From positions 2,480,001-2,544,000 of the forward strand of contig NZ_CP127295.1 in NCBI RefSeq assembly GCF_030285665.1: a stretch of 64,000 nucleotides of DNA, read 5' to 3'. Below the pieces are notes generated by a model that made no database searches, had not been told where the DNA came from, and saw only the letters and a program-made list of their open reading frames with translations. Below are positions 1 to 64,000 of the stretch, piece after piece (position 1 is the first letter of the stretch; every line of letters starts with the position of its first letter). Origin of the DNA: Amycolatopsis mongoliensis. Its GTDB lineage: Bacteria; Actinomycetota; Actinomycetes; Mycobacteriales; Pseudonocardiaceae. Both the position numbers and the translations under genes were made by a program.

Positions 1-53
1 TCCTGGCCGACGTCGTTCCCGGCTCGCCGCCCGTGCGCGCCGAGGTCAGCTGA
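1..53 (+). CDS. 3' end of an unidentified gene (partial)
   Basis: An open frame enters from the left edge (codons in phase with position 3), reads LADVVPGSPPVRAEVS and stops at TGA 51-53. Third codon positions are mostly G or C, as in real genes here. It ends 8 bases inside the 3' end of the convergent HAD gene, the same tail-to-tail arrangement seen repeatedly in this window. Too little is visible to name a product. Confidence 0.5.
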   Translation, partial: LADVVPGSPPVRAEVS

Positions 54-684
54 GCCCGAGCGCACCCGGCAAGCCGGTGATCTTCTCCACCACCGCCGTC
101 GCCTGCTTCAGTACTTCCGGGTCCGGCGGGAAGTGCGGGTTCGGCACCGCGTACACCGCCATCTTCGCCGCAAGCGCCGACCGCAGCCCGTTCGTCGTGT
201 CCTCCACCGCCGCGCAATCCGACGGCGCCACGCCCAGCAGCTCGGCGGCCCGCAGGTACACGTCCGGTGCCGGCTTCCCGGCCCCGACCTGCTCGGACGA
301 CACCGCCGCGCCCACCGGCAGGCCCGTGACGTCCAGGAAGCCCTTGATCAGGATCACCGGTGACGAGCTGGCGATCGCCACCGGCCACCGCTTCGACACC
401 TGGCGGACCACCTCCACCGCACCCGGGATCAGCGGCGGCTCCTCCGCGTAGCGCGCCGCCATGCGCTTGACCACGACGGTCGCGATCTCGGGCGGCGTGA
501 GCCGCGCGCCCAGCTCCTCCACCAGGTAGCGGGCCCATTCCGGCGTGCTCATCCCCTGCAGCGCCCGCGTCGTCCCGTCCTGCCAGGTGCCGCCGTGCTC
601 GGCGACGACCGCCCGGCGGATCTCGTCCCAGATCCGTTCGGAGTCCACGAGTACGCCGTCGAGGTCGAAGATCACCGCGTCCAT
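46..684 (-). CDS. HAD-family hydrolase (phosphoglycolate/beta-phosphoglucomutase-like)
   Basis: A 212-residue cytosolic haloacid-dehalogenase phosphohydrolase. Motif I is DLDG with the nucleophile/acid pair D7 and D9. Motif II is the SSS around residues 106-108, motif III Lys is K137 (GAGKPAP) and motif IV is ED at 161-162. The helical cap between residues 15 and 85 is the C1 type of the HAD-IA subfamily, whose members dephosphorylate or isomerise small sugar phosphates and phosphoglycolate. The substrate cannot be read from the sequence. The length is normal for the family. The gene diverges from the MarR regulator at 752 and its start lies about 30 bp from the palindrome at 714-753, so that regulator could affect it too. 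Confidence 0.85.
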   Translation of the reverse strand: MDAVIFDLDGVLVDSERIWDEIRRAVVAEHGGTWQDGTTRALQGMSTPEWARYLVEELGARLTPPEIATVVVKRMAARYAEEPPLIPGAVEVVRQVSKRWPVAIASSSPVILIKGFLDVTGLPVGAAVSSEQVGAGKPAPDVYLRAAELLGVAPSDCAAVEDTTNGLRSALAAKMAVYAVPNPHFPPDPEVLKQATAVVEKITGLPGALGLS

Positions 685-713
685 GCCCCTGAGCGTAGCT
701 TGTGAGAGGAGTT

Positions 714-753
714 ACTTAGCTACCCTTACTAATTTTTGTTAGCATAGCTAAGT
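714..753. promoter_or_regulatory. Operator-like inverted repeat before marR
   Basis: ACTTAGCTA at 714-722 and its exact reverse complement TAGCTAAGT at 745-753 flank an AT-rich 22-base centre, which is striking in this GC-rich DNA. The right arm runs into the GTG start of the MarR gene. This fits an autoregulatory site for the MarR-MFS pair. A TAGCAT hexamer at 740-745, about 7 bases before the GTG, could be a -10 element for a leaderless transcript (inference). Confidence 0.6.
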
Positions 754-1210
754 GACTGCCCCGATCGCCGATCTCGCCCACCGGCTGCGGCCGCTGGTCT
801 TCCGGCTGTACCACCAGGTGCGCCGTCAGACCCCGCAGCTGACGCTGACCCTCACCCAGGGCTCGGTGCTGAGCGAGCTCGTCAACGGCGGTCCCCGGCG
901 GATGAGCGCGCTGGCCGAGTTCGAGCAGGTGAAGCTGCCGTCGATGACCGACGTCGTCAGCCGGCTCGAACGGCTCGGCCTGGCCACCCGCACGCCGGAC
1001 CCTGCCGACCGGCGCGCGGTGCTCGTGGACGTCACCGACGAGGGTCGCCGCTTCTACGCCGAGACGGTCGCCGCCCGCGAAGAGTTCCTTCGCGAACGCC
1101 TGATCGCGATGGACGACACCGACCGCGCTGCGATCGAAGCCGCCCTGCCCGCCCTCGCCAAATTGCTCGTCGACACCAAGAAGGAGGCACTGATCAGCGA
1201 TGAGCGCTGA
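752..1210 (+). CDS. MarR-family transcriptional regulator
   Basis: A 152-residue MarR-type winged-helix protein. The DNA-binding part spans about residues 45-100 (RMSALAEFEQ, then MTDVVSRLERLGLATR), followed by the wing D-P-A-D-R-R-A-V that is diagnostic of the family. Helices at both ends form the usual dimer interface. The GTG start at 752 lies in the right arm of a perfect palindrome, and no Shine-Dalgarno fits upstream, so the mRNA may be leaderless. The 3' end overlaps the MFS transporter start by 11 bases. MarR regulators in this arrangement usually repress themselves and a cognate efflux pump until a ligand binds. The ligand is unknown. Confidence 0.9.
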   Translation: MTAPIADLAHRLRPLVFRLYHQVRRQTPQLTLTLTQGSVLSELVNGGPRRMSALAEFEQVKLPSMTDVVSRLERLGLATRTPDPADRRAVLVDVTDEGRRFYAETVAAREEFLRERLIAMDDTDRAAIEAALPALAKLLVDTKKEALISDER

Positions 1211-2417
1211 ACACCACTCGAGCCTGCTGGACGCCGTCAAGGGCCAGCCCAAGCAGGTGTGGATCACCGCGTTCGCCGCGGTCATCGCCTTCATGGGGAT
1301 CGGCCTGGTCGACCCGATCCTGCTGTCCATCGCCAAGGGCCTGGACGCGACGCCGTCGCAGGTCACCCTGCTCTTCTCGTCGTACCTCGGCGTCCAGGTC
1401 GTCGCGATGCTGGTCACCGGCGCGGCGAGCGCCAAGTTCGGCCCCAAGCGCACGGTCCTGGTCGGGCTGACGCTGATCGTCGCCGCCACCGCGCTGTGTT
1501 CGGCCGCCGGCTCGATCGAGCAGCTCGTCGGGCTGCGCGCGGTCTGGGGCCTCGGCAACGCGTTCTTCATCGCCACGGCGCTGTCGGTGATCGTCGGCGC
1601 CGCGACCGGCGGCCAGTCCGGCGCGATCCTGCTCTACGAGGCCGCCCTCGGTGTCGGCCTGTCGGTCGGCCCGCTGCTGGGCGCGCTGCTCGGCAGCATC
1701 TCGTGGCGCGGCCCGTTCCTCGGCACCGCCGTCCTGATGGCCGGTGCGCTCGTGCTGTGCGCGGTGTTCCTGAAGAGCGACAAGCACGAGAAGCGCGAGC
1801 CGATCAAGCTGCTCGACCCGATCCGCGCGCTGAAGCACACCGGCCTGCTGCGCACCTCCGTCGCGTCGGCGCTGTACACCGCCGCGTTCTTCGCGGTGCT
1901 GGCCTGGTCGCCGTTCGTCCTCGGCTGGAACGCCATCGCCGTCGGCCTGATCTTCTGCGGCTGGGGCCTCTGCGTCGCGGTCGCCGGCGTGGCCCTCGCG
2001 CCGCGGCTGGCCGCCAAGCTCGGTGAGCGGCACGCCGCCGCGGCCGCCGTCTTCGGGTACGCCGTGCTGATGCTGGTGCTGGCCGTGCCGAGCAAGCCGG
2101 TGCTCGTCGCCGGGATCGTCGTCTCGGGACTGGTCTCCGGCCTGCTGAACACACTGTTCACCGGCACCGCGATGTCGATCAGCGACGCGCCGCGCCCAGT
2201 CGCCAGCGCGGGCTACAACTTTTGCCGCTGGCTCGGCGGCGCCGTCGCCGCGACGCTCGTCGGGCACGTCGCCGAGTGGTTCGGCTCGCCGCAGGCTCCG
2301 TTCGTCGCCTCCGCCGTGCTGTGCGTCGTCGCGGGCGGGCTGCTCTCGCTGCGGGAGAAGAAGGCGGACCCGCGCGCGGTGCCGCAGGAGGCGGTGCTCG
2401 TCGGCGAGGAGTTCTGA
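1200..2417 (+). CDS. MFS efflux transporter (DHA-type)
   Basis: A 405-residue integral membrane protein with about twelve hydrophobic segments. After the first membrane segment (residues 21-40) comes the loop AKFGPKRTVLVG at about 78-89, which is MFS motif A between helices 2 and 3. The drug:H+ antiporter signature region (LLYEAALGVGLSVGPLLG) sits around residues 140-160, in helix 5 where DHA pumps carry motif C. It is translationally coupled to the preceding MarR gene by an 11-base overlap, so both are probably controlled from the palindrome at 714-753. Export of a drug-like or toxic compound is the likely role. The substrate is unknown. Confidence 0.88.
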   Translation: MSAEHHSSLLDAVKGQPKQVWITAFAAVIAFMGIGLVDPILLSIAKGLDATPSQVTLLFSSYLGVQVVAMLVTGAASAKFGPKRTVLVGLTLIVAATALCSAAGSIEQLVGLRAVWGLGNAFFIATALSVIVGAATGGQSGAILLYEAALGVGLSVGPLLGALLGSISWRGPFLGTAVLMAGALVLCAVFLKSDKHEKREPIKLLDPIRALKHTGLLRTSVASALYTAAFFAVLAWSPFVLGWNAIAVGLIFCGWGLCVAVAGVALAPRLAAKLGERHAAAAAVFGYAVLMLVLAVPSKPVLVAGIVVSGLVSGLLNTLFTGTAMSISDAPRPVASAGYNFCRWLGGAVAATLVGHVAEWFGSPQAPFVASAVLCVVAGGLLSLREKKADPRAVPQEAVLVGEEF

Positions 2418-2525
2418 CCCGCCGTTCGGAGCAGTAGTACACCAGCCGTTCATCTGTATGTCTGGAATGGCTGGTTTTGGAGGCTTACGGTCGGTTCGTT
2501 CCCGAACTCCCACCATGGAGGCCTC

Positions 2526-4583
2526 GTGCCCGACCGTCTGCTCCCGCTGCTGCCCGTCCACCCGGGCGGCCGCTCCCCGATCACCTGCGAGTACCGCTGC
2601 GGCAACGCCTGTGCCCACCCCGAGCCGAACGAGTCCGGGAACGAGTACTTCGGCGACGTCGTGAAGGACATCTCCCGCCGTGGGGCCTTCAAGGCCGGTG
2701 CCGTGATGGCCGCCGCGGCCGGCGGGTTCGCCGCGCTGTCGGGGACCGCGGCCGCCACACCCGCGCAGAAGCCGCACCCGCGGCCGGTGCCCGGCACCGA
2801 CTTCGACCCGGTCCCGCCGAACAAGCTCGACGCGGTCACCGTCCCGGACGGCTACGCGCAGCGCGTCGTCATCCGCTGGGGTGACCCGGTGGTGCCGGGT
2901 GCGCCGAAGTTCGACTTCACCAAGCAGACCGCCGCCGCGCAGGCCAAGCAGTTCGGCTACAACAACGACTTCGTCGGCCTGATCCCGCAGGATCCGCTGG
3001 GCCTGACGAACCTGCTCGTCGTGAACCACGAGTACACGACCGAGGTGCACCTGTTCCCGGCCGACCAGTACGACCCGGCGAACCCGACCGAGGAGCAGGT
3101 GAAGATCGCCTGGGCCGCCCACGGCCTCTCGGTGCTGCTGACCCGCCGCGACCCGATCCACGGCGGCCTCGAGGTCGTGCCCAGCCGGTACGGCCGCCGG
3201 ATCACGCTCGACACGATCTTCGAGGTGCGCGGCCCGGCCGCCGGCTCGAAGTACCTGAAGACGTCGGCCGACCCCAGCGGGCGCAAGGTCCGCGGCACGC
3301 AGAACAACTGCTCCGGCGGCGTGACGCCGTGGGGCACGGTGCTTTCCGGCGAAGAGAACATCCACCAGTACTTCGCCAACTCCGAGAAGGTGACCGACCC
3401 GGTCGAGGCCGCGCGGCTGAAGCGGTACGCCATCGGCGCCGGCACGAGCACCCGCAAGTGGGAGCGCTTCGACAAGCGCTGGGACGTCGCCCAGGAGCCG
3501 AACGAGCCGAACCGGTTCGGCTGGGTCGTCGAGATCGACCCGAACGACCCGACGTCGACGCCGGTCAAGCACACCGCGCTCGGCCGCCTCAAGCACGAGG
3601 GCGCGAACATCAAGATCACCGCCGACGGCCGCGTCGCCGCGTACTCCGGGGACGACGAGCGGTTCGAGTACATCTACAAGTTCGTCTCCAAGGGCAGGTA
3701 CAAGCCGGGCAAGAGCGCGCACGCGCGTCGCCACAACTCGGCGCTGCTCGACGACGGCACCCTGTACGTCGCCCGCTTCACCGGCGACAGCCCGGGCGAG
3801 ATCGACGGCACCGGCAAGCTCCCCGCCGACGGCGAGTTCGACGGCGCCGGCGAGTGGATCCCGCTGGCGAGCGGCACCAAGTCCTTTGTGGACGGATTCA
3901 CCGCGGAAGAGGTCTACGTCTTCACGCGGCAGGCCGCCGACAAGGTCGCCGCGACGAAGATGGACCGGCCGGAGGACATCGAGCCGAACCCGGTCAACGG
4001 CCGGATCTACGCGGCGCTGACCAACAACTCCGACCGCGGCGCGGCGGGCAAGGCCGGCGTCGACGAGGTGAACCCGCGCGTGGCCAACAAGAACGGGCAG
4101 ATCCTGGAGTGGGAGGAGGCCCGCGGCGACGCGGCGTCGACGAAGTTCTCGTGGCGGCTGCTGCTCGTCTGCGGTGATCCGGCCGCGGCCGACACCTACT
4201 ACGGCGGCTTCGACAAGAGCAAGGTCAGCCCGATCTCCTGCCCGGACAACGTCACCTTCGACCGGCACGGCAACCTGTGGATCTCCACCGACGGCAACGC
4301 GCTCGGCGCGAACGACGGCCTGTTCTCGGTTCCGGTGACCGGGCCGGACCGCGGTCACGTCAAGCAGTTCCTCTCGGTGCCGGTCGGCGCCGAGACGTGC
4401 GGCCCGGTCGTCACCGACCACCTCGTGCTCGTCGCGGTCCAGCACCCGGGCGAGAACGCGGCGAGCTCGGCGAACCCGACGTCGCACTGGCCCGACGGCG
4501 GCACCGCGCAGCCGCGTCCGTCGCTCGTCTCGGTGTGGAAGAAGGGCCGCTTCGGGCGGCCCGGCCGCATCGGCGAACGCTGA
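2526..4583 (+). CDS. phoX: PhoX-family phosphatase (DUF839), Tat-exported
   Basis: A 685-residue protein of the PhoX/DUF839 family: Ca2+/Fe3+-dependent alkaline phosphatases that fold as beta-propellers and release phosphate outside the cell. The N-terminus has the family's leader with paired cysteines (CEYRCGNAC, residues 21-29). The twin-arginine motif SRRGAFK lies at 50-56, before a hydrophobic Ala/Gly stretch ending near TAAATPA, so the folded enzyme should leave by the Tat pathway. Acidic and propeller motifs such as NNCSGGVTPWGT, KHEGANI and PEDIEPNPVNGRIY follow. The length is typical. The GTG start at 2526 has GGAGG 5-7 bases upstream. Regulation by phosphate (PhoP) is expected for the family, but I see no convincing PHO box in 2418-2525. 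Confidence 0.85.
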   Translation: MPDRLLPLLPVHPGGRSPITCEYRCGNACAHPEPNESGNEYFGDVVKDISRRGAFKAGAVMAAAAGGFAALSGTAAATPAQKPHPRPVPGTDFDPVPPNKLDAVTVPDGYAQRVVIRWGDPVVPGAPKFDFTKQTAAAQAKQFGYNNDFVGLIPQDPLGLTNLLVVNHEYTTEVHLFPADQYDPANPTEEQVKIAWAAHGLSVLLTRRDPIHGGLEVVPSRYGRRITLDTIFEVRGPAAGSKYLKTSADPSGRKVRGTQNNCSGGVTPWGTVLSGEENIHQYFANSEKVTDPVEAARLKRYAIGAGTSTRKWERFDKRWDVAQEPNEPNRFGWVVEIDPNDPTSTPVKHTALGRLKHEGANIKITADGRVAAYSGDDERFEYIYKFVSKGRYKPGKSAHARRHNSALLDDGTLYVARFTGDSPGEIDGTGKLPADGEFDGAGEWIPLASGTKSFVDGFTAEEVYVFTRQAADKVAATKMDRPEDIEPNPVNGRIYAALTNNSDRGAAGKAGVDEVNPRVANKNGQILEWEEARGDAASTKFSWRLLLVCGDPAAADTYYGGFDKSKVSPISCPDNVTFDRHGNLWISTDGNALGANDGLFSVPVTGPDRGHVKQFLSVPVGAETCGPVVTDHLVLVAVQHPGENAASSANPTSHWPDGGTAQPRPSLVSVWKKGRFGRPGRIGER

Positions 4584-4670
4584 CGCGCCGGGCCCGTCCC
4601 GGCCGAGGTTCACTCTTAAGTGGACGGTTCTCGGCCGGTGCGGGCCCGGGTGCCACGCCATAGTCGAGGC

Positions 4671-6263
4671 ATGGTCCGTTCGGCGCGCGTGGTGGCAGTG
4701 GTGGTGGCGGCGCTTTCGGGGACGGTCGCGCCCGCGGCCGCCGCCGATCCGCCGCCGGCCTGCGGGGGGATCGCGGGGAACCCCAGCGTCGAGAAGACGG
4801 CGGCCAACGGCGCCCCGGACGGCTACGTCTTCACTCCGGCCGCACCGGTCCCGCCCGGCACCCCCGCCGCGAAGGCGCCGAAGCTGCTGACCGAGCAGGC
4901 GTTCGCCGTGGACGGGCAGCGGTCGGCGGTGATCCAGACGCCGGACGGCAAGGCCAGCACCGCCTACTCCACCGAGAAGTTCGTGCCCGGCGGCGTGTAC
5001 ACGCTCAGCGTGTCGACGGGCTCGTACGCGCCGAGCGCCGGACCGGCGACGGGACTGCGCTTCTACGACGTCAACGGCGCCCAGGTCCAGGAGACCAAGC
5101 TCGTCGCGGACCACGACGCCGGCGACGGCCACCTGGCGAAGCAGGACTTCCCGGCGGCGACGGCCCCGGCGAAGGCGGCGACGGTGAAGTTCTTCGCGAC
5201 GACGAGCGCCGAACGGCTGCGCTGGGACTGCGTCGGCCTGCAGCTCGCGGCGTACTCGGTGAAGAAGGAAGTGCAGAACCCGGCGACCGGCGCGTGGGGC
5301 CCGTTCGCGACGGTGACCGCGGGCGACACCGCGCACTACCGCGTCACCGTGACGAACGAAGGCACCCAGGACCTCACCGGGATCACCGTGCAGGACCCGT
5401 GGTGCCCGCCGTTCGAGGCGTTCGCGCTGGCCGCCGGCGCGACCAAGCAGCTGACCTGCGACCACCCGGACCTGACGGTGGCCGACACCGGGCACGTCAA
5501 CACGGCGAAGGTGACGGGCGTGCACTACCCGGGCGGCACGCTGGGCGACAAGACGGCGTCGGCGACGATCACCGTCCTGCCGCCGCCCGCCACCGCGAAG
5601 ATCGGCGACTTCGTGTGGAACGACCGCAACCGCGACGGCAGCCAGGACCCGGGCGAGCCGGGCGTCGCGGGCGTGAAGGTGACGCTGAAGGACGGGGCGG
5701 GCGGCACGGTCGGCACCGCGACCACCGACGACAAGGGCAAGTACGGCTTCGAGAAGCTGAAGGACGGCACCTACCAGGTCTGCTTCGCCGTCCCGGCGGA
5801 CTTCACGGTGACCCGCAAGGACGCGGCCGCCGACGACCGCGACTCCGACGCGGACCCGGACGGCTGCACCGCCCCGCGCACCCTGGGCGGCACGGCGCGC
5901 GAGGACTTCACGGTGGACCTGGGCCTGGCCCCGCCGACGAACCGGATCGGCGACTTCGCCTGGTCGGACACCAACGGCAACGGCCTGCAGGACGCGGGCG
6001 AGCCGGGGCTGGCGGGGGTGAAGGTGACGCTGAACAACGGCACGAGCGTGGTCACCGGCCCAGATGGCGCGTATGCGTTCACCGGCCTGGAAGACGGCAG
6101 CTACCAGGTCTGCTTCACGGCCGACGGCAAGCACCCGACCGGCAAGGACGCGGGCGACGACGCGAAGGATTCGGACGCGGACCCGGCGACGGGCTGTGCG
6201 GACGCGCGGCAGCTGGGCAAGGACAAGCGCGACGACCAAACGGTCGACGTGGGGTTCGCCTAG
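4671..6263 (+). CDS. Secreted protein with two SdrD B-like (Cna_B/prealbumin) domains
   Basis: I choose ATG 4671 (530 residues) over the upstream GTG at 4620 because it gives a clean signal peptide: MVRSARVV, a hydrophobic core, and cleavage near APAAAA-DP. The mature protein has a carbohydrate-binding-like or lectin-like N-terminal part with a CGG...WDCVG cysteine pair. A DUF11-like domain follows (HYRVTVTNEGTQDLTGI), then two SdrD B-domains starting near residues 310 (KIGDFVWNDRNRDGSQDPGE) and 425 (RIGDFAWSDTNGNGLQDAGE). Each B-domain carries a calcium-loop-like DxNxDGxxDxGE. Such modules are rigid stalks in Gram-positive surface adhesins. Unusually, there is no LPXTG or C-terminal membrane anchor: it stops right after the second B-domain, so it is either released or held non-covalently. 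Confidence 0.82.
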   Translation: MVRSARVVAVVVAALSGTVAPAAAADPPPACGGIAGNPSVEKTAANGAPDGYVFTPAAPVPPGTPAAKAPKLLTEQAFAVDGQRSAVIQTPDGKASTAYSTEKFVPGGVYTLSVSTGSYAPSAGPATGLRFYDVNGAQVQETKLVADHDAGDGHLAKQDFPAATAPAKAATVKFFATTSAERLRWDCVGLQLAAYSVKKEVQNPATGAWGPFATVTAGDTAHYRVTVTNEGTQDLTGITVQDPWCPPFEAFALAAGATKQLTCDHPDLTVADTGHVNTAKVTGVHYPGGTLGDKTASATITVLPPPATAKIGDFVWNDRNRDGSQDPGEPGVAGVKVTLKDGAGGTVGTATTDDKGKYGFEKLKDGTYQVCFAVPADFTVTRKDAAADDRDSDADPDGCTAPRTLGGTAREDFTVDLGLAPPTNRIGDFAWSDTNGNGLQDAGEPGLAGVKVTLNNGTSVVTGPDGAYAFTGLEDGSYQVCFTADGKHPTGKDAGDDAKDSDADPATGCADARQLGKDKRDDQTVDVGFA

Positions 6264-6276
6264 TTACGGTGGGGGC

Positions 6277-6954
6277 ATGACGGATCTTCCCCTCGCCCTC
6301 GTCACCGGTGCCTCGCGCGGGATCGGCGCGGCGGTCGCCCACCAGCTCGCCCCGACCCACCGCCTCCTCCTCGGCGGCCGGAACGCGGCCGCGCTCGACG
6401 CGCTGGCGAAGGAGCTCCCGGGCGCGGAGCCGTGGCCGGTGGAGCTGACCGACCCCGCGTCGCTCGCCGAAGCCGTGTCGGGCATCGACTCGCTCGACGT
6501 CCTGGTCCACTCGGCCGGCGTCGCGCGCCTGGGCCGCATCGAGGAGGCGTCCGCCGAGGCGTGGCGGGACAACTTCGAGGTCAACACCCTGGCCGTGGTC
6601 GAGCTGACCCGCCTGCTGCTCCCCGCGTTGCGCGCCGCCCACGGGCACGTCGTCGTGATCAACTCGGGGGCCGGCCTGAACGCCCGGCCGGGCTGGTCGC
6701 CGTACGCGGCGAGCAAGTTCGCCGTCCGCGCCTTCGCCGACGCCCTGCGCGAGGAGGAGAAGGACATCCGCGTGACGTCCGTCTACCCCGGTCGCACCGA
6801 CACCGAGATGCAGCAGGAGATCTTCAAGGGCGAAGGCCGCGACTACGACACTTCGCACCTGCTGAAGGCGGACTCGGTGGCGACCGCGGTGGTGACAGCG
6901 GTGTCCGCCACCCCGGACGTCCACCCGACGGAGGTCATCCTCCGCCCGCGTTAA
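6277..6954 (+). CDS. Short-chain dehydrogenase/reductase
   Basis: A 225-residue classical SDR. The NADP-binding TGASRGIG is at residues 10-17, the catalytic Ser is at about 130 (INSGAG), and the Tyr-Lys pair is YAASK at about 143-147. The ATG at 6277 lies 13 bases after the preceding stop, behind GGTGGGGG. It oxidises or reduces an unidentified alcohol/ketone with NAD(P)H. Its TAA stop shares the palindromic TTAA at 6951-6954 with the stop of the convergent amidohydrolase, so the two genes end inside each other. Confidence 0.85.
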   Translation: MTDLPLALVTGASRGIGAAVAHQLAPTHRLLLGGRNAAALDALAKELPGAEPWPVELTDPASLAEAVSGIDSLDVLVHSAGVARLGRIEEASAEAWRDNFEVNTLAVVELTRLLLPALRAAHGHVVVINSGAGLNARPGWSPYAASKFAVRAFADALREEEKDIRVTSVYPGRTDTEMQQEIFKGEGRDYDTSHLLKADSVATAVVTAVSATPDVHPTEVILRPR

Positions 6955-8258
6955 GCCCGCAGCCGTGCGGCGGTCTCGGCCACCCCGGCCTGGACCTTCG
7001 CCCGGTCCACCTTCAGCGACTCGCCGTCGGCGACGACCTGCTCGCCCGCGACCCACACGTCCCGGACCCGCCGCGACCCGGCCGCCCAGACGAGGTTCGA
7101 CAGCAGCTGGACGTCCGGCACGTCGACGCCGCACGCGAAAGCCGGGTCGTCGAGGTCGATGTGGACCAGGTCGGCCCACCGGCCCGGCTCCAGCGCGCCG
7201 ATGTCGTCCCGGCCCAAGGCCGAGGCGCCGCCGCGGGTCGCCAGCAGGAAGACGTCGGCCGCGGTCAGCACCGTCGAGTCGCCGGTCGCCAGGCGGGCGA
7301 ACATCGCCGAGAGCTGCAGCTCTTCCCAGAGGTCGATGTCGTCGTTGGACGCCGGGCCGTCGGTGCCGAGGCCGACCGCCACGCCGGCGTCGCGCAGGTC
7401 CTTGATCCGCGCGATGCCCGAAGCGAGCTTCGCGTTCGAACCCGGGCAGTGCGCCATCCCGACGCCGTGCTGGGCGAACAGCGCGATGTCGGTGTCCGAC
7501 AGGTGGATCGCGTGCGCCGCCAGCACCCGGCCGTCGAGCATGCCGAGCTGCTGCAGCAGCGCCGGCACCGAGCCGTGCGCTTCGCGGACGGCAAGATCCT
7601 CCGCGGCCGCCTCGGCGATGTGGATCTGCACCAGCGCACCGCGCGAAGCAGCCGACTCGGCCGTCGCCCGCAGGCCTTCCTCGGACAGCATGTACGCCGA
7701 GTGCGGGCCATAACCCAGCTCGATGCGGTCGCCCGGGCCGAAGCGGAGGCCGTCGGTGTCGATCCAGCTTTCGATCGCGGCCAGCTGGGCGCGCCAGTCG
7801 AGGCCCGGCAGCTCCATCACCGGCGGGGCGACCAGCACGCGGCCGCCCGTCGTGAGGACCGCGTCGACCAGCTGCTCGCCTTCGAAGTACATCTCGGCGC
7901 TGGTCGTGACGCCGTGGCGCAGCATCTCGACCGAGCCGAGCAGCATGCCGGTGCGGACGTCCTCCGGGCGCAGCTTCGCTTCGGCGGGCCAGATGATCTC
8001 GTTGAGCCAGGGCAGCAGCGGCAGGTCGCCGCCCATGCCGCGCAGCAGCGTCATCGGGCTGTGCGCGTGCGTGTTGACCAGGCCGGGCAGCAGGATGCCG
8101 GTCAGGGTGGTGACCGGTGCGGCGGACTCGGGGGCGGTGGCCGCCGGTCCGCAGTAGGAGATGCGCCCATCGGCGTCCACATCGACGACCGCGTCACGCA
8201 GGAGCGAACAAGACGCGTCGGCGGGGAGAACGACAGGGGCGTGGAAACGGCGTTGCAT
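6951..8258 (-). CDS. Amidohydrolase, cytosine/adenosine-deaminase-like (Atz/Trz/MtaD group)
   Basis: A 435-residue metal-dependent hydrolase of the TIM-barrel amidohydrolase superfamily, subtype 9 (aminohydrolases acting on N-heterocycles). The metal ligands NTHAH are at residues 62-66. The further metal-site histidines sit in IHIAEA (about 213) and HAIHLSD (about 247), and the last catalytic Asp is in GTDGPASND (about 298). This motif set matches S-adenosylhomocysteine/5'-methylthioadenosine deaminases, 8-oxoguanine deaminase and atrazine-type chlorohydrolases. The sequence does not decide between them. The ATG start at 8258 is unambiguous. It is monocistronic and convergent with the SDR. 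Confidence 0.82.
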   Translation of the reverse strand: MQRRFHAPVVLPADASCSLLRDAVVDVDADGRISYCGPAATAPESAAPVTTLTGILLPGLVNTHAHSPMTLLRGMGGDLPLLPWLNEIIWPAEAKLRPEDVRTGMLLGSVEMLRHGVTTSAEMYFEGEQLVDAVLTTGGRVLVAPPVMELPGLDWRAQLAAIESWIDTDGLRFGPGDRIELGYGPHSAYMLSEEGLRATAESAASRGALVQIHIAEAAAEDLAVREAHGSVPALLQQLGMLDGRVLAAHAIHLSDTDIALFAQHGVGMAHCPGSNAKLASGIARIKDLRDAGVAVGLGTDGPASNDDIDLWEELQLSAMFARLATGDSTVLTAADVFLLATRGGASALGRDDIGALEPGRWADLVHIDLDDPAFACGVDVPDVQLLSNLVWAAGSRRVRDVWVAGEQVVADGESLKVDRAKVQAGVAETAARLRA

Positions 8259-8281
8259 CTCTGGATACTACGCACCCTGGA

Positions 8282-8935
8282 TTACGACACGACTCCACTC
8301 CGCCACGCCCAGGCGGCGATCTCCACGCGGTTGCGCGCGCCGATCTTGCCCTGCACCGACGCCAGGTGCGTCTTCACCGTGGACAGCGACAGGAACAGCT
8401 CCGCGCCGATCTCGGTGTTCGTCAGCCCGCGCGCCGCCGCCTTGACGACGTCCATCTCCCGCGCGGTCAGCGGCTCGGACGGCGGTGCGGCCTTGGTCTT
8501 CGGCGAGCCCATGCCGTCGAAGTGCTTGAGCAGCCGCACGGTGATCTGCGGCGAGACCAGCGCGTCGCCGCGGTCGGCCGCGCGCACCGCTTCGATCAGC
8601 AGCGCCGGGCCCGCGTCCTTCAGCAGGAAGCCGTGGGCGCCGTTGCGCAACGCCGTGTGCACGTACTCGTCGAGGTCGAACGTGGTGACCACGACGACCT
8701 TCAGCGGGTCGGTCACGTCCGGCCCGGCCAGCTGCCGGGTGACCTCGAGCCCGTCGAGGCCGGGCATGCGGATGTCGAGCAGGCAGACGTCGGGACGCAG
8801 TTCGCGGGCCTTCGAGACCGCCGAGACGCCGTCCGCGACGTCGGCGACGACCTCGATGTCGTCCTGCGCGTCCAGGATCATGCGGAAGCCCATCCGCACC
8901 ATCTCCTGGTCGTCGGCGATCAGTACCCGGATCAC
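8282..8935 (-). CDS. NarL/LuxR-family response regulator
   Basis: A 217-residue two-domain response regulator. The receiver has the acidic pair D8-D9, phospho-acceptor D54 (LLDIRMPG), a TTFD switch and LLKDAGP with the conserved Lys. A LuxR-type HTH occupies about residues 148-212 (LTAREMDVVKAAARGLTNTEIG, then STVKTHLASVQGKI). The GTG start at 8935 overlaps the stop of the upstream histidine kinase by four bases (GTGA), so the pair is translationally coupled. Phosphorylated dimers of this family activate promoters. The divergent ABC exporter at 10893 is the obvious candidate target. Confidence 0.9.
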   Translation of the reverse strand: MIRVLIADDQEMVRMGFRMILDAQDDIEVVADVADGVSAVSKARELRPDVCLLDIRMPGLDGLEVTRQLAGPDVTDPLKVVVVTTFDLDEYVHTALRNGAHGFLLKDAGPALLIEAVRAADRGDALVSPQITVRLLKHFDGMGSPKTKAAPPSEPLTAREMDVVKAAARGLTNTEIGAELFLSLSTVKTHLASVQGKIGARNRVEIAAWAWRSGVVS

Positions 8936-10719
8936 TCGTCCCCTTCCCCGGCGGCCAGCGGCAGCCACGCTTCGACCCGCCAGCCACCGTCCGGGCCGCG
9001 CCCGGCCGACAGCCGTCCTTTGAGCAGTGCGACGCGCTCGCGCATCCCGACCAGACCGTAGCCGCCCGACCCGCCGGCCGGTCGGCGCGCCGTCTCGTGC
9101 CCGTTGTCCGTCACCCGCAGGTGCAGTTCGGCGCCGCTCACCTCGGCCAGGACGAAGGCGTCCGTCGCGTCGGAGGCGTGCTTGCCGACGTTCGTCAGCG
9201 ACTCCTGGACCAGCCGCAGCGCCGAGCGGCCGACCTCGTGCGGCAGGTCCGGCGGCAGGTCGAGGTGCATCGACGTCGGCACGCCGTGGTTGGCGCTCTC
9301 GACCAGCTTCCGCAGGTCGGCGCCGAGATCCGTGGTGGCCTGCTCGCTGAACTCGCTCGACCCGGCCGGCGCGTCCCCGCGCATCGACCGGACCAGCCGG
9401 CGCATCGCCGCGAGCGCTTCGACGCCGGCGTTCTCGATCCGGCCCATCGCCTCGACCGCCACCTGCGGGTTCTTCTCGGCCATCATCCGTGCGGCCTGGG
9501 CCTGCACGACGATGCCGGTGACGTGGTGGGCGACGACGTCGTGCAGCTCGCGGGCCAGCGCCATCCGCTCGGCGGTCTGCGCGTCGGCCACCGCCGACTG
9601 GACGACCGTGGTGCGCTCGGAGTCCCGCGACCGCAGCATCAGGCCGACGGCGATCGAGATGCCGAGCAGCAGCGCCGCGGCGAAGGCCAGGATCGACAGC
9701 GTCTGGGGGTCGGCCTGGAGGCCCCGGGGCTGGTTCGAGTTGAGGATCGCGCCGAGGGCGACGACGGCCGACAGGATGCCGATCCGGGGCCACGACTGGC
9801 TCAGCCCGCGGGCGCGGGTCAGGTTCACGATCACGCCCATCGCGGCGATGACCTGCACGAACGGCACCCCGCCCGGCATCGGGTAGTCGTAGCGCAGGTG
9901 CAGGAACGGCGTGACGACCGCGGACACGAGCAGAATGCCCGCGATGCCGAGGAGCGCGTCCGCCGGCCGCCGCGGGGACAGCACCGCGATGGCGGCCGCG
10001 ACGAGCGAGCAGAACAGGATCGGGAACCCGCGGGCGTTGCTCGAATACGTGTAGCCGAACTCGAACAGCAGCGCGAACCCGAGCAAGCCGATCAACGGCC
10101 ACTGCCCCATGGCCAGCTCGTTCACCCGCAGCAGCTTCCGCGTCCGCGGATCGCCCTTCGGGCTGCGGTCCCGGAGCGTGATGGCCGGCACCACCGCCCC
10201 GGCGAGCAGCAGCAGGCCGAACAGCAGGGCCTGGGAACCCGTGCCGCTGTCGATCGAGCTGACGCCCGCGTACCGGCCGAAGACGGCGACGAGACCCCCG
10301 ACGACCAGGACGCTGACCACGCAGAACGCCACGCCCGCCCGGGCGCGGCGGGCCACGTAGTAGACCATCAGCACCCCGGCCACGACCTCGGTGATGGTCA
10401 CCTTCGGCAGCACGCTGGAGTAGGGCGGGACGTGGAACGCGTGGATGAAGAGGGTGGAGAACACCAGCACGCCCGCGCCGACCACCCCGGCGACGGCCGC
10501 GCGCTTCTGGGCCCACACCGCGCACGCCGTCATCGCGAACATGCCGGGGAGCAGCCCGAAGTCGACGAACTTCGGGCCGTTGTCGTCGAGGGCCGCCTGC
10601 GTCGTGAAGACGACGTCGAAGAGCAAGGCGGCGAACAGGACGGCCGAGGGGACCCCGATGCGCCGCACCAGGGCGGCGGTGCGTGCGTAGAGCTTGTTCG
10701 GCGGGGGCGCGGCGGTCAC
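8932..10719 (-). CDS. Sensor histidine kinase (HisKA_3, LiaS/DesK-like)
   Basis: A 595-residue membrane kinase. Roughly the first 365 residues contain many hydrophobic segments, more than the usual four to six, and no recognisable extracytoplasmic sensor domain, so the signal may be sensed in the membrane. The HisKA_3 dimerisation/phosphorylation motif ARELHDVVAHHV is at about residue 393. The HATPase part has RLVQESLTNVGKHA (N-box) and GGYGLVGMRERV (G-box) near the C-terminus. It is the first gene of a two-gene operon with the NarL-type regulator. Kinases with this layout next to drug-type ABC exporters often sense cell-envelope stress or antibiotics (family knowledge). The actual stimulus is unknown. 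Confidence 0.88.
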   Translation of the reverse strand: MTAAPPPNKLYARTAALVRRIGVPSAVLFAALLFDVVFTTQAALDDNGPKFVDFGLLPGMFAMTACAVWAQKRAAVAGVVGAGVLVFSTLFIHAFHVPPYSSVLPKVTITEVVAGVLMVYYVARRARAGVAFCVVSVLVVGGLVAVFGRYAGVSSIDSGTGSQALLFGLLLLAGAVVPAITLRDRSPKGDPRTRKLLRVNELAMGQWPLIGLLGFALLFEFGYTYSSNARGFPILFCSLVAAAIAVLSPRRPADALLGIAGILLVSAVVTPFLHLRYDYPMPGGVPFVQVIAAMGVIVNLTRARGLSQSWPRIGILSAVVALGAILNSNQPRGLQADPQTLSILAFAAALLLGISIAVGLMLRSRDSERTTVVQSAVADAQTAERMALARELHDVVAHHVTGIVVQAQAARMMAEKNPQVAVEAMGRIENAGVEALAAMRRLVRSMRGDAPAGSSEFSEQATTDLGADLRKLVESANHGVPTSMHLDLPPDLPHEVGRSALRLVQESLTNVGKHASDATDAFVLAEVSGAELHLRVTDNGHETARRPAGGSGGYGLVGMRERVALLKGRLSAGRGPDGGWRVEAWLPLAAGEGDE

Positions 10720-10777
10720 AACGTGACGTTAGAGGATTCGTCCCGGTTCGCACCTTGGCCGAGTGGTCCGCACTCCC

Positions 10778-10793
10778 TCGGCCGATCGGCCGA
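10778..10793. promoter_or_regulatory. 16-bp perfect palindrome in the divergent intergenic region
   Basis: TCGGCCGATCGGCCGA is a perfect 16-bp palindrome between the kinase start at 10719 and the ABC exporter start at 10893. Its position suits an operator for one or both genes, possibly for the linked NarL-type regulator. GC-rich palindromes also arise by chance here, so confidence is modest. Confidence 0.3.
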
Positions 10794-10892
10794 TGCGCCG
10801 CGGCGCGTGACTGGCCGTCTGCCCGAAGTGGACACCCCTTGATCTCCGCGAAGCTCATCGGCATCGAGACCCGAACCGACAGGGAGAACGTG

Positions 10893-11594
10893 GTGGACCC
10901 GAATACTCCACAGTGGACGAATGGGCCGGTGCTGTCCGGCCGCGGGCTGGTGAAGCGCTACGGCGCGCAGCATGCCCTGGCCGGCATCGACATCGACATC
11001 CAGCCGGGGGACGCCGTGGCCATCGTCGGGCCGTCCGGCTCCGGCAAGACGTCGCTGCTGCACGTCCTGGCCGGGATCCTCCGGGCCGACGACGGCCAGA
11101 TCTTCCTGGCCGGGCAGCGGATCGACCACCTCGGCGAGAAGAAGCGCAGCGAACTGCGCCGCACCGAGTTCGGCTTCGTCTTCCAGTCGGGGATGCTGGT
11201 CGCCGAGCTGACGGCGGAAGAGAACGTCGCGCTGCCTTCGCTGCTGGCCGGGCTCGGCCGCAAGGAGGCCATCGACGCCGGCCGCCAGTGGCTTTCGCGC
11301 CTCGGCCTGGCCGGCAAGGAGCGCCGCCGTCCCGGCGAGCTTTCCGGCGGCGAGGCCCAGCGCGTCGCGATCGCGCGGGCGCTGACCCACCGGCCGAAGG
11401 TGATCTTCGCCGACGAGCCGACCGGCGCGCTCGACACGCGCACCGGCCGCGACACGATGGACGCCCTGCTCGGCGCCGCCCACGAGACGGGCGCCGCGGT
11501 GCTCGTGGTGACCCACGACCGCGAGCTGGCCGAGTCGATGCCGAAGACCGTCGCCATCCGCGACGGCCTGATCGCGACGAGGCTGGCGGCGTGA
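10893..11594 (+). CDS. ABC transporter ATP-binding protein (MacB/LolD type)
   Basis: A nucleotide-binding subunit of about 233 residues. Walker A is GPSGSGKT (residues 46-53), the Q-loop is VFQSG, the signature is LSGGEAQRVAIARAL (about 148), Walker B is IFADEPTGALD (about 170), and the H-loop is VVTHDRE. The ADEPTGALD form is typical of the MacB/LolD/BceA group that works with FtsX-like permeases. Of two adjacent GTG codons (10890, 10893) the second has better spacing to AGGGAG at 10881. It overlaps the permease start by four bases. It should power the large FtsX-type permease that follows. Confidence 0.88.
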   Translation: MDPNTPQWTNGPVLSGRGLVKRYGAQHALAGIDIDIQPGDAVAIVGPSGSGKTSLLHVLAGILRADDGQIFLAGQRIDHLGEKKRSELRRTEFGFVFQSGMLVAELTAEENVALPSLLAGLGRKEAIDAGRQWLSRLGLAGKERRRPGELSGGEAQRVAIARALTHRPKVIFADEPTGALDTRTGRDTMDALLGAAHETGAAVLVVTHDRELAESMPKTVAIRDGLIATRLAA

Positions 11595-13840
11595 ACTCGC
11601 TCCAGATCGCCCTGCGGGTGCTGAAGGTCGACCGGCGGACCCGGACGTCGGCGATCCTCACCGCGATCGGGGTGGCTGTCGCCACCGGGCTGGTGCTGCT
11701 GCTGGCGACGCTGCCGTTCGCCACGCAGCACCGCGAGCAGCGCGCCCTCTGGCAGGGCGACCACTACTACAGCCGTGGCTCCGACGCCCCGGCCAAGATC
11801 CTGTTCAACGCCTCGAAGGACTACTTCGACGGGCAGCAGATCGTGCGCGTCGACGTCGCGCTGACCGGCGGCGCCACGCCCGGGTCCGTCCCGCTGCCGG
11901 CGGGGGTGCCGCAGCTGCCGGGGCCGGGTGAGACCGTCGTGTCGCCGGCGCTCGGCCGGCTGCTGCAGGCCCACCCGGCCGACCAGCTCGGCGACCGGTT
12001 CGGCAAGCCGGTGGCCGCGCTCGGCGAGGACGGCCTCCGCTTCCCGGAGCAGCTCGTCGCGCTCGTCGGGCACACGCCCGACGCGATGCCGGAGAACGCC
12101 TCCCCGATCGAGGGCTTCCCCGGCGGGAAGGCGAGCCCGGACGGCCTGCTCATGCTGCTGTCCTGGGTCGGGATCATCGTGCTGCTGGTGCCGAGCCTGG
12201 TGCTGGTCGCGTCGTCGGCGCGACTGACCGCGGCCCGGCGTGAACGGCGGCTCGCCGCGATCCGGCTGGCCGGCGCCACGCCTGGCCAGGTCACGAACAT
12301 GGTGGCCGCCGAGACGACGTTGTCCGCGGGCATCGGCGCCCTGCTCGGCCTGCTGCTGAGCCCGGCCCTGCACGGCCTCGCGTCGTTCGTGCCGTGGGCC
12401 GGCGGTACCTGGCTCGCGTCCGACTTCGCGCTGCCGGTCGGCCTGACGGTGTTCATCGTCGTGGCCATCCCGGTGCTCGTGGTGCTGGCCGGCGTCCTCG
12501 GCCTGCGCCGCGTGCTCAAGAACCCGCTGTTCGCGACCGGCGGCCACACGAAGAAGCCGTTGCGCTGGTGGCGGCTGCTGGCCCTGCCCGCGGCCGGGCT
12601 GTTCTTCCTCGTCGCCGTGACGACGGCGAAGGACTCCGGCGGCATCACGATGGTCATGGCGGGGCTGTTCCTGCTGGTCGGCTCGGCCGCGATCGTCGGG
12701 CCGTGGGTGACGTCGGCGGTGGGCGGCACGTTCGTCCGGATCTGGCGCCGGCCGTCCTCGCTGCTCGCCGGGCGCCGCCTGCGTGACGACCCGAAGAGCG
12801 CCTACCGGGCGTCCGCCGGGATCGTGCTCGCGGTGTTCGCCGGGTCGATGGCGCTGACGCTGCTGCCGACGTTCGAGTCGATGGCCGGCGGCGGGCGGTC
12901 CTTCCAGGACTCCGTGCTCTACGTCGACACCGACGCCCAGCACGCGGGCAAGATCGTCGACCAGGCCAACGCGTCCCTGCAGAAGTACGGCCAGTCCGGG
13001 AAGGCGGTCGCCGTCGGCGAGGTCTACCTGGTCCAGGGCGAGGGCCGGAACCGCACCGGCCACCGGGCGCTGGTGCTGACCTGCGCCGACGCCGTCAAGC
13101 TGACCCGCTTCGGGCTCACCGCGGAGAACTGCGCGGGCGGCCCGGCCGTCTTCGGCGACTCGGCGCTCGACCTGGCGCAGTACAAGATCACCGACAACTG
13201 GGAAGGGCCGGCCGTGGCCGTCCGGTCGGGAACCCGGGCAGAAGCCGTCCACCTCCCCGACCCGGACCTGTCCGGCACGTCGATCGTCGACCCGGCCGCG
13301 CTGCCGGACGGCTTCACGCCGAAGTACGTCACCGTGGTCGCGCCGACCACAGACGCGAACCGCGAGATCGTCCGGACGGCGCTGGCCGCGCCGGCCGCCG
13401 GCGAGGAGGTCGGCAGCCGCGACCAGTACCTGTTCAACCAGCAGACCGAGCTCGGCGACCTGCGCCGGGTCACGGTGATCGGGCTGGTCGCCGCGGGGAT
13501 CCTGGCCGGCTGCAGCGCCGCGGTCGCGACCGCGGGGTCGGTGATGGACCGCCGCCGCACCTTCGGGGCGCTGATGGCCGCCGGCACGCCGGTGCGGGTG
13601 CTGTCGAGGGCGCTGCGGATGGAGGCCGCGCTGCCCGCGCTGGTCGCCACCATCGGCGCGGGAATCGTCGGGGTACTGGTCGGTGTTGGGCTGTACAGCA
13701 TGGTCGACCCACGCGGGATCGTGGTGAGCCCGTGGCTGCTGGCGCCGGTCGTGCTCGGGGTCGGGGTGGCCCTGCTCGGCGCGTCGGTCTGCACACCGGC
13801 CCTCAAGCGGGTGCAGGCGGAACCGCTGGCCGAGGAATAG
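11591..13840 (+). CDS. FtsX-like ABC transporter permease
   Basis: A 749-residue permease with one N-terminal membrane helix (about residues 20-42), a first extracellular region, and a block of three helices near 195-310. A central helical pair (about 330-385), a second extracellular region (about 430-625) and a C-terminal FtsX block of three helices follow. This duplicated FtsX organisation is typical of actinobacterial exporters for peptides, antibiotics or lipids (the MacB/BceB superfamily). The GTG start at 11591 overlaps the ATPase stop (GTGA). Its place beside a two-component system suggests inducible detoxification, but the substrate is not known. Confidence 0.85.
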   Translation: MNSLQIALRVLKVDRRTRTSAILTAIGVAVATGLVLLLATLPFATQHREQRALWQGDHYYSRGSDAPAKILFNASKDYFDGQQIVRVDVALTGGATPGSVPLPAGVPQLPGPGETVVSPALGRLLQAHPADQLGDRFGKPVAALGEDGLRFPEQLVALVGHTPDAMPENASPIEGFPGGKASPDGLLMLLSWVGIIVLLVPSLVLVASSARLTAARRERRLAAIRLAGATPGQVTNMVAAETTLSAGIGALLGLLLSPALHGLASFVPWAGGTWLASDFALPVGLTVFIVVAIPVLVVLAGVLGLRRVLKNPLFATGGHTKKPLRWWRLLALPAAGLFFLVAVTTAKDSGGITMVMAGLFLLVGSAAIVGPWVTSAVGGTFVRIWRRPSSLLAGRRLRDDPKSAYRASAGIVLAVFAGSMALTLLPTFESMAGGGRSFQDSVLYVDTDAQHAGKIVDQANASLQKYGQSGKAVAVGEVYLVQGEGRNRTGHRALVLTCADAVKLTRFGLTAENCAGGPAVFGDSALDLAQYKITDNWEGPAVAVRSGTRAEAVHLPDPDLSGTSIVDPAALPDGFTPKYVTVVAPTTDANREIVRTALAAPAAGEEVGSRDQYLFNQQTELGDLRRVTVIGLVAAGILAGCSAAVATAGSVMDRRRTFGALMAAGTPVRVLSRALRMEAALPALVATIGAGIVGVLVGVGLYSMVDPRGIVVSPWLLAPVVLGVGVALLGASVCTPALKRVQAEPLAEE

Positions 13841-13892
13841 GACGTTCGCCCCTCTGTCGGGGGAGGGGCGAGCACCGGGGGTACAGAGGGAG

Positions 13893-13938
13893 GTCGTGAG
13901 TGTTCAGGGCGGTTCTAACCGCCCTGAACACTCACGAC
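13893..13938. terminator. Long perfect hairpin between ftsX-like gene and trmB (bidirectional terminator)
   Basis: A perfect inverted repeat with two 22-base arms (13893-13914 and 13917-13938) and only CT between them. The left arm begins GTCGTGAGTGTTCAGG. The right arm includes the trmB stop codon at 13932-13934. It lies between convergent genes, where it could stop transcription from both sides. It is longer and more perfect than a terminator needs to be, and belongs with similar elements at 20604, 21625, 37618 and 60352. Confidence 0.7.
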
Positions 13939-14630
13939 TGCTTTTCGAAGATGAGGTCGTGCGAGACGCGTCCTTCGACGTCGGCGCGCTGCTCGAACTT
14001 GGTCACCGGCCGCCACTCCGGCCGCGGCGCCCAGCCGTCGTACCGGTTCTTCAGCGCCGGCTCGGCGGAGCAGACCTCGAGCATCTGCTCGGCGTAGTTC
14101 TCCCAGTCGGTCGCCATGTGGAAGGTGCCACCGGGCGCGAGCCGCGACGCCACGAGCGCGGCGAACGACGGCGACACGATCCGCCGCTTGTGGTGCTTCT
14201 TCTTCGGCCACGGGTCCGGGAAGAACAGGCGGACGCCGTGCAGCGAATCCGGCTCGACGTGCTCGGTCAGCAGCACGACGGCGTCGCCGTGCAGCAGCCG
14301 CAGGTTCTCGACGCCCAGCTTTTCGGCGCGCAGCATCAGCTGCCCGAGGCCGGGGTCGTAGACCTCGACCGCGACGTAGTTCAGCTCCGGCGCCGCGGCG
14401 GCCAGCTGCGACGTCGTCTCGCCCATGCCGGAGCCGATCTCGATCAGCACCGGCGCCTCACGGCCGAACCACGCGGCGAAGTCCAGCTTCCCGGCCGGCA
14501 GCTCACCGACCGTGCGGCCCAGGTCCGGCCACAGTTCGTCCCACGCGCGTTGCTGCCCGACGGTCATCCGGCCGCCGCGCTTGACGTAGCTGACGACGCT
14601 GCGCAGCCGGGGCTGGTCCTGGTTTTCCAC
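13932..14630 (-). CDS. trmB: tRNA (guanine-N7-)-methyltransferase
   Basis: A 232-residue SAM-dependent enzyme that makes m7G46 in the variable loop of tRNA. Visible features are the SAM-binding IEIGSGMGE (residues 63-71), the acidic VEVYDPG, and the family signature FFPDPWPKKKHHKRR (about 142-156) with the catalytic Asp. The C-terminal T-K-F-E-xR motif (VTKFEQRA) binds tRNA. Length and motifs match TrmB throughout. The ATG at 14630 is the first start in frame. The stop lies inside a long hairpin shared with the convergent gene. A constitutive housekeeping role is expected. Confidence 0.95.
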   Translation of the reverse strand: MENQDQPRLRSVVSYVKRGGRMTVGQQRAWDELWPDLGRTVGELPAGKLDFAAWFGREAPVLIEIGSGMGETTSQLAAAAPELNYVAVEVYDPGLGQLMLRAEKLGVENLRLLHGDAVVLLTEHVEPDSLHGVRLFFPDPWPKKKHHKRRIVSPSFAALVASRLAPGGTFHMATDWENYAEQMLEVCSAEPALKNRYDGWAPRPEWRPVTKFEQRADVEGRVSHDLIFEKQS

Positions 14631-14693
14631 CCAGCGAATGTAGCCGGGTGCGCAGCGCCTCCGTCGAGGGTGGTGGCGAGGAGGAAGGTCGAG

Positions 14694-15269
14694 TCAGCGA
14701 ACGGCTTCGAACTCCCCGAGACGAGACCGCAGGCCCGCCAGCCCGGCGACCGCGATCGGGTTCGGAGTCCGCCCGGTGTGGGCCGGCAGGACGTCGATCC
14801 AGCCGGTGTGCCGATCGGTGTTCATCACCGTCGTGGGAATCGCGTGTCCCGATTTCCCGCGTTCGGACGGCATGAACTCCCAGTAGCCGGATTCTCCGTC
14901 CGCGGCCCACGGGACGAATTCCCAGCCCGGCCGCCTGCCGAGCAGCTGCGCGATGCGGTCCTCGACGCGGAAACCCTGTTCCCGCGAGTCGAGGGTGCCG
15001 TCGGCGACCGCCCGCAGCCACCACGGCGCGGGAATCGGCCCCGTCATCCCGGACGAGGCGCGGAACAGGGCCAGGACGCTGTCTTCGGGCGCGCGGTGCA
15101 CCCACGCCCGGCGGAGTTCGGCCGGCGTCGTGGCCGCCAGGGCGGTCTGCGGGAGGTCGATCGCCCGCGACCATTCGAGGTCCAGCATGGGTTCGAGCCG
15201 GGGTACGTCGTCTTCGACGCGAGCTCGGGGAATGGTGCTGCCCAATTCTTGCCCGGTGTTCACCGTCAA
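14694..15269 (-). CDS. Hypothetical protein with a TTG start and strong Shine-Dalgarno
   Basis: A 191-residue soluble protein of no family I recognise. It has no signal peptide, no membrane segment and no cysteine motif. It contains several Trp-rich stretches (LDLEWSRAID, APWWLRAVADG, GESGYWEFMPSERG). The start is probably TTG at 15269, because GGAGGTGATC (complement of 15271-15280), an almost full match to the 16S anti-Shine-Dalgarno, lies 6 bases before it. A GTG at 15263 is the alternative. It is monocistronic, with GC-biased third positions. The upstream 150 bases (15270-15419) are comparatively AT-rich and should hold its promoter. Confidence 0.6.
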   Translation of the reverse strand: MTVNTGQELGSTIPRARVEDDVPRLEPMLDLEWSRAIDLPQTALAATTPAELRRAWVHRAPEDSVLALFRASSGMTGPIPAPWWLRAVADGTLDSREQGFRVEDRIAQLLGRRPGWEFVPWAADGESGYWEFMPSERGKSGHAIPTTVMNTDRHTGWIDVLPAHTGRTPNPIAVAGLAGLRSRLGEFEAVR

Positions 15270-15419
15270 GGATCACCTCCAGGGGAGCGCAGACGGTTCC
15301 GGTGCTCACTTACGAATATTGCCTGGTCATAGCAGTATGTCCGGTGCCTGTGAGAGAAGCCACAGCCTCTTCATCTTTTGTTAACACGAATTTTTGAGGT
15401 ATTGAGAGCGCGATCACGC

Positions 15420-16181
15420 TCAGGCGTCGCGCCGTGCCGTGACGAACACCCCGGCCACGAACAGTGCAGCGCAGATCGCCGCGAAGTAACCGAGGTAGCC
15501 CCACGGGCCGAGCGGGGCCGGTGGCAGCTGAAGCGCGCCCGCGCCGAACCCGCCGGCGCCGACGAACTGGTCGGCCGCGTGGAACGGCATCCACTGGTAG
15601 ATGTGCTTGCCGGCGCCGGGGATGAACACCACCACCCCTTCGAGCACCTGTGTCCACACGAGCAGCACCGTCAGGGCGAAGGCGATGCTGCGCAGCAGCA
15701 GGGCGACACCGACGCCGGCCACCGCGGCGAGCAGGAAGACCAGGCTCTGCCCGAGCACCGAGCGCCAGTCCGCGCCCGAGTGCAGCGCGAGGTCGGCGTC
15801 CGGCTGCACCAGCGTCGCCAGGCCCCACGAGCCGAAGCCGACGACCAGCCCGAGCGCGGCGCCGACCGCGCCGATGACCGCGACCTTCGCCAGCAGCGCC
15901 GGCACCCGGCTCGGCACGGCCTGGAACGTCAGCCGCATCGTGCCCCAGTTGAACTCCGACGCCGTCGCGAGGATCGCGAGCACGACCAGCACGGTCCGGC
16001 CGTTGCCGCTCGCGAGCTGCGTGTTGCCGACGGTCGGCGGGATCTCCGGCCCGGCCAGCGCGAAGAACAGCGCGGTGAAGCCGAGCGGCGCGGCGAGCGC
16101 GAGCGCCAGGCACCACCACGGCGACCGGGTGCTGAAGAGCTTGATGCGCTCGGCGCGGAGCAGGTTCGTGGTCGTGCTCAT
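15420..16181 (-). CDS. ABC-2 type permease (copy A)
   Basis: A 253-residue membrane protein with about six hydrophobic segments. It opens with LLRAERIKLFSTRSPWW, the membrane-entry motif of ABC-2/NatB-like permeases of actinobacteria. The inner motif FNWGTMRLTFQAVPSRVPALL matches the cytosolic coupling helix region. Its start overlaps the stop of the ATPase gene at 16178 by four bases. It is a clear paralogue of the permease at 17185-17934, with the same opening motif, a similar TFQAVP loop and the same gene order. The function is export; the substrate is unknown. Confidence 0.85.
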   Translation of the reverse strand: MSTTTNLLRAERIKLFSTRSPWWCLALALAAPLGFTALFFALAGPEIPPTVGNTQLASGNGRTVLVVLAILATASEFNWGTMRLTFQAVPSRVPALLAKVAVIGAVGAALGLVVGFGSWGLATLVQPDADLALHSGADWRSVLGQSLVFLLAAVAGVGVALLLRSIAFALTVLLVWTQVLEGVVVFIPGAGKHIYQWMPFHAADQFVGAGGFGAGALQLPPAPLGPWGYLGYFAAICAALFVAGVFVTARRDA

Positions 16182-17095
16182 CGGGCGGCCTCCGGGGAAA
16201 CGGCCGCGGGGAACTCGACGGCCTCGCGGGTGAGGTCGAGGTAGGCCTGCTCGAGCGAGCCGGTGATCGGGCTCAGCTCGTGCAGCGTCGCCCCGGCGTC
16301 GAAGGCGAGCTGCCCGATCCGGTCACTGTCCAATCCGGACACCACGAAGGCGCCGTCGGCCTCGGTGAACTCCGCCTGCCCGGTCAGCGCGGCCCGCAGC
16401 TCGTCCGCGTGCGGGGTGCGCACGCGGACGCCGTGCGCGCTCGTGCGCGCCACGAAGTCGTCCATCGTGCCCTGGTAGATCAGCCGGCCCCGGCCGATCA
16501 CGACCAGGTCCTGGGCGGTCTGCGCCATCTCGGGCAGCAGGTGGCTGGAGACGAACACGGTCCGGCCGTCGGCGGCCAGCGTGTGGAGCAGCTGCCGGAT
16601 CCAGGCCATGCCCTCGGGGTCGAGGCCGTTCACCGGCTCGTCGAACAGGAGGACGCGCGGGTCGCCGAGCAGCGTGGCGGCGATCCCCAGCCGCTGCAGC
16701 ATGCCGAGCGAGTACTGCCCGGCGCGGCGCTCGGCGACGCTCGTCAGCCCGACCAGCTCGAGCAGCTCTTCGACGCGCTTCTCCGGGAGGCCGTTGGTCG
16801 CGGCCAGCCAGCGGAGGTGGTCGCGCCCGTTGCGGCCGGGGTGGCGCCAGGTGGCGTCCAGCATTGCGCCGACCGTCCTGAGTGGATCTTTCAGCTGCCG
16901 GTAGGGGACGCCGTCGATGAGCACCCGGCCCGCGTCGGGAGTGTCGAGGCCCAGGATCAGCCGCATGGTCGTGGACTTGCCGGCGCCGTTCGGGCCGAGG
17001 AAGCCGGTGACGCGCCCCGACCGCGCGGTGAACGTCAGCTCGTTGACCGCGGTGGTGGCGCCGTACCGCTTGGTCAGTGCGTTCGCTTCGATCAC
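16178..17095 (-). CDS. ABC-2 transporter ATP-binding protein (copy A)
   Basis: A 305-residue ATPase with Walker A GPNGAGKST (about 33-41), a degenerate signature YSLGMLQRLGIA in place of LSGGQ (normal for this subfamily), Walker B VLLFDEPVNGLDPEG, and the H-loop SSHLL. A C-terminal extension of about 95 residues carries the domain found in antibiotic and bacteriocin self-resistance exporters (DrrA/BcrA-like). It is the first gene of the pair with the permease at 15420 and sits 89 bases downstream of the paralogous module, with a run of short repeats of TTTCCCCTG at about 17159-17184 in between. Confidence 0.88.
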   Translation of the reverse strand: MIEANALTKRYGATTAVNELTFTARSGRVTGFLGPNGAGKSTTMRLILGLDTPDAGRVLIDGVPYRQLKDPLRTVGAMLDATWRHPGRNGRDHLRWLAATNGLPEKRVEELLELVGLTSVAERRAGQYSLGMLQRLGIAATLLGDPRVLLFDEPVNGLDPEGMAWIRQLLHTLAADGRTVFVSSHLLPEMAQTAQDLVVIGRGRLIYQGTMDDFVARTSAHGVRVRTPHADELRAALTGQAEFTEADGAFVVSGLDSDRIGQLAFDAGATLHELSPITGSLEQAYLDLTREAVEFPAAVSPEAAR

Positions 17096-17184
17096 CGGAG
17101 GAGCCTATCGGGAAACGGGAATCCGGGTCGCCCCCCGACAGCGCGACCCGGACTCCCGTTTTCCCCTGTTTCCCCTGTTTCCCC

Positions 17185-17934
17185 TCAGGCGTCCCGCTTC
17201 TTCGCAACCCCGAGTGCGACGAGCAGGAACACGATCGCGATGCCGGCGAAGTACGCCAGCGCCCAGCCTGGGCTCAGCGGCGAGTCCGACGGCGCGGGGC
17301 CGTCGACGACCGCCGAGCCGCGCAGGAACTTGTTCGCCACGTTGAACGGCAGCCACTCGTGGATGGTGTGCCCGATCTTCGGGATCAGCTGCACCAGCTC
17401 TTCCACGGCCAAGTAGTAGATGAGCAGCAGGGCGATGGCACCGGCGCTGTGCCGGATCAGGATCCCGAGTGCGACGGCGAGCACGGCGCTGACGGCGAAC
17501 ACCGGGCCGAGGCCCGCGACGTTCATCCAGTCCTGCGCGGTGTGCAGGCCGAGGTGGTCGTCCGGCCGCATGAGCATGCCGAGGCCCAGCGCGCCGAAGG
17601 CGGCGATCTCGCCGATGACCAGCGCCACGAGCGCGACGACGATCGCCTTGGCGATCAGCGCCGGCGAGCGGTGCGGCACGGCCTGGAACGTGGTGCGGAT
17701 GGTGTTGAAGCGGTATTCGGTGGTCACCGCGAGCGCGGCGAGCACCATGACGACGGCGATGCCGAACTGGGAGCCGCCGAACTGGGTGGCGGACAGCGTG
17801 AGCTGCGAGTCGGACGGCGTCGCGCCGGCGATGATGGCGGCGAAGCCGATGGTCAGGGCCAGGGTGATGAGCGCGCACCACCACGGCGAGCGGGTGCTGA
17901 ACAGCTTGATGCGTTCGACCGCGAGCAGGTTCAT
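17185..17934 (-). CDS. ABC-2 type permease (copy B)
   Basis: A 249-residue permease starting at ATG 17934 with GGGGAAA about 9 bases upstream. It opens MNLLAVERIKLFSTRSPWW, nearly the same as copy A, and has about six membrane helices. The loop YRFNTIRTTFQAVPHRSPAL aligns with copy A's FNWGTMRLTFQAVPSRVPAL. The gap to the ATPase stop upstream is 17 bases. It works with the ATPase at 17952-18890. Substrate unknown. Confidence 0.85.
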   Translation of the reverse strand: MNLLAVERIKLFSTRSPWWCALITLALTIGFAAIIAGATPSDSQLTLSATQFGGSQFGIAVVMVLAALAVTTEYRFNTIRTTFQAVPHRSPALIAKAIVVALVALVIGEIAAFGALGLGMLMRPDDHLGLHTAQDWMNVAGLGPVFAVSAVLAVALGILIRHSAGAIALLLIYYLAVEELVQLIPKIGHTIHEWLPFNVANKFLRGSAVVDGPAPSDSPLSPGWALAYFAGIAIVFLLVALGVAKKRDA

Positions 17935-17951
17935 GATCTTGGTTTCCCCGT

Positions 17952-18890
17952 TTACTTGGCGGACTCGAGCACGTGTTGCGCCTCGGCGTCGAGACCGGTG
18001 TGGTACTCGACGGAGTCGCCGGTGATCTGCATGAAGGCCTGCTCGAGCGAGCCGGTCTGCGGGCTCAGCTCGTGCAGCACGATCCGGTTGGCGGCGGCGA
18101 TCTCGCCGATCTTGTCGCTGTCCATCCCGGACACCACGAGCGCGTTCGCGTCCTCGGTGACGCCGGCGCTGGCCCGCTGCAGGACCCCGCGCAGCTCGGC
18201 CAGCTGCGGCGAGCGGACCTTGACGGTGTTCTCCGCGGCGCGGGAGACGAAGTCCTCGGTGGAGGACTGCGAGATCAGCTTGCCGCGGCCGATCACCACG
18301 AGGTTGGTCGCGGTCAGCGCCATCTCCGAAAGCAGGTGGCTCGACACGAACACGGTGCGGCCTTCCTCGGCCAGCCGGTGCATGAACTTCCGGATCCAGA
18401 GGATGCCCTCGGGGTCCAGGCCGTTCACCGGCTCGTCGAACAGCAGCACCTCGGGGTCGCCGAGCAGGGCGGCCGCGATGCCGAGCCGCTGCGACATGCC
18501 GAGCGAGAACCCGCCGGCGCGCTTGCCCGCGACGCTGGTGAGGCCGACGGTGTCGAGCACCTCGTCCACACGGCTCGCCGGGATGCGGTTGGACTTCGCC
18601 ATCCACTGCAGGTGAGCGCGCGCCGAGCGGTTGGGGTGCACCCACTTCGCGTCGAGCAGCGCGCCGACGGTGCGCAGCGGTTCTTTGAGGTCGTGGTACT
18701 TCTTGCCCCCGATGGTGACCTGGCCGCCCGTCGGGTTGTCCAGGCCCAGGATCATGCGCATGGTGGTGGACTTGCCCGCCCCGTTCGGGCCGAGGAAGCC
18801 GGTGACCTGACCCGCGGCCACGGAGAACGACAGGTTGTTCACCGCCAGTGTCTTCCCGTACCGCTTGGTGAGGCCGGTTGCCTCGATCAT
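17952..18890 (-). CDS. ABC-2 transporter ATP-binding protein (copy B)
   Basis: A 312-residue ATPase with Walker A GPNGAGKST, signature FSLGMSQRLGIAAALL, Walker B VLLFDEPVNGLDPEG and H-loop SSHLLSEMA. The C-terminal extension ends with SPQTGSLEQAFMQITGDSVE, which matches SPITGSLEQAYLDLTREAVE in copy A. This is the leading gene of a four-gene run (copy B then copy A) and diverges from the TetR gene at 19088. The TetR protein is therefore a natural candidate repressor of the whole exporter block. Confidence 0.88.
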   Translation of the reverse strand: MIEATGLTKRYGKTLAVNNLSFSVAAGQVTGFLGPNGAGKSTTMRMILGLDNPTGGQVTIGGKKYHDLKEPLRTVGALLDAKWVHPNRSARAHLQWMAKSNRIPASRVDEVLDTVGLTSVAGKRAGGFSLGMSQRLGIAAALLGDPEVLLFDEPVNGLDPEGILWIRKFMHRLAEEGRTVFVSSHLLSEMALTATNLVVIGRGKLISQSSTEDFVSRAAENTVKVRSPQLAELRGVLQRASAGVTEDANALVVSGMDSDKIGEIAAANRIVLHELSPQTGSLEQAFMQITGDSVEYHTGLDAEAQHVLESAK

Positions 18891-19061
18891 GACTGCTCCT
18901 CTTCCGCCCCTCGCTTACGACGTGTTCATCGTCGCGGGTCGGGGGCCGTTCGCGCGTCACCCTGGAGGCCTAACCGCTCCCCCTACCTGAGTAGTACCTT
19001 GCTGGCTCTTCGGCCGATGCGCGATGGGTGATGACCCTGATCCGACCCTGATTCGCGCTCA

Positions 19062-19083
19062 TTAATGAACTGTGGTTCAATAA
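19062..19083. promoter_or_regulatory. TetR operator-like inverted repeat
   Basis: TTAATGAAC-TGTG-GTTCAATAA is an inverted repeat with perfect inner arms TGAAC/GTTCA (19066-19070 and 19075-19079) and near-perfect AT flanks, five bases before the GTG of the TetR gene. It is a good candidate autoregulatory site. A second small palindrome CTAC-CTGA-GTAG at 18983-18994 lies nearer the divergent ABC operon (start 18890). Nothing else recognisable is in 18891-19087. Confidence 0.5.
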
Positions 19084-19087
19084 TTCC

Positions 19088-19675
19088 GTGGCCCGGCCGA
19101 GGAGCATCACCGACGAGCGGCTGCTGGGTGCGGCGGAGACCGTGATCGGCCGCTGCGGCCCCGGTTTCACGCTCGCGCAGGTGGCTTCGGAGGCGAACGT
19201 CTCGGTCGGCACGGTCGCGCAGCGGTTCGGCTCGAAGAGCGGCCTGCTGCAGGCCATGAGCCGGCGGGCCACGCGGCGGGCGGTCGAGCACATGCGGGCG
19301 TGCGCCGAGCGGGCGGACGACCCGGTCGACGGCCTGCGCGCCGCGGCGGTGTCGGTCTACGCGGTGCTGGGCGACGCCGAAGAGGCGGCGAACCACCTCG
19401 GCCAGCTCGGCGTGGACATCGGCGACCCGGTGCTGCGGTCGCTGCTGGGCGAGCACTTCACGGCCGTCGAGGAAGAGCTCCGGCGGCTGGTGCGCGCGGC
19501 GGCGGGGTCGCTGCCGCACGCGCCGAGCGTGCCGCGGGCGGCCCGTGCCGTGCTCGGGGTCATCAACGGGGTGTCGATCGACTGGTCGATCCGGCCGCAC
19601 GGGCGGCTGGCCGACCGGCTGGCGGAGGACGTCGACGCGGTGCTGACCGCGTGGCGGGGACGGGAGGACGCATGA
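19088..19675 (+). CDS. TetR-family transcriptional regulator
   Basis: A 195-residue TetR protein. The N-terminal HTH spans about residues 8-52 (ITDERLLGAAETVIGRCG, FTLAQVASEANVSVGTVAQR, FGSKSGLLQAMSRRA), and a helical ligand domain with no recognised relatives follows. The GTG start is 5 bases after the inverted repeat at 19062-19083. The stop overlaps the SDR start by four bases (ATGA), so regulator and SDR are co-translated. The likely targets are its own operon and/or the divergent ABC exporters. Ligand unknown. Confidence 0.88.
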   Translation: MARPRSITDERLLGAAETVIGRCGPGFTLAQVASEANVSVGTVAQRFGSKSGLLQAMSRRATRRAVEHMRACAERADDPVDGLRAAAVSVYAVLGDAEEAANHLGQLGVDIGDPVLRSLLGEHFTAVEEELRRLVRAAAGSLPHAPSVPRAARAVLGVINGVSIDWSIRPHGRLADRLAEDVDAVLTAWRGREDA

Positions 19676-20583
19676 GCTTGGAAGGAAAGGTCGCGGTCGT
19701 CACGGGGGCGACCCGGGGCTGCGGGCGGGCGATCGCGGTGGAGCTGGGCCGCGCGGGCGCGACGGTGTACGTCACCGGCCGTACGACGCGCGAATCGGCG
19801 TCACCGCTGAAGCGCCCGGAGACGATCGAAGAGACGGGCGAACTGGTGGAGGCGGCCGGCGGTCGCGCGGTGGTCGTCCGCTGCGACTTCACGTCGGTGT
19901 CCGATGTGGACGCGTTGAAGGCGCGCATCGAGTCCGAAGTGGACGGAATCGACATCCTGGTCGACGACGTCTGGGGTGGCGACATGTACTTCCACTTCGA
20001 CGCGCCGTTCTGGGAGACACCGCTGGAGGACGCGCTCACCCTGACGCACAACGCGCTCGACACGCACCTGATCGCGCTGCACAAGCTGCTGCCACTGGTG
20101 GTGGCCCGCCGCGGGCTGGTGCTCGAGGTGACCGACGGCGACAACGACGACTACGTCGGCGCGGGCCTCCCCTATTACCTGGCGAAGTGCGGCATCCGCG
20201 CCCTCGGCCGGGCGCTGGGCGTGGAGCTGAAGAAGAACGACTGCGTCGGGCTCGCCGTGACGCCGGGCTTCCTGCGGTCGGAGTCGATGCTGGACCACTT
20301 CGAGGTCACCGAGGAGAACTGGCGCGACGCGGTGGGCAAGCTCGCCCCGGTCGACTTCAAGATCTCCGAGACGCCGTACCTGCTGGCGCGCGGCGTCGCG
20401 GCCCTGGCGCAGGACCCGGACGTCGCGCGCTTCGCGGGCCGGACGCTGGCGTCGTGGACGCTGATGAAGGAGTACGGCTACACCGACGTCGACGGCGACC
20501 GCCCGGACTTCGGCCGCTGGATCACCGAGGTCCGCAACGCGGGCAAGGACCCGGCAACCACCCCACCGACCAACTTCCGCTAA
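19672..20583 (+). CDS. SDR-family oxidoreductase with altered catalytic serine
   Basis: A 303-residue SDR with the cofactor motif TGATRGCGRAIA (about 12-23), the acidic CDFTSVSDVD and the catalytic pair YYLAK (Tyr about 165, Lys about 169). Where classical SDRs have Ser after strand 5, this one reads LVLEVTDGDNDDY, so a Thr or Asp takes that position. The long C-terminal part (about residues 200-303) ends YGYTDVDGDRPDFGRWITEV, a tail I know from a subgroup of actinobacterial and fungal SDRs of unknown substrate. It is coupled to the TetR gene by a 4-base overlap, which suggests its substrate or product is the regulator's ligand. Confidence 0.82.
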   Translation: MSLEGKVAVVTGATRGCGRAIAVELGRAGATVYVTGRTTRESASPLKRPETIEETGELVEAAGGRAVVVRCDFTSVSDVDALKARIESEVDGIDILVDDVWGGDMYFHFDAPFWETPLEDALTLTHNALDTHLIALHKLLPLVVARRGLVLEVTDGDNDDYVGAGLPYYLAKCGIRALGRALGVELKKNDCVGLAVTPGFLRSESMLDHFEVTEENWRDAVGKLAPVDFKISETPYLLARGVAALAQDPDVARFAGRTLASWTLMKEYGYTDVDGDRPDFGRWITEVRNAGKDPATTPPTNFR

Positions 20584-20593
20584 CCGAACCCGC

Positions 20594-20657
20594 CACTTTC
20601 CCTGGGAAAGTGCCGCCCCTGGGGCTCCAAGACGGCACTTTCCCTAGGAAAGATGCG
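20594..20657. repeat. Short inverted/direct repeat cluster (CACTTTCCC family), left copy
   Basis: CACTTTCCCTGGGAAAGTG at 20594-20612 is a perfect palindrome. Its right half, GGGAAAGTGCCG (20604-20615), pairs perfectly with CGGCACTTTCCC (20633-20644) across a 17-base loop. The downstream element at 20636-20657 (CACTTTCCCTA, then GGAAAGATGCG) recurs with one change at 21625-21646 and inverted at 21664-21685, on the far side of the 20733-21638 gene. It also follows the SDR stop directly and may terminate it. Confidence 0.75.
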
Positions 20658-20732
20658 GGGTTGGGGAGGGATTTCGGGGGATGTGGACAAGCAGGCCGTA
20701 GTTGATCTTCAACGGGGCTGGTTGTCGGTCGT

Positions 20733-21638
20733 GTGACGCAGGTTTGGCGGGTGTTCCGACTTCGTAGCAGTGACCTGGTCGACTTTGCCGAGCCCTTCAT
20801 CGGGAGCCACGCCGTGGCCGAAGAGGCGTTGACGTTGTGCGACTTGCGGTCTCCGTTGTTCACCCGCTTGTTCCGGAACGTCTACGTCGCCTCGACGACC
20901 GAAGTCACGCACGCGATGCGGTGCCGGGCCGCTGCTCTGCTTGCACCGAGCAGAGCTGTCCTGACCGGGTGCTCGGCAGCGGCCATCTGGGGTCTCGACC
21001 TGGTCGGTCCGCAGGACTTGGTCGAATTCGTCGTGCCCGAGAACCTGAAGTTCGACCGGCAGGCCGGACTGCACATCCGGCGGACCAGCCGGGTGATCGA
21101 CAGCGAGCCGTGGGGTGACATCCAGCTCGCCACGCCTCTGCGGCTCGCGTTGGACGTCGCCACGAACACCAGGTTGCATCGTTCGCTTCCCCGGACCGTC
21201 GGCTACCTCGACGCCTTCCTCGGCAGCGGGCTGGTCGACCTGGCCGAGCTGCGCCGCTATCTCGGACCGCGCCGGGACAACGGAATGGTGCGAGCCAGGA
21301 AGGCGGTCGCGCTGGTTAATGCGCGCTCGGAGAGCGTGCCCGAGTCCGAACTGCGGGTGTGGCTCACCGTCGCCGGGCTCAAGCCCGAGGTCCAAGTTGA
21401 CGTCGTAGCGGCGTCAGGCAGCTTCCTCGGTCGCCTTGACCTGGCGTTTCCGGCGCAGAAGCTGGCCGTCGAGTACGACGGCGAGTGGCATCTCGACGGC
21501 ATCCAGCCGCGCCTCGACGCGCAGCGCCGCGCCGCGATCGAGGCCGAGGGATGGCGCTTCGTGATCGTCACCAAGGCTGACTTGTACGGCGATCCGAAGC
21601 GAGTGGTCGCGACCGTCCGGTCGTCACTTTCCCTATGA
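20733..21638 (+). CDS. AbiEi-like N-terminal domain / DUF559-type PD-(D/E)xK nuclease-like protein
   Basis: A 301-residue protein. The N-terminal half resembles the winged-helix plus antitoxin-type region of AbiEi-like proteins (RLFRNVYVAS, then CRAAALLAPSRAVLTGCSAAAIWGL). The C-terminal ~100 residues match the DUF559/Vsr-like fold: ESELRVWL, then RLDLAFPAQKLAVEYDGEWH with the D...ExD active-site pattern, then EGWRFVIVTKADL. This two-part protein is widespread and multi-copy in actinomycetes. Whether it is a nuclease, an antitoxin or a selfish gene is not settled. Codon use is less GC-biased than in neighbours (many TTG, GTT, CGT). Copies of one 22-base repeat flank it on both sides, and its stop lies in the right copy. 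The start is GTG 20733; GTG 20731 is out of frame. Confidence 0.78.
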   Translation: MTQVWRVFRLRSSDLVDFAEPFIGSHAVAEEALTLCDLRSPLFTRLFRNVYVASTTEVTHAMRCRAAALLAPSRAVLTGCSAAAIWGLDLVGPQDLVEFVVPENLKFDRQAGLHIRRTSRVIDSEPWGDIQLATPLRLALDVATNTRLHRSLPRTVGYLDAFLGSGLVDLAELRRYLGPRRDNGMVRARKAVALVNARSESVPESELRVWLTVAGLKPEVQVDVVAASGSFLGRLDLAFPAQKLAVEYDGEWHLDGIQPRLDAQRRAAIEAEGWRFVIVTKADLYGDPKRVVATVRSSLSL

Positions 21639-21685
21639 AAGATGCGTCCGGAGGCCCTCCGTGCGCATCTTTCATAGGAAAAGTG
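21625..21685. repeat. Hairpin repeat (CACTTTCCC family), right copy; likely bidirectional terminator
   Basis: Two 22-base arms (21625-21646 and 21664-21685) are complementary at 21 of 22 positions around an 18-base or shorter loop. The left arm repeats the element at 20636-20657 in the same orientation with one substitution. It contains the stop codon of the 20733 gene and ends 10 bases before the stop of the convergent response-regulator gene, so it probably terminates both. Confidence 0.75.
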
Positions 21686-21694
21686 CAGCTTCCG

Positions 21695-22351
21695 TTAGGC
21701 GAGGCCGGGGCGCGCGAGGCCGGTTTCGTAGGCCAGCACCACGGCCTGCACCCGGTCCCGCAGCTCCAGCTTCGCCAGGATCCGCCCGACGTGCGTCTTC
21801 ACCGTCGCCTCCGAGAGGAACAGCGCCTCCGCGATCTCCAGGTTCGACATGCCCTTGGCGATCAGCACGAGCACCTCGCGCTCGCGGTCGGTGAGCACGT
21901 CCAGCTCCGCGGTGTCCCGCATCGGCGCGCCGCCAGTGCCGACGAAGCGGTCGAGCAGCCGGCGGGTCACCGACGGCGAGACCACCGCGTCGCCCGAGGC
22001 GACCGCCCGCAGCGCCGAGACCAGGTGGTCGGGCTGGGTGTCCTTGAGCAGGAACCCGCTCGCCCCGCCCTGCAGCGCCGAGTAGACGTACTCGTCGAGG
22101 TCGAACGTCGTCATCACCAGCACACGCGCGGTGCCGGCGGCGACGATCCGCTTGGTCGCCTCCACGCCGTCGAGCACCGGCATCCGGACGTCCATCAGCA
22201 CGACGTCGGGGCGCAGCTCCTCGGCCATCCGGATGGCCTGCGCGCCGTCGCCGGCCTCGCCGACGACGTCGATGTCGGCCTGTGCGCCCAGGACCATCCG
22301 GAACCCGACGCGCATGAGTTCCTGGTCGTCGACGACCACCACACGGATCAC
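21695..22351 (-). CDS. NarL/LuxR-family response regulator
   Basis: A 218-residue response regulator: acidic pair D8-D9, phospho-acceptor D54 (LMDVRMPV), switch TTFD, conserved Lys in FLLKDTQP, and LuxR HTH at about 148-212 (LTDREREVLVLIAKGMSNLE, then ATVKTHVGRILAKLEL). It begins GTG at 22351, overlapping the kinase stop by four bases. Together with the kinase it forms a classic co-translated two-component system, paralogous to the one at 8282-10719. The target genes are not evident from the neighbourhood. Confidence 0.92.
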   Translation of the reverse strand: MIRVVVVDDQELMRVGFRMVLGAQADIDVVGEAGDGAQAIRMAEELRPDVVLMDVRMPVLDGVEATKRIVAAGTARVLVMTTFDLDEYVYSALQGGASGFLLKDTQPDHLVSALRAVASGDAVVSPSVTRRLLDRFVGTGGAPMRDTAELDVLTDREREVLVLIAKGMSNLEIAEALFLSEATVKTHVGRILAKLELRDRVQAVVLAYETGLARPGLA

Positions 22352-23544
22352 TTGTCCAACCTAACCGGCAGGGCCGCGCGGACCTGCCACCCACCGCCCG
22401 GAGCCGGGCCCACGTCGAGGGTCCCGCCGTACACGTGCGCGCGTTCGCGCATGCCGATCAGGCCGTTGCCGCCCGGCAGCCGTTGCGAACCGGGCGCGGT
22501 CGCGGCCAGCTGCGGGACGCGGCCCGCGCCGTCGTCGGAGACCAGGACCTCCACCAGGTCGCCGGTGCGGTGCACCCGCACCGCCGCGGTCGCGCCGCGG
22601 CCGGCGTGCTTGAGCGTGTTCGTCAACGACTCCTGGACGATCCGGTAGATCCCCAGCGAGACGCCGGCGGGCAGGTCGCCGAGGTCGTCGGTCTCCAGCT
22701 CCACCGGCACCCCGGCGGCGCGCATCCGGTCGGCCAGCTCGGCGAGGGCGTGCGCGTCCGGCTGCGGCACGCGGGGCTCGCCGTCGGCGTCGTCGCTGCG
22801 GAGCACGTCGAGCAGGCGCCGCAGCTCGCCGAGCGCGCCGCGGCCGGTCTCGGAAATCGTTTGCAGGGCCCGCTGAGCGAGCTCGGGGTTGCTCTGGATC
22901 GCGTAGGACGCGCCGTCGGCCTGCACCACCATGACGCTCACCGCGTGCGCGACGACGTCGTGCAGCTCGCGTGCGATCCGCCCGCGTTCCTCGGCCACCG
23001 CGATCCGGGTGGCCTGGTCCCGTTCGGTTTCGAGCAGGTGCAACCTGGCCTCCACTTCCACGTCGTAGGCGCGCCGGGCGCCGACGAACTCGCCGAGCGT
23101 CCAGCACAGGGCGATGCCGAACGCGAGGAACAGCACCGCGATGAGGAGCTCGTCGTCCAGTGGGGCCAGTGCCAGCTGCACGGCCGACGAGACGACGACC
23201 GCGCCGACGAAGATCAGGCCCTGCCGCCGTCCGGCGTAGACGACGACCGAGTAGATGCTCATCGCCAGCCCGGCGGCGCTGCCGATGCCGAGCATCAGGG
23301 TGGCGTGCACGACGCTGACCACGAGCACGCTGTAGGCCGACCACAGCGGTGACTTCCGCCGGAACACCAGCGGCGCGACCATCGCGATGTTGACCGGCAC
23401 GGCCACGTACCAGGGCGGCAGCTCCGGCAGCTCGGCGAACCGGTCGGCGACGAACAGCAGCAGGTCGACCAGGCCGAGCAGGACGGCGAGCACCGTGTCG
23501 CCCGCCATGGGGTGGGCACGCATCCAGAGGCTCAGCCGTCGCAC
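22348..23544 (-). CDS. Sensor histidine kinase (HisKA_3, DesK/LiaS-like)
   Basis: A 398-residue membrane kinase with five or six hydrophobic segments in the first 150 residues, no large external loop, and a short coiled linker (VEVEARLHLLETERDQATR). The phosphorylation motif is ARELHDVVAHAVSVMV near residue 192. The ATPase domain has YRIVQESLTNTLKHAGRG (N-box) and GGNGLIGMRERAHVYGG (G-box). It is coupled to the response regulator by a 4-base overlap. The N-terminus (MRRLSLWMRAHPMAGD) allows a start at 23544 or at Met8 or Met13. Confidence 0.9.
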   Translation of the reverse strand: MRRLSLWMRAHPMAGDTVLAVLLGLVDLLLFVADRFAELPELPPWYVAVPVNIAMVAPLVFRRKSPLWSAYSVLVVSVVHATLMLGIGSAAGLAMSIYSVVVYAGRRQGLIFVGAVVVSSAVQLALAPLDDELLIAVLFLAFGIALCWTLGEFVGARRAYDVEVEARLHLLETERDQATRIAVAEERGRIARELHDVVAHAVSVMVVQADGASYAIQSNPELAQRALQTISETGRGALGELRRLLDVLRSDDADGEPRVPQPDAHALAELADRMRAAGVPVELETDDLGDLPAGVSLGIYRIVQESLTNTLKHAGRGATAAVRVHRTGDLVEVLVSDDGAGRVPQLAATAPGSQRLPGGNGLIGMRERAHVYGGTLDVGPAPGGGWQVRAALPVRLDK

Positions 23545-23670
23545 CAGGTAACACTAGGTCCCGGGGTGGAGACCGCGCGTCGGTCGGCGGTACCACCTTC
23601 GGTGCGACCTCCGGATGAGGCCCATGGCACGATTCAGGGGGTTGTCCGTACGACGGGAGGGCTGGGGGCC

Positions 23671-25230
23671 GTGACGTCACCGGAGCAGGGCCGGCTCGCC
23701 GGTCCGCTGTCGATGTCGGTGGCCAACCTGTGTCACCGCCTGCAGTCGCAGGTCTCCGCGCGCACCGCGGCCGGTTTCGCGGAGGTGCTGCGCCGGCTCG
23801 GCGCGCCGCTGCAGGTGGCCGTCGCCGGGCGGATCAAGTCGGGCAAGTCGACGCTGGTCAACGCGCTGATCGGGCGCCGGGTCGCGCCGACCGACATCGG
23901 TGAGTGCACGCGGCTGGTGACCCGGTTCCAGTACGGCACGGTCGACCGCGTCGAGATCGTCTTCACCGACGGCCGCAAGCAGGTGCTCCCGTTCGCCTCC
24001 GACGGGATGATCCCGGCGGAGCTGGGCGTCGACATCGAGCAGGTGTCGCACATCGAGGCGTACCTGACCAACGCCGTCCTCCAGGGCATGACGGTGATCG
24101 ACACCCCCGGTCTCGGCTCGCTCGACGCCGCTTCGGTGTCCCGCACCGAGCAGCTCCTGGGCGCCGCGAAGCACCGCAAAGACGACGAGGACGAAGAGGG
24201 CTCGGACGAGCTCGACGACACCTCGCGCAGCGCGGTCGCCGGTGCCGAAGCCGTGCTCTACGTCGTCACCCAGGGCGTCCGCGCCGACGACCAGCAGGCC
24301 CTCGCCGCCTTCACCGCGGCCACCGCGAGCCGCGAAGCCGGCCCGGTCAACGCCATCGCCGTGCTGAACAAGGCCGACACCATCGCGCCGGAGTCGGTCG
24401 AAGGCGCGGACGGCGACGTCTGGAAGGCCGCGACGATCCTGTCCGAGAAACAGGCGTCGACGTTGAAGCCGCGCGTCGCCGACGTGCTGCCGGTGATCGG
24501 GCTGATCGCCGAGTCCGCGGAGTCCGGCGGGTTCACCTCCGCCGACGCGGAGGCGCTGCGGCAGCTCGCCGACCTCGACGACGACGTGCTGCAGACCATG
24601 CTGATCTCGGCCGACATCTTCACCAGCTGGGAGTGCGACGTCCCGTCGGGCACCCGGCTGCGGCTGCTGGAGAAGCTCGACCTGTTCGGCATCTCGCACG
24701 CCGTCGAGGCGATCCGCAAGGAGCCGGAGATCACCGCGGGCTCGCTGCGGCGCTCGCTGCTCGACGCGTCCGGGCTGGAGTCGGTGCGCCAGCGCCTGTC
24801 GGTGGTGTTCGCCGCCCGCGCCGACGGCATCAAGGCGGCCGCCGCCCTCGCCTCGGTCACCGCGCTCGCGCACGCCTCGGGCGACCCGGCCGAGCGCCAG
24901 CGCGTCCACGACGCCATCGAGGTGCTGCTCGCCAAGCCCGAGGCCCACCAGCTGCGGCTGCTCGAAGCCCTGACGCTGGTCGCGTCCGGCGCGGTCGACA
25001 TGCCGGAGGACCTGTCGGAGGAGGTGCTGCGGGTCGGCAGCAACGCCGACATCGGTGCCCAGCTCGGCAAGCCCGGCGCGCCGCGACCGGAGCTGGCCGC
25101 GCACGCGCTCGAGCGCGCGGGCTGGTGGCGCTCCTTCGCGTCCTTCGGCGCGACACCCGCGCAGAGCCGTGTCGCGCACGTCGTGCACCGGGCGTACTTC
25201 TTGATGTGGCAACAGGTGCGCGAAGCCTGA
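23671..25230 (+). CDS. Bacterial dynamin-like GTPase 1 (IniC-like)
   Basis: A protein of about 519 residues from GTG 23671 (GGGAGG about 12 bases upstream). GTPase motifs are G1 GRIKSGKS (53-60), G3 DTPG in VIDTPGLGSLD, and G4 NKAD. An acidic insert (KDDEDEEGSDELDDT) follows G3, and the C-terminal half is largely helical. There is no obvious membrane segment, unlike the partner at 27599. The pairing of one shorter and one longer dynamin resembles mycobacterial IniC/IniA, large GTPases that act on membranes under cell-envelope stress. The open frame extends upstream to 23512, but that part overlaps the divergent kinase gene and looks non-coding. Confidence 0.82.
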   Translation: MTSPEQGRLAGPLSMSVANLCHRLQSQVSARTAAGFAEVLRRLGAPLQVAVAGRIKSGKSTLVNALIGRRVAPTDIGECTRLVTRFQYGTVDRVEIVFTDGRKQVLPFASDGMIPAELGVDIEQVSHIEAYLTNAVLQGMTVIDTPGLGSLDAASVSRTEQLLGAAKHRKDDEDEEGSDELDDTSRSAVAGAEAVLYVVTQGVRADDQQALAAFTAATASREAGPVNAIAVLNKADTIAPESVEGADGDVWKAATILSEKQASTLKPRVADVLPVIGLIAESAESGGFTSADAEALRQLADLDDDVLQTMLISADIFTSWECDVPSGTRLRLLEKLDLFGISHAVEAIRKEPEITAGSLRRSLLDASGLESVRQRLSVVFAARADGIKAAAALASVTALAHASGDPAERQRVHDAIEVLLAKPEAHQLRLLEALTLVASGAVDMPEDLSEEVLRVGSNADIGAQLGKPGAPRPELAAHALERAGWWRSFASFGATPAQSRVAHVVHRAYFLMWQQVREA

Positions 25231-25289
25231 GTTTGTTTCTGCTTGCCGAATCTCGCTGGTAGGGGCGCTTTTCCGCGTACTGTTGAGAC

Positions 25290-25937
25290 GTGCGCCTAGA
25301 AAACACGACATCCTGGCGAGCCGGCTGGAGCAGCGAGAACGAGATCGACGTCGCGCTGTACATCCGTGACGCCCTGGCCCTGTCCGTTTCCGAAGGACAG
25401 GTGCTGCCGCCCGTGGAGCCGCGGGTCCCGGTGCACGTCCCGCCCGAGGTCGACCGCGCGGCCGTCCAGGCGCAGTGGGCCGACTGGTGGGTCGACCTCC
25501 TGGCCTTCCTCCGCAACCGCGAGGACCCGGACCCGCGCAGCCCGCGTTCCCGCTACGGCAGGCCCGCGCTCGCGCAGGGTTCGGCGATGCGGCAGGCGCT
25601 CGACTTCTTCGGCCCGGCCGCGGCCCGCCACTTCGCCAACGCGCGCGGGCCCGCCCTGCGCGGCGCGGGCGAGCCGGCGGGCGGCACGCCGTGGGCGCCC
25701 GGCTTCTACCGGCGCCAGATCGTGGCCGGCGAACGCCTCGGCCAGCTGGTGCGCGAGGCCGAGGTCCGGCTGGGGCGGCGGGCCTACCCGTTCCGGCTGA
25801 ACGTCATCGAGATCTCCGTCGCCGGGTCGATCTGGCTGCGCACGGCCGACGACCAGCTGCTCGTCTCGTCCCGGCTCGCCGAAGACGGTCCCGGCCTCGA
25901 GGCCGTGCTCCGCAAGGTGATCGACGAGTTGGTCTGA
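25290..25937 (+). CDS. Conserved hypothetical protein in dynamin cluster
   Basis: A 215-residue soluble protein with no recognised domain. It has two aromatic-rich patches (VQAQWADWWVDLLAFL at about 60-75 and ALDFFGPAAARHF at about 102-114) and a C-terminal beta-rich stretch (YPFRLNVIEISVAGSIWLRT, then LLVSSRLAED). There is no signal peptide or membrane segment. The GTG start at 25290 follows GAGACGTG weakly; the next candidate start is much further in. It lies 59 bases after the first dynamin gene, in the same direction, and may be co-transcribed. Its function is unknown; the context suggests an accessory to the dynamin system. Confidence 0.7.
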   Translation: MRLENTTSWRAGWSSENEIDVALYIRDALALSVSEGQVLPPVEPRVPVHVPPEVDRAAVQAQWADWWVDLLAFLRNREDPDPRSPRSRYGRPALAQGSAMRQALDFFGPAAARHFANARGPALRGAGEPAGGTPWAPGFYRRQIVAGERLGQLVREAEVRLGRRAYPFRLNVIEISVAGSIWLRTADDQLLVSSRLAEDGPGLEAVLRKVIDELV

Positions 25938-25980
25938 GCCCGGCTTTCATAAACCGAGCACGCGGTCTAATAATGGCGGT

Positions 25981-26460
25981 ATGGAGACGACCGTCGACGA
26001 GCCGCCGTGGCTGCGCACCGCGTCCTGGATCGGCTGCCCGCTGGCCGGCGGCGCGCTCGGCGTGGGGGTCTGGGCCGTCGCCGCGTGGGTCACCGCTCTG
26101 CCGGCCTTCCCGTTCCAGGGTGTGTTCAAGGTGCTCACGAAGCTGCCGCAGCCGTGGGCGACGCTCGCCGCGGTCGCCGGCGGGCTGGTGCTCGGCCTGG
26201 TGTTCGCCGTGGTCTGGGCGGTCGAGCGACTGGTCGTCACGGTGTCGCCGACCCGGGTCACGCTGGTCCGCGGTGACAAGACCCGCCGCATCGAGGCCGA
26301 CCTCGAAGCCGTCTACCTCGACGGCAAGGAGCTCGTCCTGCGGACCATCGACGGCCGGGAGATCGCCCGCGAGAAGACCGACCTGCGCAACCACGAACTG
26401 GCGCCTGCCTTCGCCGAACACGGCTACCCCTGGCGCGACGAGCCGCCGGTCGAGCGATGA
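25981..26460 (+). CDS. Small YqeB-like membrane protein
   Basis: A 159-residue protein with two membrane helices (about residues 17-38 and 59-84). A cytosolic beta-rich domain follows (LVVTVSPTRVTLVRGDK, then VYLDGKELVLRTIDGREIAREKTD), ending NHELAPAFAEHGYPW. The helix pair plus PH-like domain and the terminal HGYPW are features I associate with actinobacterial YqeB-family proteins, of unknown role. The assignment is tentative. It overlaps the following TetR gene by four bases (ATGA), which ties the two together. A PH-like membrane protein would fit a membrane-remodelling dynamin neighbourhood (inference). Confidence 0.7.
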   Translation: METTVDEPPWLRTASWIGCPLAGGALGVGVWAVAAWVTALPAFPFQGVFKVLTKLPQPWATLAAVAGGLVLGLVFAVVWAVERLVVTVSPTRVTLVRGDKTRRIEADLEAVYLDGKELVLRTIDGREIAREKTDLRNHELAPAFAEHGYPWRDEPPVER

Positions 26461-27071
26461 GGACGGTCGATCCGGCCAAGCACGCGGCCAAGCGCGCCAC
26501 GATCGTCGACGCCGCCGCCGGCTGCTTCGCCGAGAAAGGCTTCGAGCGGACGACGACGGCGGACATCTGCCGCGCCGCGGGCATCAGCTCCGGCAGCCTC
26601 TTCCACTACTTCCCGAACAAGCGCGCGATGTTCACGGCGATCTTCACCGACGACGCCGCCGAGACGGCCGGACGCCTCGAAACCGCGGCAAAGGCCGACG
26701 ACCAGTGGGAAGCGCTGCTCGACGTCGTCACCGAGCTGGCCGGCCAGGTCGCGCACCCCGCCGTCGTCCGGCTGGTCCTGGAGGCCGCGGCGCAGGCCGC
26801 CCGCGACGACGAGTTCGCGGAACTGATCCGGCGCAACGACGGCGCCCTCCGCGACGGCCTGGCCGTGCTGGTCGAGCGGGCCGCCGACGCCGGGCTGATC
26901 GACCCCGGCGTCACTGCGCGCGCGGCCGCCGGCTGGGTCGCCGGGCTGATCGACGCGATGATTTTGCGGGCCAGTCTCGACCCGGACCTCGATCTGCCCG
27001 CGGAACAGGCGGTCCTCCGGACGATCCTGGTCCGGTTCCTTCGTCCCGTTTCGCCCCCGGATGGCGCTTGA
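26457..27071 (+). CDS. TetR-family transcriptional regulator
   Basis: A 204-residue TetR protein with HTH at about residues 10-55 (KRATIVDAAAGCFAEKGFER, TTTADICRAAGISSGSLFHY, FPNKRAMFTAIF). The ligand domain contains paired acidic patches (ADDQWEALLDVVTELAGQV) and ends SPPDGA. It is translationally coupled to the YqeB-like gene. Placed in the middle of the dynamin cluster, it may control the genes on either side. No clear palindrome is visible directly upstream of 25981 or in 27072-27119. Confidence 0.88.
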   Translation: MRTVDPAKHAAKRATIVDAAAGCFAEKGFERTTTADICRAAGISSGSLFHYFPNKRAMFTAIFTDDAAETAGRLETAAKADDQWEALLDVVTELAGQVAHPAVVRLVLEAAAQAARDDEFAELIRRNDGALRDGLAVLVERAADAGLIDPGVTARAAAGWVAGLIDAMILRASLDPDLDLPAEQAVLRTILVRFLRPVSPPDGA

Positions 27072-27119
27072 GTCCGCCAAACTGGTGGAATCTGGCGGGA
27101 CCGGGACGAGGTGGTGCTC

Positions 27120-27602
27120 ATGGCGTGGTTTCGCAAGGACGGATCCGTCGATCCCGACGACACCCCCACCGGCCAGATCGCGGCCGTCAGCATCGCGCAG
27201 ATCATCGAGCAGGCTGATGCGGAAAAGGGAACCGAGAGCGCCGCGACCGCGTCGGACACCGATGTGCACCCCTTGCAGCAGCCGGTCGCCGCGACCGACC
27301 TCGAGCGTGCCCTCGCCGATAGGCACGCGCTGATCCAGATGTGCCTCTACGCGCTGGATCGCGCGCGCAGCGGCGGCGTCGTCGAACGCCTCGAAGAAGG
27401 CCTCGCCGCCATCGGCGTCCAGGCCCTGCGGCCCGACGGCGAGCGGTTCGACCCGGCCCGCCACGAGGCCGGCGGCGCGATCCCCACCGAAGACCCGGCG
27501 CTCGACGGCGTCGTCGCCGAAACCGAAGTCACCGGGTTCGCCGACCACGACCGCCTGCTGCGGGCCCCGATCGTCACCGTCTACGCGAAGAAGAGCCCGT
27601 GA
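27120..27602 (+). CDS. GrpE-like protein fused to acidic N-terminus, in dynamin operon
   Basis: A protein of about 160 residues (ATG 27120, GAGG about 9 bases upstream). The C-terminal half resembles the nucleotide-exchange domain of GrpE: an amphipathic helix (ERALADRHALIQMCLYALDR), then GVVERLEEGLAAIGVQALRPDGERFDPARHEA, and a beta wing ending VTGFADHDRLLRAPIVTVYAKK. In GrpE, the G-x-x-x-F-D-P-x-x-H-E-A pattern binds DnaK. The usual long N-terminal coiled coil is absent; it is replaced by about 60 polar residues. No dnaK-like gene lies in the window. The stop overlaps the dynamin-2 start by four bases (GTGA), so the two products are made together. Confidence 0.72.
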   Translation: MAWFRKDGSVDPDDTPTGQIAAVSIAQIIEQADAEKGTESAATASDTDVHPLQQPVAATDLERALADRHALIQMCLYALDRARSGGVVERLEEGLAAIGVQALRPDGERFDPARHEAGGAIPTEDPALDGVVAETEVTGFADHDRLLRAPIVTVYAKKSP

Positions 27603-29437
27603 GCGCACCGACCGCGCCGAGCCTGCCCTCGCAGGTCGCGGCGGCGCGAGACCAGCTGCTGACCGTCGTCCGCGACGCCGACCCGGACGCCGCCAAGTGG
27701 GTCGACGCGGTCCGGCGGGCCCGGCCGAAGAAGCCGGCCGTCGTGGTCGTCGGCGAGACGAACCGCGGCAAGAGCTCCCTGGTCAACGCGCTGCTCGCGA
27801 CCCCGGGACTGTCCCCTGTGGACGCCGACGTCGCCACCGCGACCTACCTGGTGTTCGACCACGCCGACGCGTGGGGCGCGCAGGCCTGCTACCCCGGTCA
27901 GCTGGCGCCGGTGCCCCTCGACCTCGGCCAGCTGATCAACTGGGTCTCCGCCGCGCACGAGCTGCCGCCGGGCCAGATCCCGCCGCGGTACGTCGAGGTC
28001 ACCGGGCCGGTGCCGCTGCTCGAACGGCTTTCGCTGGTCGACACCCCGGGCGTCGGCGGGCTCGACTCGATGCACGGCGAGCTCGCGAAGGAAGCGGCCG
28101 CGGGCGCGACCGCGCTGCTGTTCGTCGTCGACGCCTCGGCGCCGTTCACCTCGACCGAGCTGCAGTTCCTGCGCGACGTCGGCGAACGCGTCGAAACCGT
28201 GGTGTTCGCCCTGACCAAGGTGGACATGTTCCGCGGCTGGCGCGAGGTCATGGAGGCCGACCGGCAGCTGCTGCGCGAGCACGCGCCGCGCTTCGCCGAC
28301 TCGGTGTTCCACCCGGTCTCGGCGCGGATGTTCGAGACGGCGGCGAAGGCGCCCAACGAGCAGATGGCCGCGATGCTGCGGGAGAAGTCCGGCGTCGCCG
28401 CGGTGCAGATGGCGCTGCAGGAGCTGCTCGTCGGCCGTTCGGCCATGCTCGGCGAGGCGAACACGCTGCGTGCGCTCTCCAGTGCGCTCGGTGAGCTGAA
28501 GGCGAAGCTGCAGGCCGAGAGCCGGGCGCTGTCCGCGGGCGAGGCCGAGGCCGAGGTGCTGCGCGAACGCCGTGACCAGCTGCAGGCCGAACGCCGGACG
28601 TCGACCCGCGGCTGGCAGCTGAAGCTGCGCGGCGAGGTGCAGCGCACGCGCGTCGAGGTCCTGCACGAAAGCAGCCGGCAGATGCGGGACGCGCAGACCC
28701 ACTTCCGCCAGCTGATCGACGCGGCGAAGCGCGACGAGCTGACCGCGCTGCCGCAGCAGGTCGACATCGCGCTGCAGACGACGTCGCAGCGGATCTCGAT
28801 GCTGCTTTCCCAGCGCCTGAACCAGGTCACCAACGTCTCGCTGTCGGAGCTGTTCTCCGCCGAGGAGCTCGACGTCATCCGCGCGCAGTTCGCCCGGGCC
28901 GGCGGCCCGCCGGTGGTGCTGCGTCCGCCGGACAAGAAGCCGCCGACGGCCGAGGACAAGCTGCTCGTGTTCATGGGCATCTCGGGCGGTGTCGGCGCCG
29001 GCAAGGTGGCCGCGCTGCCGCTGGCCGGCGTCGCGATCCTCAACCCCGTCGTGCTGCCCGCGACGATCATCATCGGCCTCGGCGCCGGCTGGTGGATGGC
29101 CCGCACGCGCAAGCACGCGGCCGACAAGCAGCACATGAAGCAGTGGCTGGTCGAGGCCATCGCGGACGCCCGCTCGACGCTCGACCAGCTCGTCGCCGAG
29201 CAGCTCATCGAGGCCGAACAGCAGCTGTCGATGGCGCTGGACGAGGCCCTCGGCCGGCGCATCGACGCGATCGAGGCCGAGCTGAAGGAAGTCGACAAGA
29301 CGATCAAGATGGGGGCCCAGGAGCGGGCCAAGAAGATCGCGATCGTGTCGAAGCGGCTCAAAGAGGTCAGCGACGGCCGTGAGCGGGCCGAAGCCTTCCT
29401 GACGCGGATCCGGGCACTGCGGGACAAGGCGGCCTGA
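27599..29437 (+). CDS. Bacterial dynamin-like GTPase 2 (IniA-like, with membrane hairpin)
   Basis: A 612-residue dynamin family protein. G1 is GETNRGKSS (52-60), G2 lies in DADVATATYL, G3 is DTPGVGG (about 148), and G4 is TKVD. A long helical stalk (about 300-440) contains heptad-like stretches. A hydrophobic Gly-rich hairpin at about 453-500 (VFMGISGGVGAGKVAALPL, then PATIIIGLGAGWWM) should insert into the membrane. A final coiled coil runs from about 510 to 612. Bacterial dynamins of this shape bind and fuse or protect membranes; mycobacterial IniA is the nearest known type by layout. It is encoded in one unit with the GrpE-like protein, 2.4 kb from dynamin 1. Confidence 0.88.
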   Translation: MSAPTAPSLPSQVAAARDQLLTVVRDADPDAAKWVDAVRRARPKKPAVVVVGETNRGKSSLVNALLATPGLSPVDADVATATYLVFDHADAWGAQACYPGQLAPVPLDLGQLINWVSAAHELPPGQIPPRYVEVTGPVPLLERLSLVDTPGVGGLDSMHGELAKEAAAGATALLFVVDASAPFTSTELQFLRDVGERVETVVFALTKVDMFRGWREVMEADRQLLREHAPRFADSVFHPVSARMFETAAKAPNEQMAAMLREKSGVAAVQMALQELLVGRSAMLGEANTLRALSSALGELKAKLQAESRALSAGEAEAEVLRERRDQLQAERRTSTRGWQLKLRGEVQRTRVEVLHESSRQMRDAQTHFRQLIDAAKRDELTALPQQVDIALQTTSQRISMLLSQRLNQVTNVSLSELFSAEELDVIRAQFARAGGPPVVLRPPDKKPPTAEDKLLVFMGISGGVGAGKVAALPLAGVAILNPVVLPATIIIGLGAGWWMARTRKHAADKQHMKQWLVEAIADARSTLDQLVAEQLIEAEQQLSMALDEALGRRIDAIEAELKEVDKTIKMGAQERAKKIAIVSKRLKEVSDGRERAEAFLTRIRALRDKAA

Positions 29438-29541
29438 CCGCCCGTCCGGTTGTGGAGCGGAACCGAACGGGCCTACGGTGAGTCATACCCTCCGACAGCA
29501 GGTCAGAGACGGCGTTACCCGGTTCAAAGGGGGAAGTTCCC

Positions 29542-30252
29542 ATGTGGGTCGACGAGAGCGGCGGCAGCGACACCGATGCCAGCGGCACCGAGGCGATGAC
29601 CGTCCACGTCGACGGCCAGGAGTACCAGGCCGAGGTCAACTACGACGTGAACGAGGACGGCGTCAACGACACCGCGATCGTCGAGCACGACGACGGCACG
29701 TCCCAGGCCTTCATCGACACGAACCACGACGGTGAAGCCGACCAGTACGCCGTGCTGGACGACACCGGGCACGTCGTCGAGCAGGCCGTCTACGACGAGG
29801 CCAGCGGCGAGTGGGTCGAGGCCTCCGGGGGCGGCCACGACGACTCCGGCACGAGCGGCCACGACGACAGCTCCGGCGGCCACATCCACGCGGACATGCC
29901 GGACGGCGAGGTCGACGCGGGCGCGGCGACGATCGACACCGACCACGACGGCCACAACGACACCGCCATCGTCGAGACGAAGAGCGGCGGCACGATCGCC
30001 TTCACCGACAAGGACGGCGACGGCGAAGCCGACATCGCGGTGCAGACCGACGCGGACGGCACGACCACGACGTTCGAGCACAGTGGCCCCGGCCAGTGGA
30101 CCGAAGTCTCGAGTGGACTGCTGGACTCCGGCAGCGAGCAGCAGCTCGGCGACCCGGCCGACGACGCCGCGTGGGGCGCGGCCGGAACGCAGACGCTCGA
30201 GGGCGTCGCGCGCATCGACTCCGGCACCGGGCAGTGGATCTCGCCCAACTGA
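29542..30252 (+). CDS. Acidic Asp/Gly repeat protein (DUF6802-like), calcium-loop motifs
   Basis: A 236-residue, extremely acidic protein with no signal peptide. It is made of repeats of the form D-x-N/D-x-D-G-x-x-D: DVNEDGVNDT, DTNHDGEADQ, DTDHDGHNDT and DKDGDGEADI. Each is followed by a short beta strand (AIVE..., YAVLDDTG), and a His/Ser/Gly-rich linker lies at about 95-118. The pattern resembles thrombospondin type-3 or EF-hand-like calcium loops, so Ca2+ binding is plausible. The family name (DUF6802) is from memory and uncertain. The ATG at 29542 has AAAGGGGGAAG upstream. It lies 104 bases after dynamin 2 and ends at a terminator, which makes it the probable last gene of the cluster. 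Confidence 0.75.
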   Translation: MWVDESGGSDTDASGTEAMTVHVDGQEYQAEVNYDVNEDGVNDTAIVEHDDGTSQAFIDTNHDGEADQYAVLDDTGHVVEQAVYDEASGEWVEASGGGHDDSGTSGHDDSSGGHIHADMPDGEVDAGAATIDTDHDGHNDTAIVETKSGGTIAFTDKDGDGEADIAVQTDADGTTTTFEHSGPGQWTEVSSGLLDSGSEQQLGDPADDAAWGAAGTQTLEGVARIDSGTGQWISPN

Positions 30253-30274
30253 AACGTAACCCAGGTCACATTTT

Positions 30275-30304
30275 GAAAGCCCGGTGCGCGAGCGCCGGGC
30301 TTTC
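30275..30304 (+). terminator. Intrinsic-type terminator after the dynamin cluster
   Basis: GAAAGCCCGG (30275-30284) and CCGGGCTTTC (30295-30304) form a perfect 10-bp stem with a 10-base loop, followed by TTC. It lies 22 bases after the stop of the acidic repeat protein. Confidence 0.75.
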
Positions 30305-30348
30305 TTCATGTCGCAAATGAAAACGACCAGGTCACGGGCGTGATCGCA

Positions 30349-30602
30349 GTCACCGGAAGATTTACTGCGAATGCACCGATCCGGTGACGTCTGAATCGAT
30401 TCCCTTATCGTTCTTGTGAGAGAACGTACACGTCAGCTATCGGTTACCTGCCGGTCATGCGGCTACTCTCGGGGAATCCCAAAACACGCACACCGGTTCG
30501 CCAGCCGGTGTGCGAAGCCATTCGGTCGCCGGCAATGAAGCCCGCACCAGGACAGCGTCGTTCCGGTGCGGGCTTGTTTGTCGTCGGAAGTCAGGAGTAG
30601 AG
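30349..30602 (+). promoter_or_regulatory. pckG upstream region with stacked hairpins (candidate structured leader)
   Basis: No gene is visible between the terminator and pckG. The stretch contains inverted repeats: GTCACCGGA/TCCGGTGAC (30349-30357 and 30380-30388), CGTTCT/AGAACG (30409-30414 and 30421-30426), GCACACCGG/CCGGTGTGC (30488-30496 and 30505-30513), and AAGCCCGCACC/GGTGCGGGCTT (30538-30548 and 30565-30575). The last is followed by GTTTGT, like an intrinsic terminator, only about 27 bases before the ATG. The first two could be operators; the last two would fold in the 5' leader and could attenuate transcription. AGGAG at 30592-30596 is the ribosome-binding site. Confidence 0.5.
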
Positions 30603-32423
30603 ATGACCGCAGTCGCCATCCCCGGACTGGACACCGCGCCGACGACGCACAGTGGCGTGCTGTCCTTCGTCCGGGAGGTCGCCGAACTGACCACCCCGGA
30701 CCGCGTGGTGTGGGTCGACGGGTCTGACGAAGAAGCCGCCCGGATCAACCAGGAGCTGGTCGACTCGGGCACGTTCGTGCAGCTCAAGTCGAAGCCCAAC
30801 TCCTTCTGGGCCACTTCCGACCCGAACGACGTCGCCCGCGTCGAAGACCGGACCTTCATCTGCTCGAAGCGTCCCGAGGACGCCGGTCCCACCAACAACT
30901 GGATGGACCCGGCCGAGATGAAGGCCACCATGACCGAGCTCTTCCGGGGCTCGATGCGCGGCCGCACGATGTACGTCATCCCCTTCTGCATGGGCCCGCT
31001 CGCCGACGAGAATCCCAAGCTGGGTATCGAAATCACCGATTTCGCCTACGTTGTCGCCTCGATGCGCGTGATGACCCGCGCGGGCAAGGCGGCCCTCGAC
31101 AAGTTCGTCGCGCCGGATGGCAGCGAGCGTGAATTCGTGCCCGCGCTGCACTCCGTGGGTGCGCCGCTCGAGCCGGGCGAGAAGGACGTTTCCTGGCCCT
31201 GCAACACGACGAAGTACATTTCGCACTTCCCCGAGGAGCGCGCGATCTGGAGCTACGGCTCGGGATACGGCGGCAACTCGCTGCTGGGCAAGAAGTGCTA
31301 CTCGCTGCGCATCGCCTCGGTGATGGCCCGCGACGAGGGCTGGCTCGCCGAGCACATGCTGATCCTCAAGCTGATCTCGCCCGAGGACAAGGTCCACTAC
31401 GTCGCGGCCGCGTTCCCGAGCGCCTGCGGCAAGACCAACCTCGCCATGCTGCAGCCGACCATCCCGGGCTGGCGCGCCGAGACCCTGGGCGACGACATCG
31501 CGTGGATGCGCTTCGGTGAGGACGGCCGCCTGTACGCGGTCAACCCCGAGTTCGGCTTCTTCGGCGTCGCGCCGGGCACCGACTGGCACACCAACCCGAA
31601 CGCCATGCGCACGATCGAGAAGGGCAACACGGTCTTCACGAACGTCGCCCTGACCGACGACGGCGACATCTGGTGGGAGGGCATGGAGAACAAGCCGGCC
31701 CACGCCATCTCGTGGAAGAACGAGGACTGGACGCCGGACTCCGACGAGAAGGCCGCCCACCCGAACTCGCGCTACTGCACGCCGATGTCGCAGTGCCCGA
31801 TCCTCGCGCCGGAGTGGGACGACCCGAAGGGCGTGCCGATCTCGGCGATCCTGTTCGGTGGCCGTCGCAAGACGACGGTGCCGCTGGTGAACGAGGCCCG
31901 CGACTGGCAGCACGGCGTGTTCATGGGTGCCACCATGTCGTCGGAGACCACGGCGGCCGCGGCCGGCGCGGTCGGCAACGTGCGCCGCGACCCGATGGCG
32001 ATGCTGCCGTTCCTCGGCTACCACGCCGGTGACTACTTCAAGCACTGGCTGAACCTCGGCAAGAACGCCGACGCGAACAAGCTGCCGAAGATCTTCTACG
32101 TCAACTGGTTCCGCCGCGGTGACGACGGCCGGTTCCTGTGGCCGGGCTTCGGCGAGAACTCGCGCGTCCTCAAGTGGATCATCGACCGGGTCGAGGGCCA
32201 CGGCACCGCGACCGAGACGCCGATCGGCTTCGTGCCGAAGGCCGAGGACCTCGACACCGAGGGCCTCGACGAGCCGATCGAGGACATCCAGGCCGCTCTC
32301 GACGTCAAGCCCGAGGAGTGGCGCGAGGAGCTGCCGCTGATCGAGGAGTGGTTCGAGAAGATCGGCGAGGTCCCGACGTCGCTGCGGGACGAGCTCGACG
32401 CGCTGGCCCAGCGCCTCGCCTGA
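30603..32423 (+). CDS. pckG: Phosphoenolpyruvate carboxykinase (GTP)
   Basis: A 606-residue enzyme that converts oxaloacetate + GTP to phosphoenolpyruvate + CO2 + GDP, linking the TCA cycle to gluconeogenesis. GTP-type signatures are the P-loop kinase-1 motif FPSACGKTN (271-279) with the hyper-reactive Cys at 275, metal-binding [24 protein letters not shown], and [20 protein letters not shown]. The length matches the actinobacterial and animal GTP-PEPCK family, not the ~540-residue ATP type. The ATG at 30603 has AGGAG 6 bases upstream. It is a single gene between two terminators. The structured leader upstream suggests regulated expression. Confidence 0.97.
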
Positions 32424-32434
32424 GGCTCACCGAC

Positions 32435-32468
32435 GAGAAGGGGACGTCCCTCGGGGCGTCCCCTTCTC
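32435..32468 (+). terminator. Intrinsic-type terminator after pckG
   Basis: GAGAAGGGGACG (32435-32446) pairs perfectly with CGTCCCCTTCTC (32457-32468) around a 10-base loop, 12 bases after the pckG stop. There is no long T-run, as is common in actinomycetes. Confidence 0.75.
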
Positions 32469-32492
32469 CGCGTCTGCGGGTAGGTTCACGCC

Positions 32493-33335
32493 ATGAGACC
32501 GTTCCGCTTCGGGGTGGCACTGGTGGCGCCCGGCTCCCGGGCCGAGTGGGTGGCGAAGTGCCGCCGGGCCGAGGACCTCGGCTACGACGTCGTCGGGGTC
32601 GTCGACCACCTCGGGCGGGTCGCGCCGGTGCCGGCGCTGCTGCTCGCCGCCGAGGCCACCGAGCGGGTCCGGCTGAACACGTACGTGCTCAACGCGAGCT
32701 TCCACAACCCGGTCCTGCTGGCCCGCGACCTCGCCGGGCTCGACGAGTTCACCGAGGGGCGCCTGGAGATCGGGATCGGTGCCGGGTACGTCCGCGCGGA
32801 GTTCGAGGCCGCCGGGATCGACTGGGGCACGCCCGGGCAGCGGTTCGCGCGGGTCCGAAGCGCGGTCGCCGAAATCGAGCGCGCTTACGAGTCCCGCCCC
32901 CGGCCGCCGCTGCTGCTCGGTGGCCGCGGTGACCGCATGCTGAGCTTCGCCGCCGAGCACGCCGACACCGTCGCCTTCACCGGCACCGCGCCCGGCGCGG
33001 CCGAGGGACGGCTGGCCCTGGCCGGTCCCACCGCGCTCGCCGAGCGCGTCGACTTCGTGAAACGGGCGCTCGGCGGTCGCGACGCCGAGCTCAACCTGCT
33101 GATCCACTTCATCCGGATCACCGGCGACCGGCGGGCGGCGCTCGAAGCGGCCCACCGGCTCGTGCCGCACCTCGGTGCCGACGAGCTCGGCGAGCTGCCC
33201 ACGGTGGTCGTCGGCTCCGCGGAAGCGGCGGCCGAGCAGCTGCTGCGCACACGGGAGACGCTCGGCGTCAGCTACTTCACGGTGATCGAAGAGGACCTGA
33301 CCAGGCTCGCCCCGGTGATCGAAAAGCTCCGCTGA
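32493..33335 (+). CDS. LLM-class (luciferase-like) oxidoreductase, F420-type, copy 1
   Basis: A 280-residue TIM-barrel oxidoreductase of the bacterial luciferase-like superfamily. It has FRFGVALVAPG at the N-terminus, AEDLGYDVVGVVDHLG, the strand LEIGIGAGYVRAEFEAAGI (family hallmark G-x-G-x-G/Y), and PPLLLGGRGDRMLSFAAEHAD, the phosphate-binding part for F420 or FMN. Actinobacterial members of this TIGR03621-like type generally use F420 (family knowledge). The substrate is unknown. It is followed after 13 bases by a close paralogue, so this is a tandem duplication, and then by a coupled ABC ATPase gene. Confidence 0.85.
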   Translation: MRPFRFGVALVAPGSRAEWVAKCRRAEDLGYDVVGVVDHLGRVAPVPALLLAAEATERVRLNTYVLNASFHNPVLLARDLAGLDEFTEGRLEIGIGAGYVRAEFEAAGIDWGTPGQRFARVRSAVAEIERAYESRPRPPLLLGGRGDRMLSFAAEHADTVAFTGTAPGAAEGRLALAGPTALAERVDFVKRALGGRDAELNLLIHFIRITGDRRAALEAAHRLVPHLGADELGELPTVVVGSAEAAAEQLLRTRETLGVSYFTVIEEDLTRLAPVIEKLR

Positions 33336-33348
33336 GTACCTTGGTCGC

Positions 33349-34224
33349 ATGACTGGGGATTTCCGCTTCGGCGTCAACATGGTGGTGCCGGACAGCCGTG
33401 CCGCGTGGGTCGAGAAGTGCCGCAAGGTCGAGGACCTCGGCTACGACGTGCTGTCCGCGGCCGACCACCTCGGCATGGCGCCGCCGTTCCCGGCGCTCGT
33501 GCTCGCCGGCGAGGTCACTTCGCGCGTCAAGCTGAACACCTTCGTGCTCAACGCGCCCTTCTACAACCCGGTGCTGCTCGCGCGGGACGTCACGGGCACC
33601 GACCAGTTCACCGAAGGCCGCCTGGAACTGGGGCTCGGCGCCGGGTACGTCAAGGAGGAGTTCGAGGCGGCCGGGATGCCGTTCCCGTCCGCGCGCGAAC
33701 GCGTCGACCACCTCGAGCGGACGATCATCGAGCTCAAGCGGCTCTACGCCGATCCGGAGCACAAGCCGGCGCCGGTCCGCGCCGAAGGGCCGCCGTTGCT
33801 GCTCGGCGGCCGCGGCGACCGCATCCTGACCCTCGCCGCCGAGCACGCCGACACCATCGGCTTCACCGGCACGTCGAAGACGACGGACGGTGCCCCGCTC
33901 GGCCTGGCCACGGCCGAGGACATCGAGGAGCGCGTCGGGTTCGTCCGGTCGAAGCTCGGGGGCCGCGAAGCCGAGTTCAACCTGCTCTGCCACTTCGTGA
34001 ACATCACCGAAGACCGCAAGGCGGCGCTGGAAGACCTCGAAAAGCTGGTCGGCGGTCAGCACTCCGTCGCCCAGCTCGCCGAGCTGCCGACCGCGCTGAT
34101 CGGCTCGCCCGCCGAGGTCGCCGACCAGCTCCACGCGCACCGCGAGCGGTTCGGCCTGACCTACTACACCGTCCTGGAGCAGAACATGGAGCAGTTCGCC
34201 CCGGTGCTCGAGGCGCTCCGATGA
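33349..34224 (+). CDS. LLM-class oxidoreductase, F420-type, copy 2
   Basis: A 291-residue paralogue of the preceding gene with the same landmarks: FRFGVNMVVPDS, VEDLGYDVLSAADHLG, LELGLGAGYVKEEFEAAGM, PPLLLGGRGDRILTLAAEHAD. It contains about 10 extra residues after the central helix (LYADPEHKPAPVRAEG). The tandem pair may act on related substrates. Its stop overlaps the start of the ABC ATPase by four bases (ATGA). Confidence 0.85.
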   Translation: MTGDFRFGVNMVVPDSRAAWVEKCRKVEDLGYDVLSAADHLGMAPPFPALVLAGEVTSRVKLNTFVLNAPFYNPVLLARDVTGTDQFTEGRLELGLGAGYVKEEFEAAGMPFPSARERVDHLERTIIELKRLYADPEHKPAPVRAEGPPLLLGGRGDRILTLAAEHADTIGFTGTSKTTDGAPLGLATAEDIEERVGFVRSKLGGREAEFNLLCHFVNITEDRKAALEDLEKLVGGQHSVAQLAELPTALIGSPAEVADQLHAHRERFGLTYYTVLEQNMEQFAPVLEALR

Positions 34225-34826
34225 TCGACGCGAAGGGCATCGGCGTCCGCGCCGGCGAACTGTGGCTGTTCGACGACCTGGACTTCTCCGTCGACCCCGG
34301 CGAGTGCGCGGCGATCGTCGGGCCCAACGGGGTCGGCAAGTCGACCCTGATGCGCTGCTTCTACGGCATGCAGATGCCGCAGCGGGGCCGCGTGCTGGTG
34401 GACGGCAAGACGCCGGACGAGCGCGACGTCGAGTTCCGCCGCAAGGTGTCCGTGCTGTTCGACGACTCCGACTTCTTCGCCGAGCTGACCCCGCTGCAGC
34501 ACCTCGAGCTCCTGGCCGGCACGTTCGGCGCCGACCTCGGCGACCACGAGGAGCTGCTGCGCGACGCGGGCCTGGGAGAACGCATGCGCGTCACGTCCGG
34601 GCACTTCTCCGCGGGCCAGCGCCGCCGGCTGCTCCTGCTCGGCGTCACCGCGCGCCCGCACCGGGTGCTGCTGCTCGACGAGCCGGAGCGCGCGCTCGAC
34701 ACCGCGGGCAAGGAGTGGCTGGTCGAGGTGATCGCCCGGTCGACGGCGGCCGGCGCGGCGGTCGTGGTGGCCACGCACCACCCGCCGCTGCTCGAAGCCG
34801 CAGACAGCGTCCTAGAGCTGTGGTGA
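34221..34826 (+). CDS. ABC transporter ATP-binding protein (short)
   Basis: A 201-residue ATPase with Walker A GPNGVGKST (about 33-41), signature HFSAGQRRRLLLLGV (a degenerate LSGGQ), Walker B VLLLDEPERALD and H-loop ATHHP. It is at the short end for the family, with no C-terminal extension. It is coupled on both sides by 4-base overlaps, to the LLM gene and to the following membrane protein, which is its probable permease partner. Confidence 0.85.
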   Translation: MIDAKGIGVRAGELWLFDDLDFSVDPGECAAIVGPNGVGKSTLMRCFYGMQMPQRGRVLVDGKTPDERDVEFRRKVSVLFDDSDFFAELTPLQHLELLAGTFGADLGDHEELLRDAGLGERMRVTSGHFSAGQRRRLLLLGVTARPHRVLLLDEPERALDTAGKEWLVEVIARSTAAGAAVVVATHHPPLLEAADSVLELW

Positions 34827-36097
34827 CGATCGCGCCGCGCCGGATGCGGATCCCGGGCCGGAAGCGGTTCGGCGGGATCTTCAGCGGCGACACGGCTTCG
34901 TTCGTCTTCCTGTTCGGCTTCGGGTTCCTCTTCACCGCGTTCTTCCACGTCGACGCCTGGCGGCAGGCCGTCTACGGCTCGTCCCACGCGGACTTCCCGG
35001 CCGTGCTCGGGCTGCTCACGCTGTTCTGCGCGGTCGGCTGGCGCGGCCTGCTGCGCCGCGGGTTCGTGTGGGTCGAGCCGGCCGAGCTGACCTGGCTCGA
35101 CTTCGCCCCGGTGGACCGCGGCCGCGTCGTCACGCTGAGGCTGCTCGGCGCCTGGACCGGCGTGGTGGCGGTGACCGGCTACCTGGCCGCGCTGATGCTC
35201 GCCGTCGGCGGGGCCGGGCTCGACCAGTGGCGTGCGGGCATCGCCGTCGTCGCCGCGACCGCGGTGGTCGCGTTCGTTTCGGCCCGGCGGACGTCGTTGC
35301 GGTTCGACGTGGTCGGCCCGTTGGCGCTGGCCGTCGTCGGGCTGGCGATCGCCGCCTTCGGCCTCGGTCCGGTGAGCGTGCAGTTCGTCGCGGCGGGCGT
35401 GCTGGTCGCGGCGCTGCCGCTGGCGTTCGGCGGCGAGCCGGTGCCGCGCGCGGGCCGGTCCACGCTGCTCGCCGGGTGGGACGGCCGGGTGCTGCGCTCG
35501 GTCGCCGTCACCTTCCTCGACCCGATGATGCTGCTCCCGCCGTCCGCGCCGATCGGTGTTTCCCTCCGGACGCCGACTCCGTTGCGGCTGGCGGTGGCGG
35601 GCACGCTCGGCCGGTCGCGCTACGCGGGGGCGGCGGTGCTGGTGGGCTTCGCGGTGGTCGTCGCGCACATCGCGCTGCCGACCCTGCCGGTCGCGGTCCT
35701 GGCCGGCCTCGGCGCGTACGTGGCGCTGACGCCGTACGGCGCCGGGCTCGGCGAGCTGTGGCGCAACCCGGGCCGTCGCCGCTGGCTGGGGTCGTCGAAC
35801 CGCGAGCTGGTCCTGGCGCACGGCGTGGTGCTCGCCGTCGCCGGCCTGCTCTGGGCGGGCGTGCTCGCCGTGGTGGCCTTCGCGGCCGGGACGTCGTTCG
35901 CCCTGTCCGCGTGGCTGGCGGTGCCGCTGGCGGTGCTGTCGATCCTGCGCACGGTCACCCGGACGGCCGTCGACTACGCCAACCCGGGCTTCGTCGACAC
36001 CCCGATGGGCCCGATGCCCGCCAACCTGACCCGGCAGCTCTTCCGCGGTCCGGACCTGCTGGTCGCCGGCATCGTAGTGCTCTCGGCCGCCATTTGA
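34823..36097 (+). CDS. Multispanning membrane protein, probable ABC permease partner
   Basis: A 424-residue protein with about ten hydrophobic segments from residue 28 onward. A short basic N-terminus (MTIAPRRMRIPGRKR) precedes them, and Arg-rich loops follow (RRTSLRFDV, NPGRRRWLGSSNRE). It has no FtsX or ABC-2 motif I can name. Its GTG start overlaps the ATPase stop (GTGA), so it is most likely that ATPase's membrane subunit. DUF6297-type actinobacterial permeases have a similar organisation, but this is from memory. Substrate unknown. Confidence 0.75.
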   Translation: MTIAPRRMRIPGRKRFGGIFSGDTASFVFLFGFGFLFTAFFHVDAWRQAVYGSSHADFPAVLGLLTLFCAVGWRGLLRRGFVWVEPAELTWLDFAPVDRGRVVTLRLLGAWTGVVAVTGYLAALMLAVGGAGLDQWRAGIAVVAATAVVAFVSARRTSLRFDVVGPLALAVVGLAIAAFGLGPVSVQFVAAGVLVAALPLAFGGEPVPRAGRSTLLAGWDGRVLRSVAVTFLDPMMLLPPSAPIGVSLRTPTPLRLAVAGTLGRSRYAGAAVLVGFAVVVAHIALPTLPVAVLAGLGAYVALTPYGAGLGELWRNPGRRRWLGSSNRELVLAHGVVLAVAGLLWAGVLAVVAFAAGTSFALSAWLAVPLAVLSILRTVTRTAVDYANPGFVDTPMGPMPANLTRQLFRGPDLLVAGIVVLSAAI

Positions 36098-36127
36098 CCT
36101 ACGCTCGTTCCGACGAAGGGAGCACCC

Positions 36128-36706
36128 GTGGGCGGCGGACACGCACCGGGCGTCGGGCGGAGGGCGACCAGCGAGTTCCCGCCCGGCTGGAGCAACGAGC
36201 ACATCATCTCGGTCGTCAAGGACGTCGCGAACGACCCGAGCGAAGCCCGGTGGCAGCAGCTGAACGGCCGCTGGCGCTGCGCGGGCGAGCGGTTCAACGT
36301 GCACCTGATCGTGCTGGTCGAGGAGAACGGCCAAGTCCACACGGCGTACCCGGTGGCGGGACCGGGAGTGGTCCGCAACGCCGACGCGGCCCGCGACCCG
36401 GCGAACCCGACGGTGGCGGACCTCAAGGAGAACCGGATCAGCTTCTTCGCCGACAGCGTGCTGACGAGCCTCGCCGACCGGCTGTCCCCGGAGCAGTACA
36501 CGCACTACCGGACGCTGCTGTGGTCCGGCGAGTGGGAGGAACTGGCCGACGTCCTGGCGGCCCACGCGGTCAAGGTCGGGTTCGCCTTCTCCGCGGACGA
36601 GTTCTCCGACTTCGAGAAGCTGCTCAACAGCTACGACCTGCCGGTCCCGGCGTGCGCGTTCCTCAACGACCGCGAGCACATCCTGAACCAGCTGCGCCCG
36701 GTCTAA
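36128..36706 (+). CDS. EndoU-like domain fragment with C-terminal helical extension
   Basis: A 192-residue protein whose first ~85 residues resemble the second half of bacterial EndoU toxin nucleases (PF14436): GGGHAPGVG with the second catalytic His, FPPGWSNEHIISVVKDVAND, NGRWRCAGE, VHLIVLVEENGQVHTAYPV and GPGVVRN. EndoU toxins carry another catalytic His in an HIL-type motif just before GGH. Here the protein begins directly at MGGGH and no such motif is seen upstream in any frame. The C-terminal ~95 residues (LTSLADRLSPEQYTHYRTLL, then FSADEFSDFEKLLNSYDLP) are helical and unassigned; an immunity-like domain is one possibility. Start GTG 36128 follows GAAGGGAG. It ends four bases into the convergent GNAT gene. 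Confidence 0.6.
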   Translation: MGGGHAPGVGRRATSEFPPGWSNEHIISVVKDVANDPSEARWQQLNGRWRCAGERFNVHLIVLVEENGQVHTAYPVAGPGVVRNADAARDPANPTVADLKENRISFFADSVLTSLADRLSPEQYTHYRTLLWSGEWEELADVLAAHAVKVGFAFSADEFSDFEKLLNSYDLPVPACAFLNDREHILNQLRPV

Positions 36707-37512
36707 CTGAAGTCGTAACCGGTGAAGTCGGCGAGCGGCACATAGCCGATCCGCTGGTAGAGGGCGTTGCTGGTGGCATTGGCGGGATCCGTGAACAGCA
36801 CGACGTCCGTCGCCCCCGCGGCCAGCGCGGCCCGGCTCACCTCGACCGTGACGGCGCCGCCGTAACCACGCCCCCGGAAGCGGGCCGGGGTGTAGACGGG
36901 GTCGACCCGGACCATCCCGGCCACCATCGACGTCGAGCCCGCCATGGCGACGGGAACGTCGGTCTCCCAGAACGTGAAGCGCTTGCCGGCGAAGCGTGAG
37001 CCGGCCCAGGAGTCCACGGTTTCCCCGACCGCGGCGGCGAACTCACCGCACCAGCGGACGACGTCCGCGCGGTCCGCCGCGCCCAGCACGCGACCCCGGC
37101 CCGCCGGGACCGGCTCCGGTGGGGTGAGCGTGCCGAGCCGATGCAGCCGGACCCGCACGCCGGGTACCGCCGTCGCGCCGGTACGCCGCTGCCACGCCCC
37201 GGCGAAAGCGGTGGCGGTGTCGTGGTCCGCTGTGACGCCGGAAAGCAGGGGGCCGAGGTCGGCCAGGTGCCCGGCGAGGGCGCCGGCTCGCCCGGCCGGG
37301 AGGTGGGTGACGGTCAGGCGGCGTGATGGGCGGCGGTAGAAGATCGCCTGGACCTCGCCCTCGTCCTCCAACCAGCCGAAGGTGGTGCCCTCCGCCCCGC
37401 ACGTCCGCAGCTTCTCGACGGTCGTCAACGGCATGGTGTGGAGTGCGGGACGCGAACGCAGGAAGTCTCCGGTTCGGGCGAGGAACTCTTCGACGTCTCC
37501 GGTGAGGTGCAC
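36703..37512 (-). CDS. GNAT-family N-acetyltransferase
   Basis: I place the start at GTG 37512 (269 residues). The open frame runs to 37749, but before that GTG it crosses a hairpin repeat and loses GC bias at third positions. The C-terminal half is a GNAT fold: VAGMVRVDPVYTPARFRGRGYGG with the acetyl-CoA loop R-G-R-G-Y-G (about 197-202), then FTDPANATSNALYQRIGYVPL. The N-terminal ~130 residues form a second GNAT-like half, as in other actinobacterial tandem-GNAT proteins. Substrate unknown. The stop shares CTAA (36703-36706) with the convergent EndoU-like gene. Confidence 0.8.
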   Translation of the reverse strand: MHLTGDVEEFLARTGDFLRSRPALHTMPLTTVEKLRTCGAEGTTFGWLEDEGEVQAIFYRRPSRRLTVTHLPAGRAGALAGHLADLGPLLSGVTADHDTATAFAGAWQRRTGATAVPGVRVRLHRLGTLTPPEPVPAGRGRVLGAADRADVVRWCGEFAAAVGETVDSWAGSRFAGKRFTFWETDVPVAMAGSTSMVAGMVRVDPVYTPARFRGRGYGGAVTVEVSRAALAAGATDVVLFTDPANATSNALYQRIGYVPLADFTGYDFS

Positions 37513-37617
37513 CAAGTGTCGTGCGTCTGAGGTTCGTTGATCGCGGCCCGGCCCTGCGCGCCAAAGTGGCATCGGGTGCATCGGACCTGGATCTGCCGAG
37601 GGTCGCGGCGGCGGGGC

Positions 37618-37678
37618 CGGCGACATGAATGAGTCATTCATGTCGCCGGACGAGGTGAATGACTCATTCATGTCGCCG
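37618..37678. terminator. Long hairpin repeat (GAATGAGTCATTC family)
   Basis: Two perfect 23-base arms (37618-37640 and 37656-37678) are separated by 15 bases. Each arm itself contains a palindrome around ATGAATGAGTCATTCAT. It lies between two minus-strand genes, 81 bases after the XRE gene ends, and may terminate it. Size and perfection link it to the other long hairpins in this window. The rest of 37513-37758 holds nothing recognisable. Confidence 0.65.
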
Positions 37679-37758
37679 CGGGAGGGGTTGCACGGGCCGA
37701 GGTCTCGTGGCGCAGGCTCTCGACACCTCGAACGGCAAACAACTTGCAACGCGCGGCA

Positions 37759-38031
37759 CTAGCTCGCCTGGGAAAGCGGTGGCGAGCCGGCCGGCGCGAC
37801 GGCCGCCCGCAGCTCCTCCAACGGCAACCCCACCGCGTCCGCGATCGCCGCGACCGTGAAGAAGGCCGGCGTGGGAATCCGCCCGGTCTCGATCTTCCGC
37901 AGCGTCTCGACCGAGATCCCGGCCTCGCCGGCGACCTCGACCATGCTCCGGCCGGCCCGCGCCGTCCGCAGCGCCTGGCCGAGGCGTTCGCCTCGTTCGC
38001 GCTCTTCGTCCGTCAGCGGTACCCGCACCAT
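37759..38031 (-). CDS. XRE-family (Cro/CI-like) transcriptional regulator
   Basis: A small 90-residue DNA-binding protein from ATG 38031. The HTH spans about residues 15-70: LGQALRTARAGRSMVEVAGE, AGISVETLRKIETGRIPTPA, FFTVAAIADAVGLPLEEL. Nothing but a short Ala/Pro tail follows, so it lacks a sensor domain. The frame continues upstream to 38157 but runs through a non-coding stretch with a terminator, so the longer form is rejected. It is monocistronic. Targets unknown; autoregulation is usual for the type. Confidence 0.82.
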   Translation of the reverse strand: MVRVPLTDEERERGERLGQALRTARAGRSMVEVAGEAGISVETLRKIETGRIPTPAFFTVAAIADAVGLPLEELRAAVAPAGSPPLSQAS

Positions 38032-38122
38032 GGCACCAACTTTAATACCACCGCGGGGCACGGGGGGAACACCACCCGAGTTGTCCACCGCCTGTGGACA
38101 ACTCTGTGCACAGGTGTGGAAA

Positions 38123-38154
38123 GGGCCCCGCCGGACCGAAGTCCGGCGGGGCCC
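38123..38154 (-). terminator. Strong terminator hairpin with UUCG loop after the peptidase gene
   Basis: A perfect 14-bp GC stem (38123-38136 and 38141-38154) has a CGAA loop on the plus strand, so the minus-strand RNA has a C(UUCG)G tetraloop, the extra-stable form. It lies 18 bases after the stop of the minus-strand peptidase and is followed on that strand by TTTCC. Confidence 0.85.
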
Positions 38155-38171
38155 CACAACACCTGGTGGCG

Positions 38172-39791
38172 TCAGGCTCCCGGAGGCACCGGAAGTGCCA
38201 CACCCGGCAGGCTCTGGTCGTTCGGCACCACGCCGTCGACCAGGTAGGCCTCCACGACCTTGTCCACACCCGCGTTGCCGCCGGCGTAGATGCCGTGGTC
38301 ACCCTCGCCGGTGATCGTCAGCATCCGCGAGTTCTCGAACGCCTTGTGCGCGCGCCGCGCACCCTCGATCGGCGTCGCCGGGTCGTGCTCCGACTCGACG
38401 ATCAGCACCGGCGGGACGCCCTTGCCGTTGAGCACCGGCAGCGGGGCCGGCGGCTTCTTCCAGAACAGGCACGGCTGGATGAACCAGCCCGCGCCGAGCA
38501 GGGGCAGCTGCTGGTCGATCAGCTTCTGCGACTGCTTGATGGCGCTCTGGGTCGAGCCGGTCCACGGACCCTCGTTGCACGGGATCGTCCAGAACGACGC
38601 GTCGTAGGCGTCGCCGTCGGTCGGGACCATCAGCGGCTGCGCGCCGGAGGTCTCGGTGCTCTTGTCGGCGGCCTTGACCTTCTGCGCGGCCGACGTCTTG
38701 GCCTGCGCCGAAGCGGTGCCCTGGGTCAGCGTGCGGACGCTGACCAGGTAGTCGGCCAGCCCCGGGAACGAGCGCTTCGAATAGATCGAAGACGCGATGA
38801 AGGAGTCCAGGCCGTTGGCCGAGACGGTCGAGCCGTCGGGCAGGGTGACCGCGCCCTGGGTCAGGGCGTAGCGGACCTGCTCGTAGGTCTGGCGGGCGGC
38901 CTCGCCGGTGGTGCCGAAGTGGTAGAGCTTGTCGTACTTCGCCATCCACGGGAGGAAGTCCTGCCGCCAGCGGCGCTCGAAGCCGAGCGGCTGCCAGTCG
39001 AACGACTTCTGCCAGGTCGTGGTGAACTCCGTCGAGGAGTCGAGGACGAACCGGCCGGTGCGCGTCGGATAGGCCTGCGCGTAGTGCGCGCCCATCCACG
39101 TGCCCGCCGAGTAGCCGACCCAGTTGATCTTGTCGCGGCCGAGCAGCACGCGCAGCAGGTCGATGTCCTTGACCGTCTGGTCGGTGTTGATCAGCGGGCC
39201 CAGCTCGCCGGACTTCTGCTGGCAGGACAGCGCCGCGTACTTCGTCGCCTGGAGGATCAGGTTCAGGTTCTGCTTGCTGCGGTCACGCGGGTCGAGGTCC
39301 GAGCCGGTGCCGATGGCGCCACCGCACGTGATGTTCGTGCTCTTGCCGGTGCCGCGCGGGTCGAACCCGACGATCTCCTGGTGCTCGCGCAGCTTGGGCT
39401 GGTTGCGCAGGCGGGCCGGGAAGTTGCGCCCGGGCGCCCCCGGGCCGCCCGGGTTGGTGACGACGCTGGCCGTCGCGTCCTTCGTCGCCTTCAGCCGGCT
39501 GACCGCGATGGTCAGGTCGATCTGGGCGTTCGCCTGGTACCAGTTGCGCGGCGTCTTGTAGGTCGCGCACTCCATGTCCTCGGCGCCTGCGGGCGGGGCC
39601 GTCGGCAGCTCGTCCGGAACGGCGCACTTGTGCCAGCTCAGCGTCTGGTTCGCGTACTGCGGCGGGATGTTCGTGGAGTTCAGCGGCTGCTTGCCGGCCG
39701 CGGCATCCTGGCCTGCGAACGCAGGGGTGAACCCGGCCAGCAGGGTGCCGGCGATCGCCGGGATCACCACCGCGTAGCGGAGTCGTGTCAT
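38172..39791 (-). CDS. Secreted alpha/beta-hydrolase, tripeptidyl aminopeptidase (Tap/SlpD-like)
   Basis: A 539-residue exported serine peptidase. From ATG 39791 (AAGGGG 7 bases upstream) there is a signal peptide: MTRLRYAVVIPAIAGTLLAG, with cleavage near PAFA-GQ. The upstream part of the frame is non-coding. The oxyanion region NPGGPGAPG, nucleophile elbow VGYSAGTWMG (Ser about 227), acid VESEHDPATP (Asp about 468) and GEGDHGIY (His about 495) make the triad. The C-terminal TAP-like domain (PCLFWKKPPAPLPV) with extra cysteines matches Streptomyces Tap and SlpD/E, which trim tripeptides from secreted proteins. It acts outside the cell. It is monocistronic and ends in a strong terminator. Confidence 0.9.
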   Translation of the reverse strand: MTRLRYAVVIPAIAGTLLAGFTPAFAGQDAAAGKQPLNSTNIPPQYANQTLSWHKCAVPDELPTAPPAGAEDMECATYKTPRNWYQANAQIDLTIAVSRLKATKDATASVVTNPGGPGAPGRNFPARLRNQPKLREHQEIVGFDPRGTGKSTNITCGGAIGTGSDLDPRDRSKQNLNLILQATKYAALSCQQKSGELGPLINTDQTVKDIDLLRVLLGRDKINWVGYSAGTWMGAHYAQAYPTRTGRFVLDSSTEFTTTWQKSFDWQPLGFERRWRQDFLPWMAKYDKLYHFGTTGEAARQTYEQVRYALTQGAVTLPDGSTVSANGLDSFIASSIYSKRSFPGLADYLVSVRTLTQGTASAQAKTSAAQKVKAADKSTETSGAQPLMVPTDGDAYDASFWTIPCNEGPWTGSTQSAIKQSQKLIDQQLPLLGAGWFIQPCLFWKKPPAPLPVLNGKGVPPVLIVESEHDPATPIEGARRAHKAFENSRMLTITGEGDHGIYAGGNAGVDKVVEAYLVDGVVPNDQSLPGVALPVPPGA

Positions 39792-39970
39792 ACGGTTGCC
39801 CCTTATCGGGTTTTCGCGTGCGAGTCCGGCTATTCCTATAGGCCGGGTGGGGGCGGGGCAACCGACGTTGGTCGGCAACGCGGACCGCGGCGATCAAATC
39901 GATATCGGACAGACGTGACGTCCCGTCACCCAGGTTCTAAGGTCGAGCGGTCGGGTTACGGGAGTGTTAG

Positions 39971-40258
39971 GTGAGGTCGATGTCGACTGTGAAGCACGAC
40001 GGAAAGGTGCGCGGGCTGCAGTTCAACCCGTGGAACCTGCTCCTGATCGTCCCGCTGCTGGTCCTGGTCACGCCACTGTTCAACTTGGACGGTCCGCGGC
40101 TGTTCGGGATGCCGTTCTTCTACTGGTTCCAGTTCCTCATGGTCGCGGTGGGAGTGCTCAGCACCTGGATCGTCTACATGATGACGCGGGCCAAGCCGAC
40201 CGTGGACGCGCCGGACAAGCTGAGCGTCGAGGACCTGGACGAGGGGGACGCTCGATGA
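39971..40258 (+). CDS. DUF3311-type small membrane subunit of an SSS symporter
   Basis: A 95-residue protein with two membrane helices (about residues 21-42 and 48-70) joined by the loop DGPRLFGMPFFYWFQF. The GMPFFYWFQ motif is the hallmark of DUF3311 proteins, which are almost always encoded directly before a sodium:solute symporter. Start GTG 39971 is preceded by GGAG; ATG 39980 is an alternative. It overlaps the symporter start by four bases and probably helps its assembly or stability. Confidence 0.85.
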   Translation: MRSMSTVKHDGKVRGLQFNPWNLLLIVPLLVLVTPLFNLDGPRLFGMPFFYWFQFLMVAVGVLSTWIVYMMTRAKPTVDAPDKLSVEDLDEGDAR

Positions 40259-41910
40259 GCAACCTGCAGTGGCCCGAACTGATCATCTTCACGATCCTGT
40301 TCGCGCTGGTCACGGTCCTCGGGTTCATGGCGTCGCGCTGGCAGCGCGGCAGCACGCTGGACCACCTCGACGAATGGGGCCTCGGCGGCCGCAAGTTCGG
40401 CTCGTGGATCACCTGGTTCCTGCTCGGCGGTGACCTCTACACGGCGTACACGTTCGTCGCGGTGCCCGCGCTGGTGTTCAGCGCCGGCGCGCTCGGCCTC
40501 TACGCGCTGCCGTACACGATCGTCGTCTACCCGATCGTGTTGCTCCCGGCGCTGCGGATGTGGTCGGTCTCGCGGGTCCGCGGCTACGTGACCCCGGCCG
40601 ACTTCGTGCGCGGGCGCTTCGGCTCCCCGATCCTCGCGCTGCTGGTGGCGATCACCGGCATCGTCGCGACCATGCCGTACATCGCGCTGCAGCTCGTCGG
40701 CCTCGAAGCCGTGCTGCGGACGATGGGCATCAACGGCTCGGGCATCGTCGGCCACCTGCCGCTGCTGGTCGCCTTCGTCATCCTGGCCTTCTACACCTAC
40801 CAGTCCGGCCTGCGGGCGCCCGCGCTGATCGCGTTCGTCAAGGACATCCTGATCTACATCGTGATCCTCGTGGCGATCATCTACCTGCCCTCGAAGCTGG
40901 GCGGCTGGTCGCACATCTTCGACACGGCGGCGAAGAAGCTCGGCACGCCGAGCCCGGCCACCGGCAAGCCGGCCGGGTCGATCCTGCTGACCGCCAACAA
41001 CCAGCTGCAGTACGCGACGCTGGCGCTGGGCTCGGCGCTGGCGCTGTTCCTCTACCCGCACTCGCTGACCAGCGTGCTGGCTTCGCGCGGGCGCAACGTC
41101 ATCAAGCGGAACATGGTCGCGCTGCCGGCGTACTCGCTGGTGCTCGGCCTGCTGGCGCTGCTGGGGTACGTGGCGATCACGGCGGGCATCAAGCCGCTGA
41201 CGAACGCGGCCACCGGCAAGGCGGACGGCAACACGATCGTCCCGGTGCTGTTCGACAACCAGTTCTCGTCGTGGTTCGCCGGCATCGCGTTCGCCGCGAT
41301 CGGCATCGGCGCGCTGGTGCCGGCCGCGATCATGTCGATCGCCGCGGCCAACCTGTGGACCCGCAACATCTACAAGGAGTACATCCGCAAGAACGCGACA
41401 CCGCAGGAAGAAGCGAAGCAGGCGAAGCTGGCTTCGCTGGTCGTGAAGCTCGGCGCGGTGGCCGTGATCATCCTGATCGACCCGCAGTTCTCGATCGACC
41501 TCCAGCTGATCGGCGGCGTGCTGATCCTCCAGACGCTGCCGGCCGTGGCGCTCGCGCTGTACACGCGCTGGCTCCACCGCTGGGGCCTCATCGCGGGCTG
41601 GGTCGTCGGCATCGGCTGGGGCCTGATCATGCTGTACGGCATCCCCAACCCGGCCAACGGCAAGCAGCACTTCGGCGGTTCGGCGCTGGCCCTGGGCAAC
41701 ATGTCGATCTTCGGCTGGCACCCGTTCTCGGGTTCCCAGGTCCAGATCTACGTCGGCTTCGTCGCCCTGATCGCCAACCTGGTGGTCGCGGTGGTCGTCA
41801 CGGTGATCGCCCGCCAGATGAAGGTGTTCAACGGCACCGACGACACCAACGCCGAGGACTACCACGCCGACGAGAACGACAAGGACCTGCGGCCCATCGG
41901 TGTCCACTAA
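40255..41910 (+). CDS. Sodium:solute symporter (SSS family, monocarboxylate/acetate-type)
   Basis: A 551-residue transporter with about thirteen membrane helices. Landmarks are the first-helix region LGGRKFGSWITWFLLGGDLY (Na+-site area), YVTPADFVRGRFGSPILALL, and the central LFLYPHSLTSVLASRGRNVIKRN, the common SSS signature near helix 8. Coupling to a DUF3311 protein is typical of MctP/MctC-like carriers for pyruvate, acetate or propionate (family knowledge). The C-terminus is acidic and cytosolic (NAEDYHADENDKD). The stop shares CTAA (41907-41910) with the convergent ceramidase-like gene. Confidence 0.88.
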   Translation: MSNLQWPELIIFTILFALVTVLGFMASRWQRGSTLDHLDEWGLGGRKFGSWITWFLLGGDLYTAYTFVAVPALVFSAGALGLYALPYTIVVYPIVLLPALRMWSVSRVRGYVTPADFVRGRFGSPILALLVAITGIVATMPYIALQLVGLEAVLRTMGINGSGIVGHLPLLVAFVILAFYTYQSGLRAPALIAFVKDILIYIVILVAIIYLPSKLGGWSHIFDTAAKKLGTPSPATGKPAGSILLTANNQLQYATLALGSALALFLYPHSLTSVLASRGRNVIKRNMVALPAYSLVLGLLALLGYVAITAGIKPLTNAATGKADGNTIVPVLFDNQFSSWFAGIAFAAIGIGALVPAAIMSIAAANLWTRNIYKEYIRKNATPQEEAKQAKLASLVVKLGAVAVIILIDPQFSIDLQLIGGVLILQTLPAVALALYTRWLHRWGLIAGWVVGIGWGLIMLYGIPNPANGKQHFGGSALALGNMSIFGWHPFSGSQVQIYVGFVALIANLVVAVVVTVIARQMKVFNGTDDTNAEDYHADENDKDLRPIGVH

Positions 41911-42521
41911 GGACGGTTCTTGAGCACCAGCGTCCGCGAGACGAGGTAGAGCACCAGCCCGTTGAGCAGGTGCCAGAGGAAGTGCGTGCCGACCGGGACG
42001 TAGTCGCACACGTCCCGGTCGAGCGTGCGCAGGCTCAACGAGAGCGCGAAGACCGCACCCGCGACGGCGAAGTGCGTCCAGTACGCGTCGCGCTCGAAGG
42101 CCCGTAGCGCGGCGAAGATCCCGAGCCCGATCAGTGCGGAGAGGTAGAGGCCACCGCCGAGCAGCGCGGTGACCACGGTGAGTGCGAGGAACGCGGGCGC
42201 GGCGAGCCAGGCCGGCCGCCGGCGGTAGAAGACGCGCCCGAACAACACGGCGTACACCAGCACGAAACCGAGGATGCTCACCGAATCCGCGACGGCGGCC
42301 CAGCGCGTCGCGAGCAGGTGGAAGACACTGCTGGCCACGAACACGAGCCCGATCAGCCCGGCGAGCACCCGTCCGAGGCGATCGCCCGCGGCCAGCCGCC
42401 AAACCAGCACGGCGGCGACGAGGAACGCGAGATTGCTGAGACTGTTGAGCGGCTCACCCCAGAGCCCGGGCCCGACGCGTTCGCAGTACCCGTCGACGTA
42501 GTCCGTCACAGGCACAGCCAA
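41907..42521 (-). CDS. Ceramidase-family (CREST) seven-helix membrane protein
   Basis: A protein of up to 204 residues with seven hydrophobic helices. It carries the metal-site pattern of alkaline ceramidases and related CREST hydrolases: GEPLNSLSNLAF near the N-terminus, SSVFHLLATRWAAVADSVSI in the third helix region (Ser, His, Asp) and GTHFLWHLLNGL near the C-terminus (two His). These enzymes use zinc to hydrolyse an amide or similar bond in membrane lipids. The bacterial substrate is unknown. Start uncertain: TTG 42521, GTG 42515 or GTG 42509, none with a clear ribosome site. It is divergent from the AhpD-like gene, with only 20-32 bases between. Confidence 0.8.
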   Translation of the reverse strand: MAVPVTDYVDGYCERVGPGLWGEPLNSLSNLAFLVAAVLVWRLAAGDRLGRVLAGLIGLVFVASSVFHLLATRWAAVADSVSILGFVLVYAVLFGRVFYRRRPAWLAAPAFLALTVVTALLGGGLYLSALIGLGIFAALRAFERDAYWTHFAVAGAVFALSLSLRTLDRDVCDYVPVGTHFLWHLLNGLVLYLVSRTLVLKNRP

Positions 42522-42541
42522 CCACGGCTAGCGTGAACGGC

Positions 42542-43117
42542 ATGAGCGACGCGGTGAGCCGGTTCCCGGTGACGGAACTCGAAGACCTGCCCGAAGACCT
42601 GCGCGAGCGTGTCGGCGTGATCGCGGAGAAGTCCGGGTTCACGCCGAACATCTTCCGCGCCCTCGGCCACCGGCCCGCCGAGCTGCGTGCCTTCCTCGAC
42701 TACCACGACGCGCTGATGGAACGCGCCGGCGGACTCAGCAAGGCCGAGCGCGAGCTGGTCGTCGTCGCGACGTCCGGGGCCAACCACTGCACCTACTGCG
42801 TCGTCGCGCACGGGGCGATCCTGCGCATCCGCGCCAAGGACCCGGAGCTGGCCGACCGCGTGTCGAGCAACCCGTGGCAGGTCGAGCTGGACGAGCGCGG
42901 CCGCGCGATCGTCGACCTCGCGCTCGCGCTGGCCCAGGACTCGGCGCTGTTCGGCGAGGGCGACCTCGAAGCCGCGCGCAACGCCGGCCTCACCGACGAC
43001 GAAATCTGGGACGTCGGCGCGATCACGGCGTTGTTCGCGATGTCGAACCGGCTCGCGCACCTGACCGCGCTGCGCCCGAACCCGGAGTTCTTCCTGCTCG
43101 GCCGGGTGCCGCGCTAG
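42542..43117 (+). CDS. Peroxidase-related AhpD-like protein (carboxymuconolactone decarboxylase fold)
   Basis: A 191-residue helical protein with the AhpD core E-x(n)-C-x-x-C-x(3)-H: KAERELVVVATSGANHCTYC, then VVAHG, around residues 65-90. The redox Cys pair and nearby His are present, so hydroperoxide reduction through a dithiol is plausible. The C-terminal LTDDEIWDVGAITALFAMSN fits the uncharacterised peroxidase-related subfamily (TIGR01926-like). ATG 42542 is the start; the longer GTG 42533 adds only three residues. The stop shares CTAG (43114-43117) with the convergent MarR-GNAT gene. Confidence 0.85.
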   Translation: MSDAVSRFPVTELEDLPEDLRERVGVIAEKSGFTPNIFRALGHRPAELRAFLDYHDALMERAGGLSKAERELVVVATSGANHCTYCVVAHGAILRIRAKDPELADRVSSNPWQVELDERGRAIVDLALALAQDSALFGEGDLEAARNAGLTDDEIWDVGAITALFAMSNRLAHLTALRPNPEFFLLGRVPR

Positions 43118-44043
43118 AACTGCAGGCGCCAGGTCTCGTCGGTCAGCTTCGGGCCCCAGTCGTCGAAATCCTCTTCGCCGACGAGCTCGAACCCGGCGGC
43201 GCGGTAGATCGAGCGCGCCGCCGTCAGGATGGAGACCGTCGACAGCTCCATCCCGCGGTAGCCGTGCGCCCGCGCGAACTCGACGCACTCGGTGACCAGC
43301 CGCTTGCCGACGCCGTGGCCGCGCGCCGACGGTTCGAGCAGCAGCAGCCGCAGCTTCGCGGTGTCCGCGTCCGGCCCGCGGGTGCACGCGATGCTGCCGA
43401 CGCGCTCGCCGTCGAGCTCGGCGATCCAGAACGCCTGCCGCGGATCGTCCCGGGTCTCGGTGAAATCGGCGACGATGCGGGCGACGAGTCCCTCGAACCG
43501 GTCGTCGAAGCCGTACTCCCGGCCGTAGAGCGCGCCGTGGCGTTCCACCACCCATCCGAGGTCACCCGGTCGTGGGGGTCGCAGCACGAGCACGGGGTCG
43601 CGACGGCGGTCGCCGACCAGGTCGCCGATCGTGCGCATCGCGGTCAGCAGGCGCTGCTGGTCTTCGTCGGCGAAGCGCCGCAGCAGCCCGCCGATCTGCT
43701 CGGTGGACCGGTGGTTGAGGACGGCGAACGCGTCCCGGCCGGCCGCCGTCGGGCGCACGAGCTGACGGCGGGCGTCCTCGCCGGACCGTTCGCGCTCGAT
43801 CAGCCCGCGGGACTCGAGGCGGGCGAGCAGCCTGCTGGCGTAGCCGGCGTCGAGGTCGAGGCGCTTGCGCAGGTCGGTCACCGGCAGCGGGTCCTGGTGC
43901 GCGAGCTCGAAGAGCACGCGGGCTTCCGGCAGCGAGTACTCGGCGTCCGCCGGTCCTTCGTCGAGCACGCCGATGACTCCGGTGTAGAGCCGGTTGAAGG
44001 CACGGACCGCGGCCACCCGGTCGGCCAGCTGAGCGTTGTTCAT
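43114..44043 (-). CDS. MarR-GNAT fusion: winged-helix regulator with acetyltransferase domain
   Basis: A 309-residue two-domain protein. Residues 1-140 are a MarR-type wHTH (LPVTDLRKRLDLDAGYASRL, then GLIERERSGEDARR as the wing). Residues 150-309 are a GNAT acetyltransferase (LLLLEPSARGHGVGKRLV with the R-x-x-G-x-G/A acetyl-CoA loop, then ARSIYRAAGFELV). Such fusions are common in actinobacteria, and their acetyl acceptor is generally unknown. I choose ATG 44043 because it sits 9 bases from a perfect palindrome; the frame continues upstream through that site and is not used. Probable autorepressor. Confidence 0.88.
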   Translation of the reverse strand: MNNAQLADRVAAVRAFNRLYTGVIGVLDEGPADAEYSLPEARVLFELAHQDPLPVTDLRKRLDLDAGYASRLLARLESRGLIERERSGEDARRQLVRPTAAGRDAFAVLNHRSTEQIGGLLRRFADEDQQRLLTAMRTIGDLVGDRRRDPVLVLRPPRPGDLGWVVERHGALYGREYGFDDRFEGLVARIVADFTETRDDPRQAFWIAELDGERVGSIACTRGPDADTAKLRLLLLEPSARGHGVGKRLVTECVEFARAHGYRGMELSTVSILTAARSIYRAAGFELVGEEDFDDWGPKLTDETWRLQF

Positions 44044-44051
44044 TGACCACC

Positions 44052-44067
44052 TCAACAAACTTGTTGA
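44052..44067. promoter_or_regulatory. MarR-type operator before the MarR-GNAT gene
   Basis: TCAACAA-AC-TTGTTGA is a perfect palindrome with 7-bp arms centred on 44059/44060, 9 bases upstream of the ATG. Its size, AT-rich character and position match autoregulatory MarR sites. Confidence 0.65.
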
Positions 44068-44133
44068 CGAAGTCAAAGAATACTGCGGACGCCGGCGACG
44101 GCAAGGGGATTTTCATAACCCGGACATGGGAAA

Positions 44134-44210
44134 CCCCGCGATGCTGCCAGGTCGGGGGTCCGCCAGCATCACGGGGTCGTAGGGGGTATCGACGCCACTT
44201 TGGGTGGCGT
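44134..44210 (-). terminator. Two hairpins downstream of the 53-residue gene
   Basis: ACGCCAC (44192-44198) pairs with GTGGCGT (44204-44210) around a 5-base loop. CCCCGCGATGCTG (44134-44146) pairs with CAGCATCACGGGG (44164-44176) with one mismatch. Both lie just past the stop of the minus-strand gene at 44277 and are the only structure seen between it and the MarR-GNAT promoter. Confidence 0.45.
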
Positions 44211-44276
44211 TACAGCCTCAGCACTTTGTGGCATAGGTCACTCGAATGGGCGACCGCCACCGGGGCGAGGCGGAGA

Positions 44277-44438
44277 TCAGCGCATGTAGCCCGAGCGAGC
44301 CTGCGCGATCGCGATGAGTTCCTGACGGACCGTCGCGGTGGCGGCGGTGTCGATCGCCCGGTTCACGGCCCGGCGAGTGCGAGTCTCGGCGCGACGGGCA
44401 CGGAGCTTGGCGGCGATGTTGTTCATCGGTTTCTGCAT
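44277..44438 (-). CDS. Small basic hypothetical protein
   Basis: A 53-residue protein (ATG 44438; alternative ATG 44426). It is one long, highly basic amphipathic helix (IAAKLRARRAETRTRRAVNR) followed by IDTAATATVRQELIAIAQ. Similar short Arg-rich proteins occur in related actinomycetes as far as I recall, but no function is known. It has its own candidate promoter (44472-44501) and a hairpin after it, which argues that it is a real, independently transcribed gene. Nucleic-acid binding is possible from charge alone. Confidence 0.6.
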   Translation of the reverse strand: MQKPMNNIAAKLRARRAETRTRRAVNRAIDTAATATVRQELIAIAQARSGYMR

Positions 44439-44471
44439 CCCCTTCGGAGGGTCTCGGTGGCTTGTGCTTCT

Positions 44472-44501
44472 AGTATGCACCTTTTTTCACAAGGATTCCA
44501 A
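44472..44501 (-). promoter_or_regulatory. Candidate promoter for the 53-residue gene
   Basis: On the minus strand, TTGGAA (complement of 44496-44501) and CATACT (complement of 44472-44477) are 18 bases apart, with the start codon 34 bases downstream of the -10. The region is unusually AT-rich (a run of A on that strand). A 10-bp inverted repeat TCGCCGATGA/TCATCGGCGA at 44526-44546 lies just upstream. Nothing else is recognised in 44547-44687. Confidence 0.45.
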
Positions 44502-44687
44502 TGAATATCCGGTGACTTGGCGCACTCGCCGATGAATCATCGGCGAACTTGGGTATACGCCGGAGAGATCAAGGGTGGCGCCGGTCACGGCCAAGCAACC
44601 TGCTACAGCTTCCTAGTCTTCTCTAGTAATTTTTCAATAGATAGGTAGTGACGCTCATAGACCACGAGACGACCGGAAAAGCCCAGG

Positions 44688-45878
44688 TCAGTCGCGTTGG
44701 AGCAGGTAGTGTCCGAAGTGCGGCACGGTGAAGGCGATCTGCCCCCGCTCGGCGGAGAACACGAGGCCCTTCTTCATCAGGCTGTCGCGGGCCGGCGACA
44801 GTGACGACGGCTTCCGCCCGAGGAACACGGCGACGTCGGCGGTGCCGGCGGGCTCGTCGCGTCCCTGGGTCAGCTCGGCCATCGCCTGCAGGTACTCCCG
44901 CTCGGCCGGCGTCGCGCGCTCGTAGCGCGAACCGAAGAACCCGACGGCGAGCTCCGCCTCGGCCTCGGGCGCGGCGACCTGGACGTCCTTGACCGTGATC
45001 GGGTCGGACGGCGCCGCGTCCCAGGCCGCCTTGCCGTAGGCCTGGATGAAGTACGGGTAGCCGCCGGAGGCGTCGAAGAGGGCGTCGAGGGCTTCCGGCT
45101 CGATGCCGGCGTCCTCGCGCTCGATCGGCGCCATCACCGCGTAGTCGGCGTCCTCGCGGTCGAGCCGGTCGATCCGCGCGTACCGGAAGAGCCGCTCGGA
45201 GTAGGACTTCGACGCCGAGAGCACCGCGGGCACGTGCGGCAGCCCGGCGCCGACGACGACGAGCGGCGCACCCGACTGCGAGAGCTCGTGGCAGGCCGCG
45301 CACAACGCGGAGACGTCGTCGGGCTGCAGGTCCTGGATCTCGTCGATGAGCAGCGCGACGCCGGTCCCGACGTCCGCGGCCAGCTCGGCGACGTCGGTGA
45401 ACAGCTCGACGAGGTCGATCTCGATGTCCCCGGAGTCCGCACGGCCCTGCGCGGCGGGCACGTCGATGCCGGGCTGCCAGCGGTCACGCAGCTTCGCGTC
45501 GGGTTTGTTGGCCCGCAGCGCGAACGCCTTGAGCACGCCGAGCACCTCTTCGACCCGGTCGGGCGCCCGGTGCCGCACGGCGAGGTCCCGGATGGCCCGG
45601 TGCAGCGCGGCGGAAAGCGGCCGCCGCAGCTCGGCGTCCGGCCGCGCCTCGATCTTGCCCGCACCCCACTTGTGCCGCACGGCCATCGCGCGCAGCTCCC
45701 CGAGGAGCACGGTCTTGCCGACCCCGCGCAGCCCGGTCAGGACGAGACTGCGTTCGGGTCTCCCCCGCGCGACCCGCTCCAGCACCACTTCGAACGCCTT
45801 GAGCTCACGCTCGCGCCCGGCCAGCTCGGGCGGCCGTTGCCCGGCGCCCGGCGCGAAGGGGTTGCGGATGGGGTCCAC
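44688..45878 (-). CDS. AAA ATPase (ORC/MalT-type P-loop), stand-alone
   Basis: A 396-residue AAA protein. The N-terminus NPFAPGAGQRPPELAGRERE is the typical entry to this group. Walker A is GLRGVGKT (49-56), Walker B is LLIDEIQDL (about 175-183), sensor 1 is VVVGAGLPHV, and the Arg-rich SYSERLFRYARIDRLD follows. After the ATPase lid (ASGGYPYFIQAYGKAAWD) comes a C-terminal winged helix (about 310-396) resembling the archaeal/bacterial ORC-like ATPase_2 layout. Such proteins are widespread in actinomycetes without an assigned role. It is monocistronic and starts at GTG 45878. Confidence 0.82.
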   Translation of the reverse strand: MDPIRNPFAPGAGQRPPELAGRERELKAFEVVLERVARGRPERSLVLTGLRGVGKTVLLGELRAMAVRHKWGAGKIEARPDAELRRPLSAALHRAIRDLAVRHRAPDRVEEVLGVLKAFALRANKPDAKLRDRWQPGIDVPAAQGRADSGDIEIDLVELFTDVAELAADVGTGVALLIDEIQDLQPDDVSALCAACHELSQSGAPLVVVGAGLPHVPAVLSASKSYSERLFRYARIDRLDREDADYAVMAPIEREDAGIEPEALDALFDASGGYPYFIQAYGKAAWDAAPSDPITVKDVQVAAPEAEAELAVGFFGSRYERATPAEREYLQAMAELTQGRDEPAGTADVAVFLGRKPSSLSPARDSLMKKGLVFSAERGQIAFTVPHFGHYLLQRD

Positions 45879-45937
45879 TCTGCCAAGTTATCGGCGTATC
45901 TAGCGCGAGCCCGATATTCGGCCATAGACGCCTAGGC

Positions 45938-46474
45938 GTGTCGCCGATGTTCGACCGGTCGGCCCAGTGGCTGTGCCAGAGTGACGCGGTGACCGGGTTC
46001 GAGGTGGGTGCCGTGGTGACCGGAACGGTGTCGGCGATCCCGCGGCCCGGCGCCATCGGGCTGTTCGTGGACCTCGACGGCGAGGGGCAAGGCTTCGTCG
46101 ACGTGCTGATCCTGCCCCGGCGGCCGGGGTCGTGGCCCGCAGTCGGCACGAAGACGACCTTCGAGGTGCTCGCCCGCCGGTCCGGGCAGATCCGCCTGTG
46201 GCCGCTGGAGGCGGAGTTCCGGTCGGGGCCCCTCGACAACGGGGTGTCGGAAGACGAGTGGCGAGCGCGCAAGGCGCGTTACCCGGAAGGTGCGGTCCTC
46301 ACCGCGGAAGTGAGCGACGTCCACGTCGGCTCGTACCTCGTTCGGTACGAAGGTGGCTGGTCGCTGCTCGAAGGGGACGGCGCACCGCCCGAAGTCGGCA
46401 GCAGCGCCCGCTACGAAGTCGTCCGCCACCTCGACACGACCCGGCGAACCCTCCTCCGCCCGGCGGGTACATAG
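45938..46474 (+). CDS. S1/OB-fold-like hypothetical protein
   Basis: A protein of up to 178 residues with an N-terminal S1-like OB fold: FEVGAVVTGTVSAIPRPGAI, GLFVDLDGEGQGFVDVLILP, then TTFEVLARRSGQIRLWPLE. A second beta-rich half (LTAEVSDVHVGSYLVRYEGG, then SARYEVVRHLDTTRRTLLRP) suggests a tandem domain. RNA binding is the usual role of S1 folds, but nothing here proves it. The start is uncertain: GTG 45938, ATG 45947, or GTG 45989 directly before the OB domain. It is monocistronic and convergent with the MerR gene. Confidence 0.62.
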   Translation: MSPMFDRSAQWLCQSDAVTGFEVGAVVTGTVSAIPRPGAIGLFVDLDGEGQGFVDVLILPRRPGSWPAVGTKTTFEVLARRSGQIRLWPLEAEFRSGPLDNGVSEDEWRARKARYPEGAVLTAEVSDVHVGSYLVRYEGGWSLLEGDGAPPEVGSSARYEVVRHLDTTRRTLLRPAGT

Positions 46475-46475
46475 A

Positions 46476-46503
46476 GACGAACAGGTCTGCAGCCCTGCTC
46501 GTC
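46476..46503. terminator. Imperfect hairpin between convergent OB-fold and MerR genes
   Basis: GACGAACAGG (46476-46485) and CCTGCTCGTC (46494-46503) form a 10-bp stem with one A-C mismatch and an 8-base loop, directly after the OB-fold gene and 30 bases before the MerR gene stop. Confidence 0.5.
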
Positions 46504-46533
46504 CCTACCCCCAGCGCCGACTACGACGCCGGG

Positions 46534-47268
46534 CTAGCCGGTCAGGTTCCGTTCCGCGTAGATCTTCATCGCGTCGCGGACGAATTCCGCCGTCGCGCCT
46601 TCCAGCCCGTACCGCGGGTCGTCGACGTACAACTGCCCGAGCCCCGCGAAGTACCCCGCGGACACCGACGACACCGCCGGCCGCAGCCACTCGTGCAGCC
46701 GCCGCGTGATCGCCTGGACCTCGTCGGAACCGGCCGCTAGCCCGGCCGAGCGAGCCGCGCCGAACGCGGCGGCGATGTCCAGCTGCTCCTGCTGGTGCGC
46801 CTTCTTCTCCTCGGCGGACAGCGAGGTCCACCACTGGTCGCCGCGCCGGTACGCGTCAGCGCCCCAGCGCTCGGTCACTTCCTTCTCGTACTTCGTGTGG
46901 TCGAAGCCGTCGAAGACTTCCTCTGCCATCAGTCGTTCACCTCCCTTCAGTTTCCGCAGCGTGGTCCGGACCGAATCGATCTGCCGTCCGATCCGCCGCC
47001 GCTCCTGTTCGAGCAGCTCCAGGTGGGTCTCGAGCGCCGCGACGCGGTCGCGTTGCCCGTCCAGGACCTCCGCGATGGCCGGGAGCCCGAGGCCGAGCTC
47101 GCGCAGCAGCAGGATCCGCTGAAGCCGGACGAGCGCCTGCTCGTCGTAGTAGCGGTAGCCGTTGCTGCCGACGCGGCTGGGCTCGAGCAGGCCGACCGCG
47201 CCGTAGTGGCGCAGCGTCCGGCTCGTGGTCCCGGCCGAGCGGGCGAGGTCCTGGATCGACCACTCCAT
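46534..47268 (-). CDS. MerR-family regulator with TipAS antibiotic-recognition domain
   Basis: A 244-residue TipA-like activator. The MerR HTH is at residues 3-70 (IQDLARSAGTTSRTLRHYGA, then VGLLEPSRVGSNGYRYYDEQ), a dimerisation coiled coil is at about 75-110 (ALETHLELLEQERRRIGRQI), and the TipAS domain is at about 120-244 (VFDGFDHTKYEKEVTERWG, then LHEWLRPAVSSVSAGYFAGL). TipAS binds thiopeptide or other peptide antibiotics. On binding, the protein untwists promoters with long spacers. Its own promoter has exactly such a spacer. An internal start giving TipAS alone, as in Streptomyces tipA, is possible near GGERLMAEEV. Confidence 0.9.
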   Translation of the reverse strand: MEWSIQDLARSAGTTSRTLRHYGAVGLLEPSRVGSNGYRYYDEQALVRLQRILLLRELGLGLPAIAEVLDGQRDRVAALETHLELLEQERRRIGRQIDSVRTTLRKLKGGERLMAEEVFDGFDHTKYEKEVTERWGADAYRRGDQWWTSLSAEEKKAHQQEQLDIAAAFGAARSAGLAAGSDEVQAITRRLHEWLRPAVSSVSAGYFAGLGQLYVDDPRYGLEGATAEFVRDAMKIYAERNLTG

Positions 47269-47275
47269 GCCTTCG

Positions 47276-47306
47276 ACGATAGAAGTTGACGCAGCGTCAA
47301 GGTCAA
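47276..47306 (-). promoter_or_regulatory. MerR-type promoter with palindrome in a 19-bp spacer
   Basis: On the minus strand, TTGACC (complement of 47301-47306) and TATCGT (complement of 47276-47281) are separated by exactly 19 bases, and the perfect 15-base palindrome TTGACGC-T-GCGTCAA (47286-47300) lies within that spacer. A 19-bp spacer with an internal dyad is the textbook architecture of MerR-activated promoters. Transcription would start within a few bases of the ATG at 47268, so the mRNA has almost no leader. Confidence 0.75.
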
Positions 47307-47439
47307 CCGCTAAGTTTTTCTAGGGCTTTCTACGATCGGTGCGATATTTGCGCAGAAACACCGATGAGGGTTCGCGTGTGGGCGGAGCGGGCATCCAAGC
47401 GATAGGTTCGACCAGGCAGCGGCCCGTACGAGGAAGGCA

Positions 47440-47985
47440 ATGACCGTGATACTCCGTCGAGTGGCACGTCCCCTGCTCGCCACGATCTTCGTGACGGGCG
47501 GGATCAACGCCCTGAGGAACGCCCAGGGGCACGCGAAGGCGGCGGAACCGTTTCTCAACCAAGCGTTCGAGAAGGTCGGTGACGTCGTCCCGGAGCAGGT
47601 TCCGCGCGACCCGGTGACGCTCGTCCGCATCGATGCCGCCGTGAAGATCGGTGCCGGCCTCGCGCTCGCGTCCGGCAAGGCGCCGCGGCTCGCGGCCGGG
47701 CTGCTGCTCGGCAGCCTGGTCCCGACGACGCTGGCGGCGCACAGCTTCTGGACCATCAAGGATCCGGGCGAGCGCCAGCAGCAGCAGATCCAGTTCTACA
47801 AGAACGCGAGCGTGGCCGGTGGCCTGCTGCTCGCGGTCAGCGACACGCACGGGAAGCCGTCGGCCGCGTGGCGCGCGCGGCACGCCGCGAAGGATGTCGG
47901 AGCCGCGGCCGGCAAGCTGAGCCGCAAGGCCGAGAAGCGCGCGAACAAGCTCGCGAAGCGGGCCCAGAAGGCGCTCCCCAGCTAG
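47440..47985 (+). CDS. DoxX-family membrane protein
   Basis: A 181-residue protein with about four hydrophobic helices in the first 130 residues (MTVILRRVARPLLATIFVTG with the family's G-G-I/L-x-A after helix 1, then AAVKIGAGLALASGKAPRLA). A basic tail follows (LSRKAEKRANKLAKRAQK). DoxX/DoxD-like proteins take part in quinone-linked redox or oxidative-stress defence in some bacteria (family knowledge). The Lys/Arg-rich C-terminus is unusual and might bind nucleic acid or lipid headgroups. It is monocistronic and ends in a strong terminator. Confidence 0.82.
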   Translation: MTVILRRVARPLLATIFVTGGINALRNAQGHAKAAEPFLNQAFEKVGDVVPEQVPRDPVTLVRIDAAVKIGAGLALASGKAPRLAAGLLLGSLVPTTLAAHSFWTIKDPGERQQQQIQFYKNASVAGGLLLAVSDTHGKPSAAWRARHAAKDVGAAAGKLSRKAEKRANKLAKRAQKALPS

Positions 47986-47993
47986 CAGACGCG

Positions 47994-48027
47994 AAACGGG
48001 TCGCCCCTCGCGAGGGGCGACCCGTTT
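47994..48027. terminator. Bidirectional terminator between doxX-like gene and thiolase
   Basis: A perfect 34-base palindrome (arms 47994-48010 and 48011-48027) with AAAC at one end and GTTT at the other gives a stem with T-rich tails on both strands. It separates convergent genes and ends 3 bases before the thiolase stop. Confidence 0.85.
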
Positions 48028-48030
48028 TCG

Positions 48031-49320
48031 CTACTTCTCCAGGATCGCGGTGACACCCTGGCCGCCGGCCGCGCAGATCGAGATCAGGCCGCGGCCGGAC
48101 CCCTTCTCGTGCAGCAGCTTCGCCAGCGTCGCGACGATCCGGCCGCCGGTCGCGGCGAACGGGTGCCCGGCCGCCAGCGACGAGCCGTTGACGTTGAGCT
48201 TCGTGCGGTCGATCGCGCCGAGCGGCTCGTCCAGCTCCAGCTTCTCCTTGGCGAACGCCGGGTCCTCCCACGCCTTGAGCGTGGCCAGCACCTGCGACGC
48301 GAACGCCTCGTGGATCTCGTAGAAGTCGAAGTCCTGCAGCGAAAGCCCGGCCCGCGCGAGCATCCGCGGCACGGCGTACGCGGGCGCCATCAGCAGCCCT
48401 TCTTCGCCGTGCACGTAGTCGACAGCCGCGGTCTGCGAGAACGTCAGGTACGCCTGTACCGGCAGCTTGTGCGCCTTCGCCCACTCGTCGGTGGCGAGCA
48501 GGACGGTCGACGCGCCGTCGGTCAGCGGCGTCGAGTTGCCCGCGGTCATCGTGCCGTCCGGGCCGCCGAACGCCGGCTTGAGCTTGGCGAGCTTCTCCGC
48601 GGTCGAGTCGGCACGCAGGTTCTGGTCGCGCGCGAGCTTGAGGAACGGCGTCACGAGGTCGTCGAAGAACCCGCGGTCGTACGCGGCGGCGAGGTGCTGG
48701 TGACTGGCCGCGGCCAGTTCGTCCTGCGCCTCGCGGGTGATCTCCCAGATCTTCGCGGTGAGCGCCGCGTGCTCGCCCATCGACAGGCCGGTGCGCGGCT
48801 CCTCGTTGCGCGGGATCGCCGGGACGATGTGCCCGGGCCGGATCTTCGCGACGAGCTTCAGCCGGTCGCCGAGCGTCTTGGCGGCGTTGAGCTGGATGAG
48901 GATCTGCCGGAGGTCCTCGTTGACGGCCAGCGGCGCGTCGCTCGTGGTGTCGACGCCGCCCGCGATGGCCGAATCGATCTGGCCGAGCGCGATCTTGTTG
49001 GCGACGTTGACGATGGCCTGCAGGCCGGTGCCGCACGCCATCTGGACGTCGGACGCGGGCGTCGCGGGCGAGAGCTTGCTGCCGAGCACGCTCTCGCGGG
49101 CCAGGTTGAAGTCCTTCGAGTGCTTGAGCACGGCGCCGGCGGCGACCTCGCCGATCACCTCGCCCTGCAGCGAGAAACGGCTGACCAGGCCGTCGAGCGC
49201 GGCGGTGAACATGTCCTGGTTCGACGCCTTCGCGTACGGGCCGTTCGACCGCGCGAAGGGGATCCGGTTGCCGCCGATGATCGCGACCTTGCGGACGGCG
49301 GGCGTTTTCCTGGGCGGCAT
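48031..49320 (-). CDS. fadA2: Acetyl-CoA acetyltransferase / beta-ketothiolase (FadA2-like)
   Basis: A 429-residue thiolase from ATG 49320 (AGAGAGG about 8 bases upstream). Active-site residues are the nucleophilic Cys at about 96 (QMACGTGLQ), His at about 336 (YEIHEAFAS) and Cys at about 415 (CAAGGQG), with the CoA-binding LAAGHPFAATGGR. It cleaves 3-ketoacyl-CoA with CoA or runs in reverse. It is divergent from fabG4-htdX, the order found around M. tuberculosis Rv0241c-Rv0243, where the thiolase is FadA2. The long frame upstream of ATG 49320 is an antisense shadow. Probably controlled by the operator at 49355. Confidence 0.9.
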   Translation of the reverse strand: MPPRKTPAVRKVAIIGGNRIPFARSNGPYAKASNQDMFTAALDGLVSRFSLQGEVIGEVAAGAVLKHSKDFNLARESVLGSKLSPATPASDVQMACGTGLQAIVNVANKIALGQIDSAIAGGVDTTSDAPLAVNEDLRQILIQLNAAKTLGDRLKLVAKIRPGHIVPAIPRNEEPRTGLSMGEHAALTAKIWEITREAQDELAAASHQHLAAAYDRGFFDDLVTPFLKLARDQNLRADSTAEKLAKLKPAFGGPDGTMTAGNSTPLTDGASTVLLATDEWAKAHKLPVQAYLTFSQTAAVDYVHGEEGLLMAPAYAVPRMLARAGLSLQDFDFYEIHEAFASQVLATLKAWEDPAFAKEKLELDEPLGAIDRTKLNVNGSSLAAGHPFAATGGRIVATLAKLLHEKGSGRGLISICAAGGQGVTAILEK

Positions 49321-49354
49321 GAACGTCACCTCTCTGGTCGGCTCTCTCACACTG

Positions 49355-49376
49355 TAACCTACTCGCAAGTAGGTTA
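49355..49376. promoter_or_regulatory. Operator-like palindrome in the fadA2/fabG4 divergent promoter
   Basis: TAACCTACT-CGCA-AGTAGGTTA is a perfect palindrome with 9-bp arms (49355-49363 and 49368-49376), between fadA2 (start 49320) and fabG4 (start 49414). The core CCTACT-nGCn-rGTAG recurs at 52528-52543 in front of the SCP2 genes and the TetR gene, which suggests one regulator for both sites. Confidence 0.75.
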
Positions 49377-49413
49377 GACTGCGACGTGACGCAGACTGCA
49401 CGGGAGGCAACCG

Positions 49414-50748
49414 ATGGCTGACAGGTACCAGCAGTTCACGAAAACCCCGTTGGGGAAGTTCGTGGTGCCGAAGCTCGGCCTGCCCAACCCCGCCACGCTG
49501 CGCCGGTACAAGCCCGGTCAACCCGCCCTCGAGGGTCCCGCACTTCTCGGCGCCGCGCCCGGCGGCCGGCTCGAGAAGACCCTGAAGGATCAACTGGCCG
49601 ACGCGGGCATCGACGTCGTCACCTCCGCGGCCGACCGGCACGCGGCGCTGGTGTTCGACGCCACCGGCGTCACCGACCCTGCGCGCCTGCGCGAGGTCTA
49701 CGACTTCTTCCACCCGGTGATCCGCAGCGTCGGCCCGTCCGGCCGGGTCGTCGTCCTGGGCACGCCGCCGGAGCAGGTCGAAGGCCGCGAGCGGATCGCT
49801 CAGCGTGCTCTCGAGGGCTTCGTGCGCTCGGTGGGCAAGGAACTGAAGCGTGGCGCGACGGCTCAGCTCGTGTACGTCGCCGAAGGCGCCGAAGAGGCGA
49901 CGGAGTCGACACTGCGCTTCCTGCTCTCCGCGAAGTCCGCGTTCGTCGACGCGCAGGTCATCCGGATCGGCACCGAGGGCAAGACGGCGACCGCGCCGGC
50001 GAACTGGGAGAAGCCCCTCGACGGAAAGGTCGCGCTGGTCACCGGCGCGTCCCGCGGCATCGGCGCGGCGATCGCCGAGGTGCTGGCCCGTGACGGCGCG
50101 CACGTCGTCGCGCTCGACATCCCCGTCCAGGGCGGCGACCTGTCCAAGGTGGCGAACAAGATCGGCGGCTCCGCGCTGCAGCTCGACATCACTTCGCCGA
50201 GCGCGCCCGCGAAGCTCGCGGAATACCTGAAGGAGCGGCACGGTGGCGTCGACGTCGTCGTGCACAACGCGGGCATCACGCGCGACAAGACGCTGGGCAA
50301 CATGAGCGAGAGCGCGTGGGACTCGGTGATCGCCGTGAACCTGGCGTCGCAGCTCGCGGTGAACGACAAGCTGCTCGCCGACAAGATCCTCAACGAGAAC
50401 GGCCGCATCATCGGCGTCTCGTCGATCGCGGGCATCGCCGGCAACGTCGGCCAGGCGAACTACGCGACGTCGAAGGCGGGCGTCATCGGCATGGTGAACG
50501 TCGGCGCGCCGCATCTCGCGGCGTACGGCGGCACGATCAACGCCGTGGCGCCCGGGTTCATCGAGACGAAGATGACCGCGGCGGTGCCGCTGTTCATCCG
50601 CGAAGCCGGCCGTCGGCTGTCCAGCCTCGGCCAGGGCGGCCTGCCGGTCGACGTCGCCGAGACGATCGCCTGGTACGCGAACCCGGCGTCGGCCGCGGTG
50701 AACGGCAATGTGGTCCGCGTCTGCGGCCAAGCCCTGCTGGGGGCGTGA
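49414..50748 (+). CDS. fabG4: High-molecular-weight 3-oxoacyl-(acyl-carrier-protein/CoA) reductase (FabG4-like)
   Basis: A 444-residue reductase with the two-domain layout of HMwFabG. A flavodoxin-like N-terminal domain of about 200 residues (LVFDATGVTDPARLREVYDF) precedes a standard SDR ketoreductase. The SDR part has VTGASRGIG (about 209-217), NAG(IT), catalytic Ser at about 335 (GVSSIAGI) and YATSK (Tyr about 350, Lys about 354). It reduces 3-ketoacyl-CoA or -ACP with NADH. The ATG at 49414 has GGGAGG. Its stop overlaps the htdX start by four bases. The pair mirrors M. tuberculosis Rv0242c-Rv0241c. Confidence 0.92.
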   Translation: MADRYQQFTKTPLGKFVVPKLGLPNPATLRRYKPGQPALEGPALLGAAPGGRLEKTLKDQLADAGIDVVTSAADRHAALVFDATGVTDPARLREVYDFFHPVIRSVGPSGRVVVLGTPPEQVEGRERIAQRALEGFVRSVGKELKRGATAQLVYVAEGAEEATESTLRFLLSAKSAFVDAQVIRIGTEGKTATAPANWEKPLDGKVALVTGASRGIGAAIAEVLARDGAHVVALDIPVQGGDLSKVANKIGGSALQLDITSPSAPAKLAEYLKERHGGVDVVVHNAGITRDKTLGNMSESAWDSVIAVNLASQLAVNDKLLADKILNENGRIIGVSSIAGIAGNVGQANYATSKAGVIGMVNVGAPHLAAYGGTINAVAPGFIETKMTAAVPLFIREAGRRLSSLGQGGLPVDVAETIAWYANPASAAVNGNVVRVCGQALLGA

Positions 50749-51593
50749 CGGTGGCGACCCGCGAACTCGACAGCACGCCGAGCCTGGCCACGCTGTACCC
50801 GAAAGCGCTGCTCGGCGGCGTGCTGCACAAGTCGTCCGGCTCCTCGTTGCCGGACACGGAGCTGGTGCGCACCGGTGTCGTCGTCGACCCGGCGCACCTG
50901 GCGGCGTACAACACGGTGTGCGGCTTCCGGCTGAGCGACGAGCTGCCCGCGACCTACCCGCACATGCTGGCGTTCCCGCTGCAGATGGCGTTGATGACCG
51001 AGCCGGGGTTCCCGTTCCCGCTGCTCGGCATGGTGCACGTGGCGAACCGGATCACCCAGCGCCGCGCGCTGCGGCTGGGCGAGCCGCTGACGATCCGGGT
51101 GCGCGCGGAGAACCTGCGCCCGCACGAGAAGGGCCGTCAGTTCGACGTCGTCAGCGAGGCGCAGGTCGGCGACGAGACGGTGTGGACGGACGTCAGCACC
51201 TATCTGCGTCGCGGGGGCTCTTCGGGCTCTTCCGCGCGCCGCGAGCAGCTGGCCCCGCCGACGCCGGACGCGATCTGGCGGGTGCCGGCCGACATCGGCC
51301 GGCGGTACGCGGAGGTCTCGGGCGACCGCAACCCGATCCACCTGCACCCGCTGACGGCTCGCCTGTTCGGCTTCCCCCGCGCGATCGCCCACGGGATGTG
51401 GACGAAGGCCCACGCCCTGGCGGCGTTCGAGGGCCGGCTGCCCGAGGCGTTCACGATCGACGTCCGCTTCAAGCAGCCGGTGCTGCTGCCGGCCAAGGCG
51501 GGCTTCACGTCGTGGGCCGACGGCGACGGCTGGGCGTTCGAGCTGTGGAGCGGGTCGAAACCGCACCTGGAAGGCTCGATCAGCTCACTTTGA
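50745..51593 (+). CDS. htdX: MaoC-like (R)-specific 3-hydroxyacyl dehydratase (HtdX-like)
   Basis: A protein of about 282 residues with a degenerate N-terminal hot-dog domain and a C-terminal MaoC hot-dog domain. The C-terminal domain bears the hydratase motif: YAEVSGDRNPIHLHPLTARL (catalytic Asp and His), then GFPRAIAHGMW. It interconverts 3-hydroxyacyl and trans-2-enoyl thioesters, the step next to FabG4 in fatty-acid synthesis or elongation. GTG 50745 overlaps the fabG4 stop (GTGA); GTG 50751 is possible. The gene ends 9 bases inside the convergent small gene at 51585. Confidence 0.9.
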   Translation: MTVATRELDSTPSLATLYPKALLGGVLHKSSGSSLPDTELVRTGVVVDPAHLAAYNTVCGFRLSDELPATYPHMLAFPLQMALMTEPGFPFPLLGMVHVANRITQRRALRLGEPLTIRVRAENLRPHEKGRQFDVVSEAQVGDETVWTDVSTYLRRGGSSGSSARREQLAPPTPDAIWRVPADIGRRYAEVSGDRNPIHLHPLTARLFGFPRAIAHGMWTKAHALAAFEGRLPEAFTIDVRFKQPVLLPAKAGFTSWADGDGWAFELWSGSKPHLEGSISSL

Positions 51594-51788
51594 CGGGAAG
51601 CGGCCGGCGAGCGTCCGGTTGACCGCGGCGATGTCGAACGCGGCCGGATCGAACTCGTCGGCCGCCGTCAGGCCGAGCTCCGGCAGGCCGTGGGCGCCGT
51701 CCGCCGCAGTGAAGACCCACAGATGGCTCTGCGTTCCCAGCCGAAGCTTGCTGCCGGTCAAGGTCACCTTCAGCGTGAGTGTGGTCAT
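51585..51788 (-). CDS. Small hypothetical protein in an operon with the TetR regulator
   Basis: A 67-residue protein (MTTLTLKVTLTGSKLRLGTQ, then SHLWVFTAADGAHGLPELGL, ending NRTLAGRFPSK). No domain is recognised. GC-biased third positions and GGAG 7 bases before ATG 51788 support it. It begins only 3 bases after the TetR stop, so it is the second gene of that operon, and it overlaps htdX tail-to-tail by 9 bases. The beta-rich start and Trp might form a small OB-like or barrel fold; this is a guess. Confidence 0.6.
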   Translation of the reverse strand: MTTLTLKVTLTGSKLRLGTQSHLWVFTAADGAHGLPELGLTAADEFDPAAFDIAAVNRTLAGRFPSK

Positions 51789-51791
51789 GCG

Positions 51792-52448
51792 CTACTCCGA
51801 AGGCTTCCAGACCTCGCCCTCGATGAGGTCGTTGAACCCCAGCCAGACGAGGTTCATCAGCCACGACGCCAGCACGCCGTCGGAGATGTCGGGGTGGTCG
51901 AGGGCCCAGTCGGCCAGTGACTCGGCCGCCCCGACCAGCGCCGCGGACAGGCCCTCGCCGGAGAACTCGGCCTGCTCGCCGACGCCCTTGCGGGTGCCCG
52001 CGGACACGACCAGGGCCGCGACCAGCTGGATCGCGCGCACCCGCATGTCGGTGATCTCCGCGGCGAACGCCCCGCCGACCGTCAGTGCCTGGCGGTGCAG
52101 CACCGTCCACGACTCGCGGTACTCCGCGACGAAGCGGTAGAACGACCGCAGGCCGTGCCAGAGCTGCATGTCCGGCGGCAGGTCGGGCTGCACGCCGGCC
52201 TGGATGGCCTCGAGCAGCCGGGTCGCCTCGCGGCGGATGCACGCACCGAACAGGTCCTCCTTGGACCCGAGGTAGGTGTAGATCATCGGCTTCGAGACGC
52301 CGGCGACGTCGGAGATCTCGTCCATCGAGGCCGCGTGGTAGCCGTGGCGTGAGAAAACCTGGACAGCGGCGTCCAGGATCTGCCGCTCGCGCACCGCGCG
52401 CGGCAGCCGCCGGGCCCGTTCGGGCGGACGCTGATCATCCTCTGACAC
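51792..52448 (-). CDS. TetR-family regulator, probable controller of the fatty-acid/SCP2 module
   Basis: A 218-residue TetR protein from GTG 52448 with GGGAGG 6 bases upstream; the longer frame is a shadow. HTH at about residues 20-62: ERQILDAAVQVFSRHGYHAA, SMDEISDVAGVSKPMIYTYL, GSKEDLFGACIRR. It lies beside htdX/fabG4/fadA2, as the TetR gene Rv0238 does in M. tuberculosis. The palindrome core found at fadA2/fabG4 recurs in its own divergent promoter (52528-52543). I infer that it represses all three transcription units and responds to an acyl-CoA or related lipid. Confidence 0.88.
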   Translation of the reverse strand: MSEDDQRPPERARRLPRAVRERQILDAAVQVFSRHGYHAASMDEISDVAGVSKPMIYTYLGSKEDLFGACIRREATRLLEAIQAGVQPDLPPDMQLWHGLRSFYRFVAEYRESWTVLHRQALTVGGAFAAEITDMRVRAIQLVAALVVSAGTRKGVGEQAEFSGEGLSAALVGAAESLADWALDHPDISDGVLASWLMNLVWLGFNDLIEGEVWKPSE

Positions 52449-52525
52449 GCTGGACCTCCCTGTTGCTGCCCGGAGACGGTACCGGGCGCTGCCCCGGGAG
52501 GGTGATTTCGGCACGCTTGCCCGCC

Positions 52526-52543
52526 TACCTACTGGCGGGTAGC
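52526..52543. promoter_or_regulatory. Second copy of the TetR operator, TetR/SCP2 divergent promoter
   Basis: CCTACT-GGCG-GGTAGC at 52528-52543 matches the core of the palindrome at 49355-49376 (CCTACT-CGCA-AGTAGG) in arm sequence and spacing, with one imperfect pair. It lies between the TetR gene (start 52448) and the SCP2 gene (start 52575), where it can control both. Confidence 0.65.
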
Positions 52544-52574
52544 CTACGTGTGAGTAACTTGAGAGGGAGTGACC

Positions 52575-53237
52575 ATGGCCGACAACGCCGGGATGACCAG
52601 CGCAGATCAGGTCGCGGAGCTCCGCGGGGCGGCGCTGCTGGACAAGCTGGAGCGGCTCGACCCACTCGGCCCCGAGGCGCACGCCCTCGACGTCAACGCG
52701 CTCGCCGACGCGGTCAACCCGCGGGATCTCGGCAAGGACGACTTCCGAAGACTTTTGAAGGCCCTGCTGAGGATGGCCGAGCGGGCCCCGGCGTTCGACC
52801 TGAGCAAGGTCGACCCGGCGCGCTTCGCGTCCCTGGTGTCGTCCGCCTCCCGCGTCCAGCTCGAGAGCGTCGTCGCGGAGCGGCCCCTGCGCGAGCGCGT
52901 GCTGGACGAGATCTTCGCCCGCATGGGCGCGCACATCCGGCCGGACCGAGCCCGTGACCTGCACGCGGTGGTCCACTGGCGCCTGTCGGCCGGCATCGGC
53001 GAAGGCGGCTACGACCGCTACGAGACGGTGATTTCGCACGGCTCGTGCACGGTGACCCGCGAGATGCGCGAACGCCCCCGCGTCACGATCACGATCGCCC
53101 CGGCCGACTTCTTCCGGCTGATCACCCACCAGGCGACGCCGGCCGTGCTGTTCGTCACGGGAAGAATCAAGGTCAAGGGCGATTTGGCCTTCGCGGCGGG
53201 CCTGATCGGATTCTTCGACCTCCCGCACCCCGTATAG
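52575..53237 (+). CDS. SCP2-like sterol/lipid-transfer domain protein, copy 1
   Basis: A 220-residue protein starting at ATG 52575 (AGAGGGAG 6 bases upstream). The N-terminal ~110 residues are helical and acidic (LLDKLERLDPLGPEAHALDV). The C-terminal ~100 residues match SCP2: IFARMGAHIRPDRARDLHAV, VVHWRLSAGIGEGGYDRYET, then DFFRLITHQATPAVLFVTGRIKVKGDL. SCP2 domains bind acyl-CoA, fatty acids or sterols. The gene is 9 bases from a paralogue and shares an operator-like site with the adjacent TetR gene. Confidence 0.82.
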   Translation: MADNAGMTSADQVAELRGAALLDKLERLDPLGPEAHALDVNALADAVNPRDLGKDDFRRLLKALLRMAERAPAFDLSKVDPARFASLVSSASRVQLESVVAERPLRERVLDEIFARMGAHIRPDRARDLHAVVHWRLSAGIGEGGYDRYETVISHGSCTVTREMRERPRVTITIAPADFFRLITHQATPAVLFVTGRIKVKGDLAFAAGLIGFFDLPHPV

Positions 53238-53246
53238 TCGGTCTCC

Positions 53247-53858
53247 GTGCCCCGAAAAGCGAAGTGGCGCCTTTCCCGGCCCCGCGGTGTTCGTGCCGGC
53301 CACGTGGTCAACGCGTTCGCGGACAAGCTGCTCATCAGGAACCTGACGCCCGAGCAGTTCATCCAGGTCCTGGAAACCCTCCACATGCTGGGCGAGTCGG
53401 GCGCGGGCATCGAGCTGAGCTCCCTGTCGACGGACGTCCTGGTGGACGTGGTCCGCCGAGCCTCCCGCGACCAGCTGAGAGCAATCGCGGACCACCCGGA
53501 GCTGCGCGCGGTCTTCCTCGACGAGATATTCCGCCGAATGTCCGAGCATTTCCTCCCGGAGCGCGCACGCCACGTGGATTTCGTGGTTTCGTGGCGCTTT
53601 TCCGAGGGTGGCGGCGAGGACGGATACGACCGTTTCCAGACGGTGATCGAGGACGGGGTGTGCGTTTCTTCGACAGACTTGTCCCGCACCCCGGACACGA
53701 CGATCACCCTGTCCGTGGACGACTTCATCCGGATGGCCACGGGCAACGCGGCAGTGGCGGCGATGTTCGTGACGGGCCGGGTGAAGGTGAAGGGCGAGTA
53801 CGCCCCGGCGGTCCGGTTCTCCAGCTACTTCGACATCCCCAAGCCGAGTGTGGACTAG
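53247..53858 (+). CDS. SCP2-like sterol/lipid-transfer domain protein, copy 2
   Basis: A 203-residue paralogue of the previous gene: EIFRRMSEHFLPERARHVDF, VVSWRFSEGGGEDGYDRFQT, then DDFIRMATGNAAVAAMFVTG with RVKVKGEY. A basic N-terminus (MPRKAKWRLSRPRGVRAGH) replaces the acidic one of copy 1. Start GTG 53247 follows only 9 bases after the copy 1 stop and has no clear ribosome site, so translation is probably coupled. The opposite charges at the two N-termini would allow the pair to associate (inference). Confidence 0.8.
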   Translation: MPRKAKWRLSRPRGVRAGHVVNAFADKLLIRNLTPEQFIQVLETLHMLGESGAGIELSSLSTDVLVDVVRRASRDQLRAIADHPELRAVFLDEIFRRMSEHFLPERARHVDFVVSWRFSEGGGEDGYDRFQTVIEDGVCVSSTDLSRTPDTTITLSVDDFIRMATGNAAVAAMFVTGRVKVKGEYAPAVRFSSYFDIPKPSVD

Positions 53859-53863
53859 TTCGG

Positions 53864-54352
53864 ATGGCGCTCTCTTACGATCTCGAAGTGGCGACTTCAT
53901 CGTCGCTGGAGCAAGTCGCGCGCGAACTGCTCGACATCGGCCGCCCGCTGGAGCTGTTCGACGCGTCGGTCACACCCGAGCAGCTATTCCGCGACGGAGC
54001 AGTGACTCCACTCCGCACCTGGACCCGAGTCTACGAACGCAACCCCGCGACCTGGGCACCGATCGTCACCGACTTCGGAATCACCCCGACGGTGGCGGTG
54101 GGATTCAGCCTGTACAAACACGACAAGATTCCGGAGCAGCAGGACGACATGATCCGCTTGGTTTCCGGCCTGGTGGACCGGATCGCCGGCGATGCGGTGT
54201 TCTCCGGGATGGACGTCATCTGGCTCATGCGCCGCAGGGGTGAATTGACCTTGAATGAGCGCGACGATATCTGGCCTGAGCACCGTCTTGCCGCAGTGCG
54301 CCAGGCCTACCGGCGCAACCTGGCCGCGGGTCCTAAGTCCACCGTGGACTAG
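53864..54352 (+). CDS. SitI3-family-like protein (orphan immunity-type protein)
   Basis: A 162-residue protein from ATG 53864, 5 bases after the SCP2 stop. The pattern MALSYDLEVATSSSLEQVA, then TDFGITPTVAVGFSLYKHDK, EQQDDMIRLVSGLVDRIAGD, MDVIWLMRRRGELTLNERDD is what I know from SitI3-family proteins, named for the Myxococcus SitA3 toxin immunity protein. Actinomycetes carry many copies, often without a visible toxin, and none is visible here. It might be co-transcribed with the SCP2 genes. The function in actinomycetes is unproven. The next gene encodes a restriction enzyme. Confidence 0.7.
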   Translation: MALSYDLEVATSSSLEQVARELLDIGRPLELFDASVTPEQLFRDGAVTPLRTWTRVYERNPATWAPIVTDFGITPTVAVGFSLYKHDKIPEQQDDMIRLVSGLVDRIAGDAVFSGMDVIWLMRRRGELTLNERDDIWPEHRLAAVRQAYRRNLAAGPKSTVD

Positions 54353-54405
54353 CAGTCCCACGTCGTCGACACCAAACTGTCGGTGTCAGCCTTTAGAGTG
54401 CATCT

Positions 54406-55611
54406 ATGAGCCTGGCCGATGTTGACCGCGAGCACGTCCTTCGAGCCATCGACGAGTTCGATGACCTCGGCCGCGAGGGTTTTCTCAACAAGTACGGCTT
54501 CGCCGAAGCTCGTCAGTACGTAGTTGTCCACGACGGCCGGGAGTACGACTCGAAGGCTCTGATCGGCTCGGCTCACGGTTATGCGACCGGCGAGGCACTC
54601 CGCCCTTCGGACTTCAGTGACGGAGTCCGGACCGTGGGTGCTCGATTGACCGAGCTTGGCTTCGATTTCCTCGATGTCACCGCATCATCGGTCAAGGGCG
54701 TGCCTATCTATGGCGATATTCGGAGCTTCCCCGAGGGAACGACCTTCGCAAGTCGCGCGGAGGTGGCCGCGAGTGGAGTTCACCGTGCGTTGCAGGCCGG
54801 CATCGTCGGAACTGAGAAGCTAGGCGCCGAGTCAATCGTGTCGTCAGGTGGTTATGAAGACGACGATGACCGTGGCGACGAGCTGATCTACACCGGCCAA
54901 GGTGGTCGGGATGGCCGTGGTCGACAGACTGCTGACCAGACGTTTACGCGGGGCAACGCGGCGCTTCGCACGAGTTGGCTGACTGGTGCTCCGGTTCGGG
55001 TCGTTCGCGGTCCGGATCCGAAGTCCCCCTACGCGCCTGATCAGGGCTATCGCTACGACGGCCTCTACAAAGTTGAAGACACCGCAATGGTGCGTGGTCA
55101 AAGCGGCTACCTGGTCTGCCGGTTTCAGATGGTCAAGCTGAGCAAGATCGCCGACGTGACCTTCGGGGTTGGCGAATACCTGATGGCAGCTGATCCCGCG
55201 CACCCCGGAATGTCGATCGGCAACGCACAGCCAGGGCGCAAACCCGTAACGGCGCAACGCATCATCCGCACCACCAAGGTCGCGGACGACGTGAAGACGC
55301 TGCACGACCACACGTGTCAGATCTGCGGCACTCGCTTGTCGGTCGGCGACGGCGAAGGGTACTCAGAGGGTGCACACGTCAAGGCTCTCGGCGGTTTGCA
55401 CCGCGGCCCTGACTTCCCGTCGAACGTGCTTTGCCTCTGCCCGAACTGCCACGTGCAGTTCGATCGCGGTGCCATTGTGATCGCGGCGGATCGCAGCGTG
55501 CTTCGCGAGGATGCTCCGGTCGGCAAGTTGCGAGAGCTCCCGGGACACCGGATCGAAGACGAGTATCTGGAGTATCACCGGACGGTGCACTCGTCGGTCA
55601 GCCTTCGATGA
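54406..55611 (+). CDS. SRA-HNH modification-dependent (type IV) restriction endonuclease, ScoMcrA-like
   Basis: A 401-residue protein with three parts. Residues 1-90 match the N-terminal head domain of ScoMcrA (VLRAIDEFDDLGREGFLNKY, then YDSKALIGSAHGYATGEALR). Residues about 100-265 are an SRA/YDG domain (GDIRSFPEGTTFASRAEVAA, GGYEDDDDRGDELIYTGQGG) that flips out modified cytosine. Residues about 300-370 are an HNH nuclease (CQICGTRL, EGAHVKALGG, CLCPNCHVQFDRG) with two Cys pairs for zinc. It should cut DNA carrying 5mC or 5hmC. The phosphorothioate-binding SBD of ScoMcrA is absent. Less GC-biased codon use than neighbours suggests horizontal transfer. ATG 54406. Confidence 0.88.
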   Translation: MSLADVDREHVLRAIDEFDDLGREGFLNKYGFAEARQYVVVHDGREYDSKALIGSAHGYATGEALRPSDFSDGVRTVGARLTELGFDFLDVTASSVKGVPIYGDIRSFPEGTTFASRAEVAASGVHRALQAGIVGTEKLGAESIVSSGGYEDDDDRGDELIYTGQGGRDGRGRQTADQTFTRGNAALRTSWLTGAPVRVVRGPDPKSPYAPDQGYRYDGLYKVEDTAMVRGQSGYLVCRFQMVKLSKIADVTFGVGEYLMAADPAHPGMSIGNAQPGRKPVTAQRIIRTTKVADDVKTLHDHTCQICGTRLSVGDGEGYSEGAHVKALGGLHRGPDFPSNVLCLCPNCHVQFDRGAIVIAADRSVLREDAPVGKLRELPGHRIEDEYLEYHRTVHSSVSLR

Positions 55612-56077
55612 CGCGACCCTCGATTACCGTCGGCTGGTCACGGCGCGGCTGAGGCTCCTCCGAAGAAGGGGGCACCACTTCGCTGTCCACCACCATCACC
55701 GGCCCCCGCCGCTGGTTGGCGAACCGCACCGCCCGCTTCTCCATCCGCTTCAACCACAGCCGCCGAACCACCGCCCGCGAAGGCGGCAGCATCAGCAGCA
55801 GACCCAGCACGTCGCTCACGAAGCCCGGGACCAGAATCAACACGCCGCCGAGGCCCACCAGCATCCCGTCGGTGAGTTCCTTCTCCGCCGGACGGCCGGC
55901 CCGGGCCGTCTCCATGAACGCCCTCATCGCCTTGGCGCCTTCGCGGCGGGCGAGCCAGGAGCCGATGAACGCGCCGGCCAGGAGGAGGCCCAGCGTGCCG
56001 AGCACGCCGACGGCCGAACCCACCGCCCAGATAGCGGCGATCTCGGCGAAGACGTAGAGCAGGAACGCGACAGCCAT
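55598..56077 (-). CDS. fxsA: FxsA-family membrane protein
   Basis: A 159-residue protein with two to three membrane helices in the first 95 residues. It has the FxsA pattern: E-I-x-x-I-W/x...G (FAEIAAIWAVGSAVG), LLLAGAFIGSWLARREG, and DGMLVGLGGVLILVPGFVSD with the hallmark P-G-x-x-S/T-D. A cytosolic charged tail follows (RRLWLKRMEKRAVRFANQRR). In E. coli, FxsA relieves F-exclusion of phage T7. Its general role is unclear. It overlaps the convergent restriction gene by 14 bases. Confidence 0.9.
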   Translation of the reverse strand: MAVAFLLYVFAEIAAIWAVGSAVGVLGTLGLLLAGAFIGSWLARREGAKAMRAFMETARAGRPAEKELTDGMLVGLGGVLILVPGFVSDVLGLLLMLPPSRAVVRRLWLKRMEKRAVRFANQRRGPVMVVDSEVVPPSSEEPQPRRDQPTVIEGRVIEG

Positions 56078-56164
56078 ACCTGCACAACGAACGACCTGTC
56101 CGATTTGCTCCCGCGCCCGAGAACCACCGGCTGGCCTCGCCCCGCGTGTCCGACTGGCTCCTGA

Positions 56165-56716
56165 TCAGCGCAGCAGCGTCTCGATCATCGACCGCAGACC
56201 CACGGCCAGGCGGTGGGTCTCACCAGTGCGCAGCAGGTGCAGCATGAGATCGCTGTGCAGCGAGCCCAGCAGCAGGTGCGCGATGAGGTCCGCGTCCAGT
56301 GTCGGCGCCGCCGCGGCGATCAGCTCGCGGACGTGTGCGTGCCACGCCAGGTAGATCGGGCTGTTCAGCCGGTCCGTCGACGCCTGCTCGAACGCCGCCA
56401 TCACCTTGACGTTGCGGGTCGCCAGCTCGACCACCGCGTCGAAGAACGCCGCCAGTCGCTCGGCCGGGGGTGCGCCCGGGCCCAGCGGGGCCGGTCCGGA
56501 TTCGACCGCGGCGGAAAGCGCCAGTACCCGCTCCTCCACCAGCGCTCGCATCAGGCCTTCGCGGTTGCCGAAGCGGTGGAACACCGTCCCCTTGCCGACG
56601 CCGGCCGCGGCCGCCACCCGGTCCATCGAGACGTGCTCGAGGTCGTGCGCTTCCAGGAGCTCCTCGGCCGCGCGCAGGATCGCCCGGCGGTTCCGGGCCG
56701 CGTCGGCGCGCTCCAT
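56165..56716 (-). CDS. TetR-family regulator (divergent from quinone reductase)
   Basis: A 183-residue TetR protein from ATG 56716 (GGAG about 6 bases upstream). HTH at about 5-50: NRRAILRAAEELLEAHDLEH, VSMDRVAAAAGVGKGTVFHR, FGNREGLMRALVEERVLAL. The ligand domain resembles the SbtR-like C-terminal type (YLAWHAHVRELIAAAAPTLD). It diverges from the MDR reductase gene at 56797, with two similar 15-base sites between them. It probably represses both and is released by an electrophile or quinone (inference). Confidence 0.88.
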   Translation of the reverse strand: MERADAARNRRAILRAAEELLEAHDLEHVSMDRVAAAAGVGKGTVFHRFGNREGLMRALVEERVLALSAAVESGPAPLGPGAPPAERLAAFFDAVVELATRNVKVMAAFEQASTDRLNSPIYLAWHAHVRELIAAAAPTLDADLIAHLLLGSLHSDLMLHLLRTGETHRLAVGLRSMIETLLR

Positions 56717-56733
56717 GAAGGCTCCTCGACAAG

Positions 56734-56782
56734 TTGACTGCTGGTCCATATAGTAGGCGACCATAAGTTGACCGATGGTCCA
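56734..56782. promoter_or_regulatory. Pair of repeated TetR sites in the divergent promoter
   Basis: TTGACTGCTGGTCCA (56734-56748) and TTGACCGATGGTCCA (56768-56782) are direct repeats differing at 3 of 15 positions, both preceded by AAG. The second contains the dyad GACC-GAT-GGTC. They lie 34 bases apart between the TetR and reductase genes, so one site could serve each promoter. Confidence 0.65.
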
Positions 56783-56796
56783 GTTAAGGGGAAGCA

Positions 56797-57708
56797 ATGC
56801 GAGCAGTGGTGCAGCACGGCACGGGCGGGCCCGAGGTGCTGAACGTCGAGGACCGGCCCGAACCGCACCGAGGCGAGGGCGAAGTGCTGATCCGCGTCGA
56901 AGCGATCGCGGTACCGTTCTACGAGACCCAGCTGCGCTCCGGGCTGATCCCGGCCGGGGGCGAGCCGTCCGTCTTCGGGCACGAGGCCGCGGGCACCGTC
57001 GTCGAGGCCGACGACCGCTCCCTGGTCGGCCGCAGGGTCGTCACGATGTCCTTCACCGGCGGCGCCTACGCCGAAGTCGTCGCCGCGAGCCAGTACACGT
57101 TGGTACCCGAGACGGTCTCCGCCGAGCACGCCGTCGCCGCGGCGGTTCCGGCGTCGATGGCCGTCGCGCTGCTGCGCACCGCGAACGTCGTCGAGGGCGA
57201 AACCGTACTCGTCGAGGCCGCGTCCGGGGCGATCGGCGGCCACCTCGCGCGGTTGGCCGGGCGGCGCGGTGCCCGGGTGATCGCAACCGCCGGCAAGGGG
57301 AAAGCCGACGCCGACGTCGTGCTCGACCACAACGACCCGGCGTGGCGGAAGAACGTCTCCGAGGGCATCGACGTCGTGTTCGAGTCGATCGGCGGGCCGC
57401 GCGCCGCCGAACTGACCGCCAAGCTCGCCCCGCGCGGACGGATCCTCGCCTACGGCCTGCTCAGCGGCGAGTTCGCGACCTTCTCCGTCGCCGACCTCGC
57501 GGCGCGCGGGCTCACCCTCATCGGCTTCGGTGGCCTGGACGCCTATGCGAAGGACGTCGCGGCCGCCCGCGCCGAGGCGCTCGACCTCGTCGCGGACGGC
57601 ACGCTGACCCCCGTGATCGACCGGACCTACCCCCTCGCCGAAGCCGCCGCGGCGCACGCGCGGGTCGAGAGCCGCGAGGGCGCCGGAAGGGTCGTCCTCG
57701 TCCCCTAG
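56797..57708 (+). CDS. Zinc-less MDR oxidoreductase (quinone reductase-like)
   Basis: A 303-residue medium-chain dehydrogenase/reductase of the quinone oxidoreductase type. It has a GroES-like N-terminus (VLIRVEAIAVPFYETQLRSG, then FGHEAAGTVVEA) and a Rossmann domain with VLVEAASGAIGGHLARLAG. The catalytic zinc Cys residues are missing, as in QOR enzymes. It reduces quinones or enones with NADPH. The GGGG at 56788-56791 serves ATG 56797. The stop shares CTAG (57705-57708) with the convergent ABC gene. Probably induced when the divergent TetR releases its sites. Confidence 0.88.
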   Translation: MRAVVQHGTGGPEVLNVEDRPEPHRGEGEVLIRVEAIAVPFYETQLRSGLIPAGGEPSVFGHEAAGTVVEADDRSLVGRRVVTMSFTGGAYAEVVAASQYTLVPETVSAEHAVAAAVPASMAVALLRTANVVEGETVLVEAASGAIGGHLARLAGRRGARVIATAGKGKADADVVLDHNDPAWRKNVSEGIDVVFESIGGPRAAELTAKLAPRGRILAYGLLSGEFATFSVADLAARGLTLIGFGGLDAYAKDVAAARAEALDLVADGTLTPVIDRTYPLAEAAAAHARVESREGAGRVVLVP

Positions 57709-59675
57709 CTCGGCACCTCGTCCAGGTACGCCTGCGCCTGAAGCGTGAACAGCTCGGCGTACCCCGCCTTCGCCGTCATCAGCTCCTCGTGCGTCCCGTA
57801 CTCGGCCACCTTCCCGTGGTCCAGCAGCAGGATCCGCTCCGCCTGCCGGACGGTCGAGAACCGGTGCGAGATGTACAGCGTCGTCCGGCCCTCGGACAGC
57901 TCGCGCAGCCGCGAGAACAGGTCGTGCTCGGCCTGGGCGTCCAGCGCCGACGTCGGTTCGTCGAGGATCAGGATCGGTGCCTCTCGCTGGAACGCCCTGG
58001 CCAGCGCGATCTTCTGCCACTCGCCGCCGGAAAGGCTGACGCCCTGGTCGAACCAGCGGCCGAGGGGGCTGTCGTAACTCTGCGGGAGACGCTCGATGCG
58101 CTCGTCCGCGCCCGCCCGGCGGGCCGAGTCCACGATGTGGGGGCGGTCCTCCAGCCGGTTCAGGTCGCCGAGGCCGATGTTCTCGGCCGCGGTCCCCTGG
58201 TACGTCACGTAGTCCTGGAACATCGCGCTGATCCGGGTCCGCAGCTCGACCGGGTCGTACTCGCGGATGTCGACGCCGTCGAGCCGGATCGTGCCGGCAG
58301 TCGGGTCGTAGAGCCGGCAGAGCAGCTTGAACAGTGTCGACTTGCCCGCGCCGTTGCGGCCCACGACCGCCACCGTCTCGCCCGGGCGGATCTCGAAGCT
58401 GACGTTGTCGAGCGCCGGCTCGTCCGCGCCCGGGTAGGCGAAGGTGACCGAGTCGAACTCGATGTGCCCGTCCACAGTGGACGGCATCGGACGCGGCGAA
58501 GGAGGCGCCGTGATCTCCGGTTTCGTGTCCAGGAAGCGGTACAGCGTGTCGAGGTAGAGGTTGTTCTCGTACATCCCCGAAAACGCCGTGAACAGCCCGG
58601 ACACCGACGTCTGCACGGACGTCGCCGCGGCCGTGTACAGCGCCAGATCGCCGAGCGTCAGCCGCCCGCCGACCGCCTCCAGCGCGATGTACAGCGCGAT
58701 CGCCGAGCCCGCGAACGTGCTCAGCAGCCCCCACGACGTCGAGCTGAGGTTGCGGTTGATCGTCAGCTTCCGCTGCCGCTCGTACGACACCAGGCCGAGC
58801 CGGCGGAACCGGTCGACGAAGTACGGGCCGAGCCCGAACAGTTTTGTCTCCTTGGCGTACGTGTCCGTCGTGACCAGCGAAGACAGGTAGTCCATCCGCC
58901 GCTTGATCGGCGACATCAGGAACGTCAGCCAGAACGCGCGCGAGCCGTACTTCGACTGCGAGATGAACGCCGGGATCGGCGCGAGCAGCGCGACCAGCGC
59001 GAGCAGCGGGCTGATCGAGACGAGCAGCGCGACCATGCTGCCGAACGTGATCAGTGTCCGCACGAGCCCCAGCGCGGAGTTCATCATCGACAGCGGCCGC
59101 GTCGGCGCCTCCTGCGCGGCCTGGCGCAGCATGTCATAGGACGTCGAGCCCTCGAAGTACGCGAGGTGCAGTTCGCTGGCGTGCGCCATCACCTGGTGGC
59201 GGATGGTCAGCGTCATGCGTTCCTGGAGCAGCGACTGCGCGATCGACGTCAGCGCGCTGCTGATCGCGGTCGCGGCGAGCACGGCGAACTGGAACAGCGC
59301 GACGTTGACGATGTCGCCGGTGGTGCCCTTGTGCTGGATCGCCGCGACGACGGAGTCGAGCAGCAGCTTCGCGATGTACGCGGTCACGGTCGGCAAGAGA
59401 CCCGACAGCAGCGTGATCAGCGCCAGGAGGATCGTCAGGACCGGGCTGGCCTGCCACGTCAGCCGCACGACCTTCGGCAGGCCACGCACCGTTCCCGCCA
59501 CCGACGTCTTCGCGCGCTTGAGGCGCGAGCGAAGGTCCTTTGGCTGGTCTTCCGGCTTGGGCTCGGGGATTTCGACCGGACCGGTGAGCCCGCTTTCCGG
59601 GACCGTCGTGGCGTGCCGCCGTCTTCCTCGCCGAGCCAGCATGAACTCCATGCCGCCCCCACCGCCCGGGATCAC
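57705..59675 (-). CDS. ABC exporter, fused permease-ATPase (type IV fold)
   Basis: A 656-residue half-transporter. A charged N-terminal ~65 residues precede six membrane helices (about 75-380, ABC_membrane) and an ATPase with Walker A GRNGAGKST (about 440), signature SLSGGEWQKIALARAF, Walker B ILILDEPTSALD and H-loop YISHRF. Such half-transporters work as dimers and export drugs, lipids or peptides. GTG 59675 overlaps the upstream TetR stop (GTGA) and has GGAGG; ATG 59651 is an alternative. The TetR immediately upstream is the obvious regulator. Confidence 0.88.
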   Translation of the reverse strand: MIPGGGGGMEFMLARRGRRRHATTVPESGLTGPVEIPEPKPEDQPKDLRSRLKRAKTSVAGTVRGLPKVVRLTWQASPVLTILLALITLLSGLLPTVTAYIAKLLLDSVVAAIQHKGTTGDIVNVALFQFAVLAATAISSALTSIAQSLLQERMTLTIRHQVMAHASELHLAYFEGSTSYDMLRQAAQEAPTRPLSMMNSALGLVRTLITFGSMVALLVSISPLLALVALLAPIPAFISQSKYGSRAFWLTFLMSPIKRRMDYLSSLVTTDTYAKETKLFGLGPYFVDRFRRLGLVSYERQRKLTINRNLSSTSWGLLSTFAGSAIALYIALEAVGGRLTLGDLALYTAAATSVQTSVSGLFTAFSGMYENNLYLDTLYRFLDTKPEITAPPSPRPMPSTVDGHIEFDSVTFAYPGADEPALDNVSFEIRPGETVAVVGRNGAGKSTLFKLLCRLYDPTAGTIRLDGVDIREYDPVELRTRISAMFQDYVTYQGTAAENIGLGDLNRLEDRPHIVDSARRAGADERIERLPQSYDSPLGRWFDQGVSLSGGEWQKIALARAFQREAPILILDEPTSALDAQAEHDLFSRLRELSEGRTTLYISHRFSTVRQAERILLLDHGKVAEYGTHEELMTAKAGYAELFTLQAQAYLDEVPS

Positions 59676-60292
59676 TCGGCCTCCACGGCGCCGTGCAGGA
59701 AGACGTCGACCACCTGGCGCGTGGTCGGCGCGTCGTCGTCCGGGGCCATCCGCCGGCCGCTGAACAGCATGGTCAGGAACAGGGCGGCCAGGTGCTCGGG
59801 TGGCAGCCGCAGGCGGTCCTTCTCCGGCTCGAACAGCTCGGTCATCGCGCCGCGCATGGCAGCCATCGACTCCCGGCGGCCGCCCTTCCAGCTGCCCCGC
59901 AGGCGCTGTTCGGGGTCACGGTGCTTGACGCGGCCGGACGCGTGCAGGGCGCCCATCAGCGCGCCCATCCGCTCGAGGTGCGCGCCGAGCGCCTCGGCGG
60001 CCTCGACGAGCCGGTCCTCCAAGGGCTGGTCGACGGGGATTTCGGCGATGGCGTCGAGGACGTGGTCGGGACGCAGGGCTTCGGCCGTGCAGGCGTCGAA
60101 CAGCTCGTCCTTGTCCTTGAACGCGCGGAAGATGGTGCCCTCGCCGATGCCGGCGGCGCGGGCGATCTGGCTGGTCGTGACGGTGGCGCCGTGCTCGATC
60201 AAGAGCGGCAGCACCGCGTGCACGATCATGGCGCGCCGGGCTTCGACGCTCATGCCCGGCGCTCTACGCCGGGTTTCGGGTGCTGGTGTCAT
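59672..60292 (-). CDS. TetR-family regulator of the ABC exporter
   Basis: A 206-residue TetR protein. HTH at about 14-60: MSVEARRAMIVHAVLPLLIE, TVTTSQIARAAGIGEGTIFR, AFKDKDELFDACTAEALRPD. It is the first gene of a two-gene operon with the ABC exporter (4-base overlap). A perfect 20-base palindrome lies 12 bases upstream of its ATG. Ligand-induced derepression of exporter synthesis is the expected behaviour. The start could also be Met14 (MSVEARR). Confidence 0.88.
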   Translation of the reverse strand: MTPAPETRRRAPGMSVEARRAMIVHAVLPLLIEHGATVTTSQIARAAGIGEGTIFRAFKDKDELFDACTAEALRPDHVLDAIAEIPVDQPLEDRLVEAAEALGAHLERMGALMGALHASGRVKHRDPEQRLRGSWKGGRRESMAAMRGAMTELFEPEKDRLRLPPEHLAALFLTMLFSGRRMAPDDDAPTTRQVVDVFLHGAVEAE

Positions 60293-60304
60293 GCGACCAG
60301 TGTG

Positions 60305-60324
60305 CGGAGTGAGTGCTCACTCCG
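60305..60324. promoter_or_regulatory. TetR operator: perfect palindrome
   Basis: CGGAGTGAG-TG-CTCACTCCG is a perfect inverted repeat with 9-bp arms (60305-60313 and 60316-60324), 12 bases before the TetR ATG at 60292. The GAGTGAG/CTCACTC form resembles other TetR sites with TGAGTG/CACTCA cores. Confidence 0.75.
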
Positions 60325-60351
60325 TCAAGCGAGTATGCCGTGGGCGAAAAG

Positions 60352-60402
60352 CCGTGAAGGCCTCCTTCCCGGCCATAAGAGCCGGTAAGGAGGCCTTCAC
60401 GG
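60352..60402. terminator. Long hairpin repeat (GAAGGCCTCCTT family) after bkdC
   Basis: Two 22-base arms (60352-60373 and 60381-60402) with 21 of 22 pairs and a 7-base loop. The arm reads CCGTGAAGGCCTCCTT then C/A then CCGGC. It begins 12 bases beyond the bkdC stop on the minus strand and should end the bkd operon. Size and near-perfection match the other long hairpins here. Confidence 0.7.
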
Positions 60403-60414
60403 ACCTTCAGGAAC

Positions 60415-61746
60415 TCAGTACGTCATCGCCATGGCCGGGTCGGCGAGCAGCGCGCCGACGTCGGCCAGGAACTCCGAGCCCTGCTGGCCGTCGACCACGC
60501 GGTGGTCGAAGCTCAGTGACAGCTGGAGCACCTTGCGGACCTTGATCTCGCCGTCCACCACCCACGGCTGGTCCTTGATCGCGCCGAGGCACAGGATCGC
60601 GGACTCGCCCGGGTTGATGATCGGCGTGCCGGTGTCGACGCCGAACACGCCCACGTTGGTGATCGTGATCGTGCCGTTCGCCATGTCCGCCGGCGACGTC
60701 TTGCCCTCGCGGGCGACCTCCGTCAAGGCGGTCAGCGCGTTCGCCAGCTCCTTCAGCGACATCGAGTCGGCGTCGCGGACCTTGGGCACGATCAGGCCGC
60801 GCGGCGTCGCCGCCGCGATCCCGAGGTGCACGTAGTCCTTGTAGACGATCTCCTGCGCCGCCTCGTCCCAGACCGCGTTGATGTCCGGGGTCCGCTTCGC
60901 CGCCAGGCACACGGCCTTCGCCGCGAACGTCAGCGGCGTGACCTTCACCCCGGCGAACTCCCGCGACTTCTTCAGCTTCTCGCGGAACTCCATCATCGGC
61001 GTGACGTCGATGGTCAGGAACTCCGTGACGTGCGGAGCGGTGTACGCGCTCTGCACCATCGCGGCCGCGGTCATCTTGCGGACGCCCTTGATCGGCACGC
61101 GCCGCTCGCGGGTGGCCGGGTCGTAGCCACTGTCCACAGGGGACACGGCGGCTGCGGCCGGCGCGGCCGAGCCGTTCGCCGCCCGCTCGACGTCCTCACG
61201 GGTGATCACGCCACCGGACGCGGTGCCGGTCAGCGCGTGCAGGTCGACGCCGAGGTCCTTCGCCAGCTTCCGCACCGGCGGCTTGGCCAGCGGGACGTAC
61301 CCGCCGCGCGGAGCCGCGGGAGCCGGCGCGGGAGGAGCGACGACTGCCGCAGCGGGAGTGGCGACAGGAGCAGTGCCCTTCCGTGCCCGCCGCTGCGTGA
61401 CCACGGCCTTGGAGCCGTAGCCGACCAGCGGCTTCATCTCCTCTTCCTCGGCCGGAGCCGAAGCGGGAGCCGCGGCAGGAGCGGGAGCGGCGGCACCACC
61501 GGGGTCGACGTCGATGGTGAGGATCGCGGTCCCGACCTCCACCGTCTGCCCCGGCTCGACGTGCAGCTCCGTGACCACCCCGGCCCACGGGATCGGCAGT
61601 TCGACGGCGGCCTTCGCGGTCTCGATCTCGACGACGATCTGGTTGACCGTCACCGTGTCCCCCGGCTTCACGTGCCAGGACAGGATGTCGGCTTCGGTCA
61701 GCCCCTCGGCCGTGTCGGCCAGGGGGAACTGTTTGTACGTAGGCAT
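60415..61746 (-). CDS. bkdC: Branched-chain 2-oxoacid dehydrogenase E2 (dihydrolipoyl acyltransferase)
   Basis: A 443-residue E2 subunit. The lipoyl domain is at residues 1-78, with the lipoylated Lys at about 45 (IETAKAAVE). An Ala/Pro-rich hinge, a peripheral subunit-binding domain at about 155-195 (VRKLAKDLGVDLHALTGT) and a second Ala/Pro-rich hinge follow. The acyltransferase domain (about 215-443) has the catalytic SFDHRVVDG (His about 415). It transfers the acyl group from E1 to CoA. It lies 16 bases after the bkdB gene. It has a single lipoyl domain, as in the Bkd type; pyruvate-type E2 proteins of actinomycetes often have more. Confidence 0.93.
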   Translation of the reverse strand: MPTYKQFPLADTAEGLTEADILSWHVKPGDTVTVNQIVVEIETAKAAVELPIPWAGVVTELHVEPGQTVEVGTAILTIDVDPGGAAAPAPAAAPASAPAEEEEMKPLVGYGSKAVVTQRRARKGTAPVATPAAAVVAPPAPAPAAPRGGYVPLAKPPVRKLAKDLGVDLHALTGTASGGVITREDVERAANGSAAPAAAAVSPVDSGYDPATRERRVPIKGVRKMTAAAMVQSAYTAPHVTEFLTIDVTPMMEFREKLKKSREFAGVKVTPLTFAAKAVCLAAKRTPDINAVWDEAAQEIVYKDYVHLGIAAATPRGLIVPKVRDADSMSLKELANALTALTEVAREGKTSPADMANGTITITNVGVFGVDTGTPIINPGESAILCLGAIKDQPWVVDGEIKVRKVLQLSLSFDHRVVDGQQGSEFLADVGALLADPAMAMTY

Positions 61747-61762
61747 TGCGCGGAGATCCCCC

Positions 61763-62755
61763 TTACCAGGCGAGTGAGCGGTCGACGGCGTGCAGCACCC
61801 GGTCCAGGTCGGGGAGGTAGTGCTCCTCGAGCTTGGCCGGCGGGTACGGCGTGTCGAACCCCGTCACCCGGAGGACGGGCGCTTCCAGCGAGTAGAAGCA
61901 CTCCTGCTGGACGCGCGCGGCGATCTCCGAGGTCAGCGACGACTCGGACGGCGCCTCCGACAGCGCGATCAGCCGGCCGGTCTTGCGCACCGACTCGAAC
62001 ACCGGGCCGAGGTCCAGCGGCGAGAGCGTGCGCAGGTCGATGACCTCGAGCGACTTGCCCTCGTCCTCCGCCGCGGCCGCCGCGTCGAGCGCGACCTTCA
62101 CCGACGGGCCGTACGCGACGACCGTCGCCGTCGTGCCTTCGCGGACGACCTGCGAGGAGAACATCTGCTGCGGCGTGCCCGCGACGTCGATCTCCGCGCG
62201 CAGCGCACCCGAGTGGTACAGCCGCTTCGGCTCGAAGAACAGGATCGGGTCGTCCGACTTGATCGCCTGCTGGATGCCCCAGTAGGCATCGACGGCGTTC
62301 GAGATGGACACGACCTTGAGGCCCGGGATGTGCGCGAACAGCGACTCGGGCGACTCCGAGTGGTGCTCGACCGCGCCGATCCCGCCGCCGAACGGCACCC
62401 GGATCACGACGGGCATCTTGATCTTGCCCTGCGTTCGGTAGTGCAGCTTCGCCAGCTGCGAGGAGATCTGGTCGAAGCCCGGGAAGATGAAGCCCTCGAA
62501 CTGGATCTCGCACACCGGCCGGAACCCGCGCACGGCCAGGCCGACCGCGGTGCCGATGATGCCGGACTCCGCGAGCGGCGTGTCCAGCACGCGCTGCTCG
62601 CCGAAGTCCTTCTGCAGGCCGTCGGTGATCCGGAAGACGCCGCCGAGCTTGCCGACGTCCTCGCCCATGATCAGGACCTTGGGGTCCTCTTCCATCGCGC
62701 GGCGCAGGCCGAGGTTGAGCGCCTTGCCGATGGTGAGTTTCTGGAGGTCGGTCAT
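61763..62755 (-). CDS. bkdB: Branched-chain 2-oxoacid dehydrogenase E1 beta subunit
   Basis: A 330-residue transketolase-like subunit. It opens LTIGKALNLGLRRAMEEDPK, then MGEDVGKLGGVFRITDGLQ, the family signature around the thiamine site. GGIGAVEHHSESPESLFAHI (active-site His pair) and the C-terminal domain LIALSEAPSESSLTSEIAA follow. It pairs with E1 alpha to decarboxylate 2-oxo acids from Val, Leu and Ile. Its ATG overlaps the bkdA stop by one base (TGATG), giving translational coupling and equal subunit supply. Confidence 0.93.
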   Translation of the reverse strand: MTDLQKLTIGKALNLGLRRAMEEDPKVLIMGEDVGKLGGVFRITDGLQKDFGEQRVLDTPLAESGIIGTAVGLAVRGFRPVCEIQFEGFIFPGFDQISSQLAKLHYRTQGKIKMPVVIRVPFGGGIGAVEHHSESPESLFAHIPGLKVVSISNAVDAYWGIQQAIKSDDPILFFEPKRLYHSGALRAEIDVAGTPQQMFSSQVVREGTTATVVAYGPSVKVALDAAAAAEDEGKSLEVIDLRTLSPLDLGPVFESVRKTGRLIALSEAPSESSLTSEIAARVQQECFYSLEAPVLRVTGFDTPYPPAKLEEHYLPDLDRVLHAVDRSLAW

Positions 62756-63960
62756 CAGTGCTCACCCGCCGATACGAAGCCGTCGAGGTAGGACAGGAAC
62801 TCTTCGCGCTGCGCTTCGAGGACGGGGTTGCCCTCGGCGTAGACGTTGCTGAAGATCCGCTCCGGCGGCGGCTCGGGCATGTTGAACGTGTACTCGCGCA
62901 GGTCGGCGGCGAAGGCGTCGGCCTCGGCCTGGACCTGGTCGAAGAAGTCGTGGTCGGCGCCGCCCTTGCGGGCCAGGAACGCCCGGACGCGCTCGATCGG
63001 GTCCTTGAGCTTCCACTCTTCGAGCTCGTCGGACAGCCGGTAGCGCGACGGGTCGTCGGTCGTCGTGTGCGCGTCCATCCGGTAGGTGAACGCCTCGATC
63101 AGGACCGGTCCGTTGCCGTGGCGGCACTCGTCGAGCGCCCAGCGGGACACCGCGAGGCAGGCCAGGACGTCGTTGCCGTCGACGCGGATGCCGGGGAAGC
63201 CGTACCCGCGGGCGCGCTGGTAGAGCGGCAGGCGCGACTGGCGCTCGGTCGGCTCGGAGATCGCCCACTGGTTGTTCTGGCAGAAGAACACGAGCGGCGC
63301 GTCGTAGACCGCGGCCCAGACGAATCCTTCGTGGACGTCGCCCTGCGAAGTCGCGCCGTCACCGAAGTAGCAGATCGTGGCTTCGCCGTCGTCGTCGCCG
63401 ACCTTGCCCTCGAACTTCTGGCCCATCGCGTAGCCGGCGGCGTTGAGCACCTGGTTGCCGATCACGATGGTGTACGGGTGGAAGCCCGTCCCCTGGTAGT
63501 CCCAGCCACTGTGGTCGGTGCAGCGGAAGATGCCCAGCAGGTCCTTCATGTCGACCCCGCGCGCGTACGCGACGCCGTGCTCGCGGTAGCTGGGGAACGC
63601 CATGTCGTTCTTCTTCAGCGCGCGGCCCGACCCGATCTGCGCGGCCTCCTGGCCGAGCAGCGGGACCCAGATGCCGAGCTGGCCCTGGCGCTGCATCGCG
63701 TTGGCCTCGCGGTCCGCGCGGCGGACGAGCACCATGTCGCGGTACAGGCCGCGCAGGGCTTCGTCGTCGACGTCGTCGACGTACTTGTCGAACTGGGGCG
63801 ACGGGACCCGCTCGCCTTCGGGGGTGAGCAGCTGAGTCAGCTCAGCGCCACCTTCGCTGGTCGCTCGCAATCCGGCGATCACCTGCTCGGGGGACGGCTG
63901 GGCCGCGACGGCGGCCGGCCCATCTCCAGGCTCCGGGTGCGTCCACTGTTCGGACGGCAT
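62755..63960 (-). CDS. bkdA: Branched-chain 2-oxoacid dehydrogenase E1 alpha subunit
   Basis: A 401-residue thiamine-diphosphate subunit. The TPP motif GDGATSQGDVHEGFVWAAVY runs to FCQNNQWAIS (about residues 197-230). The substrate-region AFPSYREHGVAYARGVDMKD and the phosphorylation-loop area TYRMDAHTTTDDPSRYR are also present. A ~75-residue Pro/Ala/Glu-rich N-terminus precedes the catalytic fold. The ATG at 63960 has GAGGAG about 8 bases upstream, in the last 40 bases of the window, so the operon promoter probably lies beyond it. Branched acyl-CoA products can prime iso/anteiso fatty acids and supply polyketide starters (known for Bkd). Confidence 0.95.
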   Translation of the reverse strand: MPSEQWTHPEPGDGPAAVAAQPSPEQVIAGLRATSEGGAELTQLLTPEGERVPSPQFDKYVDDVDDEALRGLYRDMVLVRRADREANAMQRQGQLGIWVPLLGQEAAQIGSGRALKKNDMAFPSYREHGVAYARGVDMKDLLGIFRCTDHSGWDYQGTGFHPYTIVIGNQVLNAAGYAMGQKFEGKVGDDDGEATICYFGDGATSQGDVHEGFVWAAVYDAPLVFFCQNNQWAISEPTERQSRLPLYQRARGYGFPGIRVDGNDVLACLAVSRWALDECRHGNGPVLIEAFTYRMDAHTTTDDPSRYRLSDELEEWKLKDPIERVRAFLARKGGADHDFFDQVQAEADAFAADLREYTFNMPEPPPERIFSNVYAEGNPVLEAQREEFLSYLDGFVSAGEH

Positions 63961-64000
63961 GGGCGTTGCTCCTCGGTGTCGGTGCCTCTGGCGGCCGCTT

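What the first reader, a model, noticed from the sequence alone, without database searches (positions are those of the whole stretch)
23671..30252. Dynamin-centred cluster: two dynamin-like GTPases, GrpE-like protein, YqeB-like membrane protein, TetR and an acidic repeat protein
Two large GTPases of different build (one soluble-looking, one with a membrane hairpin) lie in one direction with small uncharacterised genes between them, several coupled by 4-base overlaps. The pair recalls mycobacterial iniA/iniC, but the partners here differ: a GrpE-like protein made in one unit with dynamin 2, a possible PH-like membrane protein coupled to a TetR regulator, and an Asp/Gly calcium-loop protein before a terminator. 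A membrane-protection or repair system with its own regulator is a reasonable hypothesis.
Basis: partly seen in the sequence, partly recalled or inferred. Interest (0 to 1): 0.7.

Follow-up and report, generated by a model that had tools for sequence, protein, structure and literature searches.

The report
Dynamin pair with chaperone-type partners
Two membrane-shaping dynamin proteins of a soil bacterium are encoded around a small GrpE-like protein, and in many relatives also beside a membrane-anchored Hsp70-type ATPase, which suggests that some bacterial dynamins are controlled by chaperone-type machinery.

Summary
The genes are there, but the unit is not the proposed six-gene cluster. The conserved core is dyn1 (IniC type), a GrpE-like protein and dyn2 (IniA type), in that order in 67 of 72 loci fetched by dyn2 match. 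YqeB-TetR and an unknown gene were found only within part of the genus (5 and 6 of 11 genus loci, 0 of 61 others); YqeB-TetR carries a promoter-like site with a palindrome. The acidic DUF6802 protein is a frequent neighbour (31 of 40). A divergent two-component pair (36 of 40) is a better regulator candidate than TetR.

The surprise lies outside the window. In 8 of 11 other families, 23 of 32 loci hold an Hsp70-type ATPase near dyn2, against 0 of 20 displaced control regions. Its sequence distances track both dynamins as closely as they track each other. The window's own family usually keeps related Hsp70s elsewhere, and three genera keep the trio without the closest kind.

Best reading: a dynamin pair governed by a GrpE-type exchange factor and a membrane-anchored Hsp70. 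Gene association is shown; physical and functional coupling is inferred. Structure prediction never ran.

The parts
21695..22351 (-). NarL-type response regulator (Response_reg + GerE)
   Evidence: divergent upstream of dyn1 in 36 of 40 loci L038-L077, in two of them (L044, L061) several kb away
22348..23544 (-). histidine kinase (HisKA_3, DUF7134, four TM-like segments)
   Evidence: same loci as above
23589..23609 (.). candidate operator: imperfect 9-3-9 palindrome GGTNNCACC-NNC-GGTGNNACC between the kinase and dyn1
   Evidence: at most 2 mismatches in the window and 10 of 11 genus loci at a fixed place, but only 2 of 19 other loci; pattern taken from the same sequences, so not an independent test
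23671..25230 (+). dyn1, IniC-type dynamin-like GTPase, no TM segment; core gene
25290..25937 (+). 215-aa protein of unknown family, not part of the core
   Evidence: 6 of 11 genus loci, 0 of 61 others; no Pfam match
25946..25974 (+). promoter-like site TTCATA-N17-AATAAT holding the palindrome ACCGAGCACGCGGT (25953-25966); candidate TetR operator
   Evidence: 1 found, 0.2 expected; conserved in 6 of 6 sequences that have yqeB; 1 match in the own genome, control 0
25981..26460 (+). YqeB-like bacterial PH membrane protein (PF23494), inserted
   Evidence: 5 of 11 genus loci, 0 of 61 others
26457..27071 (+). TetR-family regulator, overlapping yqeB by 4 bases, inserted with it
   Evidence: between yqeB and the GrpE-like gene in the five genus loci that have yqeB
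27120..27602 (+). GrpE-like protein: C-terminal beta-domain region and a short helical part of GrpE; core gene
   Evidence: between dyn1 and dyn2 in 67 of 72 loci
27599..29437 (+). dyn2, IniA-type dynamin-like GTPase with a hydrophobic hairpin; core gene
   Evidence: hydrophobic segment in 72 of 72
29542..30252 (+). acidic DUF6802 protein with four DxDxDGxxD loops; frequent neighbour
   Evidence: 31 of 40 loci L038-L077
30275..30304 (+). hairpin with T-rich tail, likely terminator

Best explanation
The functional core is a three-gene module, dyn1 (IniC type), a GrpE-like protein and dyn2 (IniA type). It most likely makes a heterotypic dynamin pair: dyn2 inserts its hydrophobic hairpin into the plasma membrane and dyn1 joins it from the cytosol. 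A membrane-anchored Hsp70-type ATPase (nucleotide-binding domain, proline-rich linker, one TM segment, no substrate-binding domain matched) acts as the ATP-driven switch that remodels or takes apart the dynamin assembly, and the GrpE-like protein resets that ATPase by nucleotide exchange. In most other families of the order the Hsp70 gene is beside the trio. In this genome it is unlinked; the best candidate is the copy beside DUF3046-recX. Expression is probably set by the divergent two-component pair rather than by TetR. YqeB-TetR is a later insertion that may bring grpE-dyn2 under a second promoter. Shown: gene content, order, conservation, co-occurrence, parallel divergence. Inferred: protein contacts, nucleotide exchange, disassembly, regulation, membrane maintenance.
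For: Order dyn1>GrpE>dyn2 in 67 of 72 loci fetched by dyn2 match. GrpE identity: PF01025 above cut-off, profile matches seven solved GrpE chains, best E 5e-9. Hsp70 in 23 of 32 loci outside the window's family, 8 of 11 families; 0 of 20 displaced regions of the same genomes; background about 0.012 per 20 kb from 52 matches in 84 Mb of 12 genomes of the window's family. Mantel r over 33 loci: dyn1-Hsp70 0.963, dyn2-Hsp70 0.933, dyn1-dyn2 0.942. Two genomes of the same genus as others (L102, L104, f4) carry a cassette that is divergent in all three genes. Non-ESX-like Hsp70 (E <= 1e-110) in 47 of 66 dyn2-positive against 1 of 133 dyn2-negative genomes (test in 78). Ini-type loci have their own Hsp70 clade, 98/86, and an Hsp70 in 8 of 10 named Ini-type loci; a paper notes a dnaK-like gene beside iniR in M. 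smegmatis (PMC5760070, passage). dyn2 profile aligns with IniA over its whole length, E 1.8e-49.
Against: In the window's family only 1 of 39 loci (L045) has an Hsp70 within reach, and 13 of 36 dyn2-positive family genomes (g25, g26, g33) match no Hsp70 at E <= 1e-110, only weaker ones; the copies of three of them that were looked at (L125, L126, L127) are ESX-linked. So the trio can persist without the dedicated Hsp70. GrpE is missing between the dynamins in L079, L093 and L105, and in named loci L151 and L153. Ini-type loci have Hsp70 but no GrpE-like gene by this profile. Six of 27 linked Hsp70s show no TM segment after the nucleotide-binding domain, all four of the f30 rows among them. The parallel distances partly reflect shared ancestry; no housekeeping-gene control was run. 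The E threshold of the co-occurrence test was chosen after seeing the hits. No contact, structure or activity was tested: structure prediction was busy in all 13 attempts.
Confidence: 0.5

Rival explanations
1. The GrpE-like protein is a structural adaptor of the dynamin pair that has lost nucleotide exchange; the trio works without any Hsp70 and the Hsp70 is a genetic neighbour serving the envelope in another way.
For: Only the C-terminal part of GrpE is kept (model 99-163 of 165) and it scores far below the equivalog cut-offs (34.1 against 164); 13 of 36 family genomes keep the trio without a close non-ESX Hsp70; Hsp70s of this kind also sit in ESX loci without dynamins.
Against: The kept part is, by recall of the GrpE-DnaK structure, the part that contacts the Hsp70 nucleotide-binding domain; Hsp70 linkage recurs in 8 of 11 families and its divergence follows the dynamins.
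Confidence: 0.25
2. One reading: a six-gene membrane protection or repair system with TetR as dedicated regulator.
For: All genes on one strand, two 4-base overlaps; no terminator-like site listed between tetR and the GrpE-like gene, so read-through into grpE-dyn2 is possible.
Against: yqeB 5 of 11 and the 215-aa gene 6 of 11 genus loci, 0 of 61 others; own promoter-like site and palindrome at yqeB, found once in the genome; the divergent two-component pair is far more conserved (36 of 40).
Confidence: 0.06
3. The dynamin pair serves cell division or sporulation septation, like Streptomyces DynA/DynB.
For: Paired dynamins in filamentous actinobacteria; DynA/DynB described in the passages seen of PMC6104087.
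Against: Homology of dyn1/dyn2 to DynA/DynB was not tested here; the closest relatives found are IniC/IniA type. No division gene was noticed beside the trio, but the neighbours were not annotated systematically.
Confidence: 0.12
4. An anti-phage defence system of the LeoA/LeoBC kind.
For: PADLOC LeoA 95.4 bits and LeoBC 74.6 bits for dyn2; 37.8 and 31.5 bits for dyn1.
Against: dyn2 was found in 36 of 36 genus genomes and in 36 family genomes with one listed without, in a fixed place beside PEPCK in most loci: unlike the patchy spread expected of defence genes (general knowledge). Better matched by IniA.
Confidence: 0.05

Closest known systems
Mycobacterial IniA/IniC of iniBAC (IniA structure 6j72)
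   Same: IniA-type and IniC-type dynamin pair side by side; dyn2 aligns with IniA over its full length; Hsp70-type gene beside the pair in this genome's own Ini-type locus L110 and, by PMC5760070, a dnaK-like gene by iniR in M. smegmatis
   Different: Separate subclades on both sides of the dynamin tree; reversed order with a GrpE-like gene between; two-component pair instead of an AAA/LuxR activator; Hsp70 of another clade
GrpE nucleotide exchange factor (PF01025)
   Same: C-terminal region with the FDP..H and G...(L/R)..V.V motifs; profile matches seven GrpE chains
   Different: Long N-terminal helix not matched; encoded between dynamins, not with dnaK; two full GrpE genes exist elsewhere in this genome
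Campylobacter Cj-DLP1/2 heterotypic pair
   Same: Paired bacterial dynamins expected to work as a hetero-oligomer (PMC6104087, passages)
   Different: No GrpE or Hsp70 named in the passages seen; 'GrpE' has 0 occurrences in that text
LeoA/B/C dynamins
   Same: Moderate profile matches
   Different: Weaker than the IniA match; gene set differs

Membership tests
Bacterial dynamin-like proteins | dynamin GTPase domain with G1, G3, G4 motifs in both proteins | tested here: met
   Dynamin_N above cut-off for both; GRIKSGKS/DTPG/NKAD and GETNRGKS/DTPG/TKVD
Bacterial dynamin-like proteins | helical stalk and membrane-binding tip | tested here: inconclusive
   dyn2 aligns with IniA over 20-595 of 600 profile positions and has a hydrophobic hairpin; dyn1 matched solved structures mainly in its GTPase part; structure prediction never ran
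iniBAC system | adjacent IniA-type and IniC-type genes | tested here: met
   at the level of the two large clades
iniBAC system | membership of the Ini subclades | tested here: not met
   Ini-type rows form their own subclades, 9 of 28 on each side, 100/100 and 99/98; trio dynamins fall outside
iniBAC system | iniB gene and IniR-type activator | tested here: not met
   neither was found in 20709-33425 by ORF list and Pfam; no dedicated IniB profile was used
GrpE | GrpE C-terminal region | tested here: met
GrpE | full-length GrpE with the long N-terminal helix | tested here: not met
   only model 99-163 of 165; far below NCBIfam equivalog cut-offs
GrpE | nucleotide exchange on an Hsp70 | not testable with these tools
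   needs purified proteins
LeoABC-type defence | LeoA/LeoBC gene set | tested here: inconclusive
   profile hits without curated cut-offs; no third Leo gene sought
Streptomyces DynA/DynB | orthology to DynA/DynB | not tested
   no Streptomyces DynA/DynB sequence was fetched; the DynAB paper PMC5544309 is not held

The most novel reading that the evidence does not exclude
A widespread actinobacterial machine in which a membrane-anchored Hsp70-type ATPase, with a dedicated GrpE-type exchange factor, takes apart or resets a two-subunit dynamin coat on the inner face of the plasma membrane: a bacterial counterpart in logic, not in descent, of Hsc70-driven coat removal beside dynamin in eukaryotes (comparison recalled). 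The Ini stress system would be a second branch of the same dynamin-Hsp70 partnership.
Probability: 0.33. Interest if true: 0.85.

Novelty: new variant of a known kind. Interest (0 to 1): 0.64.

Why it matters
How bacterial dynamin pairs are switched on, taken apart or coupled to ATP is open. If the Hsp70 and GrpE-like partners are real, this gives named genes, in non-pathogenic actinomycetes, for a direct test, and it would place Hsp70 chemistry beside dynamins in two related systems, one of them (Ini) studied for its part in the response to tuberculosis drugs. It also corrects the boundaries of the unit in this window.

Tried and rejected
Six-gene unit: rejected by presence and absence across loci. 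TetR as regulator of the whole cluster: its candidate palindrome was found once in the genome, at yqeB; in the window the looser pattern gave 15 matches against 9.0 expected at up to 2 mismatches, only one of them exact. Defence system: PADLOC hits kept as a weak rival. IniR kinship of the large LuxR-type gene upstream of the trio in other families (L092): only the 55-residue DNA-binding end aligned. A first co-occurrence count at E <= 1e-90 (60 of 66 against 1 of 133) was withdrawn after one search showed that the 47-50% identical copies looked at lie beside an FtsK/SpoIIIE-type (EccC-like) gene; the stricter E <= 1e-110 count is reported instead. DUF6802 hits outside the family (15 of 32 loci) are not relied on, because the profile is rich in Asp and may match any such protein.

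Literature, all in the PMC library held: ten searches found no paper linking GrpE or Hsp70 with bacterial dynamins as a system; most subscription papers and all bioRxiv preprints are outside it. Seen as passages: PMC5760070, PMC6715688, PMC6104087. The rest only as search listings. PMC5760070 does mention a dnaK-like gene downstream of iniR in M. smegmatis, so linkage in the Ini locus is not wholly unreported.

Rows dropped: of 30 order-level dyn2 hits one (G084, contig edge) was not fetched; of 35 other genus genomes, 11 were fetched as 20-kb loci. L079 and L082 were left out because their Hsp70 is cut by the end of the stretch. L066 is a class-level genome counted among the 40 loci L038-L077. 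Four Hsp70-like matches shorter than 250 residues were left out of the tree (66 of 70 kept).
Full report
WHAT IS THERE. The window lies in a 10.8-Mb genome held as one contig; the closest named relatives found carry the same locus and are Amycolatopsis (L154, L163). dyn1 has no TM-like segment and dyn2 has a hydrophobic hairpin. The GrpE-like protein matches only the C-terminal part of GrpE (model 99-163 of 165), and a profile of 30 relatives finds seven solved GrpE chains, best E 5e-9. The genome has two further, fuller GrpE genes.

WHAT THE UNIT IS. dyn2 was searched in 60 relatives, 199 genomes of the order and 296 of the class. It is in 36 of 36 genomes of the genus. In the order sample 66 of 199 match at E <= 1e-40: 36 of the window's family, with one family genome (G189) listed without a match, although 113 non-matching genomes are not listed. 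I fetched 20-kb stretches (some cut by contig ends) around dyn2 from 72 genomes: L038-L077 (39 of the window's family and one class-level genome, L066) and L078-L109 (29 of the order, one more, two of the class). dyn1 lies upstream on the same strand in 70 of 72, and the GrpE-like gene between the two in 67 of 72: 40 of 40 and 27 of 32. The exceptions are L079, L093 and L105 (no GrpE between), L101 (dyn1 not found in the stretch, which starts at a contig end) and L102 (another order). This trio is the unit.

WHAT IS NOT THE UNIT. yqeB is in 5 and the 215-aa gene in 6 of the 11 genus loci, and in 0 of the 61 others. In the six sequences that have yqeB (the window and five loci) there is a TTSATA-N17-TRMTAWT-like site with an ACCGAGCNCNCGGT palindrome between the hexamers; a stricter pattern of it occurs once in the genome, control 0. 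This is what a self-controlled yqeB-tetR pair would look like (inference). No terminator-like site was listed between tetR and the GrpE-like gene, so read-through into grpE-dyn2 is possible. The acidic DUF6802 protein is found in 31 of the 40 loci L038-L077, with four DxDxDGxxD loops in 26 of those 31. A divergent kinase and regulator pair is in 36 of 40, in L044 and L061 at some distance. Between the kinase and dyn1 lies an imperfect palindrome kept, with at most 2 mismatches, in the window and 10 of 11 genus loci, but in only 2 of 19 other loci tested. The pattern was drawn from these same sequences, so it is a lead only.

THE HSP70 PARTNER. Looking for what else recurs beside the trio, I found in other families an Hsp70 gene (Pfam HSP70 in L086). 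With a profile, 23 of the 32 loci L078-L109 hold one in the stretch, in 8 of the 11 families there (f3, f4, f5, f7, f11, f13, f16, f30; not f8, f12, f15), against 1 of 40 in L038-L077 (L045). In 20 stretches displaced 100 kb in 20 of the same genomes the profile found none. In 12 genomes of the window's family there are 52 matches in about 84 Mb, or about 0.012 per 20 kb. In f3 and f4 the gene is upstream on the same strand, in f5, f11 and f13 downstream and convergent; in L102 the order is dyn2, GrpE-like, Hsp70, dyn1. Four such proteins were scanned with Pfam and match HSP70 only up to model position 368-369 of 599, that is, the nucleotide-binding part (L086; L173, L102, L104). After that part 21 of 27 linked copies show a TM-like segment, most after a proline-rich linker; six do not, including all four f30 copies.

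PARALLEL DIVERGENCE. For 33 loci with both dynamins and an Hsp70, identity distances correlate: dyn1-dyn2 0.942, dyn1-Hsp70 0.963, dyn2-Hsp70 0.933; for the 24 trio-type loci 0.950, 0.967, 0.943. Shared ancestry alone could give much of this, and no housekeeping control was run. But L102 and L104, from genomes given the same genus label as L078-L084, have cassettes only 33-38% (dyn1), 27-32% (dyn2) and 39-46% (Hsp70) identical to those of their relatives, which among themselves are 73-79%, 60-75% and 79-89%. L169 (Williamsia) groups with L102 in both dynamin clades and in the Hsp70 tree, where the join is flagged as two long branches meeting. The genes seem to travel together.

THE INI BRANCH. 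In a tree of 56 dynamins, 28 IniC/dyn1-type and 28 IniA/dyn2-type rows separate at 100/100, and in each the nine Ini-type rows form a subclade apart from the trio rows (100/100 and 99/98). Hsp70s beside Ini-type pairs fall in a clade of their own (12 rows, 98/86, one of them a long branch), and 8 of the 10 named loci that I class as Ini-type hold one (L156, L158, L159, L161, L162, L164, L165, L166; not L157, a 5.8-kb contig, nor L160). The class of L157, L162 and L165 rests on profile scores and, for the last two, the Hsp70 tree, as they were not in the dynamin tree. This genome's own Ini-type locus (L110) holds an AAA/LuxR-type gene, the pair, and an Hsp70 on the same strand. No GrpE-like gene was found in these loci with my profile. 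G189, the family genome without the trio, has two such loci with Hsp70.

WHERE THE HSP70 WENT IN THIS GENOME. Three own copies match at 49-58% identity. The 58% copy (5207489-5208550) has DUF3046 and RecX genes next to it, and this neighbourhood is kept in 8 of 8 family genomes looked at. The 50% copy (1643740) lies beside an FtsK/SpoIIIE-type gene and WXG100 genes; its clade does so in 11 of 11 loci for the FtsK/SpoIIIE-type gene. All three are nested in the clade of trio-linked Hsp70s, 41 rows, 100/99. Two family genomes still have a copy fairly near: G136 (L045, about 7 kb) and G220 (about 13 kb).

CO-OCCURRENCE. Among 199 genomes of the order, a match at E <= 1e-110 to the L086 nucleotide-binding domain is in 47 of 66 dyn2-positive and 1 of 133 dyn2-negative genomes; by genus 18 of 23 and 1 of 29 (Fisher tests). 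The one exception, G043, lies at a contig end. Against the reading: 13 of 36 family genomes, all of the genera g25, g26 and g33 in the sample, keep the trio but match only at weaker E values; the copies examined from G062's genus (G185) and from two g26 genomes are ESX-linked. The threshold was set after seeing the list, and genomes are not independent.

HOW IT PROBABLY WORKS. Shown: trio, order, GrpE homology, Hsp70 linkage and co-divergence. From family knowledge: dynamin pairs form hetero-oligomers (PMC6104087, passages), IniA cuts membranes with GTP in vitro (PMC6715688, passages), and GrpE releases nucleotide from Hsp70 (recalled). Inferred: the GrpE-like protein resets a membrane-anchored Hsp70-type ATPase that takes apart or remodels the dynamin assembly. 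Because the Hsp70 shows no substrate-binding domain in the four scans, it may act as a switch or scaffold rather than a chaperone. Structure prediction was asked for 13 times and never ran.

VERDICT. Observation confirmed, interpretation partly supported. The dynamins are members of a known kind. The combination with a GrpE-like protein and a membrane-anchored Hsp70 was not found in ten searches of the held papers, apart from a one-line mention of a dnaK-like gene by iniR in M. smegmatis.

Noticed in passing
L175:8353-10443 (own genome 1643740-1644852): An Hsp70-type gene with one TM segment lies beside an FtsK/SpoIIIE-type (EccC-like) gene with WXG100 genes nearby; the FtsK/SpoIIIE-type neighbour is found in 11 of 11 loci of this Hsp70 clade, so an Hsp70 may be a regular part of some type VII secretion loci.
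   Followed up: partly
L110 (own genome 8338000-8357900): Second dynamin pair of Ini type with an AAA/LuxR-type gene, a 450-aa ORF without Pfam match in the place of iniB, and an Hsp70 on the same strand.
   Followed up: partly
window 29542-30252: DUF6802 protein with four calcium-loop-like DxDxDGxxD motifs between dyn2 and the PEPCK gene, kept in 31 of 40 loci; function unknown.
   Followed up: partly
L173:9430-13485: Hsp70, DUF3046 and RecX genes kept together in 8 of 8 family genomes looked at.
   Followed up: partly
window 20733-21638: 301-aa protein with a weak match to an REase-like domain (MTES_1575 25.1 bits, cut-off 38.2; DUF559 17.6 bits, cut-off 20.6).
   Followed up: no
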